Positions 1 to 64,000 of a stretch of DNA of 64,000 bases are shown here, piece by piece. Position 1 is the first letter of the stretch, and each line of letters begins with the position of its first letter. Below the pieces are notes generated by a model. That model saw only the letters and a program-made list of their open reading frames with translations. It ran no database searches and was not told the DNA's origin. This DNA comes from Buttiauxella sp. A111 (GTDB lineage Bacteria; Pseudomonadota; Gammaproteobacteria; Enterobacterales; Enterobacteriaceae): assembly GCF_014189855.1 (NCBI RefSeq), contig NZ_BJFN01000001.1, positions 1,054,001 to 1,118,000 on the forward strand. The letters run 5' to 3'. A program made the position numbers and the translations under genes.

Positions 1-598
1 CCCGATATGGGCTCGGATTATCGAGCACCACTAAAGGCACCGTTTCACCTTTCAGGAAGATGTAATCAGCAGCGCAGTACCATAATGTTGGCGAAGTGCG
101 TAAAACAATGGATTCAAAATGCGCAGGTTTCGACGTGGTGACAACTAAATCAACTTCCTGCTGATCGAGCATTTCAACCATAAACGGATTACGTTTAACA
201 CGCACATCCAACGCCAATTTTGGGTAAACCGAGCTTATCCGATTGAGCAGAAACGGCAGAATGGTATCCGCTGTTTCATCAGATGCCCCAATCGTTAATA
301 CGCCTTGCAAATTGCTGAACATTAGCGAAGTACAAGCTTCATCATTAAAACGCAAAATCTTTCGCGCATAACCAAGGAGCTGAATACCGTGCTCGGTCAG
401 CAATTTATTACGTCCATGACGGGCAAAAAGCTCTTTTCCTACCAATTGTTCAAGACGTTGCATCTGCTGGCTTACAGCCGATTGAGTACGGCATACCGCA
501 ACAGCAGCAGCGGCAAAAGTATTCAGATCCGCTACGGCAACAAAAGTCCTGAGCAGATCGAGGTCGAGATTAAGTATCGGACGATTTGCGTTAATCAT
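1..598 (-). CDS. lrhA: LysR-family regulator LrhA (partial, C-terminus outside window)
   Basis: N-terminal 199 codons of LrhA, the LysR-type repressor of flhDC, motility and fimbriae in E. coli. The protein begins [16 protein letters not shown] and continues with a winged helix-turn-helix (roughly residues 12-70, including [20 protein letters not shown]), then the start of the effector-binding domain ([18 protein letters not shown]). The reading frame is open to the window edge, so the gene is cut by the window and not broken. It is divergent from alaA, as in E. coli, with an unusually long AT-rich intergenic region. Identity rests on near-identity of the DNA-binding part with E. coli LrhA as I recall it. 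Confidence 0.95.
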
Positions 599-1606
599 AA
601 TTTTTTCACTAGTAGGTTGCTCTTACGAGTCTGCCTTAGTTTTATTGCTGTGATTTATCAAAAAGATAAAGCAATTCCCTTTTACAGAACGCCTCCCGAT
701 GGGGAGCACCGTCATCCTGACAGTCGTTCTGACTTATTTATTTTCATGCCCTCAGGCGAATGCGAATCAATAATGCGACACATTTATACCTGGGGATATT
801 ATACTGACGTTTACAACATACAAACTTTCGTCTTAACGCACTAGCTACTGAAATTAAAACTGCGTAATTATTGTAAATCAACTTCAGCGCTGAGTTTTAT
901 TTATTCAACTCACAGCAGACACCCGTGTAAACACCATGAAAATTTCCTTTAAGGCACTTCGTTTCACTGGCAATTGACACAGAACAAAGACGATAAACCA
1001 ACCTACAATAAAACATGAGGTTGCGTTATTTCCAGCAAAAATTACCTACCAATTTCAGCACTGCATCTTACCGCAAAACGAAGTAACTCATAACTTTTGT
1101 TGCGAATTATCTGATCTCATTCTCTTTTTTAATTCACTCTCCAATGCATTATTCACAGAAGTGTCCAAAATTCTACAAGCTAAATGAGAAGCAATATAAC
1201 TCTATTCTTTGTTTATATTAATCACATACATGTTTATTTTTATACACATATTATTAACTCACACTCACCACTCCATTTAAGTTGAGCATGAATATTCAAT
1301 TTTTCTTAACTATTACTCAGTTAAATTCATATTACAGTCAGCAGCACCTACTACACCCACCACACCAAGGCAGTTAATATTGTTGAATTTTTATTAATAT
1401 TCTATATTTTTTATCGATATCAATATATTTAACAACACATAATACTGCTGAATAATTTCCAAACCGATTTTACTTCCCCCTCTAAAAATTGAAGATTTAT
1501 TACTATTTGGCGCTTCGACAACCTTCAAATCTGGGCGTTGCAGGAGTACATTGTTGCCTGGTCGCTTCCACGGCAGGAAGTGGCGCTAACATTTAAGGTC
1601 AGGTTC
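599..1606. other. Long AT-rich lrhA-alaA intergenic region
   Basis: About 1 kb without a convincing gene, separating divergent lrhA and alaA. It is clearly richer in A and T than its flanks, especially 1080-1500, with many T- and A-tracts, which would suit H-NS binding and a remote lrhA promoter as known in E. coli. An open frame at 389-844 is antisense to lrhA and not coding-like. A short inverted repeat (CTTCC/GGAAG, 1565-1580) sits about 25 nt before the alaA start. I could not identify a specific operator. Confidence 0.6.
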
Positions 1607-2821
1607 ATGTCCCCAATCGAAAAATCCAGCAAACTTGATAACGTCTGTTATGACATCCGTGGCCCAGTACTCAAAGAGGCGAAACGTCTTGAGGAAGAAG
1701 GGAATAAAGTCCTCAAGCTGAATATTGGCAACCCAGCGCCATTTGGCTTTGATGCCCCGGATGAGATCCTTGTCGATGTGATTCGTAACCTGCCTACGGC
1801 GCAAGGCTATTGCGACTCGAAAGGGCTCTACTCCGCACGTAAAGCCATCATGCAGCATTATCAAGCACGAGAAATGCGGGATGTGACGGTTGAAGACATC
1901 TACATCGGTAACGGTGTTTCTGAGCTGATTGTTCAATCTATGCAAGCATTGCTGAACAGCGGTGATGAGATGTTGGTTCCTGCTCCAGATTATCCGTTAT
2001 GGACCGCAGCCGTCTCGCTTTCCAGTGGCAAAGCCGTTCATTACTTATGTGATGAGTCTGCCGACTGGTTCCCTGACCTTGATGACATTCGCGCTAAAAT
2101 CACGCCGCGTACCCGCGGTATCGTGATTATCAACCCCAATAACCCAACCGGTGCGGTCTACTCGAAAGAGCTGCTGCTGGAAATTGTTGAAATCGCGCGT
2201 CAGCATAATTTGATTATTTTTGCTGATGAAATTTATGACAAGATTCTGTACGACGAGGCGCAGCACCATTCGATTGCTGCACTTGCCCCGGATCTGCTGA
2301 CGGTAACCTTTAACGGTTTGTCCAAAACCTACCGTGTTGCGGGCTTCCGTCAAGGCTGGATGGTACTGAGCGGGCCTAAGAAACATGCAAAAGGTTACAT
2401 CGAAGGTCTGGAAATGCTGGCGTCTATGCGCCTGTGTGCCAACGTTCCTGCTCAGCACGCAATCCAGACAGCTTTAGGCGGCTATCAAAGTATCAGTGAG
2501 TTTATCGCGCCTGGCGGCCGCTTATACGAGCAGCGCAATCGCGCGTGGGAACTGATTAACGAGATTCCAGGTGTGTCATGCGTGAAACCACGTGGAGCGT
2601 TGTATATGTTCCCTAAAATTGACGCGAAACGTTTTAACATCCATGATGACCAAAAAATGGTGCTAGACTTCTTACTACAGGAAAAAGTGCTGTTGGTTCA
2701 AGGGACTGCGTTTAACTGGCCGTGGCCTGATCATGTCCGTATTGTCACCTTACCTCGCGTTGATGAACTGGATATGGCTATCCATAAATTTGGTCGTTTC
2801 CTCGGTCATTACCACCAGTAA
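1607..2821 (+). CDS. alaA: Glutamate-pyruvate (alanine) aminotransferase AlaA
   Basis: PLP-dependent fold-type I aminotransferase of 404 residues that converts pyruvate plus glutamate to alanine plus 2-oxoglutarate; the major alanine-forming enzyme in E. coli (formerly YfbQ). Visible family marks are the NPNNPTGAVYS segment near residue 175, the FADEIYDKILYD cofactor-binding segment near 210, and the Schiff-base lysine in NGLSKTYRVAG near 240. The start ATG at 1607 (MSPIEKSSK) follows AAGGTCAGG and matches the E. coli start; the frame stays open 23 codons upstream to a TTG at 1538, which is not needed for the family length. Confidence 0.97.
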   Translation: MSPIEKSSKLDNVCYDIRGPVLKEAKRLEEEGNKVLKLNIGNPAPFGFDAPDEILVDVIRNLPTAQGYCDSKGLYSARKAIMQHYQAREMRDVTVEDIYIGNGVSELIVQSMQALLNSGDEMLVPAPDYPLWTAAVSLSSGKAVHYLCDESADWFPDLDDIRAKITPRTRGIVIINPNNPTGAVYSKELLLEIVEIARQHNLIIFADEIYDKILYDEAQHHSIAALAPDLLTVTFNGLSKTYRVAGFRQGWMVLSGPKKHAKGYIEGLEMLASMRLCANVPAQHAIQTALGGYQSISEFIAPGGRLYEQRNRAWELINEIPGVSCVKPRGALYMFPKIDAKRFNIHDDQKMVLDFLLQEKVLLVQGTAFNWPWPDHVRIVTLPRVDELDMAIHKFGRFLGHYHQ

Positions 2822-2836
2822 TTTTTAGCCTCAAAG

Positions 2837-2897
2837 GGTGGATAAGCGTAAGCTTGGTCCACCACATTCTCGGCGGGTGACGCTCTGCTTACCCGCC
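2837..2897. repeat. REP-like palindromic pair
   Basis: Two adjacent imperfect palindromes between alaA and yfbR: GGTGGA...TCCACC (2837-2863) and GGCGGGT...ACCCGCC (2872-2897). The first shares its GGTGGAT.AGCGTAAGC core with the repeat after mnmC (36552-36578), so both belong to one dispersed family. They may protect or terminate the alaA transcript. Confidence 0.7.
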
Positions 2898-2918
2898 CTA
2901 TAGACCCCGAGTGTATCT

Positions 2919-3518
2919 ATGAGCCAGAGCCATTTTTTTGCCCATCTTTCACGTCTGAAATTAATCAACCGTTGGCCATTAATGCGCAATGTGCGCACTG
3001 AAAATGTTTCGGAGCATAGCCTACAAGTTGCTATGGTCGCTCATGCCTTAGCCGTGATAAAGAACCGCAAATTTAACGGACAGATTAATGCTGAACACGT
3101 GGCACTACTGGCGATGTATCACGATGCCAGTGAAGTGTTAACGGGCGATTTGCCCACACCAGTGAAATATTTCAACTCGCAGATAGCCCACGAATACAAA
3201 GCTATCGAGAAAATCGCGCAGCAGAAATTGATCGATATGGTGCCGGAAGAGTTACGTGATATCTGGGCACCACTGATAGACGAACATCAAAGTAGTGATG
3301 AAGAAAGAGCCATCGTTAAACAAGCTGATGCGTTATGCGCTTATCTAAAATGCCTGGAAGAGCTCTCTGCCGGTAACAATGAGTTCTTACTGGCCAAAAG
3401 CCGACTTGAGAAAACGCTGGCGGACCGTCACAGTGAAGAGATGGACTATTTCATGAATGTGTTTGTACCGAGTTTCCAGCTTTCGCTTGATGAGATTAGC
3501 CAGGATTCGCCGCTTTAA
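2919..3518 (+). CDS. yfbR: 5'-deoxynucleotidase YfbR
   Basis: HD-domain phosphohydrolase of 199 residues that dephosphorylates deoxyribonucleoside 5'-monophosphates in a divalent-metal-dependent reaction. The HD metal ligands are visible: His in [12 protein letters not shown] (about residue 33), the HD pair in [10 protein letters not shown] (about 68-69) and the distal Asp in KQADALCAY (about 137). Length equals the E. coli protein. It lies downstream of alaA in the same direction after a palindromic repeat pair, and is convergent with yfbS. Confidence 0.96.
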
Positions 3519-3525
3519 TTCCGGC

Positions 3526-3629
3526 CCCTCACCCTGGCCCTCTCCCTGAGGGAGAGGGAATTGTCCTGTGCCCTCATTTGCCTTCTCCTGTTTTCCCCTT
3601 CTCCCTGAGGGAGAAGGTTGGGATGAGGG
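3526..3629. repeat. CCCTCACCC-type palindromic repeat cluster
   Basis: G/C-rich imperfect inverted repeats (CCCTCACCCTGGCCCTCTCCC...GGGAGAGGG and a second arm ending GGATGAGGGC) between the convergent genes yfbR and yfbS. The same motif recurs near 16.15, 21.3, 23.65, 41.92 and 46.5 kb, so this is a dispersed REP-like family located at gene ends. It may act as a bidirectional 3'-end structure. Confidence 0.75.
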
Positions 3630-3642
3630 CTGTTTACAAAGG

Positions 3643-5475
3643 TTAGAATGGAAATAGCATCGGCACCATCACCACACTCACCACCATCACGATGATAGTA
3701 AATGGCACGCCCATCTTCACAAAGTCGCTGAACTTATAATCCCCCGGCCCAAGCACTAGCGTATTCACCGGGGAAGAGACTGGCGTCATAAACGCGGCAG
3801 AGGCGGCAAGAGCGACAATCATAGCGAACGGATAAGGCGAGACCCCCATAGATTTTGCCGCAGCCAAGGCAATCGGTGCCATCAAAACAGCCGTCGCCGT
3901 GTTAGAGATGAACAGACCAATCGCGGCACACATGACGAACAGGCAAATCAGCATCAGGTGCGGGCCGTAACCACCTCCCATCTTCATTAACCCATTCACG
4001 ATCAAATCTACGCCACCGGTTTTTTGCAACGCAAGTGCAAAAGGCATCATCCCAACAATCAAGATAATGCTTGGCCAATGCACCGCTTTATAAGCACTCT
4101 CCATATCAATGCAGCGGAATTTCCCCATCAGCAGACAGGCAATAATCGCAGCAATCGTATTAGGAATTTCATCGGTCAGCATCAGCGCAACCATCAGCGC
4201 CAGGCAGAAAATAGCATGTGGTGCCTGACTATGAGCAGGTGATGCCTCGCCCTCTTCCACCGGTAAGTTGAGTACCAGGAAATCGCGGCCTTTCTGCTGC
4301 AATTGGCTGATCAGTTTCCAGTCGCCCACCACCAGCAAAATATCGCCTAGCTGCAAGGACTCATCCACCAGCAACCCGTCCATCACTTCGCCATTTCGGC
4401 GCAGCCCCACCACATTCAGGCCATAGCGTGTACGAAAACCGATTTCACGAATTGTTTGGCCAAACAATTCTGAATCAGGGATTAATGAAACTTCAGCCAT
4501 ACCAACGTCCAGCGCCTGATCTGAGAAATACTCGCCGCGCAGGACCATTGGCTCAAGCATCTGCTCCCGACAGAACTCACGCAGATCGACTTCGGACGCA
4601 GACATATCAATTAACAGGACATCACGTGCGCGAAATTCGGTTGTCCCGGTAACATTGACGATAACCCGGCGGAATTTACGCCAACGCTCAAGACCGATAA
4701 CGTACGCGCCATAACGCTCACGCAATTTTAAGTCATCCAGACGGCGACCAACCATGGGTGAACCGGGGCGGATCGCCAGGCGACGTGCGCGCCCGGTTAA
4801 ACGGTACTCTTTAATCAGATCGCGAAAAGTACGACGTCGCCAGTTTTGTTTACCCTCATCCTTTTTCTGCCCGTTTAAAGCAAAACGTGCGATGAGCATG
4901 TAACCGATACCCAGCAACAAAATCACCAGCCCAATCGGCGTGACGCTAAAGAAATGGAAGCCCTGCAAACCTTCACGTAGCAGTTCGCTGTTCACCACCA
5001 GGTTTGGCGGCGTAGCAACCAGCGTCATCATGCCGCTTATCAAGCCTGCAAAACTCAGCGGCATCATTAAGCGCGACGGAGACGTTTTCATGCGCATTGA
5101 AACGCTGAGGACCACGGGGATAAAGATGGCAACCACGCCTGTCGAGCTCATAAACGCGCCCAGGCCAGCAACGGTGAGCATCAACAAAATAAGCATTTTT
5201 GTTTCGCTGCTGCCCGCCACGTCCACCAGCCAGGAGCCCATTTTGGAAGCCACGCCGGTGCGCACCAGACCATCGCCAATGATAAATAGCGCCGCGATCA
5301 AAATAACGTTGGGGTCGCTAAAGCCCGAGAAGGCTTCGCTAAGTGTGAGGGTGTCGCTGAGGACAAAGGCAATAATGACAAGCAGCGCGACGGCATCCAT
5401 ACGGACTTTACCCGTGGCGAACAATACCACTGCAATTGCCAGCAATGATAAAACCCAAATCAGTTCTGAGTTCAA
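3643..5475 (-). CDS. yfbS: Putative SLC13/DASS-type inner-membrane transporter YfbS
   Basis: 610-residue polytopic membrane protein: two blocks of transmembrane helices (residues about 1-205 and 410-610) flank a cytoplasmic part with two RCK_C/TrkA_C-like domains (about 225-390; [12 protein letters not shown] and [13 protein letters not shown]). The CitMHS/ArsB-like motifs [13 protein letters not shown] and [14 protein letters not shown] fit divalent anion:sodium symporters; the substrate of YfbS is not established. It starts with TTG at 5475 (frame MNSELIWVL), preceded by AAAGGAATTG; the E. coli protein has the same length. Confidence 0.92.
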
Positions 5476-5519
5476 AACAATTCCTTTTGTGATTGCTCAG
5501 GATGCGGAAATTTTGCCAT

Positions 5520-5545
5520 AAAAAAGCCCCGCTATCGCGGGGCTA
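5520..5545 (-). terminator. Rho-independent terminator after yfbT
   Basis: On the minus strand, a GCCCCGC/GCGGGGC stem with a GATA loop followed by TTTTTT. It lies between the yfbT stop and the yfbS start and would end the yfbU-yfbT transcript. Confidence 0.9.
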
Positions 5546-5555
5546 CGTCATATGT

Positions 5556-6215
5556 TCAGTGTTTTCTAAACACTTCGACAGTGCTATCTGGCATTTTTTG
5601 AACCAGAAGCTCAGTCAGTGACTGCAATACATAATCGACATGCTCAAGGCGCGGCGTATCCGCGGGGGCATTGACTGCAATGACATGGCAGCCCGCCGCC
5701 AAACCCGACAACACGCCTGCAGGGGCATCTTCAACCACCACGCACTCTTCCGGCTCGAGACCGAGCAGTTGCGCACCAAGCAAGTAGGCATCGGGTTCAG
5801 GTTTACCGCGAGCAACACGTTCAGCGGTGACCAGGACTTCAGGCTTGGGCAAACCACCCGCCGCACGACGAGCAGACGCGACCGGTAATGAACCCGAGGT
5901 CACGATAGCCCACGGAATACCCGCTTCATTCAAATGCGTCAGCAGTTCAACAGCACCTGGCAACGCCACAATCCCGTCGGTATCTTCAGACTCGATTTTC
6001 TCGAGACGAAGAAACTCCTGCTGAATCTCCTCTTCAGACGCGCCCGCCATAAAGTGACGTAGCGAAGTGATCGCCTGTTTGCCGTGAATGAAGCCTAAAA
6101 CTTCCTGTGGCGAAATATCGAAGCGCTTAGCCCAGTTAATCCAGGCTCGCTCGACGGCTGGCAGAGAATCAACCAGCGTCCCATCCAAATCAAACAAGAA
6201 ACCTTTGCACTTCAC
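5556..6215 (-). CDS. yfbT: HAD-family sugar phosphatase YfbT (HxpA)
   Basis: HAD-like hydrolase of 219 residues acting on hexitol and sugar phosphates. Motif I is DLDGTLVDS (nucleophile Asp near the N-terminus), motif II is the Thr/Ser of VTSGS, motif III the Lys in ARGKPEPDAYL, and motif IV VVEDAPAGV. I chose the GTG at 6215 because GGGGAG sits 7 nt upstream and the resulting start matches the E. coli protein; an ATG at 6236 would overlap the end of yfbU and add seven non-conserved residues. Confidence 0.93.
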   Translation of the reverse strand: MKCKGFLFDLDGTLVDSLPAVERAWINWAKRFDISPQEVLGFIHGKQAITSLRHFMAGASEEEIQQEFLRLEKIESEDTDGIVALPGAVELLTHLNEAGIPWAIVTSGSLPVASARRAAGGLPKPEVLVTAERVARGKPEPDAYLLGAQLLGLEPEECVVVEDAPAGVLSGLAAGCHVIAVNAPADTPRLEHVDYVLQSLTELLVQKMPDSTVEVFRKH

Positions 6216-6228
6216 TACGCGTCTCCCC

Positions 6229-6726
<498 letters not shown>

Positions 6727-6796
6727 TTAGCTCCTGTTGCGCAGGAATGAACCTGCGAAAAAAATATCCTTCTTTATATGCGTAACGGCAGGGATT

Positions 6797-7252
6797 TTAC
6801 AAATCATCCAGAAAAGTTTTATCCAACTGCTTGAACGCACGTTTCAAAACATCTGCCAGCGCCTGGTAGTCTGGCTTGCCTTCAATAGGCGCTAACGCCT
6901 GCCCTGCTTCCTGCAGTTTGCCGCGTACTTCGTAGAACCAACTGAGAATGGATGGCGGGAGTGGCGTCACAGAGCGTTTACCTAACCACCATAATCCCTG
7001 CATCGGCAGACTACAGGCGAATAAAGCCGTCGCAACGGCGGGGCCAAGTTGGCCGCCAAGTGCAATTTGCCAGGTCAGCGTAAACACAGCGAGTGGAGGC
7101 ATAAAGCGGATGGCAAAACGCGTGGCGCGGATCACTCGATTTTCTACAAAGATAGGCGCGAGGCGTTTATCAACAGGCCAGGTCTTTGAATAGTGTTGCC
7201 CACGGCTGAACATACTGAACCAGCTTGCGTGGCTATTTTTGGGGATAGACAT
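6797..7252 (-). CDS. yfbV: YfbV, UPF0208 membrane protein (Ter macrodomain insulation)
   Basis: 151-residue inner-membrane protein with two predicted transmembrane helices (around residues 45-90), beginning [12 protein letters not shown]. In E. coli YfbV is linked to insulation of the Ter macrodomain from flanking chromosome. Same neighbourhood as in E. coli: divergent from ackA, upstream of yfbU. Confidence 0.92.
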
Positions 7253-7588
7253 GGCTTTACCTCAACTTCACATATAAAAAATAAAATTTTTGTGCAAAAC
7301 AACAACTCTAAATTACATGGTTCAAAATATTTTGTCTTTAACTACCGCAATCAGGTATCCTGTGCCGGCCTTGATGGCCGTAGATGGGAAACCGCAGGTT
7401 GTCAATTTTTTGCTCAGTTTGTTATTGCCGAAAAATCACGCAATATACCGAAAACTTTAGAGTATTTATTCGCTATGCCAAAAAAACACTTCTGGCATGA
7501 CGTTAATCATAAATGTCAGGCTCATCATGCGCTACGCTGAGAGACTAAATGACGTTTTTTTAGCCACATATTAATAGTAGGTACTTCC
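7253..7588. other. yfbV-ackA divergent intergenic region
   Basis: 336 bp that must hold the yfbV and ackA promoters. It is AT-rich with no gene-like frame. I did not find a convincing FNR, ArcA or CRP site by eye. Confidence 0.5.
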
Positions 7589-8791
7589 ATGTCGAATAAG
7601 TTAGTACTGGTTCTGAACTGCGGTAGCTCATCACTGAAATTCGCAATTATCGATGCTGTAAACGGTGACGAGTACCTCTCTGGTTTAGCCGAGTGTTTCC
7701 ATCTTCCTGAAGCGCGTATCAAGTGGAAAATGGATGGCAGTAAACAAGAAGCAGCTTTAGGTGCAGGCGCCGCTCACAGCGAAGCTCTTAACTTTATGGT
7801 TAATACCATTCTGGCACAAAAACCTGAATTGTCCGAGCAACTGACTGCTATCGGCCACCGTGTTGTGCACGGCGGCGAGAAGTACACCGGCTCTGTCGTT
7901 ATCGACGAGACTGTGATTCAGGGTATCAAAGATTCCGCATCTTTTGCACCGCTGCATAACCCAGCGCACCTGATCGGTATCGCGGAAGCACTGAAATCTT
8001 TCCCTAAACTGGCTGATAAAAACGTTGCTGTGTTTGACACTGCATTCCATCAGACCATGCCAGAAGAATCCTATCTCTATGCTCTGCCGTACAAACTGTA
8101 CAAAGAGCACGGCGTTCGTCGCTACGGCGCACACGGCACCAGCCACTACTATGTGACTCAAGAAGCCGCGAAAATGCTGAACAAGCCAGTAGAAGAACTG
8201 AACGTGATCACTTGCCACCTGGGCAACGGCGGTTCCGTTTCTGCTATTCGTAACGGCAAGTGTGTTGACACCTCTATGGGTCTGACTCCACTGGAAGGTC
8301 TGGTCATGGGCACCCGTTCCGGTGACATCGACCCAGCAATTATCTTCCACCTGCACGACTCTCTGGGCATGAGCGTTGATGACATCAACAAAATGCTGAC
8401 CAAAGAATCTGGCCTGTTGGGTCTGACTGAAGTCACCAGCGACTGCCGTTATGTTGAAGACAACTACACCACCAAAGAAGACGCTAAGCGTGCGATGGAT
8501 GTGTTCTGTCACCGCCTGGCGAAATACATCGGTTCTTACACTGCACTGATGGACGGTCGTCTGGACGCAGTGGTGTTCACTGGTGGTATCGGCGAAAACG
8601 CAGCAATGGTACGTGAACTGTCTCTGGGCAAACTGGGTGTTCTGGGCTTTGAAGTTGACCACGAACGCAACCTGGCTGCGCGCTTTGGTAAATCAGGCTT
8701 CATCAACAAAGAGGGTACCCGTCTTGCGGTGGTCATTCCGACCAACGAAGAACTGGTTATCGCTCAGGATGCATCTCGCCTGACCGCTTGA
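7589..8791 (+). CDS. ackA: Acetate kinase AckA
   Basis: 400-residue acetate kinase (ASKHA fold) interconverting acetyl phosphate plus ADP with acetate plus ATP; second step of overflow acetate formation. Visible motifs are N-terminal [11 protein letters not shown] (phosphate 1 loop), [20 protein letters not shown], the [11 protein letters not shown] nucleotide-binding loop and the adenosine motif FTGGIGENA. Full family length. It is followed by a hairpin and an ERIC element, then pta, which makes its acetyl-phosphate substrate. Confidence 0.98.
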
Positions 8792-8799
8792 TTCTCCTT

Positions 8800-8827
8800 A
8801 CCGCCAGCGTTCGCTGGCGGTGTTGTT
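8800..8827 (+). terminator. Hairpin after ackA (terminator or attenuator)
   Basis: Stem CCGCCAGC/GCTGGCGG with a four-base loop (8801-8820), followed by an imperfect T-run (TGTTGTTTT). It lies between ackA and pta and could reduce read-through into pta. Confidence 0.65.
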
Positions 8828-8846
8828 TTCTAAGTCCTAACAGACT

Positions 8847-8974
8847 TATACCCTAAATAATTTGAGTTGCAGGTAGGCGGCAAGGGAGCAAATCCCCAAG
8901 AGCTTACTTAAGTAAGTGACTGGGGTTTGTGAGTGCAGCCAACACCCCTGCAGCTCGAAGAATGACGGGTATAT
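8847..8974 (+). repeat. ERIC element between ackA and pta
   Basis: Full-length (about 128 bp) enterobacterial repetitive intergenic consensus element: outer arms TATACCCTAAATAA...GACGGGTATA and the diagnostic central palindrome AGCTTACTTAAGTAAGT followed by GACTGGGGT. It ends 17 nt before the pta start codon. Confidence 0.93.
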
Positions 8975-8991
8975 ACGAAAGAGGTTATACC

Positions 8992-11133
8992 GTGTCCCGT
9001 ACTATTATGTTGATCCCTACCGGAACCAGCGTCGGCCTGACCAGCGTCAGCCTGGGTGTTATCCGTGCTATGGAACAAAAAGGCGTTCGCCTTAGCGTTT
9101 TCAAACCTATCGCCCAACCGCGTTCCGGTGACGATACTCCAGATCAAACCACCAGCATCGTTCGTGCAAACTCCAGCATCCCTACCGCTGAACCGCTGCA
9201 CATGAACCACGTTGAGTCGCTGCTGTCCAGCAACCAACAAGACGTGCTGATGGAAGAGATCATCGCCAACTTCCACGCCAGCAGCAAAGACGCTGAAGTG
9301 GTTCTGGTTGAAGGCCTGGTGCCTACTCGCAAGCATCAGTTTGCGCAGTCTCTGAACTATGAAATTGCTAAAACGCTGAACGCTGAAATCGTCTTCGTCA
9401 TGTCTCTGGGTAACAACTCTCCAGAGCAGATGAAAGAGCGTATCGAACTGGCTCGTAGCAGCTTCGGTGGCAGCAAAAACACCAACATCACTGGCGTAAT
9501 CATTAACAAACTGAATGCCCCAGTGGATGATCAAGGTCGTACTCGCCCTGATCTGTCCGAGATTTTCGATGACTCCACCAAAGCGAGCATCGCAAACATC
9601 GATCCTAAAGAACTGTTTGCTGACAGCCCGCTGCCAGTTCTGGGTTGTGTGCCGTGGAGTTTCGATCTGATCGCAACTCGCGCAATTGATATGGCGCGTC
9701 ACCTGAACGCAACCATCATCAACGAAGGCGACATCAAAACTCGCCGCGTGAAGTCTGTTACTTTCTGTGCGCGCAGCATTCCGCACATGCTGGAACACTT
9801 CCGCCCAGGTTCTCTGCTGGTTACTTCCGCAGACCGTCCAGACGTGCTGGTTGCAGCGTGCCTGGCCGCAATGAACGGTGTCGACATCGGTGCAGTTCTG
9901 CTGACCGGTGGTTACGAAATGGACCCACGCGTGAGCAAACTGTGTGAGCGTGCATTCGCCACCGGCCTGCCGCTGTTCATGGTTGATACCAATACCTGGC
10001 AGACTTCTCTGAGCCTGCAAAGCTTCAACCTGGAAGTCCCAACTGACGACCATCAGCGTATCGAAAAAGTGCAGGAATATGTGGCAAGCCACATTGATGC
10101 AGAGTGGATTGAATCCCTGACTGCAACTTCCGAGCGCAGCCGTCGTCTGTCTCCTCCAGCATTCCGTTACCAGCTGACCGAGCTTGCTCGTAAAGCCGGT
10201 AAGCGTGTTGTTCTGCCAGAAGGCGAAGAGCCGCGTACCGTGAAAGCAGCATCTATCTGTGCTGAACGTGGTATCGCGACTTGCGTATTGTTGGGTAACC
10301 CGGATGAAATCACCCGTGTTGCTGCTGCACAAGGTGTTGAACTGAGTGCAGGCATCGAAATCGTCGACCCAGAAGTGGTTCGCGAAAGCTACGTTGCACG
10401 TCTGGTTGAGCTGCGTAAGAGCAAAGGCATGACCGAAGCCGTTGCGCGTGAGCAACTGGAAGACAACGTTGTGCTGGGTACTTTGATGCTTGAGCAAGAC
10501 GAAGTTGACGGCCTGGTTTCCGGTGCGGTTCACACCACCGCGAACACCATTCGTCCTCCGTTGCAGCTTATCAAAACTGCACCAGGTAGCTCTTTGGTCT
10601 CTTCTGTGTTCTTCATGCTGCTGCCTGAACAAGTTTATGTTTACGGCGACTGCGCGATCAACCCAGATCCAACGGCTGAGCAACTGGCGGAAATCGCCAT
10701 TCAGTCTGCGGATTCCGCTGCTGCATTCGGTATCGACCCACGCGTTGCGATGCTGTCCTACTCCACCGGTACTTCTGGTGCAGGTAGTGACGTTGAGAAA
10801 GTGCGTGAAGCGACTCGTATCGCTCAGGAAAAACGTCCTGACCTGGTTATCGATGGTCCGTTGCAGTATGACGCCGCAGTTATGGCAGACGTTGCTAAGT
10901 CCAAAGCGCCAAACTCACCTGTTGCGGGCCGCGCGACCGTGTTCATCTTCCCAGACCTGAACACCGGTAACACCACTTATAAAGCGGTACAGCGTTCAGC
11001 TGACCTGATCTCTATCGGGCCAATGCTGCAAGGTATGCGTAAACCAGTTAACGACCTGTCTCGTGGCGCACTGGTAGACGATATCGTTTACACCATCGCT
11101 CTGACTGCGATTCAGTCTTCTCAACAAGACTAA
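8992..11133 (+). CDS. pta: Phosphate acetyltransferase Pta
   Basis: 713-residue long-form Pta converting acetyl-CoA plus phosphate to acetyl phosphate plus CoA. Domains: an N-terminal P-loop/DRTGG regulatory part (residues about 1-390; [13 protein letters not shown]) and a C-terminal PTA_PTB catalytic domain (about 395-713; [30 protein letters not shown]-like region, [16 protein letters not shown]). I chose GTG at 8992 because GAGG precedes it by 7 nt and it matches the E. coli start; upstream in-frame codons lie inside the ERIC. Confidence 0.97.
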
Positions 11134-11149
11134 GGTCTTCTGAGAAACA

Positions 11150-11179
11150 AAAAGGCCGCATTGATATGCGGCCTTTTTT
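11150..11179 (+). terminator. Rho-independent terminator after pta
   Basis: AAAGGCCGCA/TGCGGCCTTT stem with a short TTGATA loop and a T-run. It ends the ackA-pta operon. Confidence 0.93.
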
Positions 11180-11409
11180 ATGAATTTCTTTCATCCACAA
11201 ACTTGCGTACATTCTCAGTATTTCCCCTCCCCGCAGATTTACAAAAAATTACATCTTTTCGGTTTTTAACCACTCTTATTATATGGATATTGTAATGGCA
11301 CTTTTTGCACAATGAGTGATGATTGGATCTTTTCCAGGACAAGAACTCTTATCGTCTGACATAAATAATTTGGTCATCATTTTATTAATAACTAAAACAA
11401 AAGAACATT

Positions 11410-11616
11410 ATGACTAAGAAAAAAATACTCCTGACCAACTATTCAATTGCATACCTTACCTATTTTATTACGTCTTTTACATTTTCAGGTTGGTACTTTT
11501 TCAAACCTGGCGTGGAGAATCCAAGGCTCACATTTATCGCTTTATTTTTTATAATAGGTATTTTTCTAACACTTAAAAATCTCTATAACTTTATTGTCTG
11601 GATGTTTAGCGATTAA
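11410..11616 (+). CDS. Small two-helix membrane protein, unknown
   Basis: 68-residue open frame in an AT-rich islet between pta and yfcD. It has two strongly hydrophobic stretches (about residues 8-27 and 38-62) with a short polar loop (KPGVENPR) and a lysine-rich N-terminus, so it would be an inner-membrane hairpin. No family recognised. The ribosome binding site is weak. Codon use and base composition differ from the housekeeping neighbours. It sits 21 nt before the next gene and may be co-transcribed. Confidence 0.5.
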   Translation: MTKKKILLTNYSIAYLTYFITSFTFSGWYFFKPGVENPRLTFIALFFIIGIFLTLKNLYNFIVWMFSD

Positions 11617-11637
11617 AAACGCCAGGAAGAGGTCAAC

Positions 11638-12027
11638 ATGAAGAACAGCAGCAATATCACGAGAATTTGTGTCGTCTGTTCACCCAGTTTTTCGAGGTGC
11701 TTTAACCCTTTCATGATACAAAGTAACGCCCTCTCTCATGTTATCGTTGATGAGAACGAGTACATCTCTTCATTACGAAAACAAGTAGAAATCCTTGTTC
11801 TGCAGTGGTTAGTTGAGAGAGACAATACCTATGCAGATGCAACAGAAATCAAGGATCAGGGGTTCGATATCATCATCGTCATTCCTGGTTTGAAATTACT
11901 ATTTGCGCGAAGAGAATTTGATAAGAGAAAAATAATTCATCTGGATTACTTTAGTTACGCCACACAAAATGTAAATGTAGCAATCAGCAAAATAAAAGAA
12001 GCTATTGACGAGAGCGAAACATCGTAG
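11638..12027 (+). CDS. Hypothetical protein, possibly a divergent Lac-type PTS EIIB-like fold
   Basis: 129-residue protein with a good ribosome binding site (AGGAAGAGG). I do not recognise it with certainty. Its layout, an N-terminal strand ending in CSPSFSR (about residues 15-21), a later strand GFDIIIVIPGLKLLF, then KIIHLDYFSYAT and a C-terminal helix NVNVAISKIKEAI, resembles lactose/chitobiose-type PTS EIIB proteins, in which a cysteine in CSAGMST is phosphorylated. The middle part is longer than in ChbB. No EIIA or EIIC partner is adjacent. AT-rich like its neighbour; the function is unknown. Confidence 0.6.
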   Translation: MKNSSNITRICVVCSPSFSRCFNPFMIQSNALSHVIVDENEYISSLRKQVEILVLQWLVERDNTYADATEIKDQGFDIIIVIPGLKLLFARREFDKRKIIHLDYFSYATQNVNVAISKIKEAIDESETS

Positions 12028-12101
12028 CGTTATTTTAAATATTGGCAAATAAACCAAGCAAAAAAATATTTTGACGATTAACGGATTGTATATTTTTCCA
12101 C

Positions 12102-12142
12102 ATTTCCCTCACCCCGGCATTTATATCCGGGCTGGGGGAAAT
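12102..12142. repeat. Palindromic 3'-end repeat next to yfcD
   Basis: TTTCCC..CCCGG and CCGGG..GGGAAA arms around a short AT loop. It overlaps the region between the islet gene ending at 12027 and the yfcD stop, which are convergent. Probably a 3'-end hairpin related to the CCCTCACCC family. Confidence 0.55.
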
Positions 12143-12154
12143 ATCACAAATGAA

Positions 12155-12697
12155 TTACTCCGCAGCTACGTGCTGAGATTCATTTTTGGCGTTGCGGGTC
12201 ATCCACAACGCCAGCGCTTTTAAAGAGTCTGGAGTGAAGTCATCACAACGAGCGGTAATCTCTTCTGGGGACATCCAGCAGACTTCGCTTACCTCTGCCT
12301 CTTGCAAAGCAAATGGGCCATGAGAAACGCAACTAAACAGGCTTCCCCACACCCGGCAATTGGCATCTTCAAAATAGAACTGACCATGCTCGGCAAAAGG
12401 TACCCCAGCGATACCCAGCTCTTCTTCAGCTTCGCGACGTGCAGAGTCGAGTAATTGCTCATCGGCCTGAACAACTCCGCCAGCGGTGGCATCCAACATA
12501 CCCGGCATAAAATCTTTCGTTTCAGTGCGGCGCTGCACCAAAATTTTACCCATTCCGTCATGCACAACAATATAAGTCGCACGATGTCGCAAACGCTGCG
12601 CGCGCATTTGTTCACGGCTTGCTTGCGCGATTACTTCATTGTCTTCATTGACAATGTCTATCCATTCCGTGCCAACAAAATGACTCTGTTCCACCAT
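12155..12697 (-). CDS. yfcD: Nudix hydrolase YfcD
   Basis: 180-residue Nudix-family protein. The Nudix box is clear: [24 protein letters not shown] pattern, written as G-x5-E-x7-REAEEELG at about residues 69-91, so it should hydrolyse a nucleoside diphosphate linked to another group; the physiological substrate is not established. Related by sequence to isopentenyl-diphosphate isomerase type 1. Same order as in E. coli with yfcE upstream. Confidence 0.93.
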
Positions 12698-12753
12698 CGG
12701 GGAAACCTTATTCAGGGCGCTCTAATGGCGCGTTATGTTCAACAAGCGGTAAG

Positions 12754-13305
12754 TTACGGGGTAATCTCGACCTGTGCAATAACCCCATCGTTATTCAGTG
12801 CGTGAACGCTCAGAACACCATCGTTTAACATGCCGTAGCTCGGTTCGAATCCGCCTTTGGGTATACTCACCGAGCCTGGATTGAACAGATAAACCGTATC
12901 TTGTTTTTCAGCTAATGGTAGATGAGTGTGGCCAAAAACCAGCACGTCATTTTCTGCCAGCGGAGGCAGTTTGTCAGGATTATACAAATGACCATGCGTA
13001 ACAAATAAACGCTGTTCAGCCATTAAAATCTGTTGCCAGGGAGCGGTAATCGGAAAATGTAGCAGCATCTGATCAACTTCGCTGTCACAGTTCCCGCGTA
13101 CTGCAATAATTTTATCCGCAATGCTGTTAAACCGCTCCGCAACCGCTCCAGGATTATAGCCTGCCGGTAATGCATTACGCGGTCCGTGATTCAACACGTC
13201 CCCCAATAATATCAGCCATTTAGCGCCGCTACGTTCAAAGTGCGACAGCACCTGCTCCGTAGCGGGTAGAGAACCATGAATATCCGAGGCAAACATCAGC
13301 TTCAT
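12754..13305 (-). CDS. yfcE: Metallophosphodiesterase YfcE
   Basis: 183-residue calcineurin-like phosphodiesterase active on artificial phosphodiesters in E. coli. The metal-binding motifs appear in order: SDIHGS (residues 7-12), GDVLNHGP (36-43), RGNCDSE (GNxD, 75-81), THGH (about 106-109) and FGHTH (about 125-129). Length as in E. coli. Lies 56 nt upstream of yfcD, probably the same transcript. Confidence 0.94.
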   Translation of the reverse strand: MKLMFASDIHGSLPATEQVLSHFERSGAKWLILLGDVLNHGPRNALPAGYNPGAVAERFNSIADKIIAVRGNCDSEVDQMLLHFPITAPWQQILMAEQRLFVTHGHLYNPDKLPPLAENDVLVFGHTHLPLAEKQDTVYLFNPGSVSIPKGGFEPSYGMLNDGVLSVHALNNDGVIAQVEITP

Positions 13306-13361
13306 AAAACCGCATTCCTGTTAATGGTAAGCGAAATGATCATACCGAATTATGCTGTTAG

Positions 13362-14033
<672 letters not shown>

Positions 14034-14157
14034 TTATTGAACATATAGCGGAAAATGGCCGTTGTCACTTGAGCAAAACTCATCTAACTAGCAAATTTAT
14101 CAAAAAGTCTATACTCCATAGGTTTATGCAAAAAACTGATATCAGGATGGTAATGAG

Positions 14158-14787
14158 ATGATCGACCTTTACTATGCACCCACACCAAACGGCCACAAAA
14201 TCACGCTGTTTTTGGAAGAGGTGGGTCTGGATTACAGTATTCACCGTATTGATATTGGCAAAGGAGATCAGTTTCAGCCTGCCTTTTTGGCGATTTCCCC
14301 CAACAATAAAATACCCGCGATTATCGACCACAACCCAGCCGATGGCGGCGGCCCGTTGAGCTTATTTGAATCAGGTGAAATCTTGCTTTATCTGGCTGAG
14401 AAGACCAACGAGCTATTAAGTAAAGATCTGCGTGAACGCGCCCACACCCTGCAATGGCTGTTCTGGCAAGTCGGTGGTTTTGGTCCGATGCTGGGGCAGA
14501 ATCATCACTTTAACCACTTCGCGCCGCAGCCGGTGCCGTATGCGATAGAACGCTATCAAGTGGAAACTCAGCGTTTGTATGGCGTGTTAAACAAACAATT
14601 AGAGAAAACCCCGTGGTTGGGCGGCAATGAGTACAGCATTGCTGATATTGCGACTTACCCGTGGACGGTATCGCATGAACGCCAGCGCATTAATCTGGCG
14701 AATTTCCCGGCCGTCGAGAACTGGTTTGAACGTATCCGCTCGCGCCCGGCGACAGAACGCGCATATCAGCAAGCGCAAAAAAGTTAA
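14158..14787 (+). CDS. yfcG: GST-like disulfide-bond oxidoreductase YfcG
   Basis: 209-residue GST-fold protein with glutathione-dependent disulfide reductase activity in E. coli. The N-terminal domain has [15 protein letters not shown] (glutathione site Thr/Asn), NNKIPAI with the cis-proline, and [12 protein letters not shown]; the helical domain contains [21 protein letters not shown], a signature of the YfcG/YghU class. The C-terminus is slightly shorter than in E. coli (215). Confidence 0.94.
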
Positions 14788-14867
14788 AGCCAATGCGCCC
14801 GCTATGGGCGCAATGTTTTTCCTCATGTATTCTGTGGCTGAAAACTAATACAAGGAAGAAACCTGCA

Positions 14868-15230
14868 ATGTCATCCGCAATTATTCGAATCAAAAACTTA
14901 CGCCTGCGCACCTTCATTGGCATCAAAGAAGAAGAAATTGCCAATCGCCAGGATATCGTCGTTAACGTTGCGATTCATTATCCGGCGGACAAAGCTCGCG
15001 CCAGTGAAGACATCAACGATGCGTTGAACTATCGCACGATAACTAAACAAATCATCCAGTTGGTTGAGAATAATCGTTTCTCATTGCTGGAAAAATTAAC
15101 TCAGGATGTGCTCGATATCGCATGCGACCATCCGTGGGTGTCTTATGCTGAAGTAGAAATAGATAAACTTCACGCGCTGCGTTATGCCGATTCCGTTTCC
15201 ATGACGATGAGTTGGCGTCGCCAGGCGTAA
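14868..15230 (+). CDS. folX: Dihydroneopterin triphosphate 2'-epimerase FolX
   Basis: 120-residue tunnelling-fold enzyme, a paralogue of dihydroneopterin aldolase, that epimerises dihydroneopterin triphosphate to dihydromonapterin triphosphate in the tetrahydromonapterin pathway. The conserved [20 protein letters not shown]-terminus and [14 protein letters not shown] segment are present. The ATG at 14868 follows AAGGAAG; the open frame extends upstream but without family similarity. Confidence 0.95.
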
Positions 15231-15246
15231 AAAGCGGGAGACGGCC

Positions 15247-16140
15247 ATGCAGATACTGATTACCGGCGGAACAGGATTGATTGGTAGCCATCTGGTGCCA
15301 CGATTGCTGGAGTTAGGGCACGATGTCACCGTCGTCACCCGAAGCCCCGAGAAAGCCCGGGCGAAACTCAGCCCAAAAGTCACACTATGGAAAGGGTTGA
15401 GCGATCATCCCAATCTTGATGGATTTGATGCTGTCATCAATCTGGCAGGTGAGCCAATTGCCGATAAACGCTGGACCGAGGCGCAAAAGCAACGGCTGTG
15501 CACCAGCCGCTGGCAAATCACCGAACGTCTGGTCGAGATGTTTAAAGCAAGCCAAACACCGCCCTCCGTGCTTATCTCTGGCTCCGCTGCGGGCTATTAC
15601 GGCGACCTCGGAGAAGTGGTCGTCAACGAAGATGAGCCACCCCACAATGAATTTACCCATAAACTGTGCGCCCGCTGGGAGCAAATCGCCTGTGGCGCGC
15701 AGAGCGAGCAGACGCGCGTCTGCCTGCTGCGTACCGGCGTGGTCCTGGCGCCGAAAGGCGGAATTCTGGCAAAGTTATTGCCGATATTTCGCTTAGGCCT
15801 GGGTGGCCCTATGGGCGATGGTCGGCAGTATCTGGCTTGGATTCATATCGACGATATGGTTAACGGTATTCTGTGGCTGCTCAATAACGATCTGAGTGGA
15901 CCTTTCAATATGGTTTCGCCTTACCCGGTACGAAACGAACAGTTCTCTCACGCGCTGGGCCACGCGTTAAATCGCCCGGCCTTTATGCGCGCTCCTGCAA
16001 CGGCGGTGAGAATGATGATGGGGGAATCTTCGGTATTGGTATTAGGCGGGCAACGAGCGCTACCAAAACGACTTGAAGAATCGGGATTTGGTTTCCGTTG
16101 GTATGACCTTGAGGAAGCACTGGGAGATGTGGTGCGGTAA
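15247..16140 (+). CDS. yfcH: SDR-like epimerase-family protein YfcH
   Basis: 297-residue atypical short-chain dehydrogenase/epimerase. The N-terminal Rossmann motif [10 protein letters not shown] binds NAD(P), SGSAAGYYG is the modified active site region typical of the YfcH/SulA-like family, and the C-terminal DUF1731-type region ends the protein. The reaction is not known. It begins 16 nt after folX, so the two are almost certainly co-transcribed. Confidence 0.93.
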
Positions 16141-16145
16141 TTTGC

Positions 16146-16226
16146 GCCCTCATCCCAACCTTCTCCGCTGCAAAAAAGAAAACCGAACCATCCCCTCTCC
16201 TGCGGGAGAGGGTTAGGGTGAGGGGG
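16146..16226. repeat. CCCTCACCC-type palindromic repeat
   Basis: GCCCTCATCCC...CCCCTCTCCTGCGGGAGAGGGTTAGGGTGAGGG arrangement between the convergent ends of yfcH and hisP. Same family as the repeat at 3526. Confidence 0.75.
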
Positions 16227-16229
16227 GGA

Positions 16230-17003
16230 TTACTTCAGCGATCCAGAAAGGAACTGCTGTAAACGTGCACTTTTCGGGTTACCAAATAATTCAGCTGGCG
16301 TCCCCTCTTCTTCAATCAAGCCCTGGTGCAGGAAAATTACGTGATTTGAAACGTGGCGCGCAAAGTCCATTTCATGCGTGACCACCACCATGGTTTTCCC
16401 TTCTTCGGCGAGTTTTTGCATGATACGCAACACTTCACCCACCAGCTCAGGATCTAACGCGGAAGTCGGTTCATCAAACAGCAATACTTCTGGCTCCATT
16501 GCCAGTGCACGCGCGATAGAAACACGCTGCTGTTGGCCACCAGAAAGATGCACCGGATATTTCGCCTGCTGGCGCTCATCAATGCCGACTTTCGCCAGAT
16601 ATTTTATGGCACGCTCTTTCGCATCTTGCTTACTCAACCCCAACACCTGAATCGGCGCTTCCATGACGTTTTCCAACACCGTCATGTGGCTCCACAAGTT
16701 AAAATGCTGGAACACCATAGTCAGACGTGTGCGCAGTAAGCGGAGCTGGTTTTTGTCAGCAACTTTGAGCTGCCCGTCAGTGTCACGCACCAGGTTGATA
16801 TTCTGGTTGCTTACCACAATTGACCCTTCGCTCGGTTTTTCGAGGAAGTTAATGCAGCGCAGGAAGGTACTTTTCCCCGAGCCGGACGAGCCGATAATGC
16901 TAATCACATCTCCCGCGTCTGCGCGCAGAGAAACCCCTTTAAGCACTTCATGTTTGCCGTAGCGTTTGTGCAAATCAGTAACGTTTAGTTTATTTTCAGC
17001 CAT
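16230..17003 (-). CDS. hisP: Histidine/LAO ABC transporter ATPase HisP
   Basis: 257-residue ATPase subunit that powers the HisQMP2 importer for histidine and, with ArgT, lysine, arginine and ornithine. Walker [10 protein letters not shown] (residues 38-46), signature LSGGQQQR (153-160), Walker B LLFDEP (174-179) followed by D-loop SALDP, and H-loop VTHEMDFA. Last gene of the hisJQMP order, 9 nt after hisM. Confidence 0.97.
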
Positions 17004-17012
17004 GGGAATTAC

Positions 17013-17729
17013 TCAGTGCGAAGAACTGGGTTTAACGTGCTGCATAAAACGCTGCTCGGCTCTGCGGAACAGGCTTATCAGTACGTAAGAAATAATCAGA
17101 TATAACACCGCCGCAATACCAAACGCCGTAAACGGCTGGTAAGTCGCAGAGTTGATATCTCGGGCGATTTTCAGTAAATCCGGCACCGTAGCGGTAAACG
17201 CCAGCGCCGTGGAGTGCAGCATTAAAATGACTTCGTTGCTGTACGCAGGCAGCGCAATACGTAACGCCGAAGGCAAAATAATGCAGCGGTACAATTTGAA
17301 AGGCGAGAAACCATAAGCACGAGCGGCTTCAATTTCACCATGCGGCACCGATCGAATCGCCCCGGCAAAAATTTCTGTGGTATAGGCACAGGTATTTAAC
17401 GTCAGCGCCAATACCGTACAGTTCAGGCCGCTACGGAAAAACTCATTGAGTAATACGGTGCCTTTCACCACTTCCAGCGTGTACATTCCGGAGTAGAACA
17501 CCAGAAGTTGCACATACAACGGCGTGCCACGGAAGATGTAGGTGAATAACCAGATTGGGAATGCAATAAACTTGTTGCTCGATACCCGTCCAATAGCCAG
17601 GAACAGAGCCAGAATACCGCCCATTACCACCGAAGAAATCAGCAACCACAGCGTAATGGCAACCCCAGTAAAGCGGTAACCGTCAGTCCACAGCAGCGCT
17701 TTCCAGTATTCCTGAATAATTTCGATCAT
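17013..17729 (-). CDS. hisM: Histidine/LAO ABC transporter permease HisM
   Basis: 238-residue inner-membrane permease of the HisMQP2 complex, about five transmembrane helices. The EAA-loop contacting HisP is GEIEAARAYGFSPFKLYRCIILPSALR, at about residues 130-156 (E-AA---G----------LP pattern). Overlaps hisQ by 4 bp, indicating translational coupling. Confidence 0.97.
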   Translation of the reverse strand: MIEIIQEYWKALLWTDGYRFTGVAITLWLLISSVVMGGILALFLAIGRVSSNKFIAFPIWLFTYIFRGTPLYVQLLVFYSGMYTLEVVKGTVLLNEFFRSGLNCTVLALTLNTCAYTTEIFAGAIRSVPHGEIEAARAYGFSPFKLYRCIILPSALRIALPAYSNEVILMLHSTALAFTATVPDLLKIARDINSATYQPFTAFGIAAVLYLIISYVLISLFRRAEQRFMQHVKPSSSH

Positions 17730-18412
17730 AGCTCAGCCCTCTTCACACCAACCGAGTAGCGGCGTTCAAGCCAGAGCAATACACCGTTAGATATCGTAGT
17801 GAATATCAGGTAAATGATCCCGGCAACAATCGCAAAGTAGAATGGCTGCCAGGTACTTTTCCCCGCGAGTTGCGTGGCTTTCACCACATCTTCCAGTCCT
17901 AGCAAAGAGACCAGTGCAGTGGCTTTCAAAATGACCTGCCAGTTGTTACCAATCCCTGGAAGTGCGAAGCGCATCATGGCCGGGAACAAAATACGGCGGA
18001 ATGTTTGAGAACCGGTAAAACCAAAAGCGGTTGCGGCTTCGATATGCCCGCGTGGAACAGCGAGGAAAGCACCGCGGAAAGTTTCAGTAAAATAGGCACC
18101 GTAGATAAAGCCGAGTGTAATGATACCGGCCACCATAGGGTCAATATCAAACTGAGCGGCTCCCAGTGAGTCGGTTAACACATTGAGTGCCATTTGCAGG
18201 CCATAGAAAATCAGCAGCATCAACACCAGATCAGGCACACCGCGAATCAGCGTCGTGTAACCTTCAAACAGCAAGGCTAACGGACGGTTTTTGGATAACT
18301 TAGCGCCAGCTCCAGCCAGACCTATAATAACGGCGAGGATAACGGAGCTTAGCGCCAGTTCCAGCGTGACGATGGCCCCTTTAAAGATTACTTCAGAAAA
18401 ACCGTACAACAT
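17726..18412 (-). CDS. hisQ: Histidine/LAO ABC transporter permease HisQ
   Basis: 228-residue permease partner of HisM with the same topology. EAA motif GHIEAATAFGFTGSQTFRRI-LFP near residues 125-147. Starts after a 66-bp gap from hisJ that contains a perfect hairpin, so HisQMP can be made at a lower level than the abundant periplasmic HisJ. Confidence 0.97.
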   Translation of the reverse strand: MLYGFSEVIFKGAIVTLELALSSVILAVIIGLAGAGAKLSKNRPLALLFEGYTTLIRGVPDLVLMLLIFYGLQMALNVLTDSLGAAQFDIDPMVAGIITLGFIYGAYFTETFRGAFLAVPRGHIEAATAFGFTGSQTFRRILFPAMMRFALPGIGNNWQVILKATALVSLLGLEDVVKATQLAGKSTWQPFYFAIVAGIIYLIFTTISNGVLLWLERRYSVGVKRAEL

Positions 18413-18447
18413 GGTGCGTATCCTGTCGTCAGTGTCTGCACAAACCT

Positions 18448-18470
18448 AACCTGCCCTTTCAGGGCAGGTT
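18448..18470 (-). terminator. Hairpin in the hisJ-hisQ gap
   Basis: Perfect 9-bp stem AACCTGCCC/GGGCAGGTT with a five-base loop and no T-run. In Salmonella the corresponding gap holds a REP element that influences expression between hisJ and hisQ; here a single unrelated-looking hairpin takes that place. Likely an mRNA-stabilising 3' structure for hisJ or a partial attenuator. Confidence 0.7.
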
Positions 18471-18486
18471 GAACCACTGGTGACTG

Positions 18487-19269
18487 TTAACCACCGTAAA
18501 CATCGAAGTCGAAGTATTTCTTCGCCAACTTCTCGTAAGTTCCATCTTTACGCATCTCAGCAAATGCTTTGTTCAGCGCCTGGCGCAACTCAGTATCGTC
18601 TTTACGCAGACCCATACCGGTGCCTACACCAAACAATTTGTCGTCTTTAATGGACGGCCCACCAAACTGGTAATCCTTACCAACAGGTTGTTTCAGGAAG
18701 CCTTCGCTCGCAGCGACTTCATCCTGGAATGCAGCGTCAATACGGCCTGCGGTCAGGTCAGCGTAAATGGAATCCTGGCCCTGGTAAGAGACAATTTCGA
18801 TGCCTTTAGGCGCCCAATGCTCATTACCGTAGGTTTCTTGTGTCGTACCTTGCAGAACACCAATGCGCTTGCCCTTCAGAGCCTCAAGCGTTGGCTGAAC
18901 TGGGGATCCTTTTGCGACGACTAAACGCGAATCTGCTGCGTAAAGTTTGTCGGTGAAGGCAATTTCTTGTTGGCGTTTTTCAGTGATAGAAAGGGACGAC
19001 ATAATCGCGTCGATTTTTTTCGCTTTCAACGAGGGGATCAGCGCATCCAGTGGGTTTTCCACGAAGGTGCAGTTCGTTTCGATGCGTTTACAGAGTTCTT
19101 TAGCCAGATCGATATCAAAACCCACCAATTCCCCTTGGGCATTTTTCGATTCAAATGGGGCGTAAGTAGGGTCTGTACCAATGCGTAAATTCTTAGGAAT
19201 AGCGGCGAAAGCGGTGGAAACACTGGAAAATGCCAGTACCAACGAAAGAGCGATGATCTGCTTGTTCAT
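18487..19269 (-). CDS. hisJ: Periplasmic histidine-binding protein HisJ
   Basis: 260-residue solute-binding protein (SBP family 3). Signal peptide of 22 residues ends AFA-A, then mature [19 protein letters not shown]; ligand contacts include the conserved [13 protein letters not shown] region, [13 protein letters not shown] and the pair of cysteines in CKRIETNC. The ATG at 19269 follows GAGGATAATT; the frame is open further upstream but without similarity. It has its own apparent sigma-54 promoter and NtrC sites (see 19325-19487). Confidence 0.97.
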
Positions 19270-19324
19270 AATTATCCTCGAATAGACTGTTTTTATACGC
19301 GATTGCTTTTTAACCGGATAAAAT

Positions 19325-19340
19325 TGCACGTTCCATGCCA
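19325..19340 (-). promoter_or_regulatory. Sigma-54 promoter motif upstream of hisJ
   Basis: Minus strand TGGCATGGAACGTGCA: the GG and GC elements have the exact -24/-12 spacing of the sigma-54 consensus TGGCAC-N5-TTGCA. Predicted start near 19314 leaves a leader of about 44 nt before the hisJ ATG. Confidence 0.7.
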
Positions 19341-19441
19341 ATTTATGCATCTTAATATAGTGTTTTTTTGTTAGTCTGGCGCGCCAGAACGAGACGTCAC
19401 AACAACTCGAAAAACCCACTGCACCAACAAGATGCAAGCGA

Positions 19442-19458
19442 TACACCATTTTGGTGCG
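19442..19458. promoter_or_regulatory. NtrC-binding site (hisJ-proximal)
   Basis: TACACCATTTTGGTGCG matches 15 of 17 positions of the palindromic NtrC consensus TGCACCA-N3-TGGTGCA. Its centre lies about 136 bp upstream of the predicted hisJ start, in the range of known NtrC enhancers. Confidence 0.72.
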
Positions 19459-19470
19459 CCACTAAATATT

Positions 19471-19487
19471 TGCACCTTAAGAGTGCA
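19471..19487. promoter_or_regulatory. NtrC-binding site (hisJ-distal)
   Basis: TGCACCTTAAGAGTGCA has perfect TGCAC-N7-GTGCA half-sites. Its centre is 29 bp (close to three helical turns) from the proximal site, much like the paired enhancer of glnA. Confidence 0.7.
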
Positions 19488-19516
19488 ATCGGCTTTGGTT
19501 ATTTGCAATTCTATTC

Positions 19517-19546
19517 AGCCCGGCTGCATCAAAGCATAACCGGGCT
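19517..19546 (-). terminator. Hairpin after argT
   Basis: AGCCCGG/CCGGGCT stem just downstream of the argT stop, without a clear T-run on the minus strand. Probably an mRNA 3'-end or processing structure between argT and hisJ rather than a strong terminator. Confidence 0.55.
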
Positions 19547-19564
19547 ACAGACTACGGGATAAAC

Positions 19565-20347
19565 TTATTCACCGTAAACATTAAAATCGAAGTACTTCTT
19601 AGCAAATTTGTCGTAAGTACCGTCTTTACGCATATCTGCCAGCGCTTTGTTAAAGGCTTCTTTCAGCTCAACATCGTCTTTACGCAAGCCAATACCGGTA
19701 CCATCACCAAAGTACTGTTTGTTTTTCACAGACGGGCCAGCAAACGCATAGTCTTTACCCGCAGGCAGTTTCAGGAAGCCTTCGCTAGCCGCAGTTTCAT
19801 CCTGGAATGCGGCATCCAGTCGGCCAGCCGCCAGATCTGAATAAATCAGGTCCTGGTTGGCGTAAGCGACGACATCAATACCTTTTGCACGCCATTCAGC
19901 ATTGGCAAACGCTTCCTGGGTTGAACCCTGCAACACACCGACGTGCTTGCCATTAAGTGACTCAAGCGTAGGTTTAACCGGAGAGCCTTTTACAGCGATT
20001 AAGCGGGAATCAGCGGCATAGAGTTTGTCTGAGAAGGCAATCTCTTGCTGGCGCTTTTCGGTGATAGACAGTGAGGAAATGATACCGTCGATTTTCTTCG
20101 CTTTAAGCGATGGAATCAGCGCATCAAAGTCGCTTGCGACCCACGTACATTTGGTATTGATGCGCTTACAGAGCTCATTGCCGAGATCAATATCGAAACC
20201 AACAAAATCCCCTTTTGCATCTTTAGAAGAAAACGGTGCGTATGTCGTGTCCGTACCAAGACGAAGGCTCTGTGGAATGGCTGCAAAGACGCTTGCGGTG
20301 GTGCTCAAGCCAAGCAGTAAGGACAGAGCGAGAACTTGCTTTTTCAT
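19565..20347 (-). CDS. argT: Lysine/arginine/ornithine-binding periplasmic protein ArgT
   Basis: 260-residue solute-binding protein, paralogue of HisJ, which delivers lysine, arginine and ornithine to HisQMP. Signal peptide ends VFA-A at residue 22; mature protein [19 protein letters not shown]; same conserved blocks as HisJ ([37 protein letters not shown]). It precedes hisJ in the same direction and has a sigma-54 promoter motif upstream. Confidence 0.97.
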
Positions 20348-20423
20348 ACGTAACCCTCAATTTTGACTGATCTTATTATGTGTAATGTCGTGTTGTGTTT
20401 GTTCTATGCTGCTGATTCAGAGT

Positions 20424-20439
20424 TGCAGTTCTCATGCCA
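20424..20439 (-). promoter_or_regulatory. Sigma-54 promoter motif upstream of argT
   Basis: Minus strand TGGCATGAGAACTGCA, with correct GG/GC spacing for sigma-54. Predicted start near 20413, about 65 nt before the argT ATG. Nitrogen (NtrC/sigma-54) control of argT is established in Salmonella and E. coli. Confidence 0.8.
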
Positions 20440-20590
20440 CTTTTTTTTGCGTGAAAGAAAGTGTGCAGTTTCATGTTAAAAAATAGTTACAACTCTGTCA
20501 TAGAAATGAAAGATAGCAGGTCTGGTCTGATGGAAAAGCATTAACGGTGGAAAATAGCGGATAAATGTTCTGGAAGTGATCGGGGTTACA

Positions 20591-20612
20591 AAAACGCCCC
20601 ATTATGAGGCAT
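20591..20612 (-). terminator. Possible terminator after ubiX
   Basis: On the minus strand GCCTC/GGGGC short stem followed by GTTTTTG, downstream of the ubiX stop and within the argT upstream region. The stem is short, so this is a weak call. Confidence 0.45.
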
Positions 20613-20624
20613 TGGGTTTTGTGA

Positions 20625-20641
20625 TGCACCACACTGGCACT
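20625..20641. promoter_or_regulatory. Possible NtrC half-palindrome upstream of argT
   Basis: TGCACCACACTGGCACT keeps the left ten consensus positions (TGCACCA-N3-TGG) but loses the right end. About 220 bp upstream of the predicted argT start, overlapping the region just past the ubiX stop. Confidence 0.35.
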
Positions 20642-20645
20642 GTGC

Positions 20646-21215
20646 TTATGCGCCAGTCCAGCGGGTGAACAGGTCTTGCGGTAGCTCAATATCAAACTGG
20701 TCGAGTACCCGATTAACCGTCTGATCGACAATATCCTGCACGCTCTGCGGGCGATGATAGAACGCAGGCATCGGCGGCATAATCACGGCTCCCAGTTCAG
20801 CTGCCTGCGTCATTAAGCGCAGATGACCCAGGTGCAACGGGGTTTCGCGCACGCAAAGAACCAAAGGGCGACGCTCTTTTAGCACCACGTCCGCCGCCCG
20901 CGTGAGCAGGCCATCTGTATAGCTGTGAACAATGCCAGAAAGGGTTTTGATTGAACAGGGCAATATGACCATGCCATGGGTCTTAAAAGAGCCTGAAGAA
21001 AGGCTGGCGGCGATATCACGGGCATCATGCACCACATCAGCCAACGCCTGGACTTCACGCAGGGACATATCGGTTTCCAGCGCAAGGGTTTGGCGAGCGG
21101 CATTGCTCATAATGAGGTGTGTTTCCACATCCGGTAATTGTTGCAGCACCTGAAGTAGTCGCACACCGTATGTTGCGCCACTGGCACCTGAAATCCCAAC
21201 AATTAACCGTTTCAT
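20646..21215 (-). CDS. ubiX: Flavin prenyltransferase UbiX
   Basis: 189-residue flavoprotein that joins dimethylallyl phosphate to FMN, making the prenylated flavin used by the decarboxylase UbiD in ubiquinone synthesis. N-terminal GISGASGATYGVRLL binds the FMN phosphate; ILPCSIKTLSGI and the RETPLHLGHLRLM segment are family signatures. Start ATG at 21215 (MKRLIVG) matches E. coli; the frame is open 21 codons further upstream. Confidence 0.96.
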   Translation of the reverse strand: MKRLIVGISGASGATYGVRLLQVLQQLPDVETHLIMSNAARQTLALETDMSLREVQALADVVHDARDIAASLSSGSFKTHGMVILPCSIKTLSGIVHSYTDGLLTRAADVVLKERRPLVLCVRETPLHLGHLRLMTQAAELGAVIMPPMPAFYHRPQSVQDIVDQTVNRVLDQFDIELPQDLFTRWTGA

Positions 21216-21285
21216 AATTTGCATTCGCCCGAGAAGTTTATCTGGGCTGACTTTGCCGTAAGATGGGCGGGGATGCAAGAAGTGC

Positions 21286-21420
21286 TGCCCTCCCCCCCAG
21301 GAGAGGGAGAAAACCGTTCTATCCTTCAGAAGAGGAAGAACACCGGGCTATTCCCTGTCTCAAAGAGAGGAAGAACACCGGACTATCCCCTCTCCTTCAA
21401 GGAGAGGGTTAGGGTGAGGA
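21286..21420. repeat. CCCTCACCC-type repeat with internal direct repeats
   Basis: Inverted G/C-rich arms (CCCAGGAGAGGGAG near 21296 and CTCTCCTTCAAGGAGAGGGTTAGGGTGAGGA at the right). Between them AGAGGAAGAACACCGG.CTAT occurs twice, so part of the unit is duplicated. Lies between the purF stop and the ubiX start. Confidence 0.75.
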
Positions 21421-21425
21421 TGGTT

Positions 21426-22943
21426 TTACCCTTCGTTATGCATCTCTAAATTTTCCACTTCATTTTGACGCTGAATGGCTTTCGAATCGTCATTACGCAG
21501 TGACTCAAGATACTCAAGATACTCGTGATCAACATCTTTGGTAACGTAGATGCCGTTGAACACGGAGCACTCAAACTGAGTGATGTCCGGGTTTTCAACG
21601 CGAACCGCTTCAATCAGATCGTCCAGATCCTGGAAAATCAAACCGTCGGCACCGATGAGCTGACGAATTTCATCCACTTCGCGGCCATGAGCAATCAGTT
21701 CGTTAGCGCTTGGCATATCAATGCCATACACGTTCGGGAAGCGAATTTCTGGCGCCGCTGACGCGAGGTATACTTTTTTCGCACCCGCTTCGCGAGCCAT
21801 CTCGATAATCTGCTCAGAAGTCGTACCGCGAACGATAGAGTCATCCACCAGCAGCACATTCTTATCGCGGAACTCAGCACGGTTAGCATTGAGTTTACGA
21901 CGCACAGATTTACGACGCAGCTGCTGGCCCGGCATGATAAAGGTACGGCCAACGTAGCGGTTTTTCACAAACCCCTGGCGATACGGCTTATCGAGAATGC
22001 GGGCGATTTCAAGCGCGATATCACAGGAAGTTTCTGGAATCGGGATAACCACATCGATATCCAAATCTTCCCACTCGCGAGCAATTTTCTCACCGAGTTT
22101 TTTACCCATCTCAACACGTGCGCTATACACGGAAATCTTGTCGATGAACGAGTCCGGACGGGCAAAGTAGACGTACTCGAACAAGCAAGGATTGCTGGTC
22201 GGGTTGTCGGCACACTGGCGTGTGAACAACTGCCCTTTCTCGGTGATATACACCGCTTCGCCAGGGGCGATATCACGCAGGAATTCGAAGCCCAGCGTAT
22301 CAAGCGCCACGCTTTCGGAAGCCACCATATATTCGGTACGCCCATCGCCCAAATCGCGTTTACCCATCACCAGTGGACGGATGCCATTTGGATCGCGGAA
22401 CGCCACCATCCCATGGCCAATGATCATTGCAACACAGGCATAAGCGCCGCGGATCTGGCGGTTAGTCGCAGCGATGGCGGCAAAAATGTTGTCGGCTTCC
22501 AACGGATAGTTGCGGAAGTTATCCAGCTCGCTGGCGAAAATATTGAGCAGAATTTCGGAATCAGAAGTGGTGTTAATGTGACGACGCTTTTCTTCGAACA
22601 GCTTTTGGCGCAGTTCGTGCGCGTTCGTCAGGTTACCGTTGTGTGCAAGGGTAATACCGTAAGGGGAGTTCACATAGAAAGGCTGGGCTTCAGAGGCACT
22701 TGAGCTACCCGCTGTAGGGTAACGCACATGGCCGATACCCATGTTTCCCTGCAAGCGTTGCATGTGAATGGCACCAAATACATCGCTCACCAGACCATTA
22801 GCTTTACGCAGACGAAAACAGTTTAAGGCATCAATGGTGACGATGCCTGCGGCATCCTGCCCACGGTGCTGAAGCACCGTTAACGCGTCATAAATCGACT
22901 GGTTGACCGGCATAAAACCGGCGATACCGACAATACCGCACAT
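21426..22943 (-). CDS. purF: Amidophosphoribosyltransferase PurF
   Basis: 505-residue enzyme for the first committed step of purine synthesis (PRPP plus glutamine to phosphoribosylamine). N-terminal nucleophile glutaminase domain: Cys2 of MCGIVGI becomes the catalytic residue after Met removal; GHVRYPTAG and HNGNLTNA bind glutamine. C-terminal phosphoribosyltransferase domain has the PRPP loop [12 protein letters not shown] near residue 365. Downstream of cvpA in a PurR-controlled operon. Confidence 0.98.
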
Positions 22944-22982
22944 GTTGTCTTTTCCTCATTAAGCCACAACCCCCCGATACGA

Positions 22983-23474
22983 TTACCGGGGTAAGAAACT
23001 TGACGAGCTTTGCAGATAGTCAAAGAACCATCTGATGATGAAACTGAATTGCGGGATAAGCTGCGACTTTTGCCAGTCGTCACTCTTCGAAAAACCAGTA
23101 AACGTATCAAGAAAGAACAGAATGGCGGCGACGATCAGCGCTCCACGTAAAGCACCGAAACAGATCCCCAACACCCTGTCTGTACCCGACAGGCCGGTTT
23201 TCTCAACCAGCGCGCTAATCACATAATTGACTATCGCACCGACGATGAGTGTCGCGATAAACAGTATCGCAATAGCTATTCCGTTTCGTACCAGTTCGTC
23301 TTCAAAGCCAGTGAACCAGACTGACAGGTAAGTGTAGTAATGACTGGCGACAAAGAAAGCACAACCCCAGGTTACAAGCGATAACGCTTCACGCACAAAC
23401 CCACGAATAACGCTAATCAGAGCCGAAAAGCCGATAACTGCAATAATGGCGTAATCTATCCAGACCATGAACAA
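22983..23474 (-). CDS. cvpA: CvpA, membrane protein needed for colicin V production
   Basis: 163-residue inner-membrane protein with four hydrophobic segments, beginning MVWIDYAII after an upstream ATG pair (M1 FMVW). The E. coli protein is needed for colicin V production and envelope tolerance to bile salts. First gene of the cvpA-purF operon; a PurR operator lies 53 bp upstream of the annotated start. The exact start (MFMV or MVWI two codons later) is uncertain. Confidence 0.94.
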   Translation of the reverse strand: MFMVWIDYAIIAVIGFSALISVIRGFVREALSLVTWGCAFFVASHYYTYLSVWFTGFEDELVRNGIAIAILFIATLIVGAIVNYVISALVEKTGLSGTDRVLGICFGALRGALIVAAILFFLDTFTGFSKSDDWQKSQLIPQFSFIIRWFFDYLQSSSSFLPR

Positions 23475-23526
23475 ATCTCACGACAAATCGCCCTGACGTC
23501 CAGTTCGGGGCGCATTCTAACAGAAA

Positions 23527-23542
23527 AAGAAAACGTTTGCGT
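23527..23542. promoter_or_regulatory. PurR operator of cvpA-purF
   Basis: Minus strand ACGCAAACGTTTTCTT agrees with the PurR consensus at essentially every position and is placed as in E. coli, upstream of cvpA. Confidence 0.92.
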
Positions 23543-23570
23543 AGGGATTTCCTTCCCTCGCGTAAATAAA

Positions 23571-23602
23571 TAATGGCGTTGAAAAAATGCTCAACGCCAT
23601 TA
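23571..23602 (-). terminator. Terminator after dedD
   Basis: Near-perfect 12-bp stem TAATGGCGTTGA/TCAACGCCATTA with a short A/T loop, followed on the minus strand by TTTATTT. It separates the accD-folC-dedD side from cvpA-purF. Confidence 0.8.
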
Positions 23603-23639
23603 AAAAAGTGCATATTTTGGCGGGCTTTGGGGCTAAAAC

Positions 23640-23735
23640 AACCCTCACCCTAACCCTCTCCCTGAGGGAGAGGGAACTGTACGGTTTTCGCTCACCCCGC
23701 CCCTCTCCTGGGGGAGAGGGGCGGGGTGAGGGCAA
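23640..23735. repeat. CCCTCACCC-type palindromic repeat pair
   Basis: CCCTCACCCTAACCCTCTCCC with GGGAGAGGG, then CTCACCCCGCCCCTCTCC with GGGGAGAGGGGCGGGGTGAGGG, in the dedD 3' region. Two back-to-back units of the dispersed family. Confidence 0.8.
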
Positions 23736-23746
23736 AGAATGCCGCA

Positions 23747-24469
23747 CTACCGCGCCGTGTAATTCATCACTACACCGTTTAGACCGGAAAGCGAATTCAG
23801 CTCACCTAATGAAGACTTGAGTTTGTCTTTCGAGACTTCCGGCCCGACCAGAATACGCGTGATTTTACCCTGTACTGGTGTTGACGGTGACGTGTAAACA
23901 CGGAACCCTGCGCCGCGCAGTTTACCAACAATTTCATTAACTTTTTCGGCATTTTTCAATGCGCCGAGCTGTACGACATAGGCTTGCCCAGTCGGTGCCT
24001 TCTCAGCAGTTTCTTGCTTCGCTGGTTTTTCCGCGACTGGCGGTTCTTCGTTCATCATCGCCAGACGTTCTGCCGTTTGATCCGCAGCGGCTTTGCTCTG
24101 TGGTTTTTCTACCGGTTTTGGCTTCTCAACCACTGGCTTGGGTTTAGGCTGTTCACGGGTGACGGGAACTTCATCAATACCTGCACCACTGTCTCCAGGT
24201 AGTGAGGCGATATCCAGCCCTGGAGCGGTCGCTGTACCCGCACGCACCTCTTCAGCCGCACCTTCCGGTGGTTGTGAAGGGAGTGCCTGAGTCGCAGCAG
24301 GCAGCATATCAGGCTCATCGGTATCACCCGGTTTTGGAACCAGAGGAATAGCGGCAAACTCATCCTGATAATGCTTTTTCTGACCATCAAGCAGCCCTGG
24401 CAGGATAATGACCCCCAGTGCGACCAGAATAATGGTTCCGACTAATCGATTTTGAAACTTACTCGCCAC
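23747..24469 (-). CDS. dedD: SPOR-domain cell division protein DedD
   Basis: 240-residue bitopic protein of the septal ring. One N-terminal transmembrane helix (residues about 9-27), a long proline/lysine/glutamate-rich linker (about 40-155, PKPKPVVEKPKPVEKP) and a C-terminal SPOR domain (about 160-238, AYVVQLGALKNAEKVNEIV) that binds denuded peptidoglycan at the septum. Overlaps folC by 11 bp. Confidence 0.95.
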   Translation of the reverse strand: MASKFQNRLVGTIILVALGVIILPGLLDGQKKHYQDEFAAIPLVPKPGDTDEPDMLPAATQALPSQPPEGAAEEVRAGTATAPGLDIASLPGDSGAGIDEVPVTREQPKPKPVVEKPKPVEKPQSKAAADQTAERLAMMNEEPPVAEKPAKQETAEKAPTGQAYVVQLGALKNAEKVNEIVGKLRGAGFRVYTSPSTPVQGKITRILVGPEVSKDKLKSSLGELNSLSGLNGVVMNYTAR

Positions 24470-25727
24470 CTGCTTTCTCCGCGTCCAGCGCTTCCATTAC
24501 GTGGGCTACTGTATGAAATGAACCACACACCAGCACGGTATCATTTTCCGTTGCTGCCTTCATTGCAGCATACCAGGCCTGAGCCACAGTGTCGTAGACT
24601 TCACCCTGACCGAGATGTTCAATCAGCTGTTCAGCACTTGCACCGCGCGGCCCTTCTAACGGAGCACAATACCAGCTATCGACTTGAGGGGACAAATTTG
24701 CCAGCGTACCGGCGATATCTTTATCGTGTAACATACCGATGACAGCCAGCACGCGGCCACGTTTTGGCAATTCTGCCAGCCGCCCGGCAAGATAAGCAGC
24801 CGCATGAGGATTGTGCGCCACATCCAGAATAACCAATGGCGCTTGCGAAATAATCTGGAATCGCCCAGGTAAAGTCGCCTCTTTAATCCCTTGAATGATA
24901 GCGCCAATACTCACATTCAGCTCGCTTGCACGCAGTGCTGCCAATGCGGTTGCGGCATTCGGTTGAGGCACCAGTGGCAATGGTAATCCACTCAGTTCAC
25001 CCAGCTTGTCTTTGAAGCTCCAGCTGTTCTCTTCAACGCGGTAAGACCAGTCCACACCACGACGCAGCAAATGCGCGCCTTTTTCAATCGCCACATCAGC
25101 GATTGTCAACGGCATATCCGGCTCTCCGACCACTGCAGGTTTTCCACCACGGAAGACACCGGCTTTCTCACGCCCGATACTTTCACGGTCTGGACCCAGC
25201 CAGTCGGTGTGATCAAGGGCGATGCTGGTGACGACGGCCACATCAGCATCGACAATATTGGTCGCATCCAGACGTCCGCCCAGACCCACTTCAAGAATGA
25301 CCACATCAACCGCCATCTGCTTAAACAACAGCAACGCCGACAAGGTACTGTACTCGAAGTAGGTCAGCGAAGTTTCACCGCGCGCGGCTTCAATCTGAGC
25401 AAATGCCGCCGTATGGAAGGCCTCGTCCAACTCTTCGCTTTGGATGCGCACACGTTCGGTATAGCGCACAAGATGAGGTGAACTATAAACGCCGACGCTA
25501 TAACCCGCCGCCATCAAGACTTTTTCCAGCGTACGACAGGTTGTCCCTTTCCCGTTGGTCCCCGCAACAGTAAACACCGTCGGCGCAGGTTTCAGTACAT
25601 CGAGCGTCGCTGCAACTTTTTTGACACGGTCGAGGCCGAGCTCGATGGTTTTAGAATGGAGGTTTTCCAGATAACAAAGCCACGTGGCCAGGGGCGACGT
25701 GGCTTGAGGTGTTTGAGTTTTTTCCAT
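24459..25727 (-). CDS. folC: Folylpolyglutamate/dihydrofolate synthase FolC
   Basis: 422-residue bifunctional Mur-ligase-like enzyme that makes dihydrofolate from dihydropteroate and adds glutamates to folates. P-loop VAGTNGKGTT near residues 54-63, SPHLVRYTERVRI omega-loop region, VGLGGRLDATN, and a C-terminal domain with VLDVAHNPHAA. Same order as E. coli, between accD and dedD. Confidence 0.97.
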   Translation of the reverse strand: MEKTQTPQATSPLATWLCYLENLHSKTIELGLDRVKKVAATLDVLKPAPTVFTVAGTNGKGTTCRTLEKVLMAAGYSVGVYSSPHLVRYTERVRIQSEELDEAFHTAAFAQIEAARGETSLTYFEYSTLSALLLFKQMAVDVVILEVGLGGRLDATNIVDADVAVVTSIALDHTDWLGPDRESIGREKAGVFRGGKPAVVGEPDMPLTIADVAIEKGAHLLRRGVDWSYRVEENSWSFKDKLGELSGLPLPLVPQPNAATALAALRASELNVSIGAIIQGIKEATLPGRFQIISQAPLVILDVAHNPHAAAYLAGRLAELPKRGRVLAVIGMLHDKDIAGTLANLSPQVDSWYCAPLEGPRGASAEQLIEHLGQGEVYDTVAQAWYAAMKAATENDTVLVCGSFHTVAHVMEALDAEKAGGE

Positions 25728-25753
25728 GATGCCCGCTCTACGCTACGGTTCAA

Positions 25754-25786
25754 GAAAAAGGGCAGAACCTGTTCGGCCTGCCCTTA
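25754..25786 (-). terminator. Terminator after accD
   Basis: Minus strand AAGGGCAG/CTGCCCTT stem followed by TTTTTC between the accD stop and the folC start. Confidence 0.85.
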
Positions 25787-25793
25787 TTAACAA

Positions 25794-26714
25794 TCAGGCC
25801 TCGTGACCTTCTTCCGGTGCTTCCGGAACCACTATCGGTTCACGCGGCGTTTCCGGATTTGGCGCTGGCTGATTTGTCAGTTTTGCCAGAACGCTTGCCA
25901 GTTTCAGGCGCATTTCTGGACGACGAACGATCATGTCGATCGCCCCTTTTTCAATCAGGAACTCACTGCGCTGGAAACCTGGCGGCAGTTTTTCACGAAC
26001 GGTTTGTTCGATAACACGCGGGCCTGCAAAGCCGATCAGGGCTTTTGGCTCAGCAATGTTGAGATCGCCAAGCATCGCAAAGCTTGCAGATACGCCACCC
26101 ATCGTTGGGTCAGTCAGAACCGAAATATACGGCAGACCGCGTTCCTGCATTTTTGCCAGTGCTGCACTGGTTTTTGCCATCTGCATCAGCGACATCAGCG
26201 CTTCTTGCATACGTGCGCCACCAGAAGCGGAGAAACAGATCAGCGGGCAGTTGTCTTCCAGAGCCTGTTCAACGGCACGAACAAAGCGCGCGCCCACAAC
26301 AGAACCCATAGAACCACCCATAAAGGCAAACTCAAATGCCACAGCAACAACAGGCATGTTATAGAGCGTACCTTTCATGACCACCAGCGCATCTTTCTCG
26401 CCAGTTTCTTTCTGGGCTGATGCCAGACGGTCTTTGTATTTTTTGGAGTCTTTAAACTTGAGAATATCTTTTGGCTCAAGTTCACTACCCAACTCAAACA
26501 GCGAACCTTCATCTAACAGGCTGTGCAAGCGATCGCGCGCAGACATGCGCATGTGATGATCACATTTTGGGCAGACTTCAAGATTGCGTTCCAGTTCTGC
26601 ACGGTACAGAACCTGGCCACAGCTGTCGCATTTAGTCCACACCCCTTCAGGGATACTCGCCTTACGGGTAGGGGTAATATTGCTCTTATTGAGAATTCGT
26701 TCAATCCAGCTCAT
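25794..26714 (-). CDS. accD: Acetyl-CoA carboxylase carboxyltransferase beta subunit AccD
   Basis: 306-residue subunit that, with AccA, transfers the carboxyl group from biotin to acetyl-CoA in the first step of fatty acid synthesis. N-terminal zinc ribbon with Cys29, Cys32, Cys48, Cys51; then a crotonase-fold carboxyltransferase domain ([30 protein letters not shown]). ATG at 26714 matches E. coli except for a two-residue insertion near residue 8. Confidence 0.97.
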
Positions 26715-26852
26715 TGATGACCTTTCTGCTTGAACCTGGTCGATGCCAGTTTTTCTGTGGCAGTGTGACCTGCCCCAGACCATAAATGGTGCTCATTAAA
26801 ACATAACGGCTCGCGACTTTGGATAAAAAAGTGGTCGAACCGCGCGATGGGG

Positions 26853-27512
26853 TTACTTTTGCAGGCGTTTGGCTGCACGTTTGTGGCGAATAATTTCAAT
26901 TACGCCAGGCAAAATCGACAGCACGATAATCGCTACAATCAGTAATTTCAGGTTTTCCTGCACAATAGGCAAATCGCCAAACAGGTAACCTGCGTAGGTA
27001 AACAACAATACCCACAGCAACGCACCCGCTACGTTATACATCGCAAAATGACGATAGGACATATGCCCCATCCCTGCGACAAACGGTGCGAAGGTTCGCA
27101 CAATCGGTACGAAGCGCGCGAGGATAATCGTTTTTCCGCCATGACGCTCGTAAAAAGCGTGGGTTTTATCAAGATAACTGCGGCGGAAGATTTTTGAATC
27201 CGGGTTGCTGAAGAGTTTTTCACCAAACAGCCGTCCGATAGTGTAGTTTACGGCGTCGCCCACAATAGCGGCAATCACCATTAAAATCACCATGGTATGC
27301 ACGTTCAGATCGTTTGTTGGCAATGCAGCCAGCGCACCCGCCACAAACAGCAAGGAATCGCCTGGCAAAAACGGCGTGACGACCAGACCCGTTTCGCAAA
27401 ACAGAATCAAAAACAGAATGGCATAAACCCAGACACCATACTGCGCAACCAACTCCGCCAAATGCACATCAATATGCAAAATAAAATCAATAATGAAGCG
27501 GATAAATTCCAT
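26853..27512 (-). CDS. dedA: DedA-family inner-membrane protein
   Basis: 219-residue polytopic membrane protein of the DedA/VTT family, which is linked to lipid carrier recycling and membrane homeostasis. Family marks: [19 protein letters not shown] with the acidic residue, the [13 protein letters not shown] segment and [20 protein letters not shown] with the conserved arginines. C-terminus is Lys/Arg-rich ([10 protein letters not shown]). Confidence 0.94.
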
Positions 27513-27537
27513 CGTTATTTACCTGTCTCGGCTGGCG

Positions 27538-28353
27538 TCAGTCTGCCAAAAATAGTGGCCCCATCGGGGGTTTAGGCAATGCAAAATGTTCAGGGTAATC
27601 AACAGAAACTAAGTACAAGCCTTCTGCTTTTCCGGTCGCGGCAGCCAATTTACGATCTTTCGCCGCCAGCAACTCTGCCATCCAGTTTTCGTCTTTATTA
27701 CCACAACCGATTTCCATCAAGCTGCCAACAATGTTGCGCACCATATGATGCACGAACGCGTTCGCTTTGATGTCTACCACGACGTACGAGCCATAACGGG
27801 TCACGGTAATGTGCATCAGGTAGCGCCAGGGCGTACGCGACTGACACTGCACAGCACGGAACGAAGTAAAATCATTCTCGCCCAACAAACACTGTGCTGC
27901 ACGGTGCATACGGTCGGCGTCCAGAGGGTGATAGAAATGTGTCACCCCCTGCCCCATGACTGCAGGTCGTAGCCGCTCGTTATAGATGACATAACGGTAA
28001 CGACGCGCCGTGGCGCTGAACCGGGCATGAAAATCGTCCGGTACAGCTTTCACCCAACGCACCGCGATGTCTCCAGGTAAATTCGCATTTGCCCCGAGCG
28101 TCCACGCTGCATCTTTACGCTGAACACGTGTTTCAAAGTGCACAACCTGGCCGGTCGCATGTACACCTGCGTCGGTACGACCGGCGCAGAACACACTAAT
28201 CGGCTCATCCGCCACTTTAGAGAGCGCTTTTTCAAGCTTCTCCTGCACGCTGCGCACTTCGTTCTGGCGCTGCCAGCCGTAATATTTGCTGCCGTCGTAC
28301 TCAATGCCGAGTGCAATCTTATGAAGCGGGGTCTCGATCAACTCGTCGGACAT
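27538..28353 (-). CDS. truA: tRNA pseudouridine(38-40) synthase TruA
   Basis: 271-residue pseudouridine synthase acting on the anticodon arm of many tRNAs. The catalytic Asp is in [15 protein letters not shown] (about residue 61); [12 protein letters not shown] near residue 19 and [11 protein letters not shown] near 205 are conserved. Start codon overlaps the stop region of usg by 1 bp, so translation is coupled. Confidence 0.97.
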
Positions 28354-29366
28354 TAGTACATATACTCCTGCACTAATTTTTCAGCCGTTTTCACCGCCAT
28401 CAGTGCGCCACCGAAACGGACGTTATCAGCCACAGACCAGAATTGGATCTGCTCCGGCATTCCGTAGTCATTGTGGATACAGCCAATGGAAAGATGCGCG
28501 CTACCCGAAGCATCAGAAACCTGAGTTGGATACAGCCCTTCTTCAGACACTTCAATGTCTTCAAACTGACCAAACGCATCACGCGCTTCTTCAGCAGCCA
28601 GCGGGCGCATCGCTTCGAAGTTCACCATTTGCGCGTGGCCGTAGAACACTGGAGCCTGAACCATGCTCGCAGAAATCATCACGCCTTCATCCTGCAGCAC
28701 TTTACGCACTTCGTTCACCAGGCGACGTTCAGCACGAACGCTGCCTTCAGCGTCTGGAACTAATGGCAGCATGTTGAAGGCCAACTGGCGACCAAACAAA
28801 TCTTCTTCTTCGATTGGCAAACCGTTTAGCAAGCGAGCACTCTGCCCAGCTAACGCATCGACCGCACTTTTCCCACGACCAGAAGCCGCCAGTAAATTAG
28901 TCACCTGAATACGTGACAAACCACCTTGTTCAATCAGCGGCTTCAGCGCGGTCAGCAACTGGCTGGTCAGGCTGTCGGCAACGGCAACCAGGTTACGATT
29001 GCGATATTCACCCAATACGAATGGGTTCACATCAGGCACCACCAACGGCACATCATGCTCCATGGCAAACAGGCCGCTTGAGTCAATCACCAGGCAACCG
29101 GCGTTGGTGGCTTCTTCGGCGAAACGCGCCGAAGCTTCAACACCGGCGACGAAGAACGCGAGCTGAACCTGAGTCCAGTCAAATGATTCAGCATCCTGAA
29201 CCATCACGGTTTTGCCTTCATAACGAATGTTTTCACCTGCGCTTTCACTGCGCGCCAGGGCATACAATTCACCAACCGGGAACTGGCGTTCGGCAAGCAG
29301 TTCAATCACAGCTGCGCCTACGGCACCCGTGGCACCTAAAACGGCAATATTCCAGCCTTCAGACAT
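28353..29366 (-). CDS. usg: Usg, aspartate-semialdehyde dehydrogenase-like protein
   Basis: 337-residue paralogue of aspartate-semialdehyde dehydrogenase. The N-terminal NAD(P) motif [16 protein letters not shown] is intact, but the segment where the true enzyme has its catalytic cysteine reads [18 protein letters not shown] here and has none, as in E. coli Usg, so it is unlikely to be an active dehydrogenase. Function unknown; operon pdxB-usg-truA as in E. coli. Confidence 0.93.
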
Positions 29367-29397
29367 GTTGGTTTACTCCAGACTTAATAAAACAGTA

Positions 29398-29423
29398 TCC
29401 CACCGGATTTCAGTCCGGTGGGA
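29398..29423 (-). terminator. Perfect hairpin between pdxB and usg
   Basis: 10-bp stem TCCCACCGGA/TCCGGTGGGA with a six-base loop, followed on the minus strand by TACTGTTTTATT. Probable partial terminator inside the pdxB-usg-truA transcript. Confidence 0.75.
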
Positions 29424-29436
29424 CAAAAGAATAGGG

Positions 29437-30570
29437 TTAGCGAGGAGTATGAACCGCGCTAAAACCGAGTTTTTGCAGTGTTTGTGCCGCAGTTTCATCA
29501 TCACACTGAATATGTAGTGACGACCATTCACGGCGTTCCAGGTAGTTTTTGCGTAGCTTGTCAAACTCACCAGGAATCCCTGCGACTTTACGCAACGGGG
29601 CATCATCGCGGCGCACATCATACACCAGATGAACCAGTCTTTTGAGTGTCGGCTGATCGAGCGGACCATGCAGAGTAATAGCGCCAAATTCGGGAGCAGG
29701 CAGCAAAGTGTCTAAAGCCACTTTTTGTTTCTGACCAATAAACTCACTGAATGCTTCAAAGACCTGAGTGGTGCCACGCGCTTTGCCTTCCAGCGTGTAA
29801 CCTGCGATGTGCGCAGTACCAATGTCAACGTTATCGAGTAACGCCACATTGAGCTCAGGCTCTGGCTCCCAGACATCCAACACCACACTCAGATCCTGCC
29901 CTTTCTCAAGGCATTTCAGCAACGCGGCGTTATCGACCACCGGGCCACGGCAGGCGTTAATCAGAATAGTGCCAGGCTTGAGGCTGGAGATCAGTTTTTC
30001 GTCGGCAAGATGCAGCGACTTGTACGGGCCGTCTTTGAACAATGGCGTATGGAACGTCAGCACATCCGCTTCGCGCACCAGGGTTTCCAGCGACTGGAAA
30101 TCACCTTCATCGCCGCGATCCGCACGAGGAGGATCGCACAGCAGTGTCCGAACGCCGAAAGCTTCCAGACGAGCCTGCAAACGTGAACCGACGTTGCCGA
30201 CGCCGACAATACCCACCGTGCGGTCTGTCAGGTGGAAACCATCACGTTCAGCTAACATTAGCAGTGAAGAAAAGACATACTCGACAACAGCGATAGCGTT
30301 ACACCCTGGAGCTGCTGAAAAAGCAATGCCCGCGTGGGCAAGGTAGTTTTCGTCAACGTGGTCAGTACCCGCCGTTGCCGTACCTACAAACTTAATCCCC
30401 TTACCTTCGAGTAAATCAGCATTCACTTTGGTGACCGAACGCACCATTAACGCATCGGCATCCGCCAGTTCGGAGACTGGAATCGGGCGGCCTGGCACTG
30501 CAGTTACATCGCCCAGGCGACTAAACAATTCACGTGCATAGGGCATATTTTCGTCAACGAGGATTTTCAC
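29437..30570 (-). CDS. pdxB: Erythronate-4-phosphate dehydrogenase PdxB
   Basis: 377-residue D-2-hydroxyacid dehydrogenase that oxidises 4-phosphoerythronate in pyridoxal phosphate synthesis. NAD-binding [12 protein letters not shown] near residue 120, [15 protein letters not shown] near 63-77, [10 protein letters not shown] with the catalytic Arg near 208, the Glu in [10 protein letters not shown] and His in [10 protein letters not shown] near 255. C-terminal PdxB dimerisation domain present. Confidence 0.97.
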
Positions 30571-30673
30571 GTTACGCTACCTGTCTGTTAATCGTCGAGA
30601 ATAAGCCTGATAGTGTGCCATAATCTGGCGTCCTGGCATACTTGAGCCGGGGATCGATAAAGGATTTTAGACT

Positions 30674-31678
30674 ATGCAACCCATTCAGGGGGTGACAGCG
30701 CACCCTCCGGGGGAACCCCCCTCCACACCTTCAGCGGCCGGCGAACTTCCGCTTTCCACTCAGCAACGTACCGTACTGGAACGTCTGGTCACGCGCCTTG
30801 TTGCACTCAGTCAGCAACAAAGTGCCGAAGTGTGGGCGGGACTCAAGCATGATCTCGGGCTAAAAAGTGAAACGCCTTTATTATCGCGTCACTTTCCAGC
30901 GGCTGAACAAAATCTCAATCAGCGTCTGGGCAATGCCCAAACCACTCACGCCAACCGCCAGGTCGTTCAGCAACTTAGCGAGCTTCTGCCTCAGGGCAAT
31001 AATCGCCAGGCCGTTAGCGACTATATTCGCCAGCAATTTGGCCAGAGCGCACTGAGCCAACTCACGCCAGAGCAATTAAAAAGCGTCCTGACGTTATTAC
31101 AAAATAACCAGTTGGCGATTCCGCAACCGCAACAGCGCCAGGCGACCGATCGCCCGCTGCTTCCGGCTGAACATAACGCGTTAAATAAACAAGTTGCTAA
31201 ACTGGCTGCCGCGACGGGCGAGTCTGGAAAGCTAATCTGGCAGTCGATGCTTGAGCTGTCTGGGGTTAAAACGGGCGATCTGATCCCAGCCAAACACTTC
31301 ACTTTGCTGACCACATGGCTCCAGGCGCGTCAAACATTGAGCCAGCAGCATACGCCGACACTGCATACTCTCCAGGCCGCGCTTAAACAGCCACTGGAAC
31401 CTGCTGAATGGAAAGAAATTACCGATTATTCCCTGCAGCGTTTTCAAGCGACACCTCAGACATTACTGACCACCGCGCAGGTGCAGGATATCTTGAATCA
31501 GGTGTTTTTGAAGCGGGCGGAACGCCTGCCAGCTGCGCTTGAGGTTCATCATGTTCACCCCATCGCCAGCCCAATATTGTCGCCGTTTATCGAGCCGATG
31601 AAGTTGATCAGTGCTCACCCAGGGATGGCCTTTGTCGCATTGATTGTGGTGATGATTTTACTGTGGATAGTGATATAG
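30674..31678 (+). CDS. flk: Flk, flagellar assembly regulator/membrane protein
   Basis: 334-residue protein with a proline-rich N-terminus, a long soluble helical region and a single C-terminal transmembrane segment (MAFVALIVVMILLWIVI), hence tail-anchored. In Salmonella Flk prevents premature switching of secretion specificity before P- and L-ring completion. Blocks such as TPLLSRHFPAAEQNL and QQRQATDRPLLPAEHNAL are conserved with E. coli. Divergent from pdxB. Confidence 0.92.
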   Translation: MQPIQGVTAHPPGEPPSTPSAAGELPLSTQQRTVLERLVTRLVALSQQQSAEVWAGLKHDLGLKSETPLLSRHFPAAEQNLNQRLGNAQTTHANRQVVQQLSELLPQGNNRQAVSDYIRQQFGQSALSQLTPEQLKSVLTLLQNNQLAIPQPQQRQATDRPLLPAEHNALNKQVAKLAAATGESGKLIWQSMLELSGVKTGDLIPAKHFTLLTTWLQARQTLSQQHTPTLHTLQAALKQPLEPAEWKEITDYSLQRFQATPQTLLTTAQVQDILNQVFLKRAERLPAALEVHHVHPIASPILSPFIEPMKLISAHPGMAFVALIVVMILLWIVI

Positions 31679-31682
31679 CAGA

Positions 31683-31706
31683 TTGCCACCCCGCAAAGGG
31701 TGGCAA
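31683..31706. terminator. Bidirectional hairpin between flk and yfcJ
   Basis: TTGCCACCC/GGGTGGCAA stem with a six-base loop between the convergent stops of flk and yfcJ. No long T-run. Confidence 0.65.
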
Positions 31707-31709
31707 AGA

Positions 31710-32891
31710 TCACTTGCGAAAAGCGATCAGCGTAACAATGATGCCCACTACCGCGGATATCGCCCCTGCTAAAAACACCGAAGGATAACCCATTGATGTC
31801 GCTAATAATCCCGTCAACGGGCCAGCGACGCCGTAAGAGATATCCTGAAACGCAGCATAGCCGCCCAGTGCTGTACCACGCACTTGTGCCGGAACGCGTT
31901 TTACCACTTCAACCCCGAGCGCCGGGAATATCAGTGAACAACCGCAACCCGTGAGTGCCGCCCCCATTAACGCAATGCCCGCCCCTGGTGCTTGCCATAA
32001 CAACACTAACCCAACAGCTTCTATTACCAGTGAAACCAGTGCCACACGCACGCCGCCAAATCGGTCAGGCATCCAGCCAAAAAACACACGCATCAGGACA
32101 AAAGCACCACCAAATGCGGTGAGTGTGAAACCGGCCCAGGCCCAGCCATTGGCTGCAAAGTAGAGCGAAACAAACGTGCCAATAACGGCAAAACCCACGC
32201 CCTGCAACGCCAGACCCAATCCTGGTTTCCAGATAAGCCCAATGACCGCAAACAGCGACGGACGATCACCTTTATGCGCTGGAACGGCGCGAACACGGCC
32301 ATTGAATGCCCAGGCTACCAATGGCAACGCAATAGTCGATACACCCAGCGCAACAAACCCCCAGTGGCTATTCAACAGTAACCCCAGAGGCGCGCCGGCC
32401 GCTAATGCGCCATAAATCGCCATCCCATTCCAGGACATCACTTTACCTGAACGCGCCGGGCCAACGAGCCCCATACCCCAGGTGAGATTGCCGGTAAGCA
32501 GTTGGCTTTCACCAAAACCAAGAATCAAACGACCGACAATCAGCAAACCGAATTTCGCCATCGCATCAACAGGCAACAACGCCGCCAGCAGATAAGCGAC
32601 GCCCGCGAATGCGCAGGCGCACATTCCCTGCAAAGTCGAACGCTTCGCACCTTGCTGATCGGCCAATCGCCCTGCGTAACCACGCGTTAAAACCGTTGCG
32701 AGGAATTGAATCCCAACAGCGATCCCCACCATGGTGTTGCCATAGCCGAGTTGGTTGTGAACAAAAAGTGGGATAACTGGCAGCGGCAAGCCAACAGTCA
32801 TATAAGTGAGAAACACCGCAAAGGTGATGTTAAATAAAGACTTATTTTCTGATCGGCTATTTTTTAGCTGAGAATCAATCAATGCAGACAT
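31710..32891 (-). CDS. yfcJ: MFS transporter YfcJ
   Basis: 393-residue major facilitator with about 12 transmembrane helices; substrate not established (YhhS/YfcJ arabinose-efflux-like class). Conserved [12 protein letters not shown] between helices 2 and 3 and a related [12 protein letters not shown] in the second half. ATG at 32891 is preceded by GGAG at a good distance; the open frame extends 15 codons upstream without support. Confidence 0.92.
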
Positions 32892-33066
32892 ACTGCTTAC
32901 TCCATTTATTGCAGAGTAAGGCGAGGAAACCACCACGCCCTTTCCCTCTGAACGTTCAGATTAAAGGTGCGTTGGTTGACGTTGAACGCTTACGCATTAT
33001 CAAAATGATAATGTTGAGGCGTGAATAGTGCCTTCGGTGATTGATACTGTCAATAATTGTAAACAG

Positions 33067-33098
33067 CAAAAAAAACGGGGCGCCATTGGCACCCCGTT
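33067..33098 (-). terminator. Rho-independent terminator after fabB
   Basis: Minus strand AACGGGGTGCCAATGGCGCCCCGTT stem with a run of eight T, immediately after the fabB stop. Positions of the paired arms: 33074-33082 and 33089-33098. Confidence 0.93.
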
Positions 33099-33123
33099 AG
33101 GATCTATCACTTTCTGCGATAAA

Positions 33124-34341
33124 TTAAGCAGTAACTTTACGCATCACCAGAGTGGCGTTAGTTCCACCGAAACCGAAGCTGTTAGACATCACAGTGTTCA
33201 GTTTGCGCTCGGTCGTTTCAGTCACGATGTTCAGACCAGCAGCCTGCTCATCCAACACTTCAATGTTAATGCTTGGCGCGATGAAACCGTGCTCCAGCAT
33301 CAGCAGAGAGTAGATAGCCTCCTGAACGCCTGCGGCACCCAGAGAGTGACCCGTCATCGCTTTGGTCGCGGACATTGCTGGTGAGTTATTACCGAAGACT
33401 TCCTTGATTGCGCCCAGTTCTTTCACATCGCCAACCGGCGTAGAAGTCCCGTGGGTATTCAGGTAGTCAATCGGTGTATCAACACCGTGCATTGCCATCT
33501 TCATGCAACGCACCGCGCCTTCACCTGATGGAGCAACCATGTCTGCGCCATCGGACGTTGCGCCGTAGCCAACGATTTCAGCGTAGATGTGCGCGCCACG
33601 AGCCAGAGCGTGCTCCAGTTCTTCAACCACAACCATACCGCCGCCGCCTGCGATAACGAAACCGTCACGGTTTGCATCGTAAGTACGGGAAGCTTTAGTC
33701 GGGTCTTCGTTGTATTTAGTAGACAGTGCGCCCATTGCATCGAACTCACAGGCCATTTCCCAGCACAGCTCTTCGCCGCCGCCAGCAAATACGATGTCCT
33801 GCTTGCCCAATTGAATCTGCTCAACAGCGTTACCGATACAGTGCGCAGAAGTCGCACAGGCGGAGCTGATGGAGTAGTTCACACCGTGAATTTTGAACGG
33901 AGTCGCGAGGCATGCGGAAACCGCAGAACCCATCGCTTTGGTCACAACGTAAGGACCCACCGCTTTCAGGCCGCGCGGGCTACGCATTGCGTCTGCACCG
34001 AACACCTGAGATTTAGAAGAACCACCTGAACCTGCAATCAGGCCAACACGCGGGTTGCTTTGATAAACTTCTTCTTTCAAACCAGCATCTTCAATAGCTT
34101 GCTGCATTGAAAGGTAAGCATAGACAGAGGCATCGTTCATGAAACGGACCACTTTACGGTCAATCAGGCCGGTGGTGTCCAGTTTAACGTTACCCCACAC
34201 GTGGCTGCGCATTCCAGAATCTTTGAATTCTTGAGAGAAAGTGATCCCCGGGCGACCTTCACGCAGAGATGCCAGGACTTCCTGCTGGTTGTTACCGATG
34301 CTGGAAACAATGCCCAGACCAGTAATCACTGCACGTTTCAT
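33124..34341 (-). CDS. fabB: Beta-ketoacyl-ACP synthase I FabB
   Basis: 405-residue condensing enzyme for fatty acid elongation, essential for unsaturated fatty acids. Thiolase fold with catalytic Cys in [11 protein letters not shown] (about 162), His in [10 protein letters not shown] (about 297), Lys/His in [14 protein letters not shown] (about 327 and 332) and GFGGTNATL near the C-terminus. One residue shorter than E. coli in a surface loop (GSGGSSKSQ). FabR- and FadR-type sites lie upstream. Confidence 0.98.
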
Positions 34342-34387
34342 TCAATACCTCTTCTACTGCACGGTTTAGGATTTCGACAGGCACAAT

Positions 34388-34405
34388 AGCGTACACTTGT
34401 ACGCC
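34388..34405. promoter_or_regulatory. FabR-type palindrome upstream of fabB
   Basis: AGCGTACACTTGTACGCC, nearly perfect palindrome AGCGTACA-NN-TGTACGC(T/C), as known for the FabR repressor of fabA and fabB. Confidence 0.78.
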
Positions 34406-34406
34406 G

Positions 34407-34423
34407 AACAAGTCCGATCAGAC
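34407..34423 (-). promoter_or_regulatory. FadR-type site upstream of fabB
   Basis: Minus strand GTCTGATCGGACTTGTT fits the FadR pattern TGnTnnGAC and lies 1 bp from the FabR palindrome, the arrangement by which FadR activates fabB in E. coli. Confidence 0.7.
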
Positions 34424-34498
34424 AAATCGGCCTGAAATTTGCGCCGCTTCGCACACATCGTTACTATCCTTTCACTGCCTGCCAGACGAGTAACTTAC

Positions 34499-36499
34499 GT
34501 GAAACACGCCCCAATACAACCAGCCAATCTGGGCTTTAACGAAGAAGGTACACCTGTATCCCGAGAGTTCGACGATGTGTACTTCTCTAATGATAATGGA
34601 CTGGAGGAAACTCGTTATGTCTTTCTGGGTGGAAACCGCCTGTTAGAACGATTTTCCACTCACGATCGCTCGCTGTTTATCGTTGGTGAAAGCGGTTTTG
34701 GTACGGGACTTAACTTCCTGACGTTATGGGAAGCTTTTGCTGATTTCGTCCAAAAAGAGCCAGATGCCACCCTCCAGCGCCTGCACTTTATTAGTTTTGA
34801 AAAATTCCCGCTTACGGCGGATGATTTACGCGCCGCCCATGCCCATTGGCCTGAACTGGCACCATTTGCTGAGCAATTACAGCAACAATGGCCATTGCCG
34901 ATAGCCGGTTGTCATCGTCTTTTGCTGGATGAAGGGCGCATTACATTAGACCTGTGGTTTGGGGATATTAACGAACTCATCCCCCAATTAGATGACACAT
35001 TAAATCATCAGGTTGATGCCTGGTTCCTCGATGGCTTCGCCCCCTCGAAAAACCCAGATATGTGGACGCCGCAGCTATTTAACGCAATGGCAAGACTGGC
35101 TCGTAATGGCGGCACGCTGGCCACATTTACCTCCGCTGGATTTGTCCGTCGGGGCCTTATTGACGCCGGTTTCACGATGACTAAAAGCAAAGGCTTTGGT
35201 CGCAAGCGGGAAATGCTCACAGGTATTTTAGAAAATGCACTGGAAACCGCTGCACGCGCGCCGTGGTACGCCCGCCCTGCCGCGCAAGGTAAAGAGGTCG
35301 CCATCATTGGCGGTGGCGTTGCCAGCGCCCTGCTCTCTCTGGCGTTACTACGCCGTGGATGGCAAGTCACCTTGTATTGCGAGGATGAAGCCCCGGCACT
35401 GGGTGCCTCCGGTAATCGTCAGGGCGCACTTTATCCATTGCTGAATACGCACGACGCCGCGCTGGCAACCTTTTTCAGTGCCGCTTTTACCTTTGCCCGT
35501 CGCTTGTATGACTCACTGCCCCTCGAATTTGACCATGACTGGTGCGGCGTCACGCAATTAGGTTGGGATGAAAAAAGTCAGCATAAAATTGAGCAAATGC
35601 TGAGTCTCGAATTACCGGATGCGCTCGCACACGCGGTCGATGCACAAAGCGTGGCTCAACAATGTGGTGTGGAAATCGGTTATGGCGGCGTAACTTACCC
35701 GCTCGGTGGCTGGTTATGTCCGGCTCAACTCACCGCAGGCGTGCTGTCACTCGCAGAAAAGATGGGGCTAAAAACGCATTACCAGCATCGGGTGGAAAAC
35801 CTGACACTGACTCCGGATACATGGCAGTTGTCGTTTACAGAACACGCACCGCAGCAACATGCAGCAGTGGTGTTAGCCAACGGTTACAAAATCAATAAGT
35901 TCTCGCAAACCGAGAAAATGCCGATTTCCGCTGTGGGCGGCCAGGTCAGCCATATTCCGACGACGCCAACGCTCTCGGCATTACGCCAGGTATTGTGTTA
36001 CGACGGTTATCTGACGCCACAAAACCCGAAGAATCAGCAACATTGCATCGGTGCAAGCTATCATCGTGGCGTGGAAGAGATGCGCTATAACGATGAAGAT
36101 CAGCAACATAACCGTCAGCGTTTAATTAACTGCCTGCCGGAAGTGCAATGGCCGCAAGAAGTGGATGTTTCCTCCGGAGAAGCACGTTGCGGTGTACGCT
36201 GTGCATCACGCGATCATATGCCAATGATTGGCTCCGTTCCTGACTACAACGCCACACTTGAAGCGTATGCAACGCTTGTTGAAAACCGTGAAAATGCCAT
36301 AACTGCACCGGTTTATCCGAATTTGTTTATGCTGGTGGCACTCGGTTCGAGGGGGCTTTGCAGCGCGCCACTGGCAGCAGAGATTCTGGCAGCACAAATG
36401 AGCGATGAGCCTGTCCCAATGGATAGCGAAACACTAGCGGCGTTAAATCCTAATCGATTTTGGGTGCGGAAGTTACTGAAGGGAAGAGAAGTGAAATAA
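34499..36499 (+). CDS. mnmC: tRNA U34 mnm5s2U biosynthesis bifunctional protein MnmC
   Basis: 666-residue fusion enzyme finishing mnm5s2U at the tRNA wobble position. N-terminal methyltransferase domain (about 1-245) has the SAM loop [11 protein letters not shown] and [16 protein letters not shown]-terminal FAD-dependent oxidoreductase domain (about 265-650) begins [16 protein letters not shown] and includes GALYPLL and [13 protein letters not shown] at 34499 matches the E. coli start (M-KH-SIQPANLEF); upstream in-frame codons run into the FabR/FadR region. Confidence 0.95.
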
Positions 36500-36504
36500 G
36501 GGGT

Positions 36505-36578
36505 GTCGGATGTCGCTTACGCTAATCCGACCTACGATAAAACAGTTGTCGGGTGGATTAGCGTAAGCGACATCCACC
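36505..36578. repeat. Inverted REP pair (BIME-like) after mnmC
   Basis: Two palindromic units in opposite orientation: GTCGGA...TCCGAC (36505-36531) and GGTGGA...TCCACC (36552-36578), each containing the core ATTAGCGTAAGCGACAT or its complement. Classical bacterial interspersed mosaic arrangement between convergent mnmC and yfcL. Confidence 0.85.
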
Positions 36579-36586
36579 ACGGGCAA

Positions 36587-36862
36587 CTAAAACTGCGCTT
36601 TCTGGTACAAATTATCCCACATCCCCAGCACTAAAGACTGGTCGCGCGGAGAAAGCTCACCCGCTTGAATAGCTTTCTCCAGGCTATTTGACACCGCTGT
36701 GTGAAGCGCATCCGGGCTGTGGTCTTCACCGTGTTCCAGGTCCGCTACCGCCAGAGTCAGGTGGCCACGCAGATAACCGCTGGCAAACAGTTCGTCATCA
36801 CTGGCTGTCTCAACCATCTCATCAATTAGCGCCAGAATGCGTGTCTCAAATTCCGCGATCAT
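36587..36862 (-). CDS. yfcL: YfcL family protein
   Basis: 91-residue acidic helical protein ([34 protein letters not shown] in overview), conserved in gammaproteobacteria; no established function. Follows epmC in the yfcA-epmC-yfcL order, as in E. coli. Confidence 0.9.
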
Positions 36863-36889
36863 CGTACTTCCTCTTTTTTCTGCAGGTAA

Positions 36890-37450
36890 TTAGTTCAAAT
36901 CTTCCGGCCACGGAAACTGCTCCGCTGCCAGCGGCGGCGTTTTATAAAACGCTCGCAACGCTTCAATCAATTTTGCCGTACGCGCCGGGATGCCCTCTTG
37001 CAGGTAAATCATTACCTGCGCATGAACCCGGCGTTGGAATGCAATCCTGTCCGGGTCAACATCCCCGCTCAGGTTGTCGCAACTCACATTGAACGGGAAA
37101 TTTGCCGCCATGCACAGTAACCATTCCTGCGCCTGCGGTTTAACTTCCACATCTTCGAACTGACTCTGTGTTGCGGCATCACGCCCGTCCGGGCAATACC
37201 AATAACCAAAATCCACCTGTTCACGGCGAGCTTTACCCGCGATGAGCCAGTGAGAAATCTCATGCATTCCGCTGGCGTAATAGCCATGAGCGAACACTAC
37301 GCGGTGATAAGGTATTTCCTCATCTGCTGGAAGATAGATCGGTTCGTCGTCGCCTTTAATCAGACGTGTATTAAATTCGTCTTTAAAGCAGTTATCGAAA
37401 ATGTCGATAAGTTCCTGATAATGGTGTTCTGTCATCGTTGCTGTTGTCAT
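36890..37450 (-). CDS. epmC: Elongation factor P hydroxylase EpmC (YfcM)
   Basis: 186-residue enzyme that hydroxylates the lysylated lysine of EF-P, after EpmA and EpmB. Conserved HEISHWLIAGKARRE with putative metal-binding histidines, DFGYWYCPDGRDA and HAQVMIYL are visible. The start at 37450 lies 1 nt after the yfcA stop, so it is translationally coupled; an internal ATG at 37435 would be closer to the E. coli N-terminus. Confidence 0.92.
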   Translation of the reverse strand: MTTATMTEHHYQELIDIFDNCFKDEFNTRLIKGDDEPIYLPADEEIPYHRVVFAHGYYASGMHEISHWLIAGKARREQVDFGYWYCPDGRDAATQSQFEDVEVKPQAQEWLLCMAANFPFNVSCDNLSGDVDPDRIAFQRRVHAQVMIYLQEGIPARTAKLIEALRAFYKTPPLAAEQFPWPEDLN

Positions 37451-37451
37451 C

Positions 37452-38249
37452 TTAAGCTACCCCCAACCACTGGAGGATCTCCGTTCCATGGCTATCAAAT
37501 AAGAGTTTGGCACTCATCACCGCCGAGACAATAACAATCATCGGACGGATCAGCTTTTGCCCTTTACTCAGTACCAGACGCGATCCCATACGCGCCCCTA
37601 AAAACTGCCCAATCATCATCACAAAGCCGGTTCCCCAAATCACTTTCCCACCGATGATAAACAACAGCAGACCACCCAAATTGGATGTCGCGTTTAACAC
37701 TTTGGCGTGAGCGGTAGATTTGGCAAGATTAAAACCGCAGAGGGTGACAAATGCCAGCGCATAGAACGAACCCGCACCAGGGCCGAAGAAACCGTCGTAG
37801 AACCCGACGCAACCACCCGCGACCAACGCAAATGGCAGGCCATATAAACGGCGCTGTCTGTCCTCTTCGCCGAGTTTTGGCATCAGCAAAAAATAGAGGC
37901 CGATACCGATAACCAACACGGGCAGGATTTGCCGTAGCACGTCGGACTGCACATGCTGAACCAGTAATGCCCCACTGGTTGAACCGATGAAGGTCATCAG
38001 AATATTGAGTTTCTGATCCTTCAAATTCACCACTTTTTGACGAACAAAGTAGATAGACGCTGAAACCGAACCACCGCACGCCTGGAGCTTATTGGTTGCC
38101 AACGCCTGAGCGGGTGACATCCCTGTTGCCAATAACGCTGGGATAGTTAACAAACCACCACCACCCGCCAGTGCATCAATGAACCCCGCCAGTAGTGCTA
38201 CAAAAAACAGCACCACCAGCATCAGGGGGGAAACCATAAACCATTCCAT
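37452..38249 (-). CDS. yfcA: TSUP-family inner-membrane transporter YfcA
   Basis: 265-residue polytopic protein of the TauE/SafE (TSUP) family, with around eight transmembrane helices and the duplicated GGGGLLTIPALL and GFFGPGAGSF motifs. Family members export or import sulfur-containing anions; the YfcA substrate is unknown. Co-directional and closely spaced with mepA upstream (11 nt). Confidence 0.92.
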   Translation of the reverse strand: MEWFMVSPLMLVVLFFVALLAGFIDALAGGGGLLTIPALLATGMSPAQALATNKLQACGGSVSASIYFVRQKVVNLKDQKLNILMTFIGSTSGALLVQHVQSDVLRQILPVLVIGIGLYFLLMPKLGEEDRQRRLYGLPFALVAGGCVGFYDGFFGPGAGSFYALAFVTLCGFNLAKSTAHAKVLNATSNLGGLLLFIIGGKVIWGTGFVMMIGQFLGARMGSRLVLSKGQKLIRPMIVIVSAVMSAKLLFDSHGTEILQWLGVA

Positions 38250-38260
38250 TAGCTCATCCG

Positions 38261-39085
38261 TTAGAGAACATGCTCATCAAGTAAAGCCTGACAAGAGGCC
38301 GGTATTGGGGGAGGTGTTTTTTTCTTCGATGGCGTGCTGCCCGGTGCTGGTGGCGCAAACCAACTTTGTAGTTCTGCACCACAACCGTCGCCAGGCGGCG
38401 GTAGCGGTTGATCTTCACACTCAAGGCTATCTGCCGGGCAACGCAGGCGGACATGCATATGTGCACGATGCGCAAACCACGGGCGGACTTTACGCAGCCA
38501 GTCACGATCGGCCCCGGCATCCAGACACAGTTGTTGTTTAATCGCCGGGTTGACGAAGATGCGCGTCACATCATTATCTTTCGCAGCAAGTTTAATCAGA
38601 CTGCTGATTTCAGGCTGCCACAAACTCGGCACCACATGCTGATTATCGCTGCCGACTAAATCCAGTGCTTGTGGTTTAAGGAGCTGGGCTGAGGTCCAAC
38701 GCGTTTTAGGAAGTTGCAAGAAGATGTCCACGTCCAGCCCGCTTTGGTGGCTGGCATGACCGCTGTTAAAACGCCCACCCGCCGCCATGCCCATATCACC
38801 AATCAGCACGGTACCCAAGCCAAGTTGTGTCGACTGATTGCTGAGGCGCTGGATAAACGACACTAAATCAGGATGCCCGAAATAGCGACGTTGGTCCTGT
38901 CTCATCACCTGGTAACGGGGATCATTGAGCGGTAACTCGTGGGCTCCAACGATACAACCGTTAGAAAAAGCACCGATAGATTGCGGGCTACCCGCAATCG
39001 GATGACTAATTTTCTGCCACGGTGTCGCAGCAAAAGTAGCGGCGCTAGCCAGTAATGCCAGCAGCCCCACGAGCGTTTTTTTCAT
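38261..39085 (-). CDS. mepA: Penicillin-insensitive murein endopeptidase MepA
   Basis: 274-residue periplasmic LAS-family zinc peptidase that cuts D-alanyl-meso-diaminopimelyl crosslinks. Signal peptide ends TFA-A at residue 19-20. Zinc ligands His113 and Asp120 in [11 protein letters not shown] (His110 nearby) and His211 in HRAHMHV (206-212). Cysteines for the known disulfides are retained ([19 protein letters not shown]). ATG at 39085 is 4 nt downstream of the aroC stop. Confidence 0.96.
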
Positions 39086-39089
39086 CGCA

Positions 39090-40175
39090 TTACCAGCGCG
39101 GTAAAGGGAAAGTAACATCAGCATTTTGAGCACGCTGACGCAGCATATGGTCCATCAAAACAATCGCCAGCATCGCTTCGGCAATCGGCACGGCACGAAT
39201 ACCCACACAAGGATCGTGGCGGCCACGCGTTACCATCTCCACTTCTTCGCCTTCGCGATTGATGGTGCGGCCCGGAACCATGATGCTGGACGTTGGCTTC
39301 AGCGCCATATTTGCAACAATTTGCTGGCCACTGCTGATGCCACCCAGAATGCCGCCAGCGTGATTGCTCTGGAAGCCTTCTTTGGTAATTTCATCGCGGT
39401 TCTGGCTGCCACGCAGGTTAACTACGCCAAAACCATCGCCGATTTCCACGCCTTTCACCGCGTTGATACTCATCAACGCATGGGCAATATCGGCATCCAG
39501 GCGGTCGAACACTGGCTCGCCAAGACCTGGCGGCACATTATCTGCTACCACAGTGACTTTTGCACCGATAGAATCGCCGTCTTTTTTGAGCGCGCGCATC
39601 AGTTCGTCAAGAATTTCGATTTTATCGGGATCGGGACAGAAGAATGGGTTCTGCTCAACGTGTTCCCAGTCTTTAATTTCCAGCGGCACATCACCCATCT
39701 GCGTCAGACAGCCACGAATAATAATGCCGTATTTATGCGCCAGATATTTTTTAGCGATAGCCCCAGCGGCCACACGCATTGCGGTTTCACGCGCGGAAGA
39801 ACGGCCACCGCCACGGTAATCGCGCAGGCCATATTTTTGTTCGTAGGTGTAATCAGCGTGTCCAGGACGGAACACATCTTTAATCGCACTGTAGTCTTGT
39901 GAGCGCTGATCGGTGTTTTCAATTAGCAAACCGATGCTCGTACCCGTGGTCACCCCTTCGAATACACCGGAAAGGATCTTCACCTGATCAGGTTCACGAC
40001 GTTGCGTGGTGTAACGGGAAGTGCCTGGACGGCGGCGGTCGAGATCGTGTTGTAAATCGGCTTCGGTCAGCGGAATGCCTGGCGGCACACCATCCACGAT
40101 ACAACCCAACGCCACACCGTGAGACTCACCAAATGTCGTTACGCGAAATACTTGTCCAATAGAGTTTCCAGCCAT
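39090..40175 (-). CDS. aroC: Chorismate synthase AroC
   Basis: 361-residue FMN-dependent enzyme converting EPSP to chorismate, last common step of aromatic synthesis. Signatures: [16 protein letters not shown] near the N-terminus, [20 protein letters not shown] near 125, and RGSQNRDEI / [14 protein letters not shown] near 290-315. ATG at 40175 gives the E. coli length; an in-frame extension upstream lacks similarity. Confidence 0.98.
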
Positions 40176-40218
40176 CTTCTTTCCGTTATCGTTTTTCGTT
40201 GTGTTGTGAGCAAAAGAA

Positions 40219-40236
40219 GACGGGCCTGAAGGCCCG
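40219..40236 (-). terminator. Hairpin between prmB and aroC
   Basis: CGGGCC/GGCCCG stem with a four-base loop, followed on the minus strand by TCTTCTTTTG. Possible terminator or attenuator between the two genes. Confidence 0.65.
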
Positions 40237-40246
40237 CCTGTACTGA

Positions 40247-41179
40247 TCAATCTTTATAGATGCTGAAGTGTTCACGCGCATCGATCAATTGCGCTTTGGT
40301 CAGCATAAATACGCCGTCGCCGCCGTTGTCAAACTCAAGCCAGGTGAACGGCACATCCGGGTACTGATCCATCAGATGTACCATGCTGTTCCCGACTTCA
40401 CAAATCAGGACGCCACCATCAGCGAGGTAGTCTGGAGCACATGCCAGAATACGACGCGCCAGTTTCAGACCATCGCTACCCGCAGCCAGACCCAGCTCAG
40501 GTTCGAAGCGGAATTCGCCCGGCAGATCAGACATATCTTCTGCATCCACATACGGGGGATTAGTCACGATAATGTCGTACTGAACTTTTGGCAGGTCGCG
40601 GAACAGGTCGGAACGAATTGGGGTTACTTGATTTTCCAGACCGTGCTCAGCAATGTTTTGCTCGGCAACAGCCAATGCATCAAGAGAAATATCGACCGCA
40701 TCGACTTCTGCATTCTGGAATTCGTAAGCGCAAGCGATGGCAATACAGCCGCTGCCGGTACACATATCAAGAATATGCAGCGGTTCCTGGTCGAACAGAC
40801 CCGCAAAGCGGTTAGTGATAAGCTCACCAATCGGGGAACGCGGCACCAGCACACGTTCATCGACATAAAATTCGTGACCGCAGAACCAGGCTTTGTTGGT
40901 GAGATAAGCTACCGGGATACGCTCATTTACACGGCGAATAACGCGTTCAACGATACGATGGCGTTCGCTTGGCGTCAGGCGCGCCGTACGCATATCTTCA
41001 GGAATATCCAGCGGCAGATAGAGGCTTGGCAGCACTAACTGAACGGCTTCGTCCCACGGATTATCGGTGCCGTGTCCATACCAGATGTTGGCGGCGCTAA
41101 AACGACTTACTGCCCAGCGCAGCATATCCTGAATGGTGTGCAGTTCATTCACTGCCTCATCGGCGAAAATTTTATCCAC
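40247..41179 (-). CDS. prmB: Ribosomal protein uL3 glutamine methyltransferase PrmB
   Basis: 310-residue SAM-dependent N5-glutamine methyltransferase modifying Gln150 of ribosomal protein L3. SAM motif [15 protein letters not shown] near residue 138 and catalytic NPPYVD near 208. Upstream of aroC as in E. coli, divergent from smrB. Confidence 0.96.
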
Positions 41180-41350
41180 GTTGCCCTCCGCAGGCCGTTC
41201 ACGCTAATTCAATAATCGATTAGTTTGCCATGAAGACCGCGACAAATCAGCATTTCAATTACTGTCACTGCGGGGAAAGTTCCGTTTTATTTAGTGATGG
41301 ACGGCAAACCAGGTAAACTGGCGACAAAACGAATGCGAGACAAGAAAAAG

Positions 41351-41902
41351 ATGAAAAAGAAAACTCCGCTCAGCGTTGATGATCAGAACCTTTTCCGTGA
41401 TTTGATGAGCGGCACGAAAAAATTGACTCAGGACACCATTGTTCATCGCCCGATGCGCAAGAAAGTCCAGGAAGTCCCGGTGAAACGGCTGTTACAAGAG
41501 CAAGCCGATGCCAGCCATTATTTTTCCGATGAATTCCAGCCACGGTTGGCAACGGAAGGTCCGACGCGATATGTGCGCGAGGACGTCAGCCATTTTGAGC
41601 TTAAAAAAATTCGTCGAGGTGATTATTCGCCAGAACTTTTCCTCGATTTGCATGGCCTGACGCAGCTGCAAGCGAAACAGGAATTAGGGGCGTTGATCGC
41701 GGCCTGTCGTCGTGAACATGTATTTTGTGCAAGCGTCATGCATGGGCATGGAAAACACATTCTGAAGCAGCAAACGCCGCTGTGGTTGGCGCAACATCCA
41801 CATGTCATGGCATTTCACCAGGCGCCGAAAGAGTACGGCGGTGATTCTGCATTGTTGGTGTTGATTGAAATAGAAGAGTGGCTGCCGCCGGAATTACCGT
41901 AG
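41351..41902 (+). CDS. smrB: Ribosome rescue endonuclease SmrB
   Basis: 183-residue Smr-domain protein that cleaves mRNA at collided ribosomes. The Smr domain occupies about residues 95-175 with [15 protein letters not shown] (DLH motif), [13 protein letters not shown] (HGxG motif) and [11 protein letters not shown]; the N-terminal helical extension that recruits SmrB to disomes is present. ATG at 41351 matches E. coli. Confidence 0.95.
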
Positions 41903-41919
41903 CACTGAGCTGCCTGATG

Positions 41920-42006
41920 CCCTCACCCCGCCCCTCTCCCACAGGGAGAGGGAGAAAACGCCAGATACCTTCACCCGCGGGTAGAGGGAGAAAACGCCAG
42001 ATACCT
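41920..42006. repeat. CCCTCACCC-type repeat with a tandem segment
   Basis: CCCTCACCCCGCCCCTCTCCCACAGGGAGAGGG inverted unit, then GAGGGAGAAAACGCCAGATACCT present twice about 38 bp apart. Between smrB and the terminator shared with sixA. Confidence 0.75.
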
Positions 42007-42025
42007 CGACCGTCGCCACAAACAG

Positions 42026-42053
42026 AAAGAGCCGCTTATCGCGGCTCTTTTTA
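42026..42053. terminator. Bidirectional terminator between smrB and sixA
   Basis: AAAGAGCCGC/GCGGCTCTTT stem with a TTATC loop and T-run on the plus strand; A-run on the left serves the minus strand. Confidence 0.9.
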
Positions 42054-42070
42054 CTTCATGCTTACGGCTT

Positions 42071-42559
42071 TCAGATAGCTTTAGCTATCTTCAAATTGCA
42101 CGGACTCATCTGCCAGTTGAACACACCTTTCCCGGTTTCGGGATCAAGTGTGACATTGGCAATAGCTGAGGTACTGAACATCGGAGGTGTCTCTTGTGGA
42201 CAGAGCTCAGACACCAGGTAACCGACCAACGGCAAGTGGGAAATCACCAATGCCGATTCAACGCCTTCATTTGCCAGGGCTTGCAGGTAATCACCCACCA
42301 GTCCCACATCGCCGCACGGCGTCAATTCCGGCAGAATGTCTTCTTTACCTGGAAGAATCAGTGCTTCCCGCACAACATCCAGGGTTTGTTCGGCTCGCAG
42401 GTAAGGGCTCACCAGAACACGTTCGATATCCGCTACTTGACCTTTCAACCAAGTCGCCATTACTCGGGATTCATCACAACCACACTGGGTGAGTGGACGT
42501 ACCGAGTCGCTGGCGGCATCGAGTGCTGCGTCGCCGTGACGCATGATAAAAACTTGCAT
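42071..42559 (-). CDS. sixA: Phosphohistidine phosphatase SixA
   Basis: 162-residue histidine phosphatase with RHG motif at MRHGDAALDAA (His8 nucleophile) and second catalytic His in VISHLPLVGYL. In E. coli it dephosphorylates phosphohistidines of the nitrogen PTS (NPr) and was proposed for ArcB. Confidence 0.95.
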   Translation of the reverse strand: MQVFIMRHGDAALDAASDSVRPLTQCGCDESRVMATWLKGQVADIERVLVSPYLRAEQTLDVVREALILPGKEDILPELTPCGDVGLVGDYLQALANEGVESALVISHLPLVGYLVSELCPQETPPMFSTSAIANVTLDPETGKGVFNWQMSPCNLKIAKAI

Positions 42560-42804
42560 ATTGCACCGCTTTTGTTAACCAGGAATGCTTGAATTCCCCT
42601 GAAACTTGAGAGGAGAAATTCAGCAGCCGGGCATTGTGCCTTATCCGTACATCGAATGAAACGCTGTTTTTTACCTCAATGGTGCAAGTATAGTCAATCA
42701 CTGGTTACCAAATGACCGACCAGCATCCATTCACCGAGCTCACTCCTCGCCCTAAGAGCGAGTTAAAACTCATGATTCTTTGACTACAGTTTCATCTTTG
42801 GGGT
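42560..42804. other. sixA-fadJ intergenic region
   Basis: 245 bp with the sixA promoter region and the end of the fadIJ transcript. CTCGCCCTAAGAGCGAG forms a small hairpin near 42747-42763, and GGGG/CCCC arms overlap the fadJ stop codon. Nothing else recognised. Confidence 0.45.
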
Positions 42805-44928
42805 TCAGTTTCCCCAAAAATTTCGTTGTTCTTCCACCATTTGTAAAAGCCTGTCACAAGGAGCAAAACGCTCCCCATAACGACTTGCCAGGCGTTGCAA
42901 TTGTGCGACGACTTCACCCGCCCCCTGTGAATCCATATAGCGGAACGGGCCACCGAGGAACGGTGGGAAACCAATACCGAATACGCCGCCGATGTCACCA
43001 TCGCGAGCGCTGCGAACAACGCCCTCATCCAGACAGCGAGCTGCCTCATTGAGCATCATCATCACACAGCGTTGAGCTATCTCTTTTTCAGTAAGCTGCC
43101 CTTTCGGCGAAACGCCCAGCAGCGTATAGATTGCAGGATCAACCTGCTTTTTGCTTCTACTCCCTTTCCCAGGATAAAGATAGAAACCCCGCCCATTTTT
43201 TCTACCTTTGCGATCGTCGTTCAATATTGCTGCAATACTTTGCGGTGCGGCAAAACGATCGCCGTAAGCACGCTGAAGTATAGGACTAATTTTAGTCCCC
43301 ACATCGATTCCCACCTCATCCAAAAGTTGGATTGGGCCGACCGGAAAACCAAACGCCACCAGCGCATTATCAATTTTATCGACAGGTTCCCCTTCTACCA
43401 GGCAACGCATCGCTTCGTTAACGTAAGGCGCCAGAATTCGGTTGACGTAAAAACCCGCGCTGTCGCCCACCACAATCGGTGTTTTACCCTGTTTTTTAGC
43501 CAGAGCGACCGTCGTGGAAATGGTTTCCGCACTGGTTCCGGCATGCGGGATAACCTCAACTAACGGCATTTTATCGACCGGGCTGAAGTAATGCAGACCG
43601 ATAACCTGCTCAGGTCTTGCGGCGTTTGCCGCAATATCGGCAATAGGCAACGAAGACGTGTTCGACGCAAAAATGGTATGGGGTGCCGCATGTTGTTCAA
43701 TTTCCGCGACCATCTTTTGCTTGAGTGCGAGATCTTCAAAAACCGCTTCCACGACGATGTCACGATGATGGAAACCACGGTAATCCGTACCACCGGAGAT
43801 AAGCGCCATTTCACGCTGGCGTTCGCCCGCTTTCATATGGCGGCGGCGCACTTTTTTATCCAGCAAGTCCCAGCTGTATTTCAACGCATGGTTAATGCCG
43901 TCGTTGTTAATATCTTTGATTCGCACGGGTAATTTGCCTTTGGTCGCCGTGACAAACGCAATACCTCCGCCCATCAACCCGCCACCCAGCACACCCACTG
44001 CGTTTATTGGACGCGGTTGTGCATCCGCACCATGTTCTTTTTTAAGCTCAGTACTGGCAAAGAATAACCCCCGCAAAGCGGCGGATTGTGGAGTCATCGC
44101 CAGTTCACCAAAGGCTTTCGCCTCTGATTCGTAACCGCTAAAACTCCCCTGACCCAGACCCACTTTCATCACTTCGATAATGCGCTGCGTGGCAGGATAA
44201 TTACCGCGCGTTTTTTGCTCGGTTTTCTTACTTACAATGCTAAACAGTAAAGAACGTCCTAGTGGCCCCGCCAGGATGCGTTCCCGAACCGGCAATATTC
44301 GGGATGGCTGGCGGCCTTTTGCCACCAGCTCAATGGCTGCTGCCAATAAAATCGAATGCGGCACCACTTCATCTACCAGCCCAAGTTTTAATGCCTGGCG
44401 CGGACGTAATTGTTTGCCCGTCAGGATCATATCCAGCGCATTGCTGACCCCAATCAAACGCGGCAAACGTTGTGTCCCACCCGATCCCGGCAGCAAACCC
44501 AGTTGCACTTCAGGCAAGCCGAGTTTGGTTTTTTCATCATCGGTACAAACACGCGCATGGCATGCCAGCGCCAATTCCAACCCACCACCAAGACATGCTC
44601 CGTGAATTGCCGCCACCACCGGAATGGGTAAAGCTGCAATTTCTGCCATGATTTGCTGGCCCTGGTGCGCGAGAGTTTGCGCCTCAAGTGTCGTCTGGCA
44701 GTTAGCAATCATGTTGATATCGGCACCCGCAATGAAGTTGTCCGGTTTGCCAGAGATAAAGATCACCCCTTGCAGCGCGGAGTTATCGCGAATTTGCTTG
44801 ATGATACCGTGCACTTCCGGGCCGAAAGAGGCTTTCAGCGTATTCATCTTTTCGCCCGGAACATCAATAGTCACTACCGCGATATTGTCGAGGCGGATAT
44901 GTAAGTTGAAAGCAGAAGTCTGTTCCAT
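42805..44928 (-). CDS. fadJ: Anaerobic fatty acid oxidation multienzyme FadJ
   Basis: 707-residue alpha subunit: enoyl-CoA hydratase (crotonase) domain about 1-190 with [16 protein letters not shown], and 3-hydroxyacyl-CoA dehydrogenase domains about 310-707 with NAD motif [32 protein letters not shown] and [13 protein letters not shown]. Functions with FadI in beta-oxidation, especially without oxygen. Starts exactly at the fadI stop (1-bp overlap). Confidence 0.97.
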
Positions 44929-46238
44929 TATTCGGCCTCCAGAACCATGGCAGCACCCAATCCACCCGCCGCGCAGGCGGTGACTAAACCCAATCCACCA
45001 CCGCGACGACGCAGTTCATGCAGCGTTTGCGTGATCATTCGCGCACCGGTCGCAGCAAACGGGTGGCCGTAAGCAATCGAGCCGCCTAATACGTTGAATT
45101 TCGAATCATCCACTTCACCCGTAGCATGGGCGCGGCCTAACACATCGCGAGCAAAACGTTCACTGGCGAGCATTTTCAGGTTAGCCAGCGTTTGCGCAGC
45201 AAATGCTTCATGCATATCGAATAAGGTCAGGTCATTCAATGTGATGCCTGCTCTTTCTAACGCCAGAGGTGTCGCCCAGGCCGGGCCAAGAAGCATATCT
45301 TGCCAAACATCAACGGCGGTGAAAGCGTAACTGCGCAAGTATCCCAGTGGCTTCAAACCCAATTCTTTCGCACGGGATTCTGTCATTAAAATAACCGCAG
45401 CGGCCCCATCGGTTAACGGGGTGCTGTTGGCGGCAGTGACGGTGCCGTGTTTGCGGTCAAACGCAGGGCGCAGCTTCGCATAGTCGGCAATCGACGAGTT
45501 CTGGCGAACGTTATTATCTTCGCTGAAAGGTTGGCGGTAAGGAGGAATAAAGGCAGTCATCACTTCCTCAGCCAGTTTGCCTTCTTGCCAGGCAATCGCC
45601 GCTTTAGTGTGAGAGCGATGCGCCAACGCATCTTGCTGTTCACGCGTGATACCGTGGGTTTTCGCCATTTGTTCCGCCGTATCGCCCATCCGCAAACCGG
45701 TGGAGTATTCCGCTACGGCTGGCGGCACGGGCAATAAATCGCGCGGACGAAGTTGTGAAAAGAGCTTTAACTTTTGCCCAAGCGTACGGGCTTTATTCGC
45801 ATCGACAAGTACGCGCCCCAGCTTTTTACTTACGCCAATGGGCAAAACGGATGAGGAGTCTGCCCCTCCCGCTATCCCTGCGCGGATTGTCCCCGCCATT
45901 AAGCTTTCGGCTACGTTCGCCACCGCCTGGAAGCTGGTCGCACATGCACGGCTGACACTATAGGCGTCGGTGTGCACACTCATCCCAGTGCCAAGTACAA
46001 TTTCACGGGCAATATTGGGCGCTTCCGGCATCTGGACAACCTGTCCGAAAACCAATTGCTCAATGATTTCTGGGGGAATTTCGCTACGGGCCAATAATTC
46101 GCTGACCACCATGTTGCCAAGATCGACGGCAGGTATACCGTGAAATGCCGTAGCCTGACGGGCAAACGGTGTGCGTAAACCACTGATGATGGCGATGCGG
46201 TCACCCTGACGGGTGACCAGCGGAAGTGCCTGACTCAT
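44928..46238 (-). CDS. fadI: 3-ketoacyl-CoA thiolase FadI
   Basis: 436-residue thiolase, beta subunit of the FadIJ complex. Catalytic Cys in [18 protein letters not shown] (about residue 99), [19 protein letters not shown] with His near 391, and [13 protein letters not shown] with the second Cys near the end. Upstream region contains a FadR site and an ERIC element in the likely leader. Confidence 0.97.
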
Positions 46239-46260
46239 AACGCTCCCCTGTTCTTCTCAG

Positions 46261-46378
46261 AATACTTCAAGTTGTGGGGGGGTTGGCTGCACTCACAAAC
46301 TCCAGTCACTTACTTTAGTAAGCTCCTGAAGATTTGCTCCTTTGCCGCCTACCCACAACTCGAATTATTTTGGGAATA
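46261..46378 (-). repeat. ERIC element upstream of fadI
   Basis: Minus-strand oriented ERIC of about 118 bp; the complement reads TCCCAAAATAATTCGAGTTG at one end and includes AGCTTACTAAAGTAAGTGAC in the centre. It lies between the fadI start and the FadR site. Confidence 0.9.
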
Positions 46379-46395
46379 AAATTGTAAACGACCAG

Positions 46396-46412
46396 TAGTG
46401 GTCTGACCTGAT
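46396..46412. promoter_or_regulatory. FadR operator of fadIJ
   Basis: Contains TGGTCTGACC (46399-46408), matching the FadR core TGGTnnGACC. On the minus strand it would cover roughly -22 to -38 of a promoter whose -10-like TACAAT is at 46381-46386, a position suited to repression. Confidence 0.78.
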
Positions 46413-46505
46413 CACAGTTTTAACTAAAAAGTTACAATCAGCCAACCAGGGGACGAAAGAATTGGGAGGGGGGACACGCTTTGAGTGAAGTAAATGGGAA
46501 TAGAT

Positions 46506-46553
46506 GCCCTCACCCCAACCCTCTCCCCCTGGAGAGGGAGAAGGCCAGGAGAA
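46506..46553. repeat. CCCTCACCC-type palindromic repeat
   Basis: GCCCTCACCCCAACCCTCTCCCCCTGGAGAGGGAGAAGG unit adjacent to the yfcZ stop. Same family as the repeats at 3526 and 16146. Confidence 0.7.
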
Positions 46554-46563
46554 GGGATAAAAA

Positions 46564-46848
46564 TTAACGCAGGCCCAGCTGGAAGATCATGGTTTCAGCC
46601 TGGCAGCTGAAGATGAAATCAATATCCAGACGAACACCTTCAGCTTCTTCAGTAAACGTCGGAACGATTTGGCAAGGTTCATTTTCTACTTCACGAGCTT
46701 TTGCGCTCAACGCTGCCAGAGTTTCTTCAGCTTCTGCTTTGGTAGCGAATACGCGGCTGTAGGTCGCTGTGCAGTCAGTATTATCAATGATAGAACCGAC
46801 ATCAATACAGCAGCAAACCGGGGTTTCATCAGCAGTGTTTTTACTCAT
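46564..46848 (-). CDS. yfcZ: YfcZ/YiiS family protein
   Basis: 94-residue protein (MSKNTADETPVCCCIDVG...) with three adjacent cysteines CCC near residue 12-14. Conserved in enterobacteria, function not established; the E. coli gene has the same position between fadI and fadL. ERIC elements flank it on both sides. Confidence 0.9.
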   Translation of the reverse strand: MSKNTADETPVCCCIDVGSIIDNTDCTATYSRVFATKAEAEETLAALSAKAREVENEPCQIVPTFTEEAEGVRLDIDFIFSCQAETMIFQLGLR

Positions 46849-46882
46849 TTATGATTTCCTCTGTATTTCAATCCGAAGGGCC

Positions 46883-47008
46883 TTCCTCTAAATAATTCAA
46901 GTTGCAGGAAGGCGGCCAGAGAACTCATCCCGATGAGCTTACATAAGTAAGTGATTCGGGGGAGTGAACGCAGCCAACGCACATGCAGCTCGAAGTATGA
47001 CGAGGAAT
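46883..47008 (+). repeat. ERIC element between yfcZ and fadL
   Basis: About 126-bp ERIC, TCTAAATAATTCAAGTTGCAGG at the left and central AGCTTACATAAGTAAGTGA, ending CTCGAAGTATGACGAGGAA. It begins 34 nt upstream of the yfcZ start, so it may be part of the yfcZ leader. Confidence 0.92.
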
Positions 47009-47077
47009 AAAAAATTCTTGGTTATTTTACGCTCTCCGTTGAACCGACTCCAGTCGTTAATCTTGCCAAAATCTGCA

Positions 47078-47093
47078 AGTGACCCAAATCACA
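47078..47093. promoter_or_regulatory. CRP-type site upstream of fadL
   Basis: AGTGA-CCCAAA-TCACA agrees with the CRP consensus TGTGA-N6-TCACA at nine of ten positions. It lies about 150 bp upstream of the FadR sites. Confidence 0.65.
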
Positions 47094-47217
47094 CTTAAAA
47101 ATGATCTAAAACAAGATTCACCCATTTTGCTTAGTGACGCTTTCCTCGATTTTGCCAGGCAGATCTCGTTTCGACGATCAAATTTGAAAATTTTCAGATA
47201 CAAACTTGCAACATACC

Positions 47218-47234
47218 ATCTGGTCAGACCTATA
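47218..47234. promoter_or_regulatory. FadR operator 1 of fadL
   Basis: ATCTGGTCAGACCTATA contains the full TGGTnnGACC core of FadR. Confidence 0.82.
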
Positions 47235-47241
47235 CTCTCGC

Positions 47242-47258
47242 AACTGGTCTGCTTTCTC
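47242..47258. promoter_or_regulatory. FadR operator 2 of fadL
   Basis: AACTGGTCTGCTTTCTC keeps the left half-site AACTGGT and a weaker right half. Two tandem FadR operators upstream of fadL are known in E. coli. Confidence 0.7.
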
Positions 47259-47346
47259 TGTAACAGATCAGCCCCTACTATTCGCGCTCCTGTTACGGTG
47301 TGTAACAATGTTTGTATAAAAATAAATCTATTATGAGGTTTTGGTC

Positions 47347-48669
47347 ATGAGCCAGAAAAACCTGTTTACAAAGTCAGCCCTCGCGGTTGCAGTGGCAATA
47401 GTCTCATCGCAGGCGTACTCGGCCGGCTTTCAATTAAACGAGTTCTCTTCCTCAGGCCTAGGCCGAGCTTATTCCGGGGAAGGCGCAATCGCAGACGATG
47501 CGGGTAACGTCAGCCGTAACCCGGCGTTAATCACCATGTTTGACCGCCCAACCTTCTCTGGCGGTGCGGTGTTTATTGACCCGGATGTGAATATTGCTGG
47601 CACATCCCCAACGGGCCGTAGCACTGATGCTAATAACATCGCGCCGACCGCCTGGGTTCCAAACTTCCACTTTGTTGCACCCATTAATGAACAATTTGGT
47701 TGGGGAGCATCTGTTACATCTAACTACGGTTTAGCAACAGAATTTACTGACGATTACACCGCAGGCTCAATGGGCGGCAAAACCGACCTGACGACGATGA
47801 ACCTGAACCTGAGCGGTGCATATCGTTTAAACAGCAACTGGAGCTTTGGTCTTGGCTTTGATGCTGTTTACGCTAAAGCGAAAATCGAGCGTTACGCAGG
47901 TGATCTTGGTCAAATTGTCGCAGGCTCTGGTGCATTGCCTCCTTCCCTGGCAGGCCCTGTTTCCCGCATTCCTTCCGACACTCAAATCGCGCACCTGAAA
48001 GGTGATGAGTGGGGTTACGGTTGGAACGCCGGTATCCTTTATGAAATCAATAAAGATAACCGCTACAGCTTAACCTACCGTTCCGAAATCAAAATCGACT
48101 TCGACGGCGACTATAAGAGCAATTTACCTTCCGCTTACAACCCGTTGTTGTCTAAATTTGGCTTACCTGCAGGTACCAATGGGCAAACCGTTCCAGGTTC
48201 TCTGACCCTGAACTTGCCAGAAATGTGGGAACTGTCCGGTTATAACAAAGTTGATCCACAGTGGGCGATTCACTACAGCATTGCTTACACCAGCTGGAGT
48301 CAGTTCCAGGAGCTGAAAGCAACTGGCAGCAACGGCCAGACCCTGTTCTATAAAGATGAAAGCTTTAAAGATGCGTACCGTATTGCTTTAGGTACCACCT
48401 ACTATATGGATAAGAACTGGACCTTCCGTACTGGTATCGCATTTGACGATAGCCCGGTTCCTGGGGATCACCGTTCCATTTCTATCCCGGATCAGGACCG
48501 CTTCTGGCTGAGTGCAGGTACCACTTACGCCTTTAACGAAGATGCGTCTGTCGATGTGGGTGTCTCCTACATGCACGGCCAGCACGTTGAGTTCAAAGAA
48601 GGTCCCTATACCTTCCAGTCTGATGGTAAAGCGTGGCTGTACGGCATGAACTTTAACTATGCATTCTGA
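47347..48669 (+). CDS. fadL: Outer-membrane long-chain fatty acid transporter FadL
   Basis: 440-residue outer-membrane beta-barrel. Signal peptide ends AYS-A, followed by the mature [34 protein letters not shown] region; the NPA motif typical of FadL hatch domains is present, and the C-terminus ends in NYAF (terminal aromatic needed for assembly). ATG at 47347 is 7 nt after GAGG; a TTG two codons earlier is too close to that site. The region around residues 190-210 differs from E. coli, as expected for an exposed loop. Confidence 0.96.
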
Positions 48670-48684
48670 TAGTTAAAGGCTCAC

Positions 48685-48716
48685 AAAAAAGGCGAAACCA
48701 TGGTTTCGCCTTTTTT
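48685..48716 (+). terminator. Rho-independent terminator after fadL
   Basis: Perfect palindrome AAAAAAGGCGAAACCA/TGGTTTCGCCTTTTTT (32 bp) with T-run on the plus strand. Confidence 0.95.
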
Positions 48717-48734
48717 AATGCCCGTAACACAAAT

Positions 48735-48860
48735 ATATACTCTAAATAATTCGAGTTGCAGGAAGGCGGCAAACAAATGAATCCCCAGGAGCTTACTGTA
48801 GTAAGTGACTGGGGTGAATGAGAGCAGCCAACGCACATGCAACTTGAAGTATGACGAATA
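48735..48860 (+). repeat. ERIC element at the left edge of the PTS/glycyl-radical locus
   Basis: About 126-bp plus-oriented ERIC with GAATCCCCAGGAGCTTAC and AAGTGACTGGGGTGAATGAG, and ends TATACTCTAAATAA and TATGACGAATA. Ends 8 bp before the regulator's stop codon. Confidence 0.93.
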
Positions 48861-48867
48861 ATGCCAG

Positions 48868-49560
48868 TTAACGCATCGAAACGGTCGTAACCTCATTAGA
48901 AAGCAACGTTTCCAGGGTGTACTGCGCCATTTGCCCGCTTTGTAAAAACACTTTATGACGAATAGAAAGGCAAATCCGCCCTTCTTGCGTGCGCAGCAGC
49001 CAGGCTTCTTCCTGATTCAGTGCTTTTCCGGAAAGTGTTTTAACATCGTGGCTGATAGCTAACCCGCACGTCCGTTCAATATATTGCAGCACTGAATGGC
49101 TACAATCTTCGCGGGTAAATTCAGGGAAAAGTGAACTCGGCATCCAGGTTTCTTCGATAATCGCGGGTTGCTCATTAATGATGCGCATTCGACGGTAATG
49201 AATCAGCAAACTGCCTGGCGGCTGGGGAAAGTAGTCTGCCAACTCCCCTTCAGCCTGCTGAGTATCAAAAAGTAGCACCACGTTATCCAGTTTCTGGTCG
49301 CTTTGAATGCGTTCAGAAATCGATATCACGCTGTTGTCCTGGTAAAACTCAGGGGGATTCACAAAAATACCGGCCCCCTGCCGGGTATGCACAAAAGATT
49401 CACGCTTGAGTCTGGCAATCGCTTTTTGAATTGTCGGACGGCTAACCTGATAAAACTGTGCCAGAGCGTGTTCACCTTCCAGCGGCGCATAAGGAAGATA
49501 GTTGCCTTTAATTATCTTCTCTTTTAACAAATGATAAATATCGATGTATTTCATGCGCAT
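48868..49560 (-). CDS. GntR/HutC-family (UTRA) transcriptional regulator
   Basis: 230-residue regulator. N-terminal winged helix (about residues 1-70): YIDIYHLLKEKIIKGNY, then LAQFYQVSRPTIQKAIARLKRESFVHTRQGAGIFV, typical GntR recognition. C-terminal UTRA ligand domain (about 90-228; LLIHYRRMRIINEQPAIIEETWM). UTRA domains usually sense a sugar phosphate or similar metabolite. It is downstream of the PTS gene on the same strand, after a hairpin. M1 or M3 (49554) could be the start; the upstream GGA is better spaced for M3. Presumed regulator of the divergent PTS and glycyl-radical genes. Confidence 0.9.
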   Translation of the reverse strand: MRMKYIDIYHLLKEKIIKGNYLPYAPLEGEHALAQFYQVSRPTIQKAIARLKRESFVHTRQGAGIFVNPPEFYQDNSVISISERIQSDQKLDNVVLLFDTQQAEGELADYFPQPPGSLLIHYRRMRIINEQPAIIEETWMPSSLFPEFTREDCSHSVLQYIERTCGLAISHDVKTLSGKALNQEEAWLLRTQEGRICLSIRHKVFLQSGQMAQYTLETLLSNEVTTVSMR

Positions 49561-49581
49561 TCCGGGGAATAAAGCTCGTAA

Positions 49582-49604
49582 CGGAGCCTGAGAATAAGGC
49601 TCCG
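49582..49604 (-). terminator. Hairpin between PTS and regulator genes
   Basis: CGGAGCC/GGCTCCG stem with a nine-base loop between the EIIABC stop and the regulator start; no T-run. May reduce read-through into the regulator. Confidence 0.6.
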
Positions 49605-49622
49605 CCGTCGCCAGATTGACTT

Positions 49623-51533
49623 TCAGGCGACATCCATAACCGCGTGTTGACGGTTGCGCATCATTTTAAAACGTTTCAGGGCAATAGCAATCGTCGCGGT
49701 AGAAACCACACCGGCAGCCATTGCAACCAGCGCCAACAACGGCTTGTCGAATCCGCCCAGCAGGACAATGATTGGCCCGCCATGTGCCACGTTACAATGC
49801 AGACTAAAGATGAAGCCCAGACAGCAAGCTACCGCAGAGCCAATCATGTTTGCAGGGATCACAGCAAAGGGATCACGCGCGGCAAAAGGAATCGCGCCTT
49901 CAGAAATCCCTACCAACCCCATCGCGGCAGCGGCTTTGCCATTCTCATATTCTTCATCATCAAACAGCCCAAAGCGTCTGCCCATAAATGCAGCCAGCGC
50001 CATGCCTAAAGGTGCAACAGGAATCGCCACAGCCTGAGCCCCCATAAACTGCGTTTGCCCTTGGGCAATCAACCCCACGCTGAACATAAACACGACTTTA
50101 CCGAATGGTCCGCCCATATCGAACCCCTGCATCAACCCCATCACAATACCGATAACGATAACGTTGCCTGTAGAGAGATTCGCCAGCATGTGGTTAAGCG
50201 CCGTCATCAAATCAGCAATGGGAGCGCCAATGACAAACATAAAGATTGCAGCGATAAACAGCGTACCGGCGATGGGTGCAATCATAATGGGCACCAACGG
50301 CTGGACCATTTTTGAGTAGTTAAAATGCGTCAACCATTTCACGAAGTAGCCGACGAGCAGCCCCGCAACAATGGCACCAATAAATCCGGTGCCTGCACTG
50401 GCATCGTAGAAAGAACCATTGTTCGCAATCCAGCCGCCAATCAATCCAGGAGCCAACCCCGGCCGGTCAGCAATAGCATAGGCAATGTAACCAGATAGAA
50501 TCGGGATCATCAGCGTAAAGCCAACCACGCCAACGCTCAGTACTTTGTTCCACAAGCTATCAACAGGAATACTTAGCCCCTGCTCGGTCGGTACCCCACC
50601 CAATGCCAGGGATAACGCAATTAACAAACCGCCGACCACCACAAAGGGGATCATGTATGACACCCCGTTCATCAGTGACTTATACAGCATTGAACCTGAC
50701 GAAGTCGTCGAAGCCGGTTTTGCCTTACTGCTGCTTGCCACCTGGTAGAGCGGTGCCGAAAGCGCTTGTTCAATTAAGCCTGTAGCGCCTTTAATCGCCG
50801 ATTTCACACCGCAGATAACCACTTTCTTTCCGGCAAAACGGTCGAGATCGACTTGCTTATCACAAGCCACCACCACCGCATCTGCCCGGGCAATTTCTTC
50901 AGCTGTGGGTGAATCCTTAACGCCAATAGAGCCGTTGGTCTCCACTTTCACTTCATAACCCATCTCTCTGGCGGCTTTAACGATAGCTTCCGCAGCCAGG
51001 TAAGTGTGCGCCACGCCAACCGGACAGCCGGTGACGCCAAGAATCAACCCCTTATCCTGCCTGACTTCTCGGTTGTCATCTTCGGGCGAGGCTTGCGCCG
51101 TGAACAACGCTAACACTTCCTCCTGTGAGGTTGCCTGTAATAGCGTTTCCATAAAGCCGTCTTCGATAAGACGTGAGGAGAGCTGGGCAAGGATCTCGAT
51201 ATGCAAATTGGACGCGTTATGCGGAGAAGCGATCATCAAGAAAACGTGCGAGGGCTTTCCATCTTCAGCACCATATTCAATCCCTTGTGGGCTGATCCCC
51301 ACGACGACTGCGGCCTGTTTCACCACCGGGCTTTTAGCATGCGGGATAGCCACACCGCCTTCAAATCCGGTATTTCCCGTATCTTCACGATCCCAAACAT
51401 CCGCGACAAATTGTGAAATATCAGTGATATGGCCCGCCTGCCACAGTAATTCAGCCATCTCGTGGAAGACCTGATGTTTTTCGCGGGCGTTCAGATTCAA
51501 GCAGATAAGCTCTTTGCTTAATAAGCCATTCAT
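49623..51533 (-). CDS. Fructose-type PTS permease, fused EIIA-EIIB-EIIC
   Basis: 636-residue fused permease that would phosphorylate its substrate during uptake. EIIA (about 1-150): phosphorylated His65 in GGVAIPHAK. EIIB (about 160-265): phosphocysteine Cys170 in GVTGCPVGVAHTY. Linker rich in Ser/Ala/Lys, then EIIC (about 285-625) with multiple transmembrane helices, NNGSFYDASAGTGFIGAIVAG and GISEGAIPFAARDP. Related to FrwB/FrvB- and MngA-class fructose/mannitol-type PTS; sugar specificity cannot be read from sequence. Divergent from the glycyl radical enzyme, whose substrate it probably supplies in phosphorylated form. Confidence 0.92.
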   Translation of the reverse strand: MNGLLSKELICLNLNAREKHQVFHEMAELLWQAGHITDISQFVADVWDREDTGNTGFEGGVAIPHAKSPVVKQAAVVVGISPQGIEYGAEDGKPSHVFLMIASPHNASNLHIEILAQLSSRLIEDGFMETLLQATSQEEVLALFTAQASPEDDNREVRQDKGLILGVTGCPVGVAHTYLAAEAIVKAAREMGYEVKVETNGSIGVKDSPTAEEIARADAVVVACDKQVDLDRFAGKKVVICGVKSAIKGATGLIEQALSAPLYQVASSSKAKPASTTSSGSMLYKSLMNGVSYMIPFVVVGGLLIALSLALGGVPTEQGLSIPVDSLWNKVLSVGVVGFTLMIPILSGYIAYAIADRPGLAPGLIGGWIANNGSFYDASAGTGFIGAIVAGLLVGYFVKWLTHFNYSKMVQPLVPIMIAPIAGTLFIAAIFMFVIGAPIADLMTALNHMLANLSTGNVIVIGIVMGLMQGFDMGGPFGKVVFMFSVGLIAQGQTQFMGAQAVAIPVAPLGMALAAFMGRRFGLFDDEEYENGKAAAAMGLVGISEGAIPFAARDPFAVIPANMIGSAVACCLGFIFSLHCNVAHGGPIIVLLGGFDKPLLALVAMAAGVVSTATIAIALKRFKMMRNRQHAVMDVA

Positions 51534-51551
51534 TTCTTTTCCCTCACAAAT

Positions 51552-51563
51552 ATGTAATTACAA
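51552..51563. promoter_or_regulatory. TGTAATTACA palindrome, PTS side
   Basis: ATGTAATTACAA, whose perfect ten-base core repeats at 51731-51740. It lies about 20 bp upstream of the PTS start. Spacing and duplication suggest the operator of the local GntR-family regulator. Confidence 0.65.
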
Positions 51564-51649
51564 GTTTGGAGAAAAATAGAAACAATCACGATCGCGGGTA
51601 TTGATAAAAATCATATAAACCGTGTGATGACGCCCCCTTCACCAAGAGG

Positions 51650-51665
51650 TGTGAAGGCAATCACA
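51650..51665. promoter_or_regulatory. CRP site in the PTS/glycyl-radical divergent region
   Basis: TGTGA-AGGCAA-TCACA, both half-sites exact. It lies about midway between the divergent starts, so one CRP dimer could serve either promoter. Confidence 0.8.
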
Positions 51666-51729
51666 AAGGGATCCATGTGTAAATTATCGGGCATGTGATG
51701 AAAGTAAGATCCCGATCTCAGTTTTAAAT

Positions 51730-51741
51730 TTGTAATTACAA
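51730..51741. promoter_or_regulatory. TTGTAATTACAA palindrome, glycyl-radical side
   Basis: Perfect 12-bp palindrome 38 bp before the ATG of the glycyl radical enzyme; same core as the element at 51553-51562. Confidence 0.68.
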
Positions 51742-51779
51742 CTTAATAATAGAAACCCAGAAATCAGTAAGGAAAAATT

Positions 51780-54065
51780 ATGAGCGCTCCCGTTATCGCC
51801 GAGCAGGTTGACGTCAACAAGAAGATCCCCTGCGAGAAAACGCCTGTCGAACAACTTGCTGTTATGGAGGCCTACACTCTGGCGCATCGCAGCGAAAGCT
51901 CGCCGTTAATACGTGAAGTAAAATGCCTGCAAGCCTTGTATCCAACCCTCTTTCGCAGTATTCAACCGGAAGACAAAATCATTGGTCGCCTGGATGTACT
52001 GCCGATTGGATTTGGTTGCGTCACGTCCGTTGGCGGTGTGGGGCATTACTGTAACTTCAGCAAACTGGCAGAATTTAAATCCTCGCTCCCTGAAGGTCTT
52101 CATCACCGAATTGATGCCCTGCTTGATTACTGGCACACCCATGACACGCGATCGATCTACTTCCGCCAAACGCTCAAAGACGACACGCTGGGCAAATTTG
52201 TCGATGTTAATTATCCGGCGATTGCCACAGCCCGCCTTAGCGGCATGTACCTTGACTACAATTTGCTGATTGATCTTGGGCTGACAGGCTTAAGAGAGAA
52301 AATCCAGCACAAGCTTGATGCGGCCATTGCGCGTGAGGATGAGCAGACAATCACGCTTCATCAAGCGTTCCTCGGTATGTTGAGCATTGTCGTCACCGTG
52401 ATTGACCGCCATATCCAACTCGCGGCAAACGAACTGGAAACCACGCCAGACCTGGCACGCAAACAACATCTTTCCACTTTAATTGATGCACTCATGCACA
52501 TCCGCACGCAGAAACCAGAAACCTTCCTGCAAGGTATTCAACTGAGCTGGCTGTATAGCCTGTGTGCCGGTGTGGTGAACTACGGGCGCATGGATGACTA
52601 TCTGGGTGCACTATTGGTCCATGATTTAAACGCCGGGTTGCTTACTGAAAGGGAAGCGATTGATTATATTCGTTCCCATTACCGACTCATTGAAGCACGT
52701 AAAACCACGGTCAATGGTCGTGTCATTGTTGGCGGTCGCGGGCGTCGTCAACCGGAACATGCCGATGTTTACTGCCGCCTCGCCATTCAGGCTGTGCAGG
52801 AAAACCAGGATACAGAACCCCAGTTCACCTTGCGTATTTACCAGGGAATGAACCCAGCCATTTATCAGCAAGCATTGGACGTGATTGGCACCGGTATCAC
52901 CTACCCGATTTTGTATAACGACGATGTCAATATTCCGGCAGTCATGCACTCCATGCAGGTTAGCGAGGAAGATGCAGAGCAGTACGTGCCCTTTGGCTGT
53001 GGTGAGTTTGTGCTGTCGGGGCGCAGCGTGGGTACGCCAAATACCTGCATGAACGTGCTGAAAATTCTCAATATTGCGTTGACCGGCGGCATCGACTTTT
53101 GGGATGGGAAAAACAAAAGTGGCGGTGTGGTGCTGAAAACACCACAACAAATCAGCAGCTTTGACGATGTGATGAGCAACTATAAAAACCTGCTCAACTA
53201 CTACATCGCCATCACCGCAAAAGCCCAGGCCTCTTCGTATAGAGTAATGAATCAACAGGTCGGTTTTCTGCTGACCAGTTTGCTCACCAGTGATTGCATT
53301 GAGCGGGAAAAAACATTGCTTAACGGTGGCGCTTATCGTCTTGGCGGCACCAACGAAACTTACGGGAATACCAACGCCTCAGACTCCCTTGCTGCCATTA
53401 AAAAAGTCATCTTTGAGCAGCAAAAGTACGATTACGCCACGCTGATTGAAGCGCTAAAAGTGGATTTTGTTGACCATGAAAAAATGCGCAACGACCTGAT
53501 TAACGCGCCAAAATTCGGTAACGATGACGGCTACGCTGACGAAATTGCCGTAGAGATGCACGAGTATATTTGCAATGGCGTACGTGATGCCGCGCAGCAG
53601 GTTGGGCTCGACAGCTACCTTGTGGTGATTATCAATAATCAGGTTAATACCGAGTGGGGCCGAGCCACCAGCGCGTCAGCAGACGGTCGTCAATGTGGCG
53701 TTTACATGAGTAATGCCAACAACCCGCAAAGTGGTGCCGATAAAAATGGCCCAACAGCCATGCTGAATTCATTGGTGAAACTGGACGCTAAGTATCACGC
53801 CGGTTCAGTGCAAAACATCAAGTTCAGCAAAACTTTGTTTAATACCCGTCGCCCGCTGGTCAATGCGTTAATGGAAGGCTACTTCGAGCAAGGTGGGCCG
53901 CAACTCATGGTGAGCGTGGTGGGCAAAGGCGAGCTGGAAGCGGCTTATCAGCATCCGGAAAACTATCCCAACCTGATAGTTCGGGTCGGTGGGTTTAGTG
54001 CCCGCTTTGTGAACTTAGACCGTGATGTACAACTGGAGATCCTTAACCGTACGCTGAACGATTAA
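51780..54065 (+). CDS. Glycyl radical enzyme (PFL/dehydratase superfamily), substrate unknown
   Basis: 761-residue member of the pyruvate formate-lyase/glycerol-dehydratase superfamily. The glycyl radical loop is near the C-terminus: RVGGFSARF with Arg735 and radical Gly738. The thiyl-radical Cys is Cys407 in PFGCGEFVLSGRS, followed by Glu409, the general base position of dehydratase-type members. The motif reads GCGE instead of the usual GCVE(P), and it lacks the double Cys of true PFL, so it should not be pyruvate formate-lyase. Strong ribosome binding site (AAGGAAAA). Followed by its activase; divergent PTS suggests a phosphorylated sugar, sugar alcohol or anhydro-sugar substrate. The product route is not encoded nearby. 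Confidence 0.93.
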   Translation: MSAPVIAEQVDVNKKIPCEKTPVEQLAVMEAYTLAHRSESSPLIREVKCLQALYPTLFRSIQPEDKIIGRLDVLPIGFGCVTSVGGVGHYCNFSKLAEFKSSLPEGLHHRIDALLDYWHTHDTRSIYFRQTLKDDTLGKFVDVNYPAIATARLSGMYLDYNLLIDLGLTGLREKIQHKLDAAIAREDEQTITLHQAFLGMLSIVVTVIDRHIQLAANELETTPDLARKQHLSTLIDALMHIRTQKPETFLQGIQLSWLYSLCAGVVNYGRMDDYLGALLVHDLNAGLLTEREAIDYIRSHYRLIEARKTTVNGRVIVGGRGRRQPEHADVYCRLAIQAVQENQDTEPQFTLRIYQGMNPAIYQQALDVIGTGITYPILYNDDVNIPAVMHSMQVSEEDAEQYVPFGCGEFVLSGRSVGTPNTCMNVLKILNIALTGGIDFWDGKNKSGGVVLKTPQQISSFDDVMSNYKNLLNYYIAITAKAQASSYRVMNQQVGFLLTSLLTSDCIEREKTLLNGGAYRLGGTNETYGNTNASDSLAAIKKVIFEQQKYDYATLIEALKVDFVDHEKMRNDLINAPKFGNDDGYADEIAVEMHEYICNGVRDAAQQVGLDSYLVVIINNQVNTEWGRATSASADGRQCGVYMSNANNPQSGADKNGPTAMLNSLVKLDAKYHAGSVQNIKFSKTLFNTRRPLVNALMEGYFEQGGPQLMVSVVGKGELEAAYQHPENYPNLIVRVGGFSARFVNLDRDVQLEILNRTLND

Positions 54066-54088
54066 TGCCAAATACCAGGGAAATCATC

Positions 54089-54988
54089 ATGAAAACAACA
54101 GGCATCGTCTTTGATATTCAGAAGTTTTGCATCAATGACGGCCCCGGCGTGCGAACCACCGTGTTTCTCAAAGGCTGCCAAATGCGCTGCCTTTGGTGCC
54201 ACAACCCGGAATCGATGAGCCAGCGCAAGCAACTGTCGTTCAATGCAGATAAATGCCTGAACTGCCAGGCGTGCGCCCAGGTCTGTGCTCACCATCGCTT
54301 TGTCGATGGGATACACCAAATCGATTTCGCTGCTTGTGATGGCTGTGGAAAGTGCGTTGAGGTATGCCCGGCACAGGCGCTGAAAATCTACGGTGAAGAG
54401 GTCACTGCTGAGCAGATTGTTCAGGAAGTGCTGAAAGATAAAATCTATTTTGCTAAAACCGGTGGAGGGATAACCCTCTCCGGTGGCGAAGCGCTTCATC
54501 AGTTTACTTTCGCACTGGAACTTGCCCGCCTTAGCAAGCAGGCAGGTTTGCATGTATGCCTGGAAACCAATGGCGCATCAAAAAGCGAGCATTATCAGCA
54601 AATCGCCCCTTTTGTGGATTGCTTCCTGGTGGATTACAAAGCCACAGGCGACAAACTGCACAAAACCCTGACCGGTTTAAGCCGTCGGCTGGTAGACCAA
54701 AATATGGCGCTGTTACATCAGCTCGGTTGTCCTGTGATTCTGCGATGCCCGTTAATCCCAGGCTATAACCTGAGTCTTGAACATTTTCAGGCAATAGGCG
54801 AAATGGTAGAGCGTTTTGACAACATCTTGCATGTCGAGATCCTGCCCTATCATAATTTTGGTGCCCGAAAAGCGCGTGAAATTGGCGAGATTTATACGGT
54901 AGATAGTGAAATGCCAGATGAGGCGACGATTCAACTTTGGATTACGGCGCTGAGTCGCAACGGTAAAATCAAAGTGGTTCATGCCTGA
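54089..54988 (+). CDS. Glycyl-radical enzyme activating enzyme (radical SAM)
   Basis: 299-residue radical SAM activase. The SAM cluster motif is CQMRCLWC: Cys30, Cys34, Cys37. A ferredoxin-like insert (about 48-100) has two further CxxCxxC...C sets (KCLNCQACAQVC and ACDGCGKCVEVCP), typical for activases of dehydratase-type glycyl radical enzymes and absent from PflA. GGGITLSGGEALHQ binds SAM. The ATG at 54089 follows AGGG; an ATG at 54065 overlapping the previous stop adds eight residues but has no ribosome binding site. Confidence 0.94.
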   Translation: MKTTGIVFDIQKFCINDGPGVRTTVFLKGCQMRCLWCHNPESMSQRKQLSFNADKCLNCQACAQVCAHHRFVDGIHQIDFAACDGCGKCVEVCPAQALKIYGEEVTAEQIVQEVLKDKIYFAKTGGGITLSGGEALHQFTFALELARLSKQAGLHVCLETNGASKSEHYQQIAPFVDCFLVDYKATGDKLHKTLTGLSRRLVDQNMALLHQLGCPVILRCPLIPGYNLSLEHFQAIGEMVERFDNILHVEILPYHNFGARKAREIGEIYTVDSEMPDEATIQLWITALSRNGKIKVVHA

Positions 54989-55002
54989 TTCGCTAAAAAC
55001 AA

Positions 55003-55036
55003 AATGCCGCTCATTGAGGCTTCAATGAACGGCATT
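55003..55036 (+). terminator. Terminator after the activase
   Basis: Long stem AATGCCG(C)TCATTGA/TCAATGA(A)CGGCATT, with AAACTTTAT after it. Closes the glycyl-radical operon just before the ERIC. Confidence 0.75.
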
Positions 55037-55042
55037 AAACTT

Positions 55043-55168
55043 TATACCCTAAATAATTCGAGTTGCTTGAAGGCGGCAAAGCCGTAAATCCCCAGGAGCT
55101 TACTCCAGTAAGTGACTGGGGTGAGCGGGTGCAGCCAACGCATAAGCAACTTGAAGAATGACGGGTAT
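55043..55168 (+). repeat. ERIC element at the right edge of the PTS/glycyl-radical locus
   Basis: 126-bp plus-oriented ERIC: TATACCCTAAATAATTCGAG at the left, AATCCCCAGGAGCTTACTCC and AGTAAGTGACTGGGGTGAGC in the centre, GAATGACGGGTAT at the right. Same orientation as the ERIC at 48735. Confidence 0.94.
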
Positions 55169-55171
55169 CGC

Positions 55172-55930
55172 TTACTGAGAGTCGATATCTTTCAAATCAT
55201 CCTGAATAGACTCGGCATTCGGGTTCTCTTGTGGAGTGAGTTTCCCGCCGTTTGCCTGGAAATCATGGCGTTGGAAGTAAGCTTCACGCACCAAAATATA
55301 CGGGTCTGAAGATTGTTTCAGCAAGCCTTCAGAATCCAGCAATTGCGCACGCGTTTCGATACCTTCCAGCGTCCATTTGCCCAGTGACATCCACCAGGTT
55401 AGCCAGGAAAGTGGGGCATACAAATCGTCTACTAACTCACCACCATCTTCACGAAGCGTGAAGCTACCGTAGGCAGGTAAATGCACATATGGACCATAGC
55501 CCACGCCATAATGCCCAAGTGTGGTACCAAAACGGTTTGGCTCAAGACGTTGTAATTTCTGATTTGCCATCCCTGCCACATCAATGAAACCACCCATACC
55601 CAATAAGCTATTCAGGAAGAAACGGGTGAAATGCACCATCCCCTGATACGGGTCGCCCTGGATAAAGTTGTTCACCATAGAAGCAGGTTCTTCTAGGTTA
55701 CTGGTGAAGTTGCTCAGCCCATTACGTGCCGGTTGCGGTACGTAATCACGCCACACCACAGCAACCGGGCGCACAACATACGGATCCAACACATTGAAGT
55801 TGAAATCGTACATAGCGCGGTTGAACCCTTCCAGCGGGTCCGAACGCCCTTGCGGTTGTGTATCGGCCGAACTCGCACAGCCCACTAAAACAGTAGCGGC
55901 CAGTACTAACCCGGTCAGGCGGAAATTCAT
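55172..55930 (-). CDS. mlaA: Outer-membrane lipoprotein MlaA
   Basis: 252-residue lipoprotein (VacJ) of the Mla pathway, which removes misplaced phospholipids from the outer leaflet with porin partners and MlaC. Lipobox LVGC with Cys18; conserved DPLEGFNRAMYDFNFNVLDPYVVRPVA and GMGGFIDVAGMAN channel-gating segment. In E. coli it follows fadL/yfdF and precedes yfdC; here other genes are present on both sides. Confidence 0.96.
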   Translation of the reverse strand: MNFRLTGLVLAATVLVGCASSADTQPQGRSDPLEGFNRAMYDFNFNVLDPYVVRPVAVVWRDYVPQPARNGLSNFTSNLEEPASMVNNFIQGDPYQGMVHFTRFFLNSLLGMGGFIDVAGMANQKLQRLEPNRFGTTLGHYGVGYGPYVHLPAYGSFTLREDGGELVDDLYAPLSWLTWWMSLGKWTLEGIETRAQLLDSEGLLKQSSDPYILVREAYFQRHDFQANGGKLTPQENPNAESIQDDLKDIDSQ

Positions 55931-55943
55931 ATATCTCTCCCTG

Positions 55944-57026
55944 TTATTTTTGCTCTACGCTCTCAGGTTTGGTGTTATTCATCCCAGCTTGCGCTGCCTT
56001 TGCCTGTTCGATGCTTCTTTGCACCACGGCCCGACGCTGATCGTTTGCTGGTAGAACTTGCAACATGATTTGCCATGCACCAATCGCTTCGCGGTACTGT
56101 TGTTGTTCAAATGCATTAAATGCCAACAGGCTTAATACACGAACATTCGTATGGTCCGTTTTGAGGAGCTCTCTTAACAGATTACCACCCAGTTGGTTAT
56201 CTTGCGGATCTCCACTGCGGGTCAATACTTCAGCATAGCCCAGCTTTACATTACTGTCGGAGGGCGACAGTTTAAACGCATGTGCAAAGGCTTGAGTAGC
56301 AATTGTTGCATTATTCAGAACCATACCTATTCGCCCGAGCATCATCCAGCCCTCAATATTGTCAGGTTCATATTGCAACTGTGTCCGTAAACCAAGGCCA
56401 AGATTGGCCATTTCCGGCATATCCAATGGTTTTGCTTGCGGATCTAATGCGCGTTTTAACAATTGAGGAGTCTGATTTGAGACTTTTTGCCAGGCCTGCA
56501 CTTGCTTGATGTCCGAGGTTTTCAGATATACGCCCACGCTCACCACAATCAACACCACCGCCCCTGGGGCGAAAAACCAGAAGTGTGCCTTTTTGGTAAT
56601 AACTGGAGATGCTTCACTTTCCGGCTCGTCAGTAAAATGTACGCGCCGTTTGCGGCTACGCATCACAATCACTCCCGCACCACCAAGAATAAACAGCACG
56701 GGGAGCACCCACAAAATAAGGGTGGCAGGAGTCATCGGCGGTTCATAAGTCACGAAATTACCGTAGCGGTCGACCATATAGTCGATAATTTGCTGTTTGG
56801 TTTTCCCCTGCTGTTGCAGCTCATAGACTTTCAGACGCATGTCAGAGGCAATCATCGCATTGGAATCTGCAATGCTGTTGTTCTGGCATTTCGGGCAGCG
56901 CAGTTGTTCAGTCAACTGACGAAATTGCTGCTCCTGCGCTTCGTCTTTGAACTGAAAGGTATCTATTGCCGCCAGAACATTAAACGAGAACAGGAATGCG
57001 ACGATCAGTAGCCATCCGCGTTTCAT
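55944..57026 (-). CDS. ccmH: Cytochrome c maturation protein CcmH (fused CcmH-CcmI)
   Basis: 360-residue fusion: signal peptide, then periplasmic LRCPKCQNNSIADSNA thiol motif (Cys43 and Cys46) that reduces apocytochrome CxxCH, transmembrane segment near 105-122, and a C-terminal CcmI-like part with a second transmembrane helix (about 148-166) and TPR repeats (about 215-340) that chaperone apocytochrome c. Same fused form as in E. coli. Confidence 0.95.
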   Translation of the reverse strand: MKRGWLLIVAFLFSFNVLAAIDTFQFKDEAQEQQFRQLTEQLRCPKCQNNSIADSNAMIASDMRLKVYELQQQGKTKQQIIDYMVDRYGNFVTYEPPMTPATLILWVLPVLFILGGAGVIVMRSRKRRVHFTDEPESEASPVITKKAHFWFFAPGAVVLIVVSVGVYLKTSDIKQVQAWQKVSNQTPQLLKRALDPQAKPLDMPEMANLGLGLRTQLQYEPDNIEGWMMLGRIGMVLNNATIATQAFAHAFKLSPSDSNVKLGYAEVLTRSGDPQDNQLGGNLLRELLKTDHTNVRVLSLLAFNAFEQQQYREAIGAWQIMLQVLPANDQRRAVVQRSIEQAKAAQAGMNNTKPESVEQK

Positions 57027-57580
57027 GCGCCAGCCTCCTTGTTGTACTTATCCCACAGCGGTTTGATTTCTTGCTGCCAGACGCGATCGTTAAGATCGCC
57101 CGCATGGCGGTAGCGAATGATCCCTTTACCGTCGATCAGGAAGGTTTCCGGTGCGCCGTACACGCCCAGATCCAAGCCCAACATACCGTTGCCATCAAAC
57201 AGGCTCAGCGCGTAAGGATTACCTAGCTCATTGAGCCAGTTAATCGCTTTCTGACGATCATCTTTATAGTTCATGCCGACCACGCGAACGCCCTGGGCTT
57301 TCAGCCCGTTAAGATACTGATGCTCGGCCCTGCAGGTTGGGCACCAGGTCGCCCAGACGTTGAGCAACAACGGTTTGCCGTCGTTAAGCACAGCCTGGTC
57401 ATAAATCTTGCCGGGGTTTTCCAGCGACTCGAGACGAAACACCGGAACCGGCTTCCCAACTAATGCCGATTCAAGATTGGTCGGGTCATCGCCCTGCGCA
57501 TTACGCGCCAGTTGCCACAGCAGCATCGCCGCCAGCAATAAAAACAGAACTAGCGGGATAAATAAGACTTTGCGATTCAT
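57023..57580 (-). CDS. ccmG: Thiol:disulfide interchange protein CcmG (DsbE)
   Basis: 185-residue membrane-anchored periplasmic thioredoxin-like protein in the apocytochrome reduction branch. Single N-terminal anchor (about 5-23), active site WATWCPTCRAEH with Cys80 and Cys83, and the family-specific GVYGAPETFLID with the cis-proline loop. Overlaps both neighbours by 4 bp. Confidence 0.96.
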   Translation of the reverse strand: MNRKVLFIPLVLFLLLAAMLLWQLARNAQGDDPTNLESALVGKPVPVFRLESLENPGKIYDQAVLNDGKPLLLNVWATWCPTCRAEHQYLNGLKAQGVRVVGMNYKDDRQKAINWLNELGNPYALSLFDGNGMLGLDLGVYGAPETFLIDGKGIIRYRHAGDLNDRVWQQEIKPLWDKYNKEAGA

Positions 57581-59529
57581 GCGGCCTCCGGCATGTGTTT
57601 ACGCTGGCGGTAACGCGGGTCAAACAAACAGAACAGCCCACCGATGGTCATCAGGATGCCCCCCACCCAAATCCAGCGAACAAAAGGTTTGTAATAGAGG
57701 CGCACCGCCCAACTTCCGTCATCTAATTCCTCACCCAGTGCCGCATAGAGGTCGCGCGTTACGCCACCATCAATGGCTGCTTCGGTCATCATCGCGCGGT
57801 TACTGTTGTAGAAACGCTTCTCAGCATGCAGCGTGGCTTCGTGTTTGCCGTTGCGCGTGACGTCGATAATCCCCACGCCACCACGGTAGTTAGGGCCATT
57901 CAGGTCGTGAACATCGCGGAACACAAAGTGATACTGGTGGATGTCGATGCTATCGCCCGCTTTCATCCGCACGTCACGCTCAATGCTGTAATTCTGGCTA
58001 AAGGCGATGCCGACAACCGTCACGGCCAGTCCCAAATGCCCGAACACCATGCCCCAATGGCTGCGCGGCAATGTCCATAATCCTTTGAGAAGGCCGTGGC
58101 GATGGGTTGCACGTTCGTAGACTTCCATAACTGCCAACACAAACACCCACACCGCCATCAGCAAACCGACCACCGTCATCGCTTCGATGCGGTCTTGCAT
58201 TAACCATGGCAACAACAGTGAAAGCACGACGGTGATCGCCAGCGCGATCGCCAGGCGTTTCACTAATTTTCGCGACTCATCGCGGCGCCAGCGCACCAAT
58301 GGGCCAATCCCCATCAGTAAGGCAAAAGGTGCCATCAATGCGGTAAACATGGTGTTGAAGAACGGTTCGCCGATAGAAATACTGCCCAACCCAAGTTGCT
58401 TGTGGACCAGCGGAAGTAACGTCCCCAGTAACACCACCAGCATCGCGGCAATCAACAGCACGTTATTACCGAGCAAAAATGATTCCCGGGACCACAAACT
58501 ATTCCCGACGCGTGAGCGGACTTTGCTTCCTTTCACCGCATAAAGCAGCAGCGAACCGCCAATCACAATCACCAGGAAGGCGAGGATAAACATCCCGCGT
58601 GCCGGGTCAGACGCAAATGAATGCACCGAAACCAACACGCCCGAGCGCACCAGGAAAGTCCCCAACAAGCACAGCGAGAATGCGGTGATTGCCAGCAACA
58701 CCGTCCAGGCTTTAAAGCTGCCGCGCTTTTCTGTCACTGAAAGCGAGTGGATCAGCGCCGTTCCCGCAAGCCACGGCATAAACGACGCGTTTTCTACCGG
58801 GTCCCAGAACCACCAGCCGCCCCAACCTAACTCGTAATAAGCCCAGGCCGATCCCAAAACGATACCGATAGTTAAAAATGACCAGGCGGCTAACGTCCAC
58901 GGACGCGTCCAACGCGCCCAGGCAGAATCGAGTTTCCCGGCCATGAGTGCTGCGATAGAAAAAGCAAAGGCCACGGAAAAACCGACATACCCCATATACA
59001 GCAACGGCGGGTGGAAAATCAGCCCGATGTCTTGCAACAGAGGATTCAGATCGCGCCCTTCAATAGGGAAGTCAGGCAGCGTGCGGGTAAAAGGGTTGGA
59101 GGTGAAAATGATAAACAGCAGAAAGCCGAAATTAATCATCCCCATGACGGCCAGAACTCGCGCCACCGCATCTTGCGGCATACTACGGCTGAACAACGCT
59201 ACCGCAAAAGTCCATGCGCTCAACAACAAAACCCACAGTAGCAAGGAGCCTTCGTGAGCCCCCCAGGTCGCCGCAACGCGATACCAGACTGGCAGCTCGG
59301 AGTTTGAGTTATTCGCCACATACAGCACGGTAAAATCGTTAACGACAAACGCATTCACCAACACTAAGAAACTTGCACACAGCGTGATAAATAGCGCCCA
59401 TGCCAGCGGACGGGCAGAGGCCATTAATCGCGAGTCATTGCGTTTCACGCCCCACAACGGATAGACACTGAGTAACAATGACCAGCCAAGCGCCAGACAC
59501 AGCAAAAAACTGCCAATTTCAGGCATCAT
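57577..59529 (-). CDS. ccmF: Heme lyase subunit CcmF
   Basis: 650-residue polytopic membrane protein, heme-handling core of the holocytochrome c synthetase with CcmH. The WWD domain [19 protein letters not shown] is at about residues 224-242; heme-ligand histidines are in [13 protein letters not shown] (about 170s-180s in E. coli; here near residue 90) and [12 protein letters not shown] (about 170). Large C-terminal periplasmic segment. Confidence 0.96.
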
Positions 59530-60005
59530 GAGGCGTTATCCTTATAAGCCTGCGGGGCGCGTTGGTGATTTTTATCCATCGCTTCTTTGACTTCCGGCGG
59601 CGTGTAATTTTCATCATGCTTCGCCAGTACTTCTTTCGCTTCAACTCGGTTTCCCGAAGCGAAGACACCTTGTGCTACGACACCCTGCCCTTCACGGAAA
59701 AGGTCCGGCAAAATGCCGACGTAACTGACATCAACCACGCCGCTGGCATCATAGATTTTGAACGTGACTTTCAACGTTTGGTTATCACGCTTCACGCTGC
59801 CCGGCTGAACCATACCGCCCACCCGCAAACGTTGCCCCACTTCGGGTACCTGGTGGCTCTCACCTTTGCCATACAGGATTTCGCTCGGCGTATAGAACAG
59901 GTCGATATTGCTACGCAGCGCGTACAGTACCAACGTGATTGTCAGCCCCAACCCAACCAGCACCGCAAGTGCCAGGTAGAGCCGATTTTTACGGCGAATG
60001 TTCAT
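59526..60005 (-). CDS. ccmE: Periplasmic heme chaperone CcmE
   Basis: 159-residue heme chaperone; N-terminal anchor about 9-29, OB-fold, and heme-binding His130 with Tyr134 in [12 protein letters not shown]. His130 binds heme covalently before hand-over to CcmF/H. Overlaps ccmF and ccmD by 4 bp. Confidence 0.97.
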
Positions 60006-60214
60006 TCAGTTCCCTCTGCTCGTTGTGCTGCCTGGATACGCTTTTCCCGTGCTTGTTGGCGACTGACAGAATTTAAAATGGTGTGGCGCTGCATGCGGGT
60101 ATGAACCACTAACAGCAGCAATGGAATGAACGTCAGCGCGACGGCAAGCCAGACGTAAAACGCATAGCCGCCCATAGCAAAAAAATCACCCCAGTTTAAA
60201 AATGCGCTTGTCAT
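60002..60214 (-). CDS. ccmD: CcmD, small heme exporter subunit
   Basis: 70-residue single-pass membrane protein (helix about 15-38, then a Lys/Arg-rich cytoplasmic tail) that helps release holo-CcmE from the CcmABC complex. Short, but clear from its position, overlaps and [16 protein letters not shown] segment. Confidence 0.94.
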
Positions 60215-60948
60215 GCGTTTCTCCCTTTATTCACCAACGCCAAAACCCACGGACGGCGCTGTTCCTGAAGCAGGATGAGGTTACGCAAACGCATCAACGT
60301 CAAGGTCACAAACAACATCAGGAAACCGAAAATGGTCAGACGCAACGGCGTGCGCATGGAAGGGTCGATGCTTTGCTGCATATTTGTCGAGCCTTGATGC
60401 AGGGTGTTCCACCATTCAACCGAGAAGTGGATAATCGGTAAGTTCACCACACCGACCAGCACCAGAATCCCGGCGGCGCGCCCAGCCAGACGACGGTCGT
60501 CAAAAGCGTTATAAAGCGCAATCACGCCGATGTAGAGAAACAGCAGCACCAGTTCGGATGTCAGGCGTGCATCCCACACCCACCAGGTTCCCCACATTGG
60601 TTTGCCCCATGCAGAACCGGTCACCAGCGCGATAAAGGTAAACACCGCGCCCACCGGAGCCATCGCCGCCACTGCGAGGTCTGACATTTTCATCTGCCAC
60701 ACCAGGCCAATAAACGCGGCGACGGCCATTGAGCCATAGATCCCCATCGACCAGATCGCCGCCGGGACATGAAGATACATAATGCGATAGCTCTGGCCTT
60801 GTTGATAATCTGCGGGCGCAAATCCAAAACCCCAGACACAACCGGCAACCAATAACACGGCACTGATGAGTGCGCACCACGGCACAAAATAACCGCATAG
60901 CTGATAAAGCCGCTCGGGTTTAGCGAGCTGATGTAACCATTTCCACAT
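60211..60948 (-). CDS. ccmC: Heme transport/handling protein CcmC
   Basis: 245-residue polytopic protein with six transmembrane helices. WWD domain WGTWWVWDARLTSE at about 119-132; heme-axial histidines in MYLHVPAAIWSMG (near residue 60) and IIHFSVEWWNTLHQG (near 184). Loads heme onto CcmE. Confidence 0.97.
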   Translation of the reverse strand: MWKWLHQLAKPERLYQLCGYFVPWCALISAVLLVAGCVWGFGFAPADYQQGQSYRIMYLHVPAAIWSMGIYGSMAVAAFIGLVWQMKMSDLAVAAMAPVGAVFTFIALVTGSAWGKPMWGTWWVWDARLTSELVLLFLYIGVIALYNAFDDRRLAGRAAGILVLVGVVNLPIIHFSVEWWNTLHQGSTNMQQSIDPSMRTPLRLTIFGFLMLFVTLTLMRLRNLILLQEQRRPWVLALVNKGRNA

Positions 60949-61025
60949 AATTTTTGCTCACAAAATCACGGACGTTTTTCAGTCCCGGGTCGGATATGCA
61001 AAACACCACCCGACAATTTTTACTT
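60949..61025. other. ccmB-ccmC gap
   Basis: 77 bp, the only substantial gap inside the ccm operon; the other junctions overlap by 4 bp. Contains CCGGGTCGG-type palindromic bits (60985-61012) but no clear promoter or terminator. Confidence 0.4.
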
Positions 61026-61685
61026 TTATTGAATACTTACGCGCAGTGCCGCCGCCGTAGCAAACGGGCTTAATGTGGCGCTTGCCGCAAGCATCGCCCC
61101 AAGAATTGCCATATAACCGTCAACCGGAAGATGCATGGAAGCGGCATCCATGGCGGCGGTGGCAAAAATTAACAACGGGATAGTCAGCGGCAACACCAGC
61201 AGACTCAACAACACGCCGCTGCGCCGCAACCCTACCGTCAGCCCAACGCCTGGTGCGCCCAGGAAACTGAGCGTCGGAGTCCCCAGCAGCAGCGTCATTG
61301 CCATCACTTGCCAGCTGTAAAAATCCAACCCTAACAACAGTGCAGCCAGAGGCGAGAGGATCAACAATGGTAATCCCGTGACCACCCAGTGAGCGGTCAC
61401 TTTCGCTAACACCACCATAGGTAAAGGGATGGGTAGTAACATAAGTTGCTCAAGCGAACCGTCCTGAAAATCATCGCGGAACAATCTGTCCATCGCCAGC
61501 AGCGACGCCAGTAAAGCCGCCACCCAAATCACGCCCGGCGCAATGCGTGCCAGCAGCTGTGGCTCTGGGCCAATTCCTAACGGAAACAGCGTGATAACGA
61601 TAAGAAAGAACCACAACGGATTGGCGATCTCTGCACCTTTGCGCAATACCACGCGTAATTCATGCAGGAAAATTCGGCGCATCAT
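61026..61685 (-). CDS. ccmB: Heme exporter permease CcmB
   Basis: 219-residue ABC-type permease with six transmembrane helices, part of CcmABCD. Family marks [20 protein letters not shown] and [20 protein letters not shown]. Overlaps ccmA by 4 bp. Confidence 0.96.
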
Positions 61686-62290
61686 GTCCGTTTCTCCTGT
61701 AAATGAATTTGACGCACATTGTCGACTGCCAGTGGCTGATGCGTGGTGAGAACAACCATTCCGCCATTTTCGGTATGGTGCCTGAGTTGACGCGTGAGCT
61801 TTTCCACACCGGCTACGTCGATGGCAGTGAAAGGCTCATCCAGAATCCAGAGTTTATGTGTGCTTAACCACAAACGGGCCAGCGCCACACGCCGTTGCTG
61901 CCCGGCAGAAAGTTGGTTAACCGGAACATCTTCAAACCCCAGCAATCCCACTTCAGTAAGTGCTTGCCAACGTAGAGATTCCGCACCATGAGCATGATAA
62001 AAGCTGAGATTCTCAAAGGCCGTCAGCACCGTTTTGATACCCGGTTGATGCCCCAGCCACAGCAGGTCCTGGTGATACTGATAGCGTGCGCGAGATAACC
62101 CTTCCCCTTGCCACTTCACTTCGCCTTCCTCTGCCTGTGCAAGACCCGCCAAAATCCGCAACAGCGACGTTTTCCCGGCTCCATTTTTCCCGGCTATCTG
62201 CACCATTTCACCAGGACGGACGTTAAACGACAACTCGCTAAATAACACGCGGTCATCACGTACGCAGGTCAAGTTAATCGCATCAAGCAT
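61682..62290 (-). CDS. ccmA: Heme exporter ATPase CcmA
   Basis: 202-residue ABC ATPase driving release of holo-CcmE from CcmCD. Walker [10 protein letters not shown] (about residues 34-42), signature LSAGQQRR (about 126-133), Walker B LWILDEP (about 146-152). First gene of the ccmA-H order; the region upstream to yfdC should carry the operon promoter. Confidence 0.96.
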
Positions 62291-62496
62291 TTGGGGGAGT
62301 CACTCCTTGTCTCGGGATGCAAAATCATAACACATCATAGGCTTTGCTCCAGATTGGCTACTGCAGTTGCGGTACTCCAAAAGAGGTAATCCGCGCACCC
62401 AAGATCAATATTAAGTCGAATTAACACACGCCTCGGGGCTCATAGCTAAAAACCGCTACGCTTAAGGGAATAGCAGACACACGAGTAACCCGAAAA

Positions 62497-63432
62497 ATGG
62501 ATGAATTAAAAGAAGACAAAATCGATAAATCCACCGACGGAATCGAAGTTGAAAGTGATGAGAAAGACCACGGGGAAAAGATAGAGGTCGACGAGGAACG
62601 CCTGCCATCGCGGGCAATGGCTATTCACGAACACATCCGTCAGGACGGCGAAAAAGAGCTGGAACGTGATGCGATGGCGTTGTTATGGTCGGCGATTGCG
62701 GCGGGTTTATCGATGGGGGCATCGCTACTGGCAAAAGGGGTATTTCACGTCAATCTGGAAGGTGTGCCCGGCAGCTTTTTGCTGGAAAACCTCGGCTATA
62801 CCTTCGGGTTTATTATCGTCATCATGGCGCGCCAACAGCTTTTCACCGAGAACACCGTGACAGCCGTTCTGCCCATCATGCATAAACCGACCGGGATAAA
62901 CTTCCTGTTACTACTGCGTTTATGGGGTGTGGTTCTACTGGGTAACGTTATTGGCACCGGCCTCGCAGCCTATGCGTTTGAATACATGCCCATTTTCGAT
63001 GAGCAAACCCGTGACGCATTTGTCAAAATTGGCATGGATGTGATGAAAAACACCCCGGGTGAGATGTTCGCCAACGCGATTATCTCTGGCTGGATCATCG
63101 CCACCATGGTGTGGATGTTCCCCGCTGCGGGTGCGGCAAAAATCGTGGTGATTATCATCATGACGTGGCTGGTCGCGCTGGGGGATTTAACCCATATCGT
63201 GGTCGGCTCCGTTGAAATCCTCTACCTGGTCTTTAACGGTACACTCCACTGGAGCGATTTCTTCTGGCCGTTCGCCCTGCCCACGCTTGCAGGCAACATT
63301 TGCGGCGGGACGTTTATCTTCGCGTTAATCAGCCACGCGCAAATCCGTAACGATATGAGCAACAAGAAAAAAGCCGAAGCCAAAGCTAAGGCGAAAAAAC
63401 AAAAGGAAAACGAGGGCGCTAAAAAACAATAA
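62497..63432 (+). CDS. yfdC: FNT-family inner-membrane protein YfdC
   Basis: 311-residue member of the formate/nitrite transporter family with unknown substrate. A charged Asp/Glu/Lys-rich cytoplasmic N-terminus (about 1-58), six transmembrane helices (about 60-285) with the FNT-like GNVIGTGLAAYAF and GNICGGTFIFALISHA, and a lysine-rich C-terminal tail (NKKKAEAKAKAKKQ). Divergent from ccmA; next to argW as in K-12. Confidence 0.94.
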   Translation: MDELKEDKIDKSTDGIEVESDEKDHGEKIEVDEERLPSRAMAIHEHIRQDGEKELERDAMALLWSAIAAGLSMGASLLAKGVFHVNLEGVPGSFLLENLGYTFGFIIVIMARQQLFTENTVTAVLPIMHKPTGINFLLLLRLWGVVLLGNVIGTGLAAYAFEYMPIFDEQTRDAFVKIGMDVMKNTPGEMFANAIISGWIIATMVWMFPAAGAAKIVVIIIMTWLVALGDLTHIVVGSVEILYLVFNGTLHWSDFFWPFALPTLAGNICGGTFIFALISHAQIRNDMSNKKKAEAKAKAKKQKENEGAKKQ

Positions 63433-63467
63433 CTGGTTACGTTTCAGGCAAACAGCCCGCTTGCCCC

Positions 63468-63495
63468 TTAACGAAAAGCCAAAAGCGGGTATACT
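63468..63495 (+). promoter_or_regulatory. Probable argW promoter
   Basis: -35 TTAACG (63468-63473), 16-bp spacer, -10 TATACT (63490-63495), followed by the G/C-rich discriminator AGCGCCCGC typical of stable-RNA promoters. The predicted start near 63502 is only a few bases before the ERIC. Confidence 0.65.
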
Positions 63496-63504
63496 AGCGC
63501 CCGC

Positions 63505-63687
63505 AATACCTAAAGTATTTCGAGTTGCATTGCGGCAGCGACGCAGTGACAAATTCGTCGGGAACGAATTTGACCAGCCAAAGGCTGGCCTTCGGTGAGA
63601 GACAGGAGTCTCTCATTAATCCCCTGGAGCTTACACAAGTAAGTGACTGGGTGAGCGAGGAAGGCAACTTGAAAGACGAAAGGTATT
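63505..63687 (+). repeat. Long ERIC variant with three extra hairpins, abutting argW
   Basis: About 183-bp ERIC-like element: ends AATACCTAAAGTATTTCGAG and GACGAAAGGTATT, centre CCCCTGGAGCTTACACAAGT. The left half carries an insertion with three consecutive palindromes: AAATTCGT/ACGAATTT, CCAGCC/GGCTGG and GAGAGAC/GTCTCTC. It stops 2 bp before the tRNA. Confidence 0.82.
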
Positions 63688-63689
63688 GG

Positions 63690-63764
63690 GTCCTCTTAGT
63701 TAAATGGATATAACAAGCCCCTCCTAAGGGCTAGTTGCAGGTTCGATTCCTGCAGGGGACACCA
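63690..63764 (+). tRNA. argW: tRNA-Arg (anticodon CCU)
   Basis: 75-nt tRNA with encoded CCA. Acceptor arms GTCCTCT and GGGGAC pair, the anticodon loop is CTCCTAA giving CCU, and the T-arm contains GGTTCGATTCC. Nearly identical to E. coli argW, which is the attachment site of prophage CPS-53 and related elements. An integrase gene begins 160 bp downstream. Confidence 0.97.
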
Positions 63765-63924
63765 TTTACTCTTCCAACGCAGTTCACTCCAGTCTATAAA
63801 ATCAATAATTTCATATAGATAATCATAAATACCAATCTCATGCAGTCCAATACTTTCCAGTGGAATCTATACACTGTTATGTATAACATTGCGTATAACT
63901 TGGTTCGATCTTTTTTCTATACAC
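63765..63924. other. argW-integrase junction
   Basis: 160 bp of AT-rich sequence starting the foreign element. GTATAAC occurs twice 12 bp apart (63881-63887 and 63893-63899), and could be integrase arm-type or promoter sequence. The attachment core itself would be inside the argW 3' end. Confidence 0.5.
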
Positions 63925-64000
63925 ATGCTGCTATCAGACCTTCAAATCAAACGCGCTAAACCACAAGATAGACCCTACACGCTTAATGATGGCGCGGGCT
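63925..64000 (+). CDS. P4-type tyrosine integrase (N-terminal fragment, runs off window)
   Basis: First 25 codons, MLLSDLQIKRAKPQDRPYTL then NDGAG. This is the DUF4102/Arm-DNA-binding start of P4-like integrases (pattern L-x3-Q/I-x-AKPxxxxYxLxDGxG), and its position just after a tRNA-Arg gene supports the call. Catalytic domain not in the window. Confidence 0.85.
   Translation, partial: MLLSDLQIKRAKPQDRPYTLNDGAG

Follow-up and report, generated by a model that had tools for sequence, protein, structure and literature searches.

A PTS-linked glycyl radical enzyme cassette of Buttiauxella, placed by sequence in a family separate from YbiW and PflD

The window analysed here, 64,000 nucleotides of contig NZ_BJFN01000001.1 of Buttiauxella sp. 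A111, holds four intact open reading frames between fadL (47341-48669) and mlaA (55172-55930), both named by eye. On the reverse strand lie the genes of a UTRA regulator (48868..49560, 230 aa) and of a fused PTS permease EIIABC of the fructose family (49623..51533, 636 aa), and divergently, on the forward strand, those of a glycyl radical enzyme (GRE; 51780..54065, 761 aa) and its radical SAM activase (54065..54988, 307 aa, with another possible start at 54089), as a preliminary description of this DNA had proposed. Together they appear to form a cassette in which a sugar-like compound is taken up as its phosphate and then broken anaerobically by the GRE.

The same description regarded the cassette as inserted between fadL and mlaA, and relatives bear this out: in all 10 genomes of the genus that were examined, both genes are adjacent without it, which indicates an insertion. 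The cassette is flanked by a direct repeat of 143 nt on the forward strand, whose left (48714..48856) and right (55021..55163) copies are 81% identical. Loci of Citrobacter, Pluralibacter and Vibrio have the same four genes together, beside different neighbours wherever these were read, and this recurrence argues that their grouping is not due to chance. The reported lack of dehydrogenase, aldolase or microcompartment genes holds for the four genes themselves but not for all relatives, some of which carry such genes nearby; two fructose-6-phosphate aldolases are encoded elsewhere in the genome.

The GRE contains the PFL-like and Gly_radical domains of Pfam, both over their cut-offs, and its Cys407, Glu409 and Gly738 are kept in 97 of 97 aligned members. 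With a thiyl cysteine, a glutamate two residues on, a radical glycine and an adjacent radical SAM activase (304 bits against a cut-off of 174 for TIGR02494, the glycyl-radical enzyme activating protein, and over the Pfam cut-offs for Radical_SAM and Fer4), it belongs to the GRE superfamily with the eliminase layout. Its AF2 model (pLDDT 86.7, pTM 0.88) has the fold of GREs, at the level of the diol and glycerol dehydratases and tied with CutC and others, with at most 26% identity to solved GREs in a structural comparison with the PDB. The best PDB sequence match is a glycerol dehydratase (208.7 bits), although the glycerol and propanediol dehydratases 1r8w and 5i2a share with it 24-25% identity over 716-717 residues, short of close similarity, and neither enzyme has a model among its NCBIfam matches. 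Indeed, the GRE reaches no cut-off in the NCBIfam model search, scoring below the equivalog cut-offs of HypD (249 against 1100 bits), CutC (246 against 1050), HpsG (230 against 1000), HpfG (214 against 1000), indoleacetate decarboxylase (203 against 1100), HPAD (163 against 1150) and PFL (84 against 994). A PFL function is rejected on these scores, and that the GRE is a PFL paralogue, as automatic annotation may name it from its PFL-like domain, is hardly credible.

Comparison with the two GREs of the same genome points in the same direction. The cassette GRE is 28.0% identical to YbiW over 697 residues, from which it also stands on a separate tree branch, and 27.7% identical to PflD over 599 residues. 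It scores 292.6 bits with TIGR01774 (PFL2/3 subfamily; cut-off 678.2), which the genome's own PflD and the GREs of loci L071, L047 and L060 pass, and 208.4 bits with NF007437 (PRK09983, PflD; cut-off 1109), with which the own PflD scores 1611. Seven residues of its family, Asn267, Arg307, Arg322, Glu526, Tyr528, Asn619 and Asn620, are missing from both YbiW and PflD. The NCBIfam scores, the 28% identity and the separate branch rule out an orthologue of either enzyme, and on sequence grounds the GRE is a family separate from both. No characterised enzyme clusters closely with it, identity and model scores setting it apart from PflD, YbiW, CutC, glycerol/propanediol dehydratase and HypD, and the titles and abstract starts of the open-licence literature yielded no described function for the family.

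The non-redundant set collected for this family counts 95 members, spread over Enterobacteriaceae, Vibrio, Bacillota, Bacteroidota and other groups, and divides into two clades and a divergent group, with the GRE of the window in clade I. The tree was built with a quick search and flags the second GRE of L117, the Moraxella GRE and the second GRE of L060 as long branches; each of the 95 loci took its clade from the tree member that it matched best in BLAST rather than from a tree of all 95. There were 92 sources (the window and L034-L124), of which L062, L087 and L113 gave no GRE reading frame passing the filter, and 5 duplicate loci were removed before neighbours were counted. Since 80 of the loci are the best 80 of at least 234 relatives, the counts do not describe a random sample; those for UTRA, PTS and Gfo/Idh cover proteins like the queries used rather than whole superfamilies, and absences partly reflect under-sampling, because flanks of 4 kb or more on each side are available for 74 of the 95 loci. 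A sampling of Bacillota for further members gave a match in 1 of 398 genomes, the centre itself.

The regulator, with GntR and UTRA domains over the Pfam cut-offs and no NCBIfam cut-off reached in the model search, is presumed to be a repressor of the cassette, and nine further loci of Enterobacteriaceae have an orthologue (66-73% identical) next to the GRE. Upstream of the GRE lies an operator-like palindrome, TTGTAATTACAA (51730..51741), the sole exact copy in the genome, and 178 bases from it a copy with one mismatch, ATGTAATTACAA (51552..51563). That the locus is self-contained is therefore supported by a single exact site in its own intergenic region, but six more one-mismatch places elsewhere in the genome (16 for a reversed control pattern) keep this short of proof. 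Among the loci read, those of Citrobacter, Pluralibacter, G117, G215 and Maledivibacter carry the palindrome upstream of their GRE as well, a conservation that points to a local regulon. Its Vibrio form is found, in three Vibrio loci, before the genes of a PhyH dioxygenase and a PAL-like propeller too, and in G215 operator-like sites precede a LacD-like aldolase.

The permease shows the domains PTS_EIIA_2 (4-145), PTS_IIB (167-254) and PTS_EIIC (288-565), all over the Pfam cut-offs, and fructose-family domain models over cut-off; its best equivalog is MngA (NF007293), with 392.8 bits below a cut-off of 763. Because this PTS is linked to the GRE, a phosphorylated sugar-type substrate is likely. 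The earlier proposal of a phosphorylated sugar alcohol or anhydro-sugar is supported to that extent, these two classes themselves being candidates. Most likely, a sugar-6-phosphate derivative made by the PTS loses a C-O (or C-N) bond through elimination by the GRE, and the products enter glycolysis.

Our preferred explanation, with a probability of about 0.35, is an inducible anaerobic cassette whose GRE frees a mannose-configured hexose-6-phosphate from an ether- or glycoside-bound small partner. The UTRA protein would bind TTGTAATTACAA until released by a sugar phosphate, and EIIABC would import a hexose derivative and phosphorylate it, probably at C6. The activase, of the kind that installs glycyl radicals, would form the radical at Gly738; the Cys407 thiyl would then take a hydrogen from an OH-bearing carbon and Glu409 the proton of this OH, so that a bond on the neighbouring carbon, C-O or less likely C-N, would break. 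The leaving group would be the hexose-6-phosphate, bound to a small and perhaps carboxylated partner as, for example, in mannosylglycerate; once freed, it would be turned by ManA into fructose-6-phosphate, and the partner would become an aldehyde or ketone. A direct entry of the product into central metabolism, as already proposed, fits the nearby isomerases and is otherwise inferred. In some Vibrio, the O2-dependent PhyH dioxygenase and the PAL-like propeller, which follow the same operator-like motif, may do an equivalent job in air. That this pair cleaves likewise, as a twin of the GRE behind one operator, is a doubtful extension: it occurs in only 3 of 26 clade I loci, the propeller family is found in 45 of 395 Bacteroidota genomes with mostly other neighbours in the 20 regions read, and its best PDB profile matches are NHL proteins, with PAL fifth.

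Mannose-6-phosphate-type isomerases recur near the family, as do NanE-type 2-epimerases, mostly in clade II, and these genes, like the dioxygenase/PAL-like pair, better fit hexose-6-phosphate release. However, ManA matches occur in 27 of 27 genomes tested (26 over cut-off), so a local ManA or NanE fills no gap, and a stand-in role for a missing ManA was rejected. So was NanE as a general partner of the GRE, being linked in only 2 of 26 clade I loci (both probably canonical NanE) and lacking over cut-off in two GRE-bearing Vibrio genomes. Other points weigh against the preferred release of hexose-6-phosphate: a mannoside could be hydrolysed by an ordinary glycosidase, which makes a radical enzyme odd unless the bond is not glycosidic; at the candidate Arg positions 152 and 314 PflD has Lys and Arg, respectively; and hexose-6-phosphate needs neither the G215 aldolase nor the DeoC-family genes found within 6 kb of the GRE in 8 of 95 loci. 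Two further candidates were discarded, namely a phosphate-binding Arg specific to PTS/ROK members, where only Arg59 stood out, and sulfoquinovose as substrate, whose C6, by reasoning, is not free for PTS or ROK. A GH94-like neighbour has weak similarity to cellobiose phosphorylase by profile, with no NCBIfam match and no PDB match alone.

The neighbourhoods also speak for anhydro-sugars, and it is possible that the GRE is a third anhydrohexitol-6-phosphate lyase. The fructose-family PTS would import a derivative of 1,5-anhydrohexitol or 1,5-anhydrofructose, ring opening by the GRE would give a 1-deoxyketose-6-phosphate, from which a class I aldolase, namely Fsa in this genome and the LacD-like one in G215, would form hydroxyacetone and glyceraldehyde-3-phosphate; in Vibrio, PhyH would hydroxylate C1 of anhydromannitol phosphate to give mannose-6-phosphate for ManA. 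YbiW and PflD catalyse such a first step, on 1,5-anhydroglucitol-6-phosphate and 1,5-anhydromannitol-6-phosphate, respectively (PMC12441222, in excerpts; PDB titles 8id7 and 8id0), in line with the link to anhydro-hexitol phosphates made in the preliminary description, and excerpts of the same paper report an aerobic anhydrofructose-anhydromannitol-mannose route in Sinorhizobium. Moreover, a YbiW-type GRE (71% identical to own YbiW) with Fsa adjoins the cassette-type system in Vibrio L047, PflD (57%, over the PRK09983 cut-off) with Fsa does so in L071, and a second GRE 37% identical to YbiW in L060, to which the sites before the G215 aldolase can be added. Of the 95 loci, 14 have one kind of Gfo/Idh gene within 6 kb of the GRE; 1,5-anhydrofructose reductase is a member of this superfamily, although the protein matches 2ho5/4iq0 better (158 bits) than it matches that reductase (51-52 bits). 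Against such a lyase, the genome already has both known ones, from which the GRE differs at the seven family residues and in its low identity, and the NanE-type epimerases of anaerobic clade II members would, by reasoning, be of no use to an anhydrohexitol.

Less probable is a dehydratase turning a PTS-made hexitol- or pentitol-phosphate into a deoxy-sugar phosphate, the other option of the preliminary description, which agrees with the fold level (tied as it is with CutC and others), the glycerol dehydratase match and the DeoC-family genes. Dehydrogenase routes, however, exist for hexitol phosphates, the 2-epimerase and mannose isomerase neighbours would stay unexplained, and His164 and Asp447 of glycerol dehydratase, which we take to be pocket positions, align with Gly155 and Asn421. 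Equally unlikely is CutC-like chemistry, in which the GRE would act as a lyase on the C-N bond of an N-substituted amino-sugar phosphate; the configuration at C2 would be set by NanE-type epimerases and, in air, an N-alpha-hydroxy intermediate would pass to the PAL-like propeller. In its favour are the activity of PAL on N-alpha-hydroxy acids, a GH20 gene near the Persicobacter GRE and a polysaccharide-deacetylase-type gene about 8 kb from that of L219. The linked NanE keeps six active-site residues in 45 of 45 cluster sequences of at least 225 aa. It also keeps the Tyr packing against the acetyl group in the S. aureus enzyme (active site as given in excerpts of PMC8482478). Nevertheless, it is an extra copy beside a higher-scoring NanE in 8 of 27 genomes surveyed, so its substrate has probably changed, and the two Vibrio genomes without NanE over cut-off tell against this lyase too.

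The cassette may thus reveal a breakdown route not known so far, and its regulator, permease, recurrent isomerases and the Vibrio dioxygenase/lyase-like pair make the GRE substrate findable by small experiments. If true, the Vibrio pair and the GRE would be an aerobic and anaerobic twin system for one ether-type sugar; to our knowledge, no GRE has yet been paired with an aerobic enzyme acting on the same bond. Several GRE families, YbiW and PflD among them, exposed unsuspected anaerobic pathways once their substrates were found (PMC12441222, in excerpts).

Both known systems of the same genome resemble the cassette. YbiW-FsaA (L133) likewise joins a GRE and its activase for a sugar-6-phosphate, but its GRE is 28% identical and differs in the family-specific residues, an aldolase is present where the cassette has none, and a DeoR-like gene (by eye) replaces the UTRA regulator. 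PflD-Frw PTS-FsaB-GldA (L134; PflD and Fsa confirmed by model scores, PTS and GldA-like genes named by eye) also ties PTS genes to a GRE, again 28% identical and set apart by the PRK09983 score (208 against 1109 bits). Glycerol dehydratase, propanediol dehydratase and CutC share the Cys-x-Glu layout and the fold, at 23-25% identity in structural alignment; the cassette differs in its PTS and in having no microcompartment gene among its four, and from glycerol dehydratase in the two presumed pocket positions. The 2-O-mannosylglycerate operon MngR-MngA-MngB, whose MngA scores highest among the equivalogs for the permease, albeit far below cut-off, has a UTRA regulator and an EIIABC of the same domain order, with a GH38 hydrolase where the cassette has a GRE. 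Finally, while excerpts of PMC12441222 describe the Sinorhizobium 1,5-anhydrofructose pathway with no PTS or GRE and with an oxygenase not identified there, its pattern of a reductase, an oxygenase and a mannose product is echoed by the genes of Vibrio L216.

The four cassette genes (48868-54988), encoding a GntR/UTRA regulator, a fused EIIABC permease of the phosphotransferase system (PTS), a glycyl radical enzyme (GRE) and a radical SAM activase, are confirmed as open reading frames at the positions given in the preliminary description, and Pfam and NCBIfam searches returned the domain content proposed there. The GRE (761 residues) carries Cys407-Gly-Glu409 and a C-terminal RVGGFSARF motif with Gly738, the permease joins EIIA, EIIB and EIIC on a single chain, and the activase scores 304 bits with the general activase model TIGR02494, over its cut-off of 174, but passes no equivalog model among the best 25 of the 54 NCBIfam families matched. 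The proposed insertion between fadL and mlaA also holds, as both genes are adjacent, some 60-70 bases apart, without the cassette in all ten same-genus genomes. A 143-nt direct repeat (48714-48856 and 55021-55163, 81% identical) flanks the cassette, and similar sequence lies upstream of fadL in two of these ten genomes; recombination through this repeat is a possible route of insertion. Different genes flank the cassette in Citrobacter (L037, L038) and Pluralibacter (L039). GRE matches at E 1e-50 or better occur in nine of the ten same-genus genomes, all at about 31% identity, and none in the tenth. Close family members were found in 10/392 Enterobacteriaceae genomes, our own genome counted, and in 7/148 Vibrio genomes, and the E. 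coli genomes searched yielded no match at the DNA level.

At least 100 loci of the GRE family, 95 of them non-redundant, were collected by a plasmid search, a genome-contig scan and whole-genome searches. In a quick tree of 42 rows, the family is separate from YbiW, PflD, three GREs labelled by eye as CutC-like and two of the PFL type; its nearest sequences are two long-branched GREs from Epulopiscium (L117) and Moraxella, a placement that may be wrong. Clade I (26 loci) includes the window, Citrobacter, Pluralibacter, Vibrio, Maledivibacter and some Erysipelotrichaceae, clade II (60) Bacteroidales, Clostridia, Enterococcus, genome G215 and others, and group D (9) Persicobacter, a second copy in Clostridium lacusfryxellense and seven Bacteroidota genomes. 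What we consider firm is the family itself, the presence and insertion of the cassette, and the layout of the GRE.

Other GREs were seen along the way. Our own genome contains four besides that of the cassette (L133, L134, L135, L136). One is YbiW, accompanied by a fructose-6-phosphate aldolase; a further one is PflD, whose neighbours, in part named by eye, are a second aldolase of this kind and PTS and GldA-like genes; the remaining two were assigned by eye to the PFL type. The second Epulopiscium GRE (L117:6330-8660) shares a cluster with a clade II GRE and aligns along most of its length with both the window GRE and YbiW, at about 26-27% identity; after it come genes resembling those for dehydrogenases, FGGY kinases, GldA and DeoC (labels partly by eye). 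Of the two family members in C. lacusfryxellense, the second (L201:8700-10895) is divergent, with no activase frame labelled in the 20 kb read around it. Bacteroidota genomes (L202-L207) carry a divergent GRE accompanied by genes for GH92, Gfo/Idh, aldo-keto reductase and AraC-like proteins, most of them also with SMP-30-like, IUNH and solute-binding protein genes, and some with PhyH (labels partly by eye).

An operator-like motif, TTGTAATTACAA, is found ahead of the GRE in the window and in the loci read from Citrobacter, Pluralibacter, G117 and G215, and its single exact copy in our own genome falls in the cassette region. Maledivibacter (Bacillota) has the variant AACTTGTAATTACAAGTT upstream of its GRE, in an AT-rich locus with 11 motif matches at two mismatches versus 5.2 expected. 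The GRE of G215 has two sites in front of it, one exact and the other with a single mismatch, and two further one-mismatch sites (14318 and 14501 of L043) lie ahead of genes for a LacD-like aldolase and EIIBC; the five G215 sites at up to two mismatches (1.15 expected) were equalled in 1/200 shuffles. The motif is absent from the Vibrio loci, which instead carry TTTGTAAATACAAA-like sites: before the GRE in 7/7 loci of one set and 5/5 of a second, in which two loci are repeats of earlier ones and the site of L219 has two mismatches; before the PTS in L216, L218 and L220; and, in L045, L051 and L216, in the space separating the divergently oriented PhyH and propeller genes. Genome-wide, with one mismatch allowed and membership judged by position, the matches inside the GRE locus were 3/4 in G421, 3/3 in G426, 3/7 in G1310, 2/4 in G423 and 2/3 in G422; a control pattern gave 0-4 matches per genome and strand. 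The Vibrio genome G1312 has five matches: none at the GRE, one at its PhyH/propeller pair, and two in a cluster that contains a different UTRA gene.

In G1312 this pair sits together with a UTRA gene some 22 kb away from the GRE, surrounded by Gfo/Idh, ABC and GH13-like genes (labels partly by eye), and in Persicobacter (L035) both genes are near the GRE. PhyH is a family of Fe/2-oxoglutarate dioxygenases. The propeller profile best matches NHL proteins; the lyase PAL (3fvz) ranks fifth, in a match that covers the DGY, PH and R stretches, which have catalytic roles. We read the pair as a possible aerobic twin of the GRE, acting with O2 on the same compound or on one related to it. A Moraxella osloensis plasmid (L168:4393-8951) encodes a propeller of the same family with an activase and a different GRE, about 30% identical to PflD and YbiW and below every NCBIfam cut-off among the matches listed; the set sits between Tn3 transposase genes on this mobilizable plasmid.

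Within 6 kb of the GRE (clade I / II / D, out of 26 / 60 / 9), we counted activases (26 / 57 / 8), UTRA regulators (24 / 1 / 0) and PTS permeases (19 / 2 / 0) resembling those of the window, NanE-type epimerases (2 / 49 / 0), ROK (1 / 24 / 0), ManA or the PMI-like cluster c34 (6 / 2 / 0), one kind of Gfo/Idh (4 / 9 / 1), PhyH and propeller (3 / 0 / 1 each), GH94-like (0 / 9 / 0) and GH92 (0 / 0 / 6) proteins. Aldolases are also present, of the DeoC family (5 / 3 / 0), LacD-like (0 / 1 / 0) and Fsa (1 / 1 / 0). The recurring elements are therefore a phosphorylation step, by a kinase or a PTS, and an enzyme related to mannose or to a 2-epimer, supplied by different unrelated families. The GH94-like family of about 750 residues (L079:13254-15509 and eight other clade II loci), weakly similar to GH94 and with no NCBIfam match, is perhaps a phosphorylase or hydrolase. 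In Erysipelotrichaceae and one Vibrio, a protein of 590-603 residues is encoded divergently to the GRE (L094:3799-5610, L219:11707-13479; 48% identity between the two); its only match, to phosphomannose isomerase, is below threshold.

All six catalytic residues of NanE named in PMC8482478 are kept, by alignment, in 45/45 GRE-linked sequences, three of which (Erysipelotrichaceae) look canonical at other positions. Since the surroundings of the catalytic Lys are altered (Trp/Tyr75, Trp78), their substrate has probably shifted. Among 27 genomes surveyed, eight hold a higher-scoring NanE alongside the GRE-linked one, and two GRE-carrying Vibrio genomes have none over the cut-off.

ManA, c34, NanE-type and, in group D, GH92 genes recur, and L219 (14434-16104) encodes a 2-epimerase/phosphoglucose isomerase fusion in which an N-acylglucosamine 2-epimerase-type domain is joined to a cupin-type glucose-6-phosphate isomerase; these genes point to the formation or use of a hexose of manno configuration or of its phosphate. 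Deoxyketose chemistry is favoured by the aldolases and by the systems adjoining two loci, YbiW at L047 and PflD at L071, and we could not reconcile both sides in one substrate. Our main reading, that the GRE releases a hexose-6-phosphate, has a probability of roughly one in three, and the substrate assignment is not firm. That the enzyme is instead a third anhydrohexitol lyase, beside YbiW and PflD, is somewhat less probable, and the remaining probability falls to other readings.

An alignment of 97 family sequences shows no variation at Arg152, Asn267, Arg314, Arg322, Glu526, Tyr528, Asn619 and Asn620; at position 307, 90 sequences have Arg and 7 have Lys. YbiW has Lys at 314 and lacks the remaining family residues (152, 267, 307, 322, 526, 528, 619, 620). 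PflD shares Arg314, with Lys at 152, and differs from the family at all the others.
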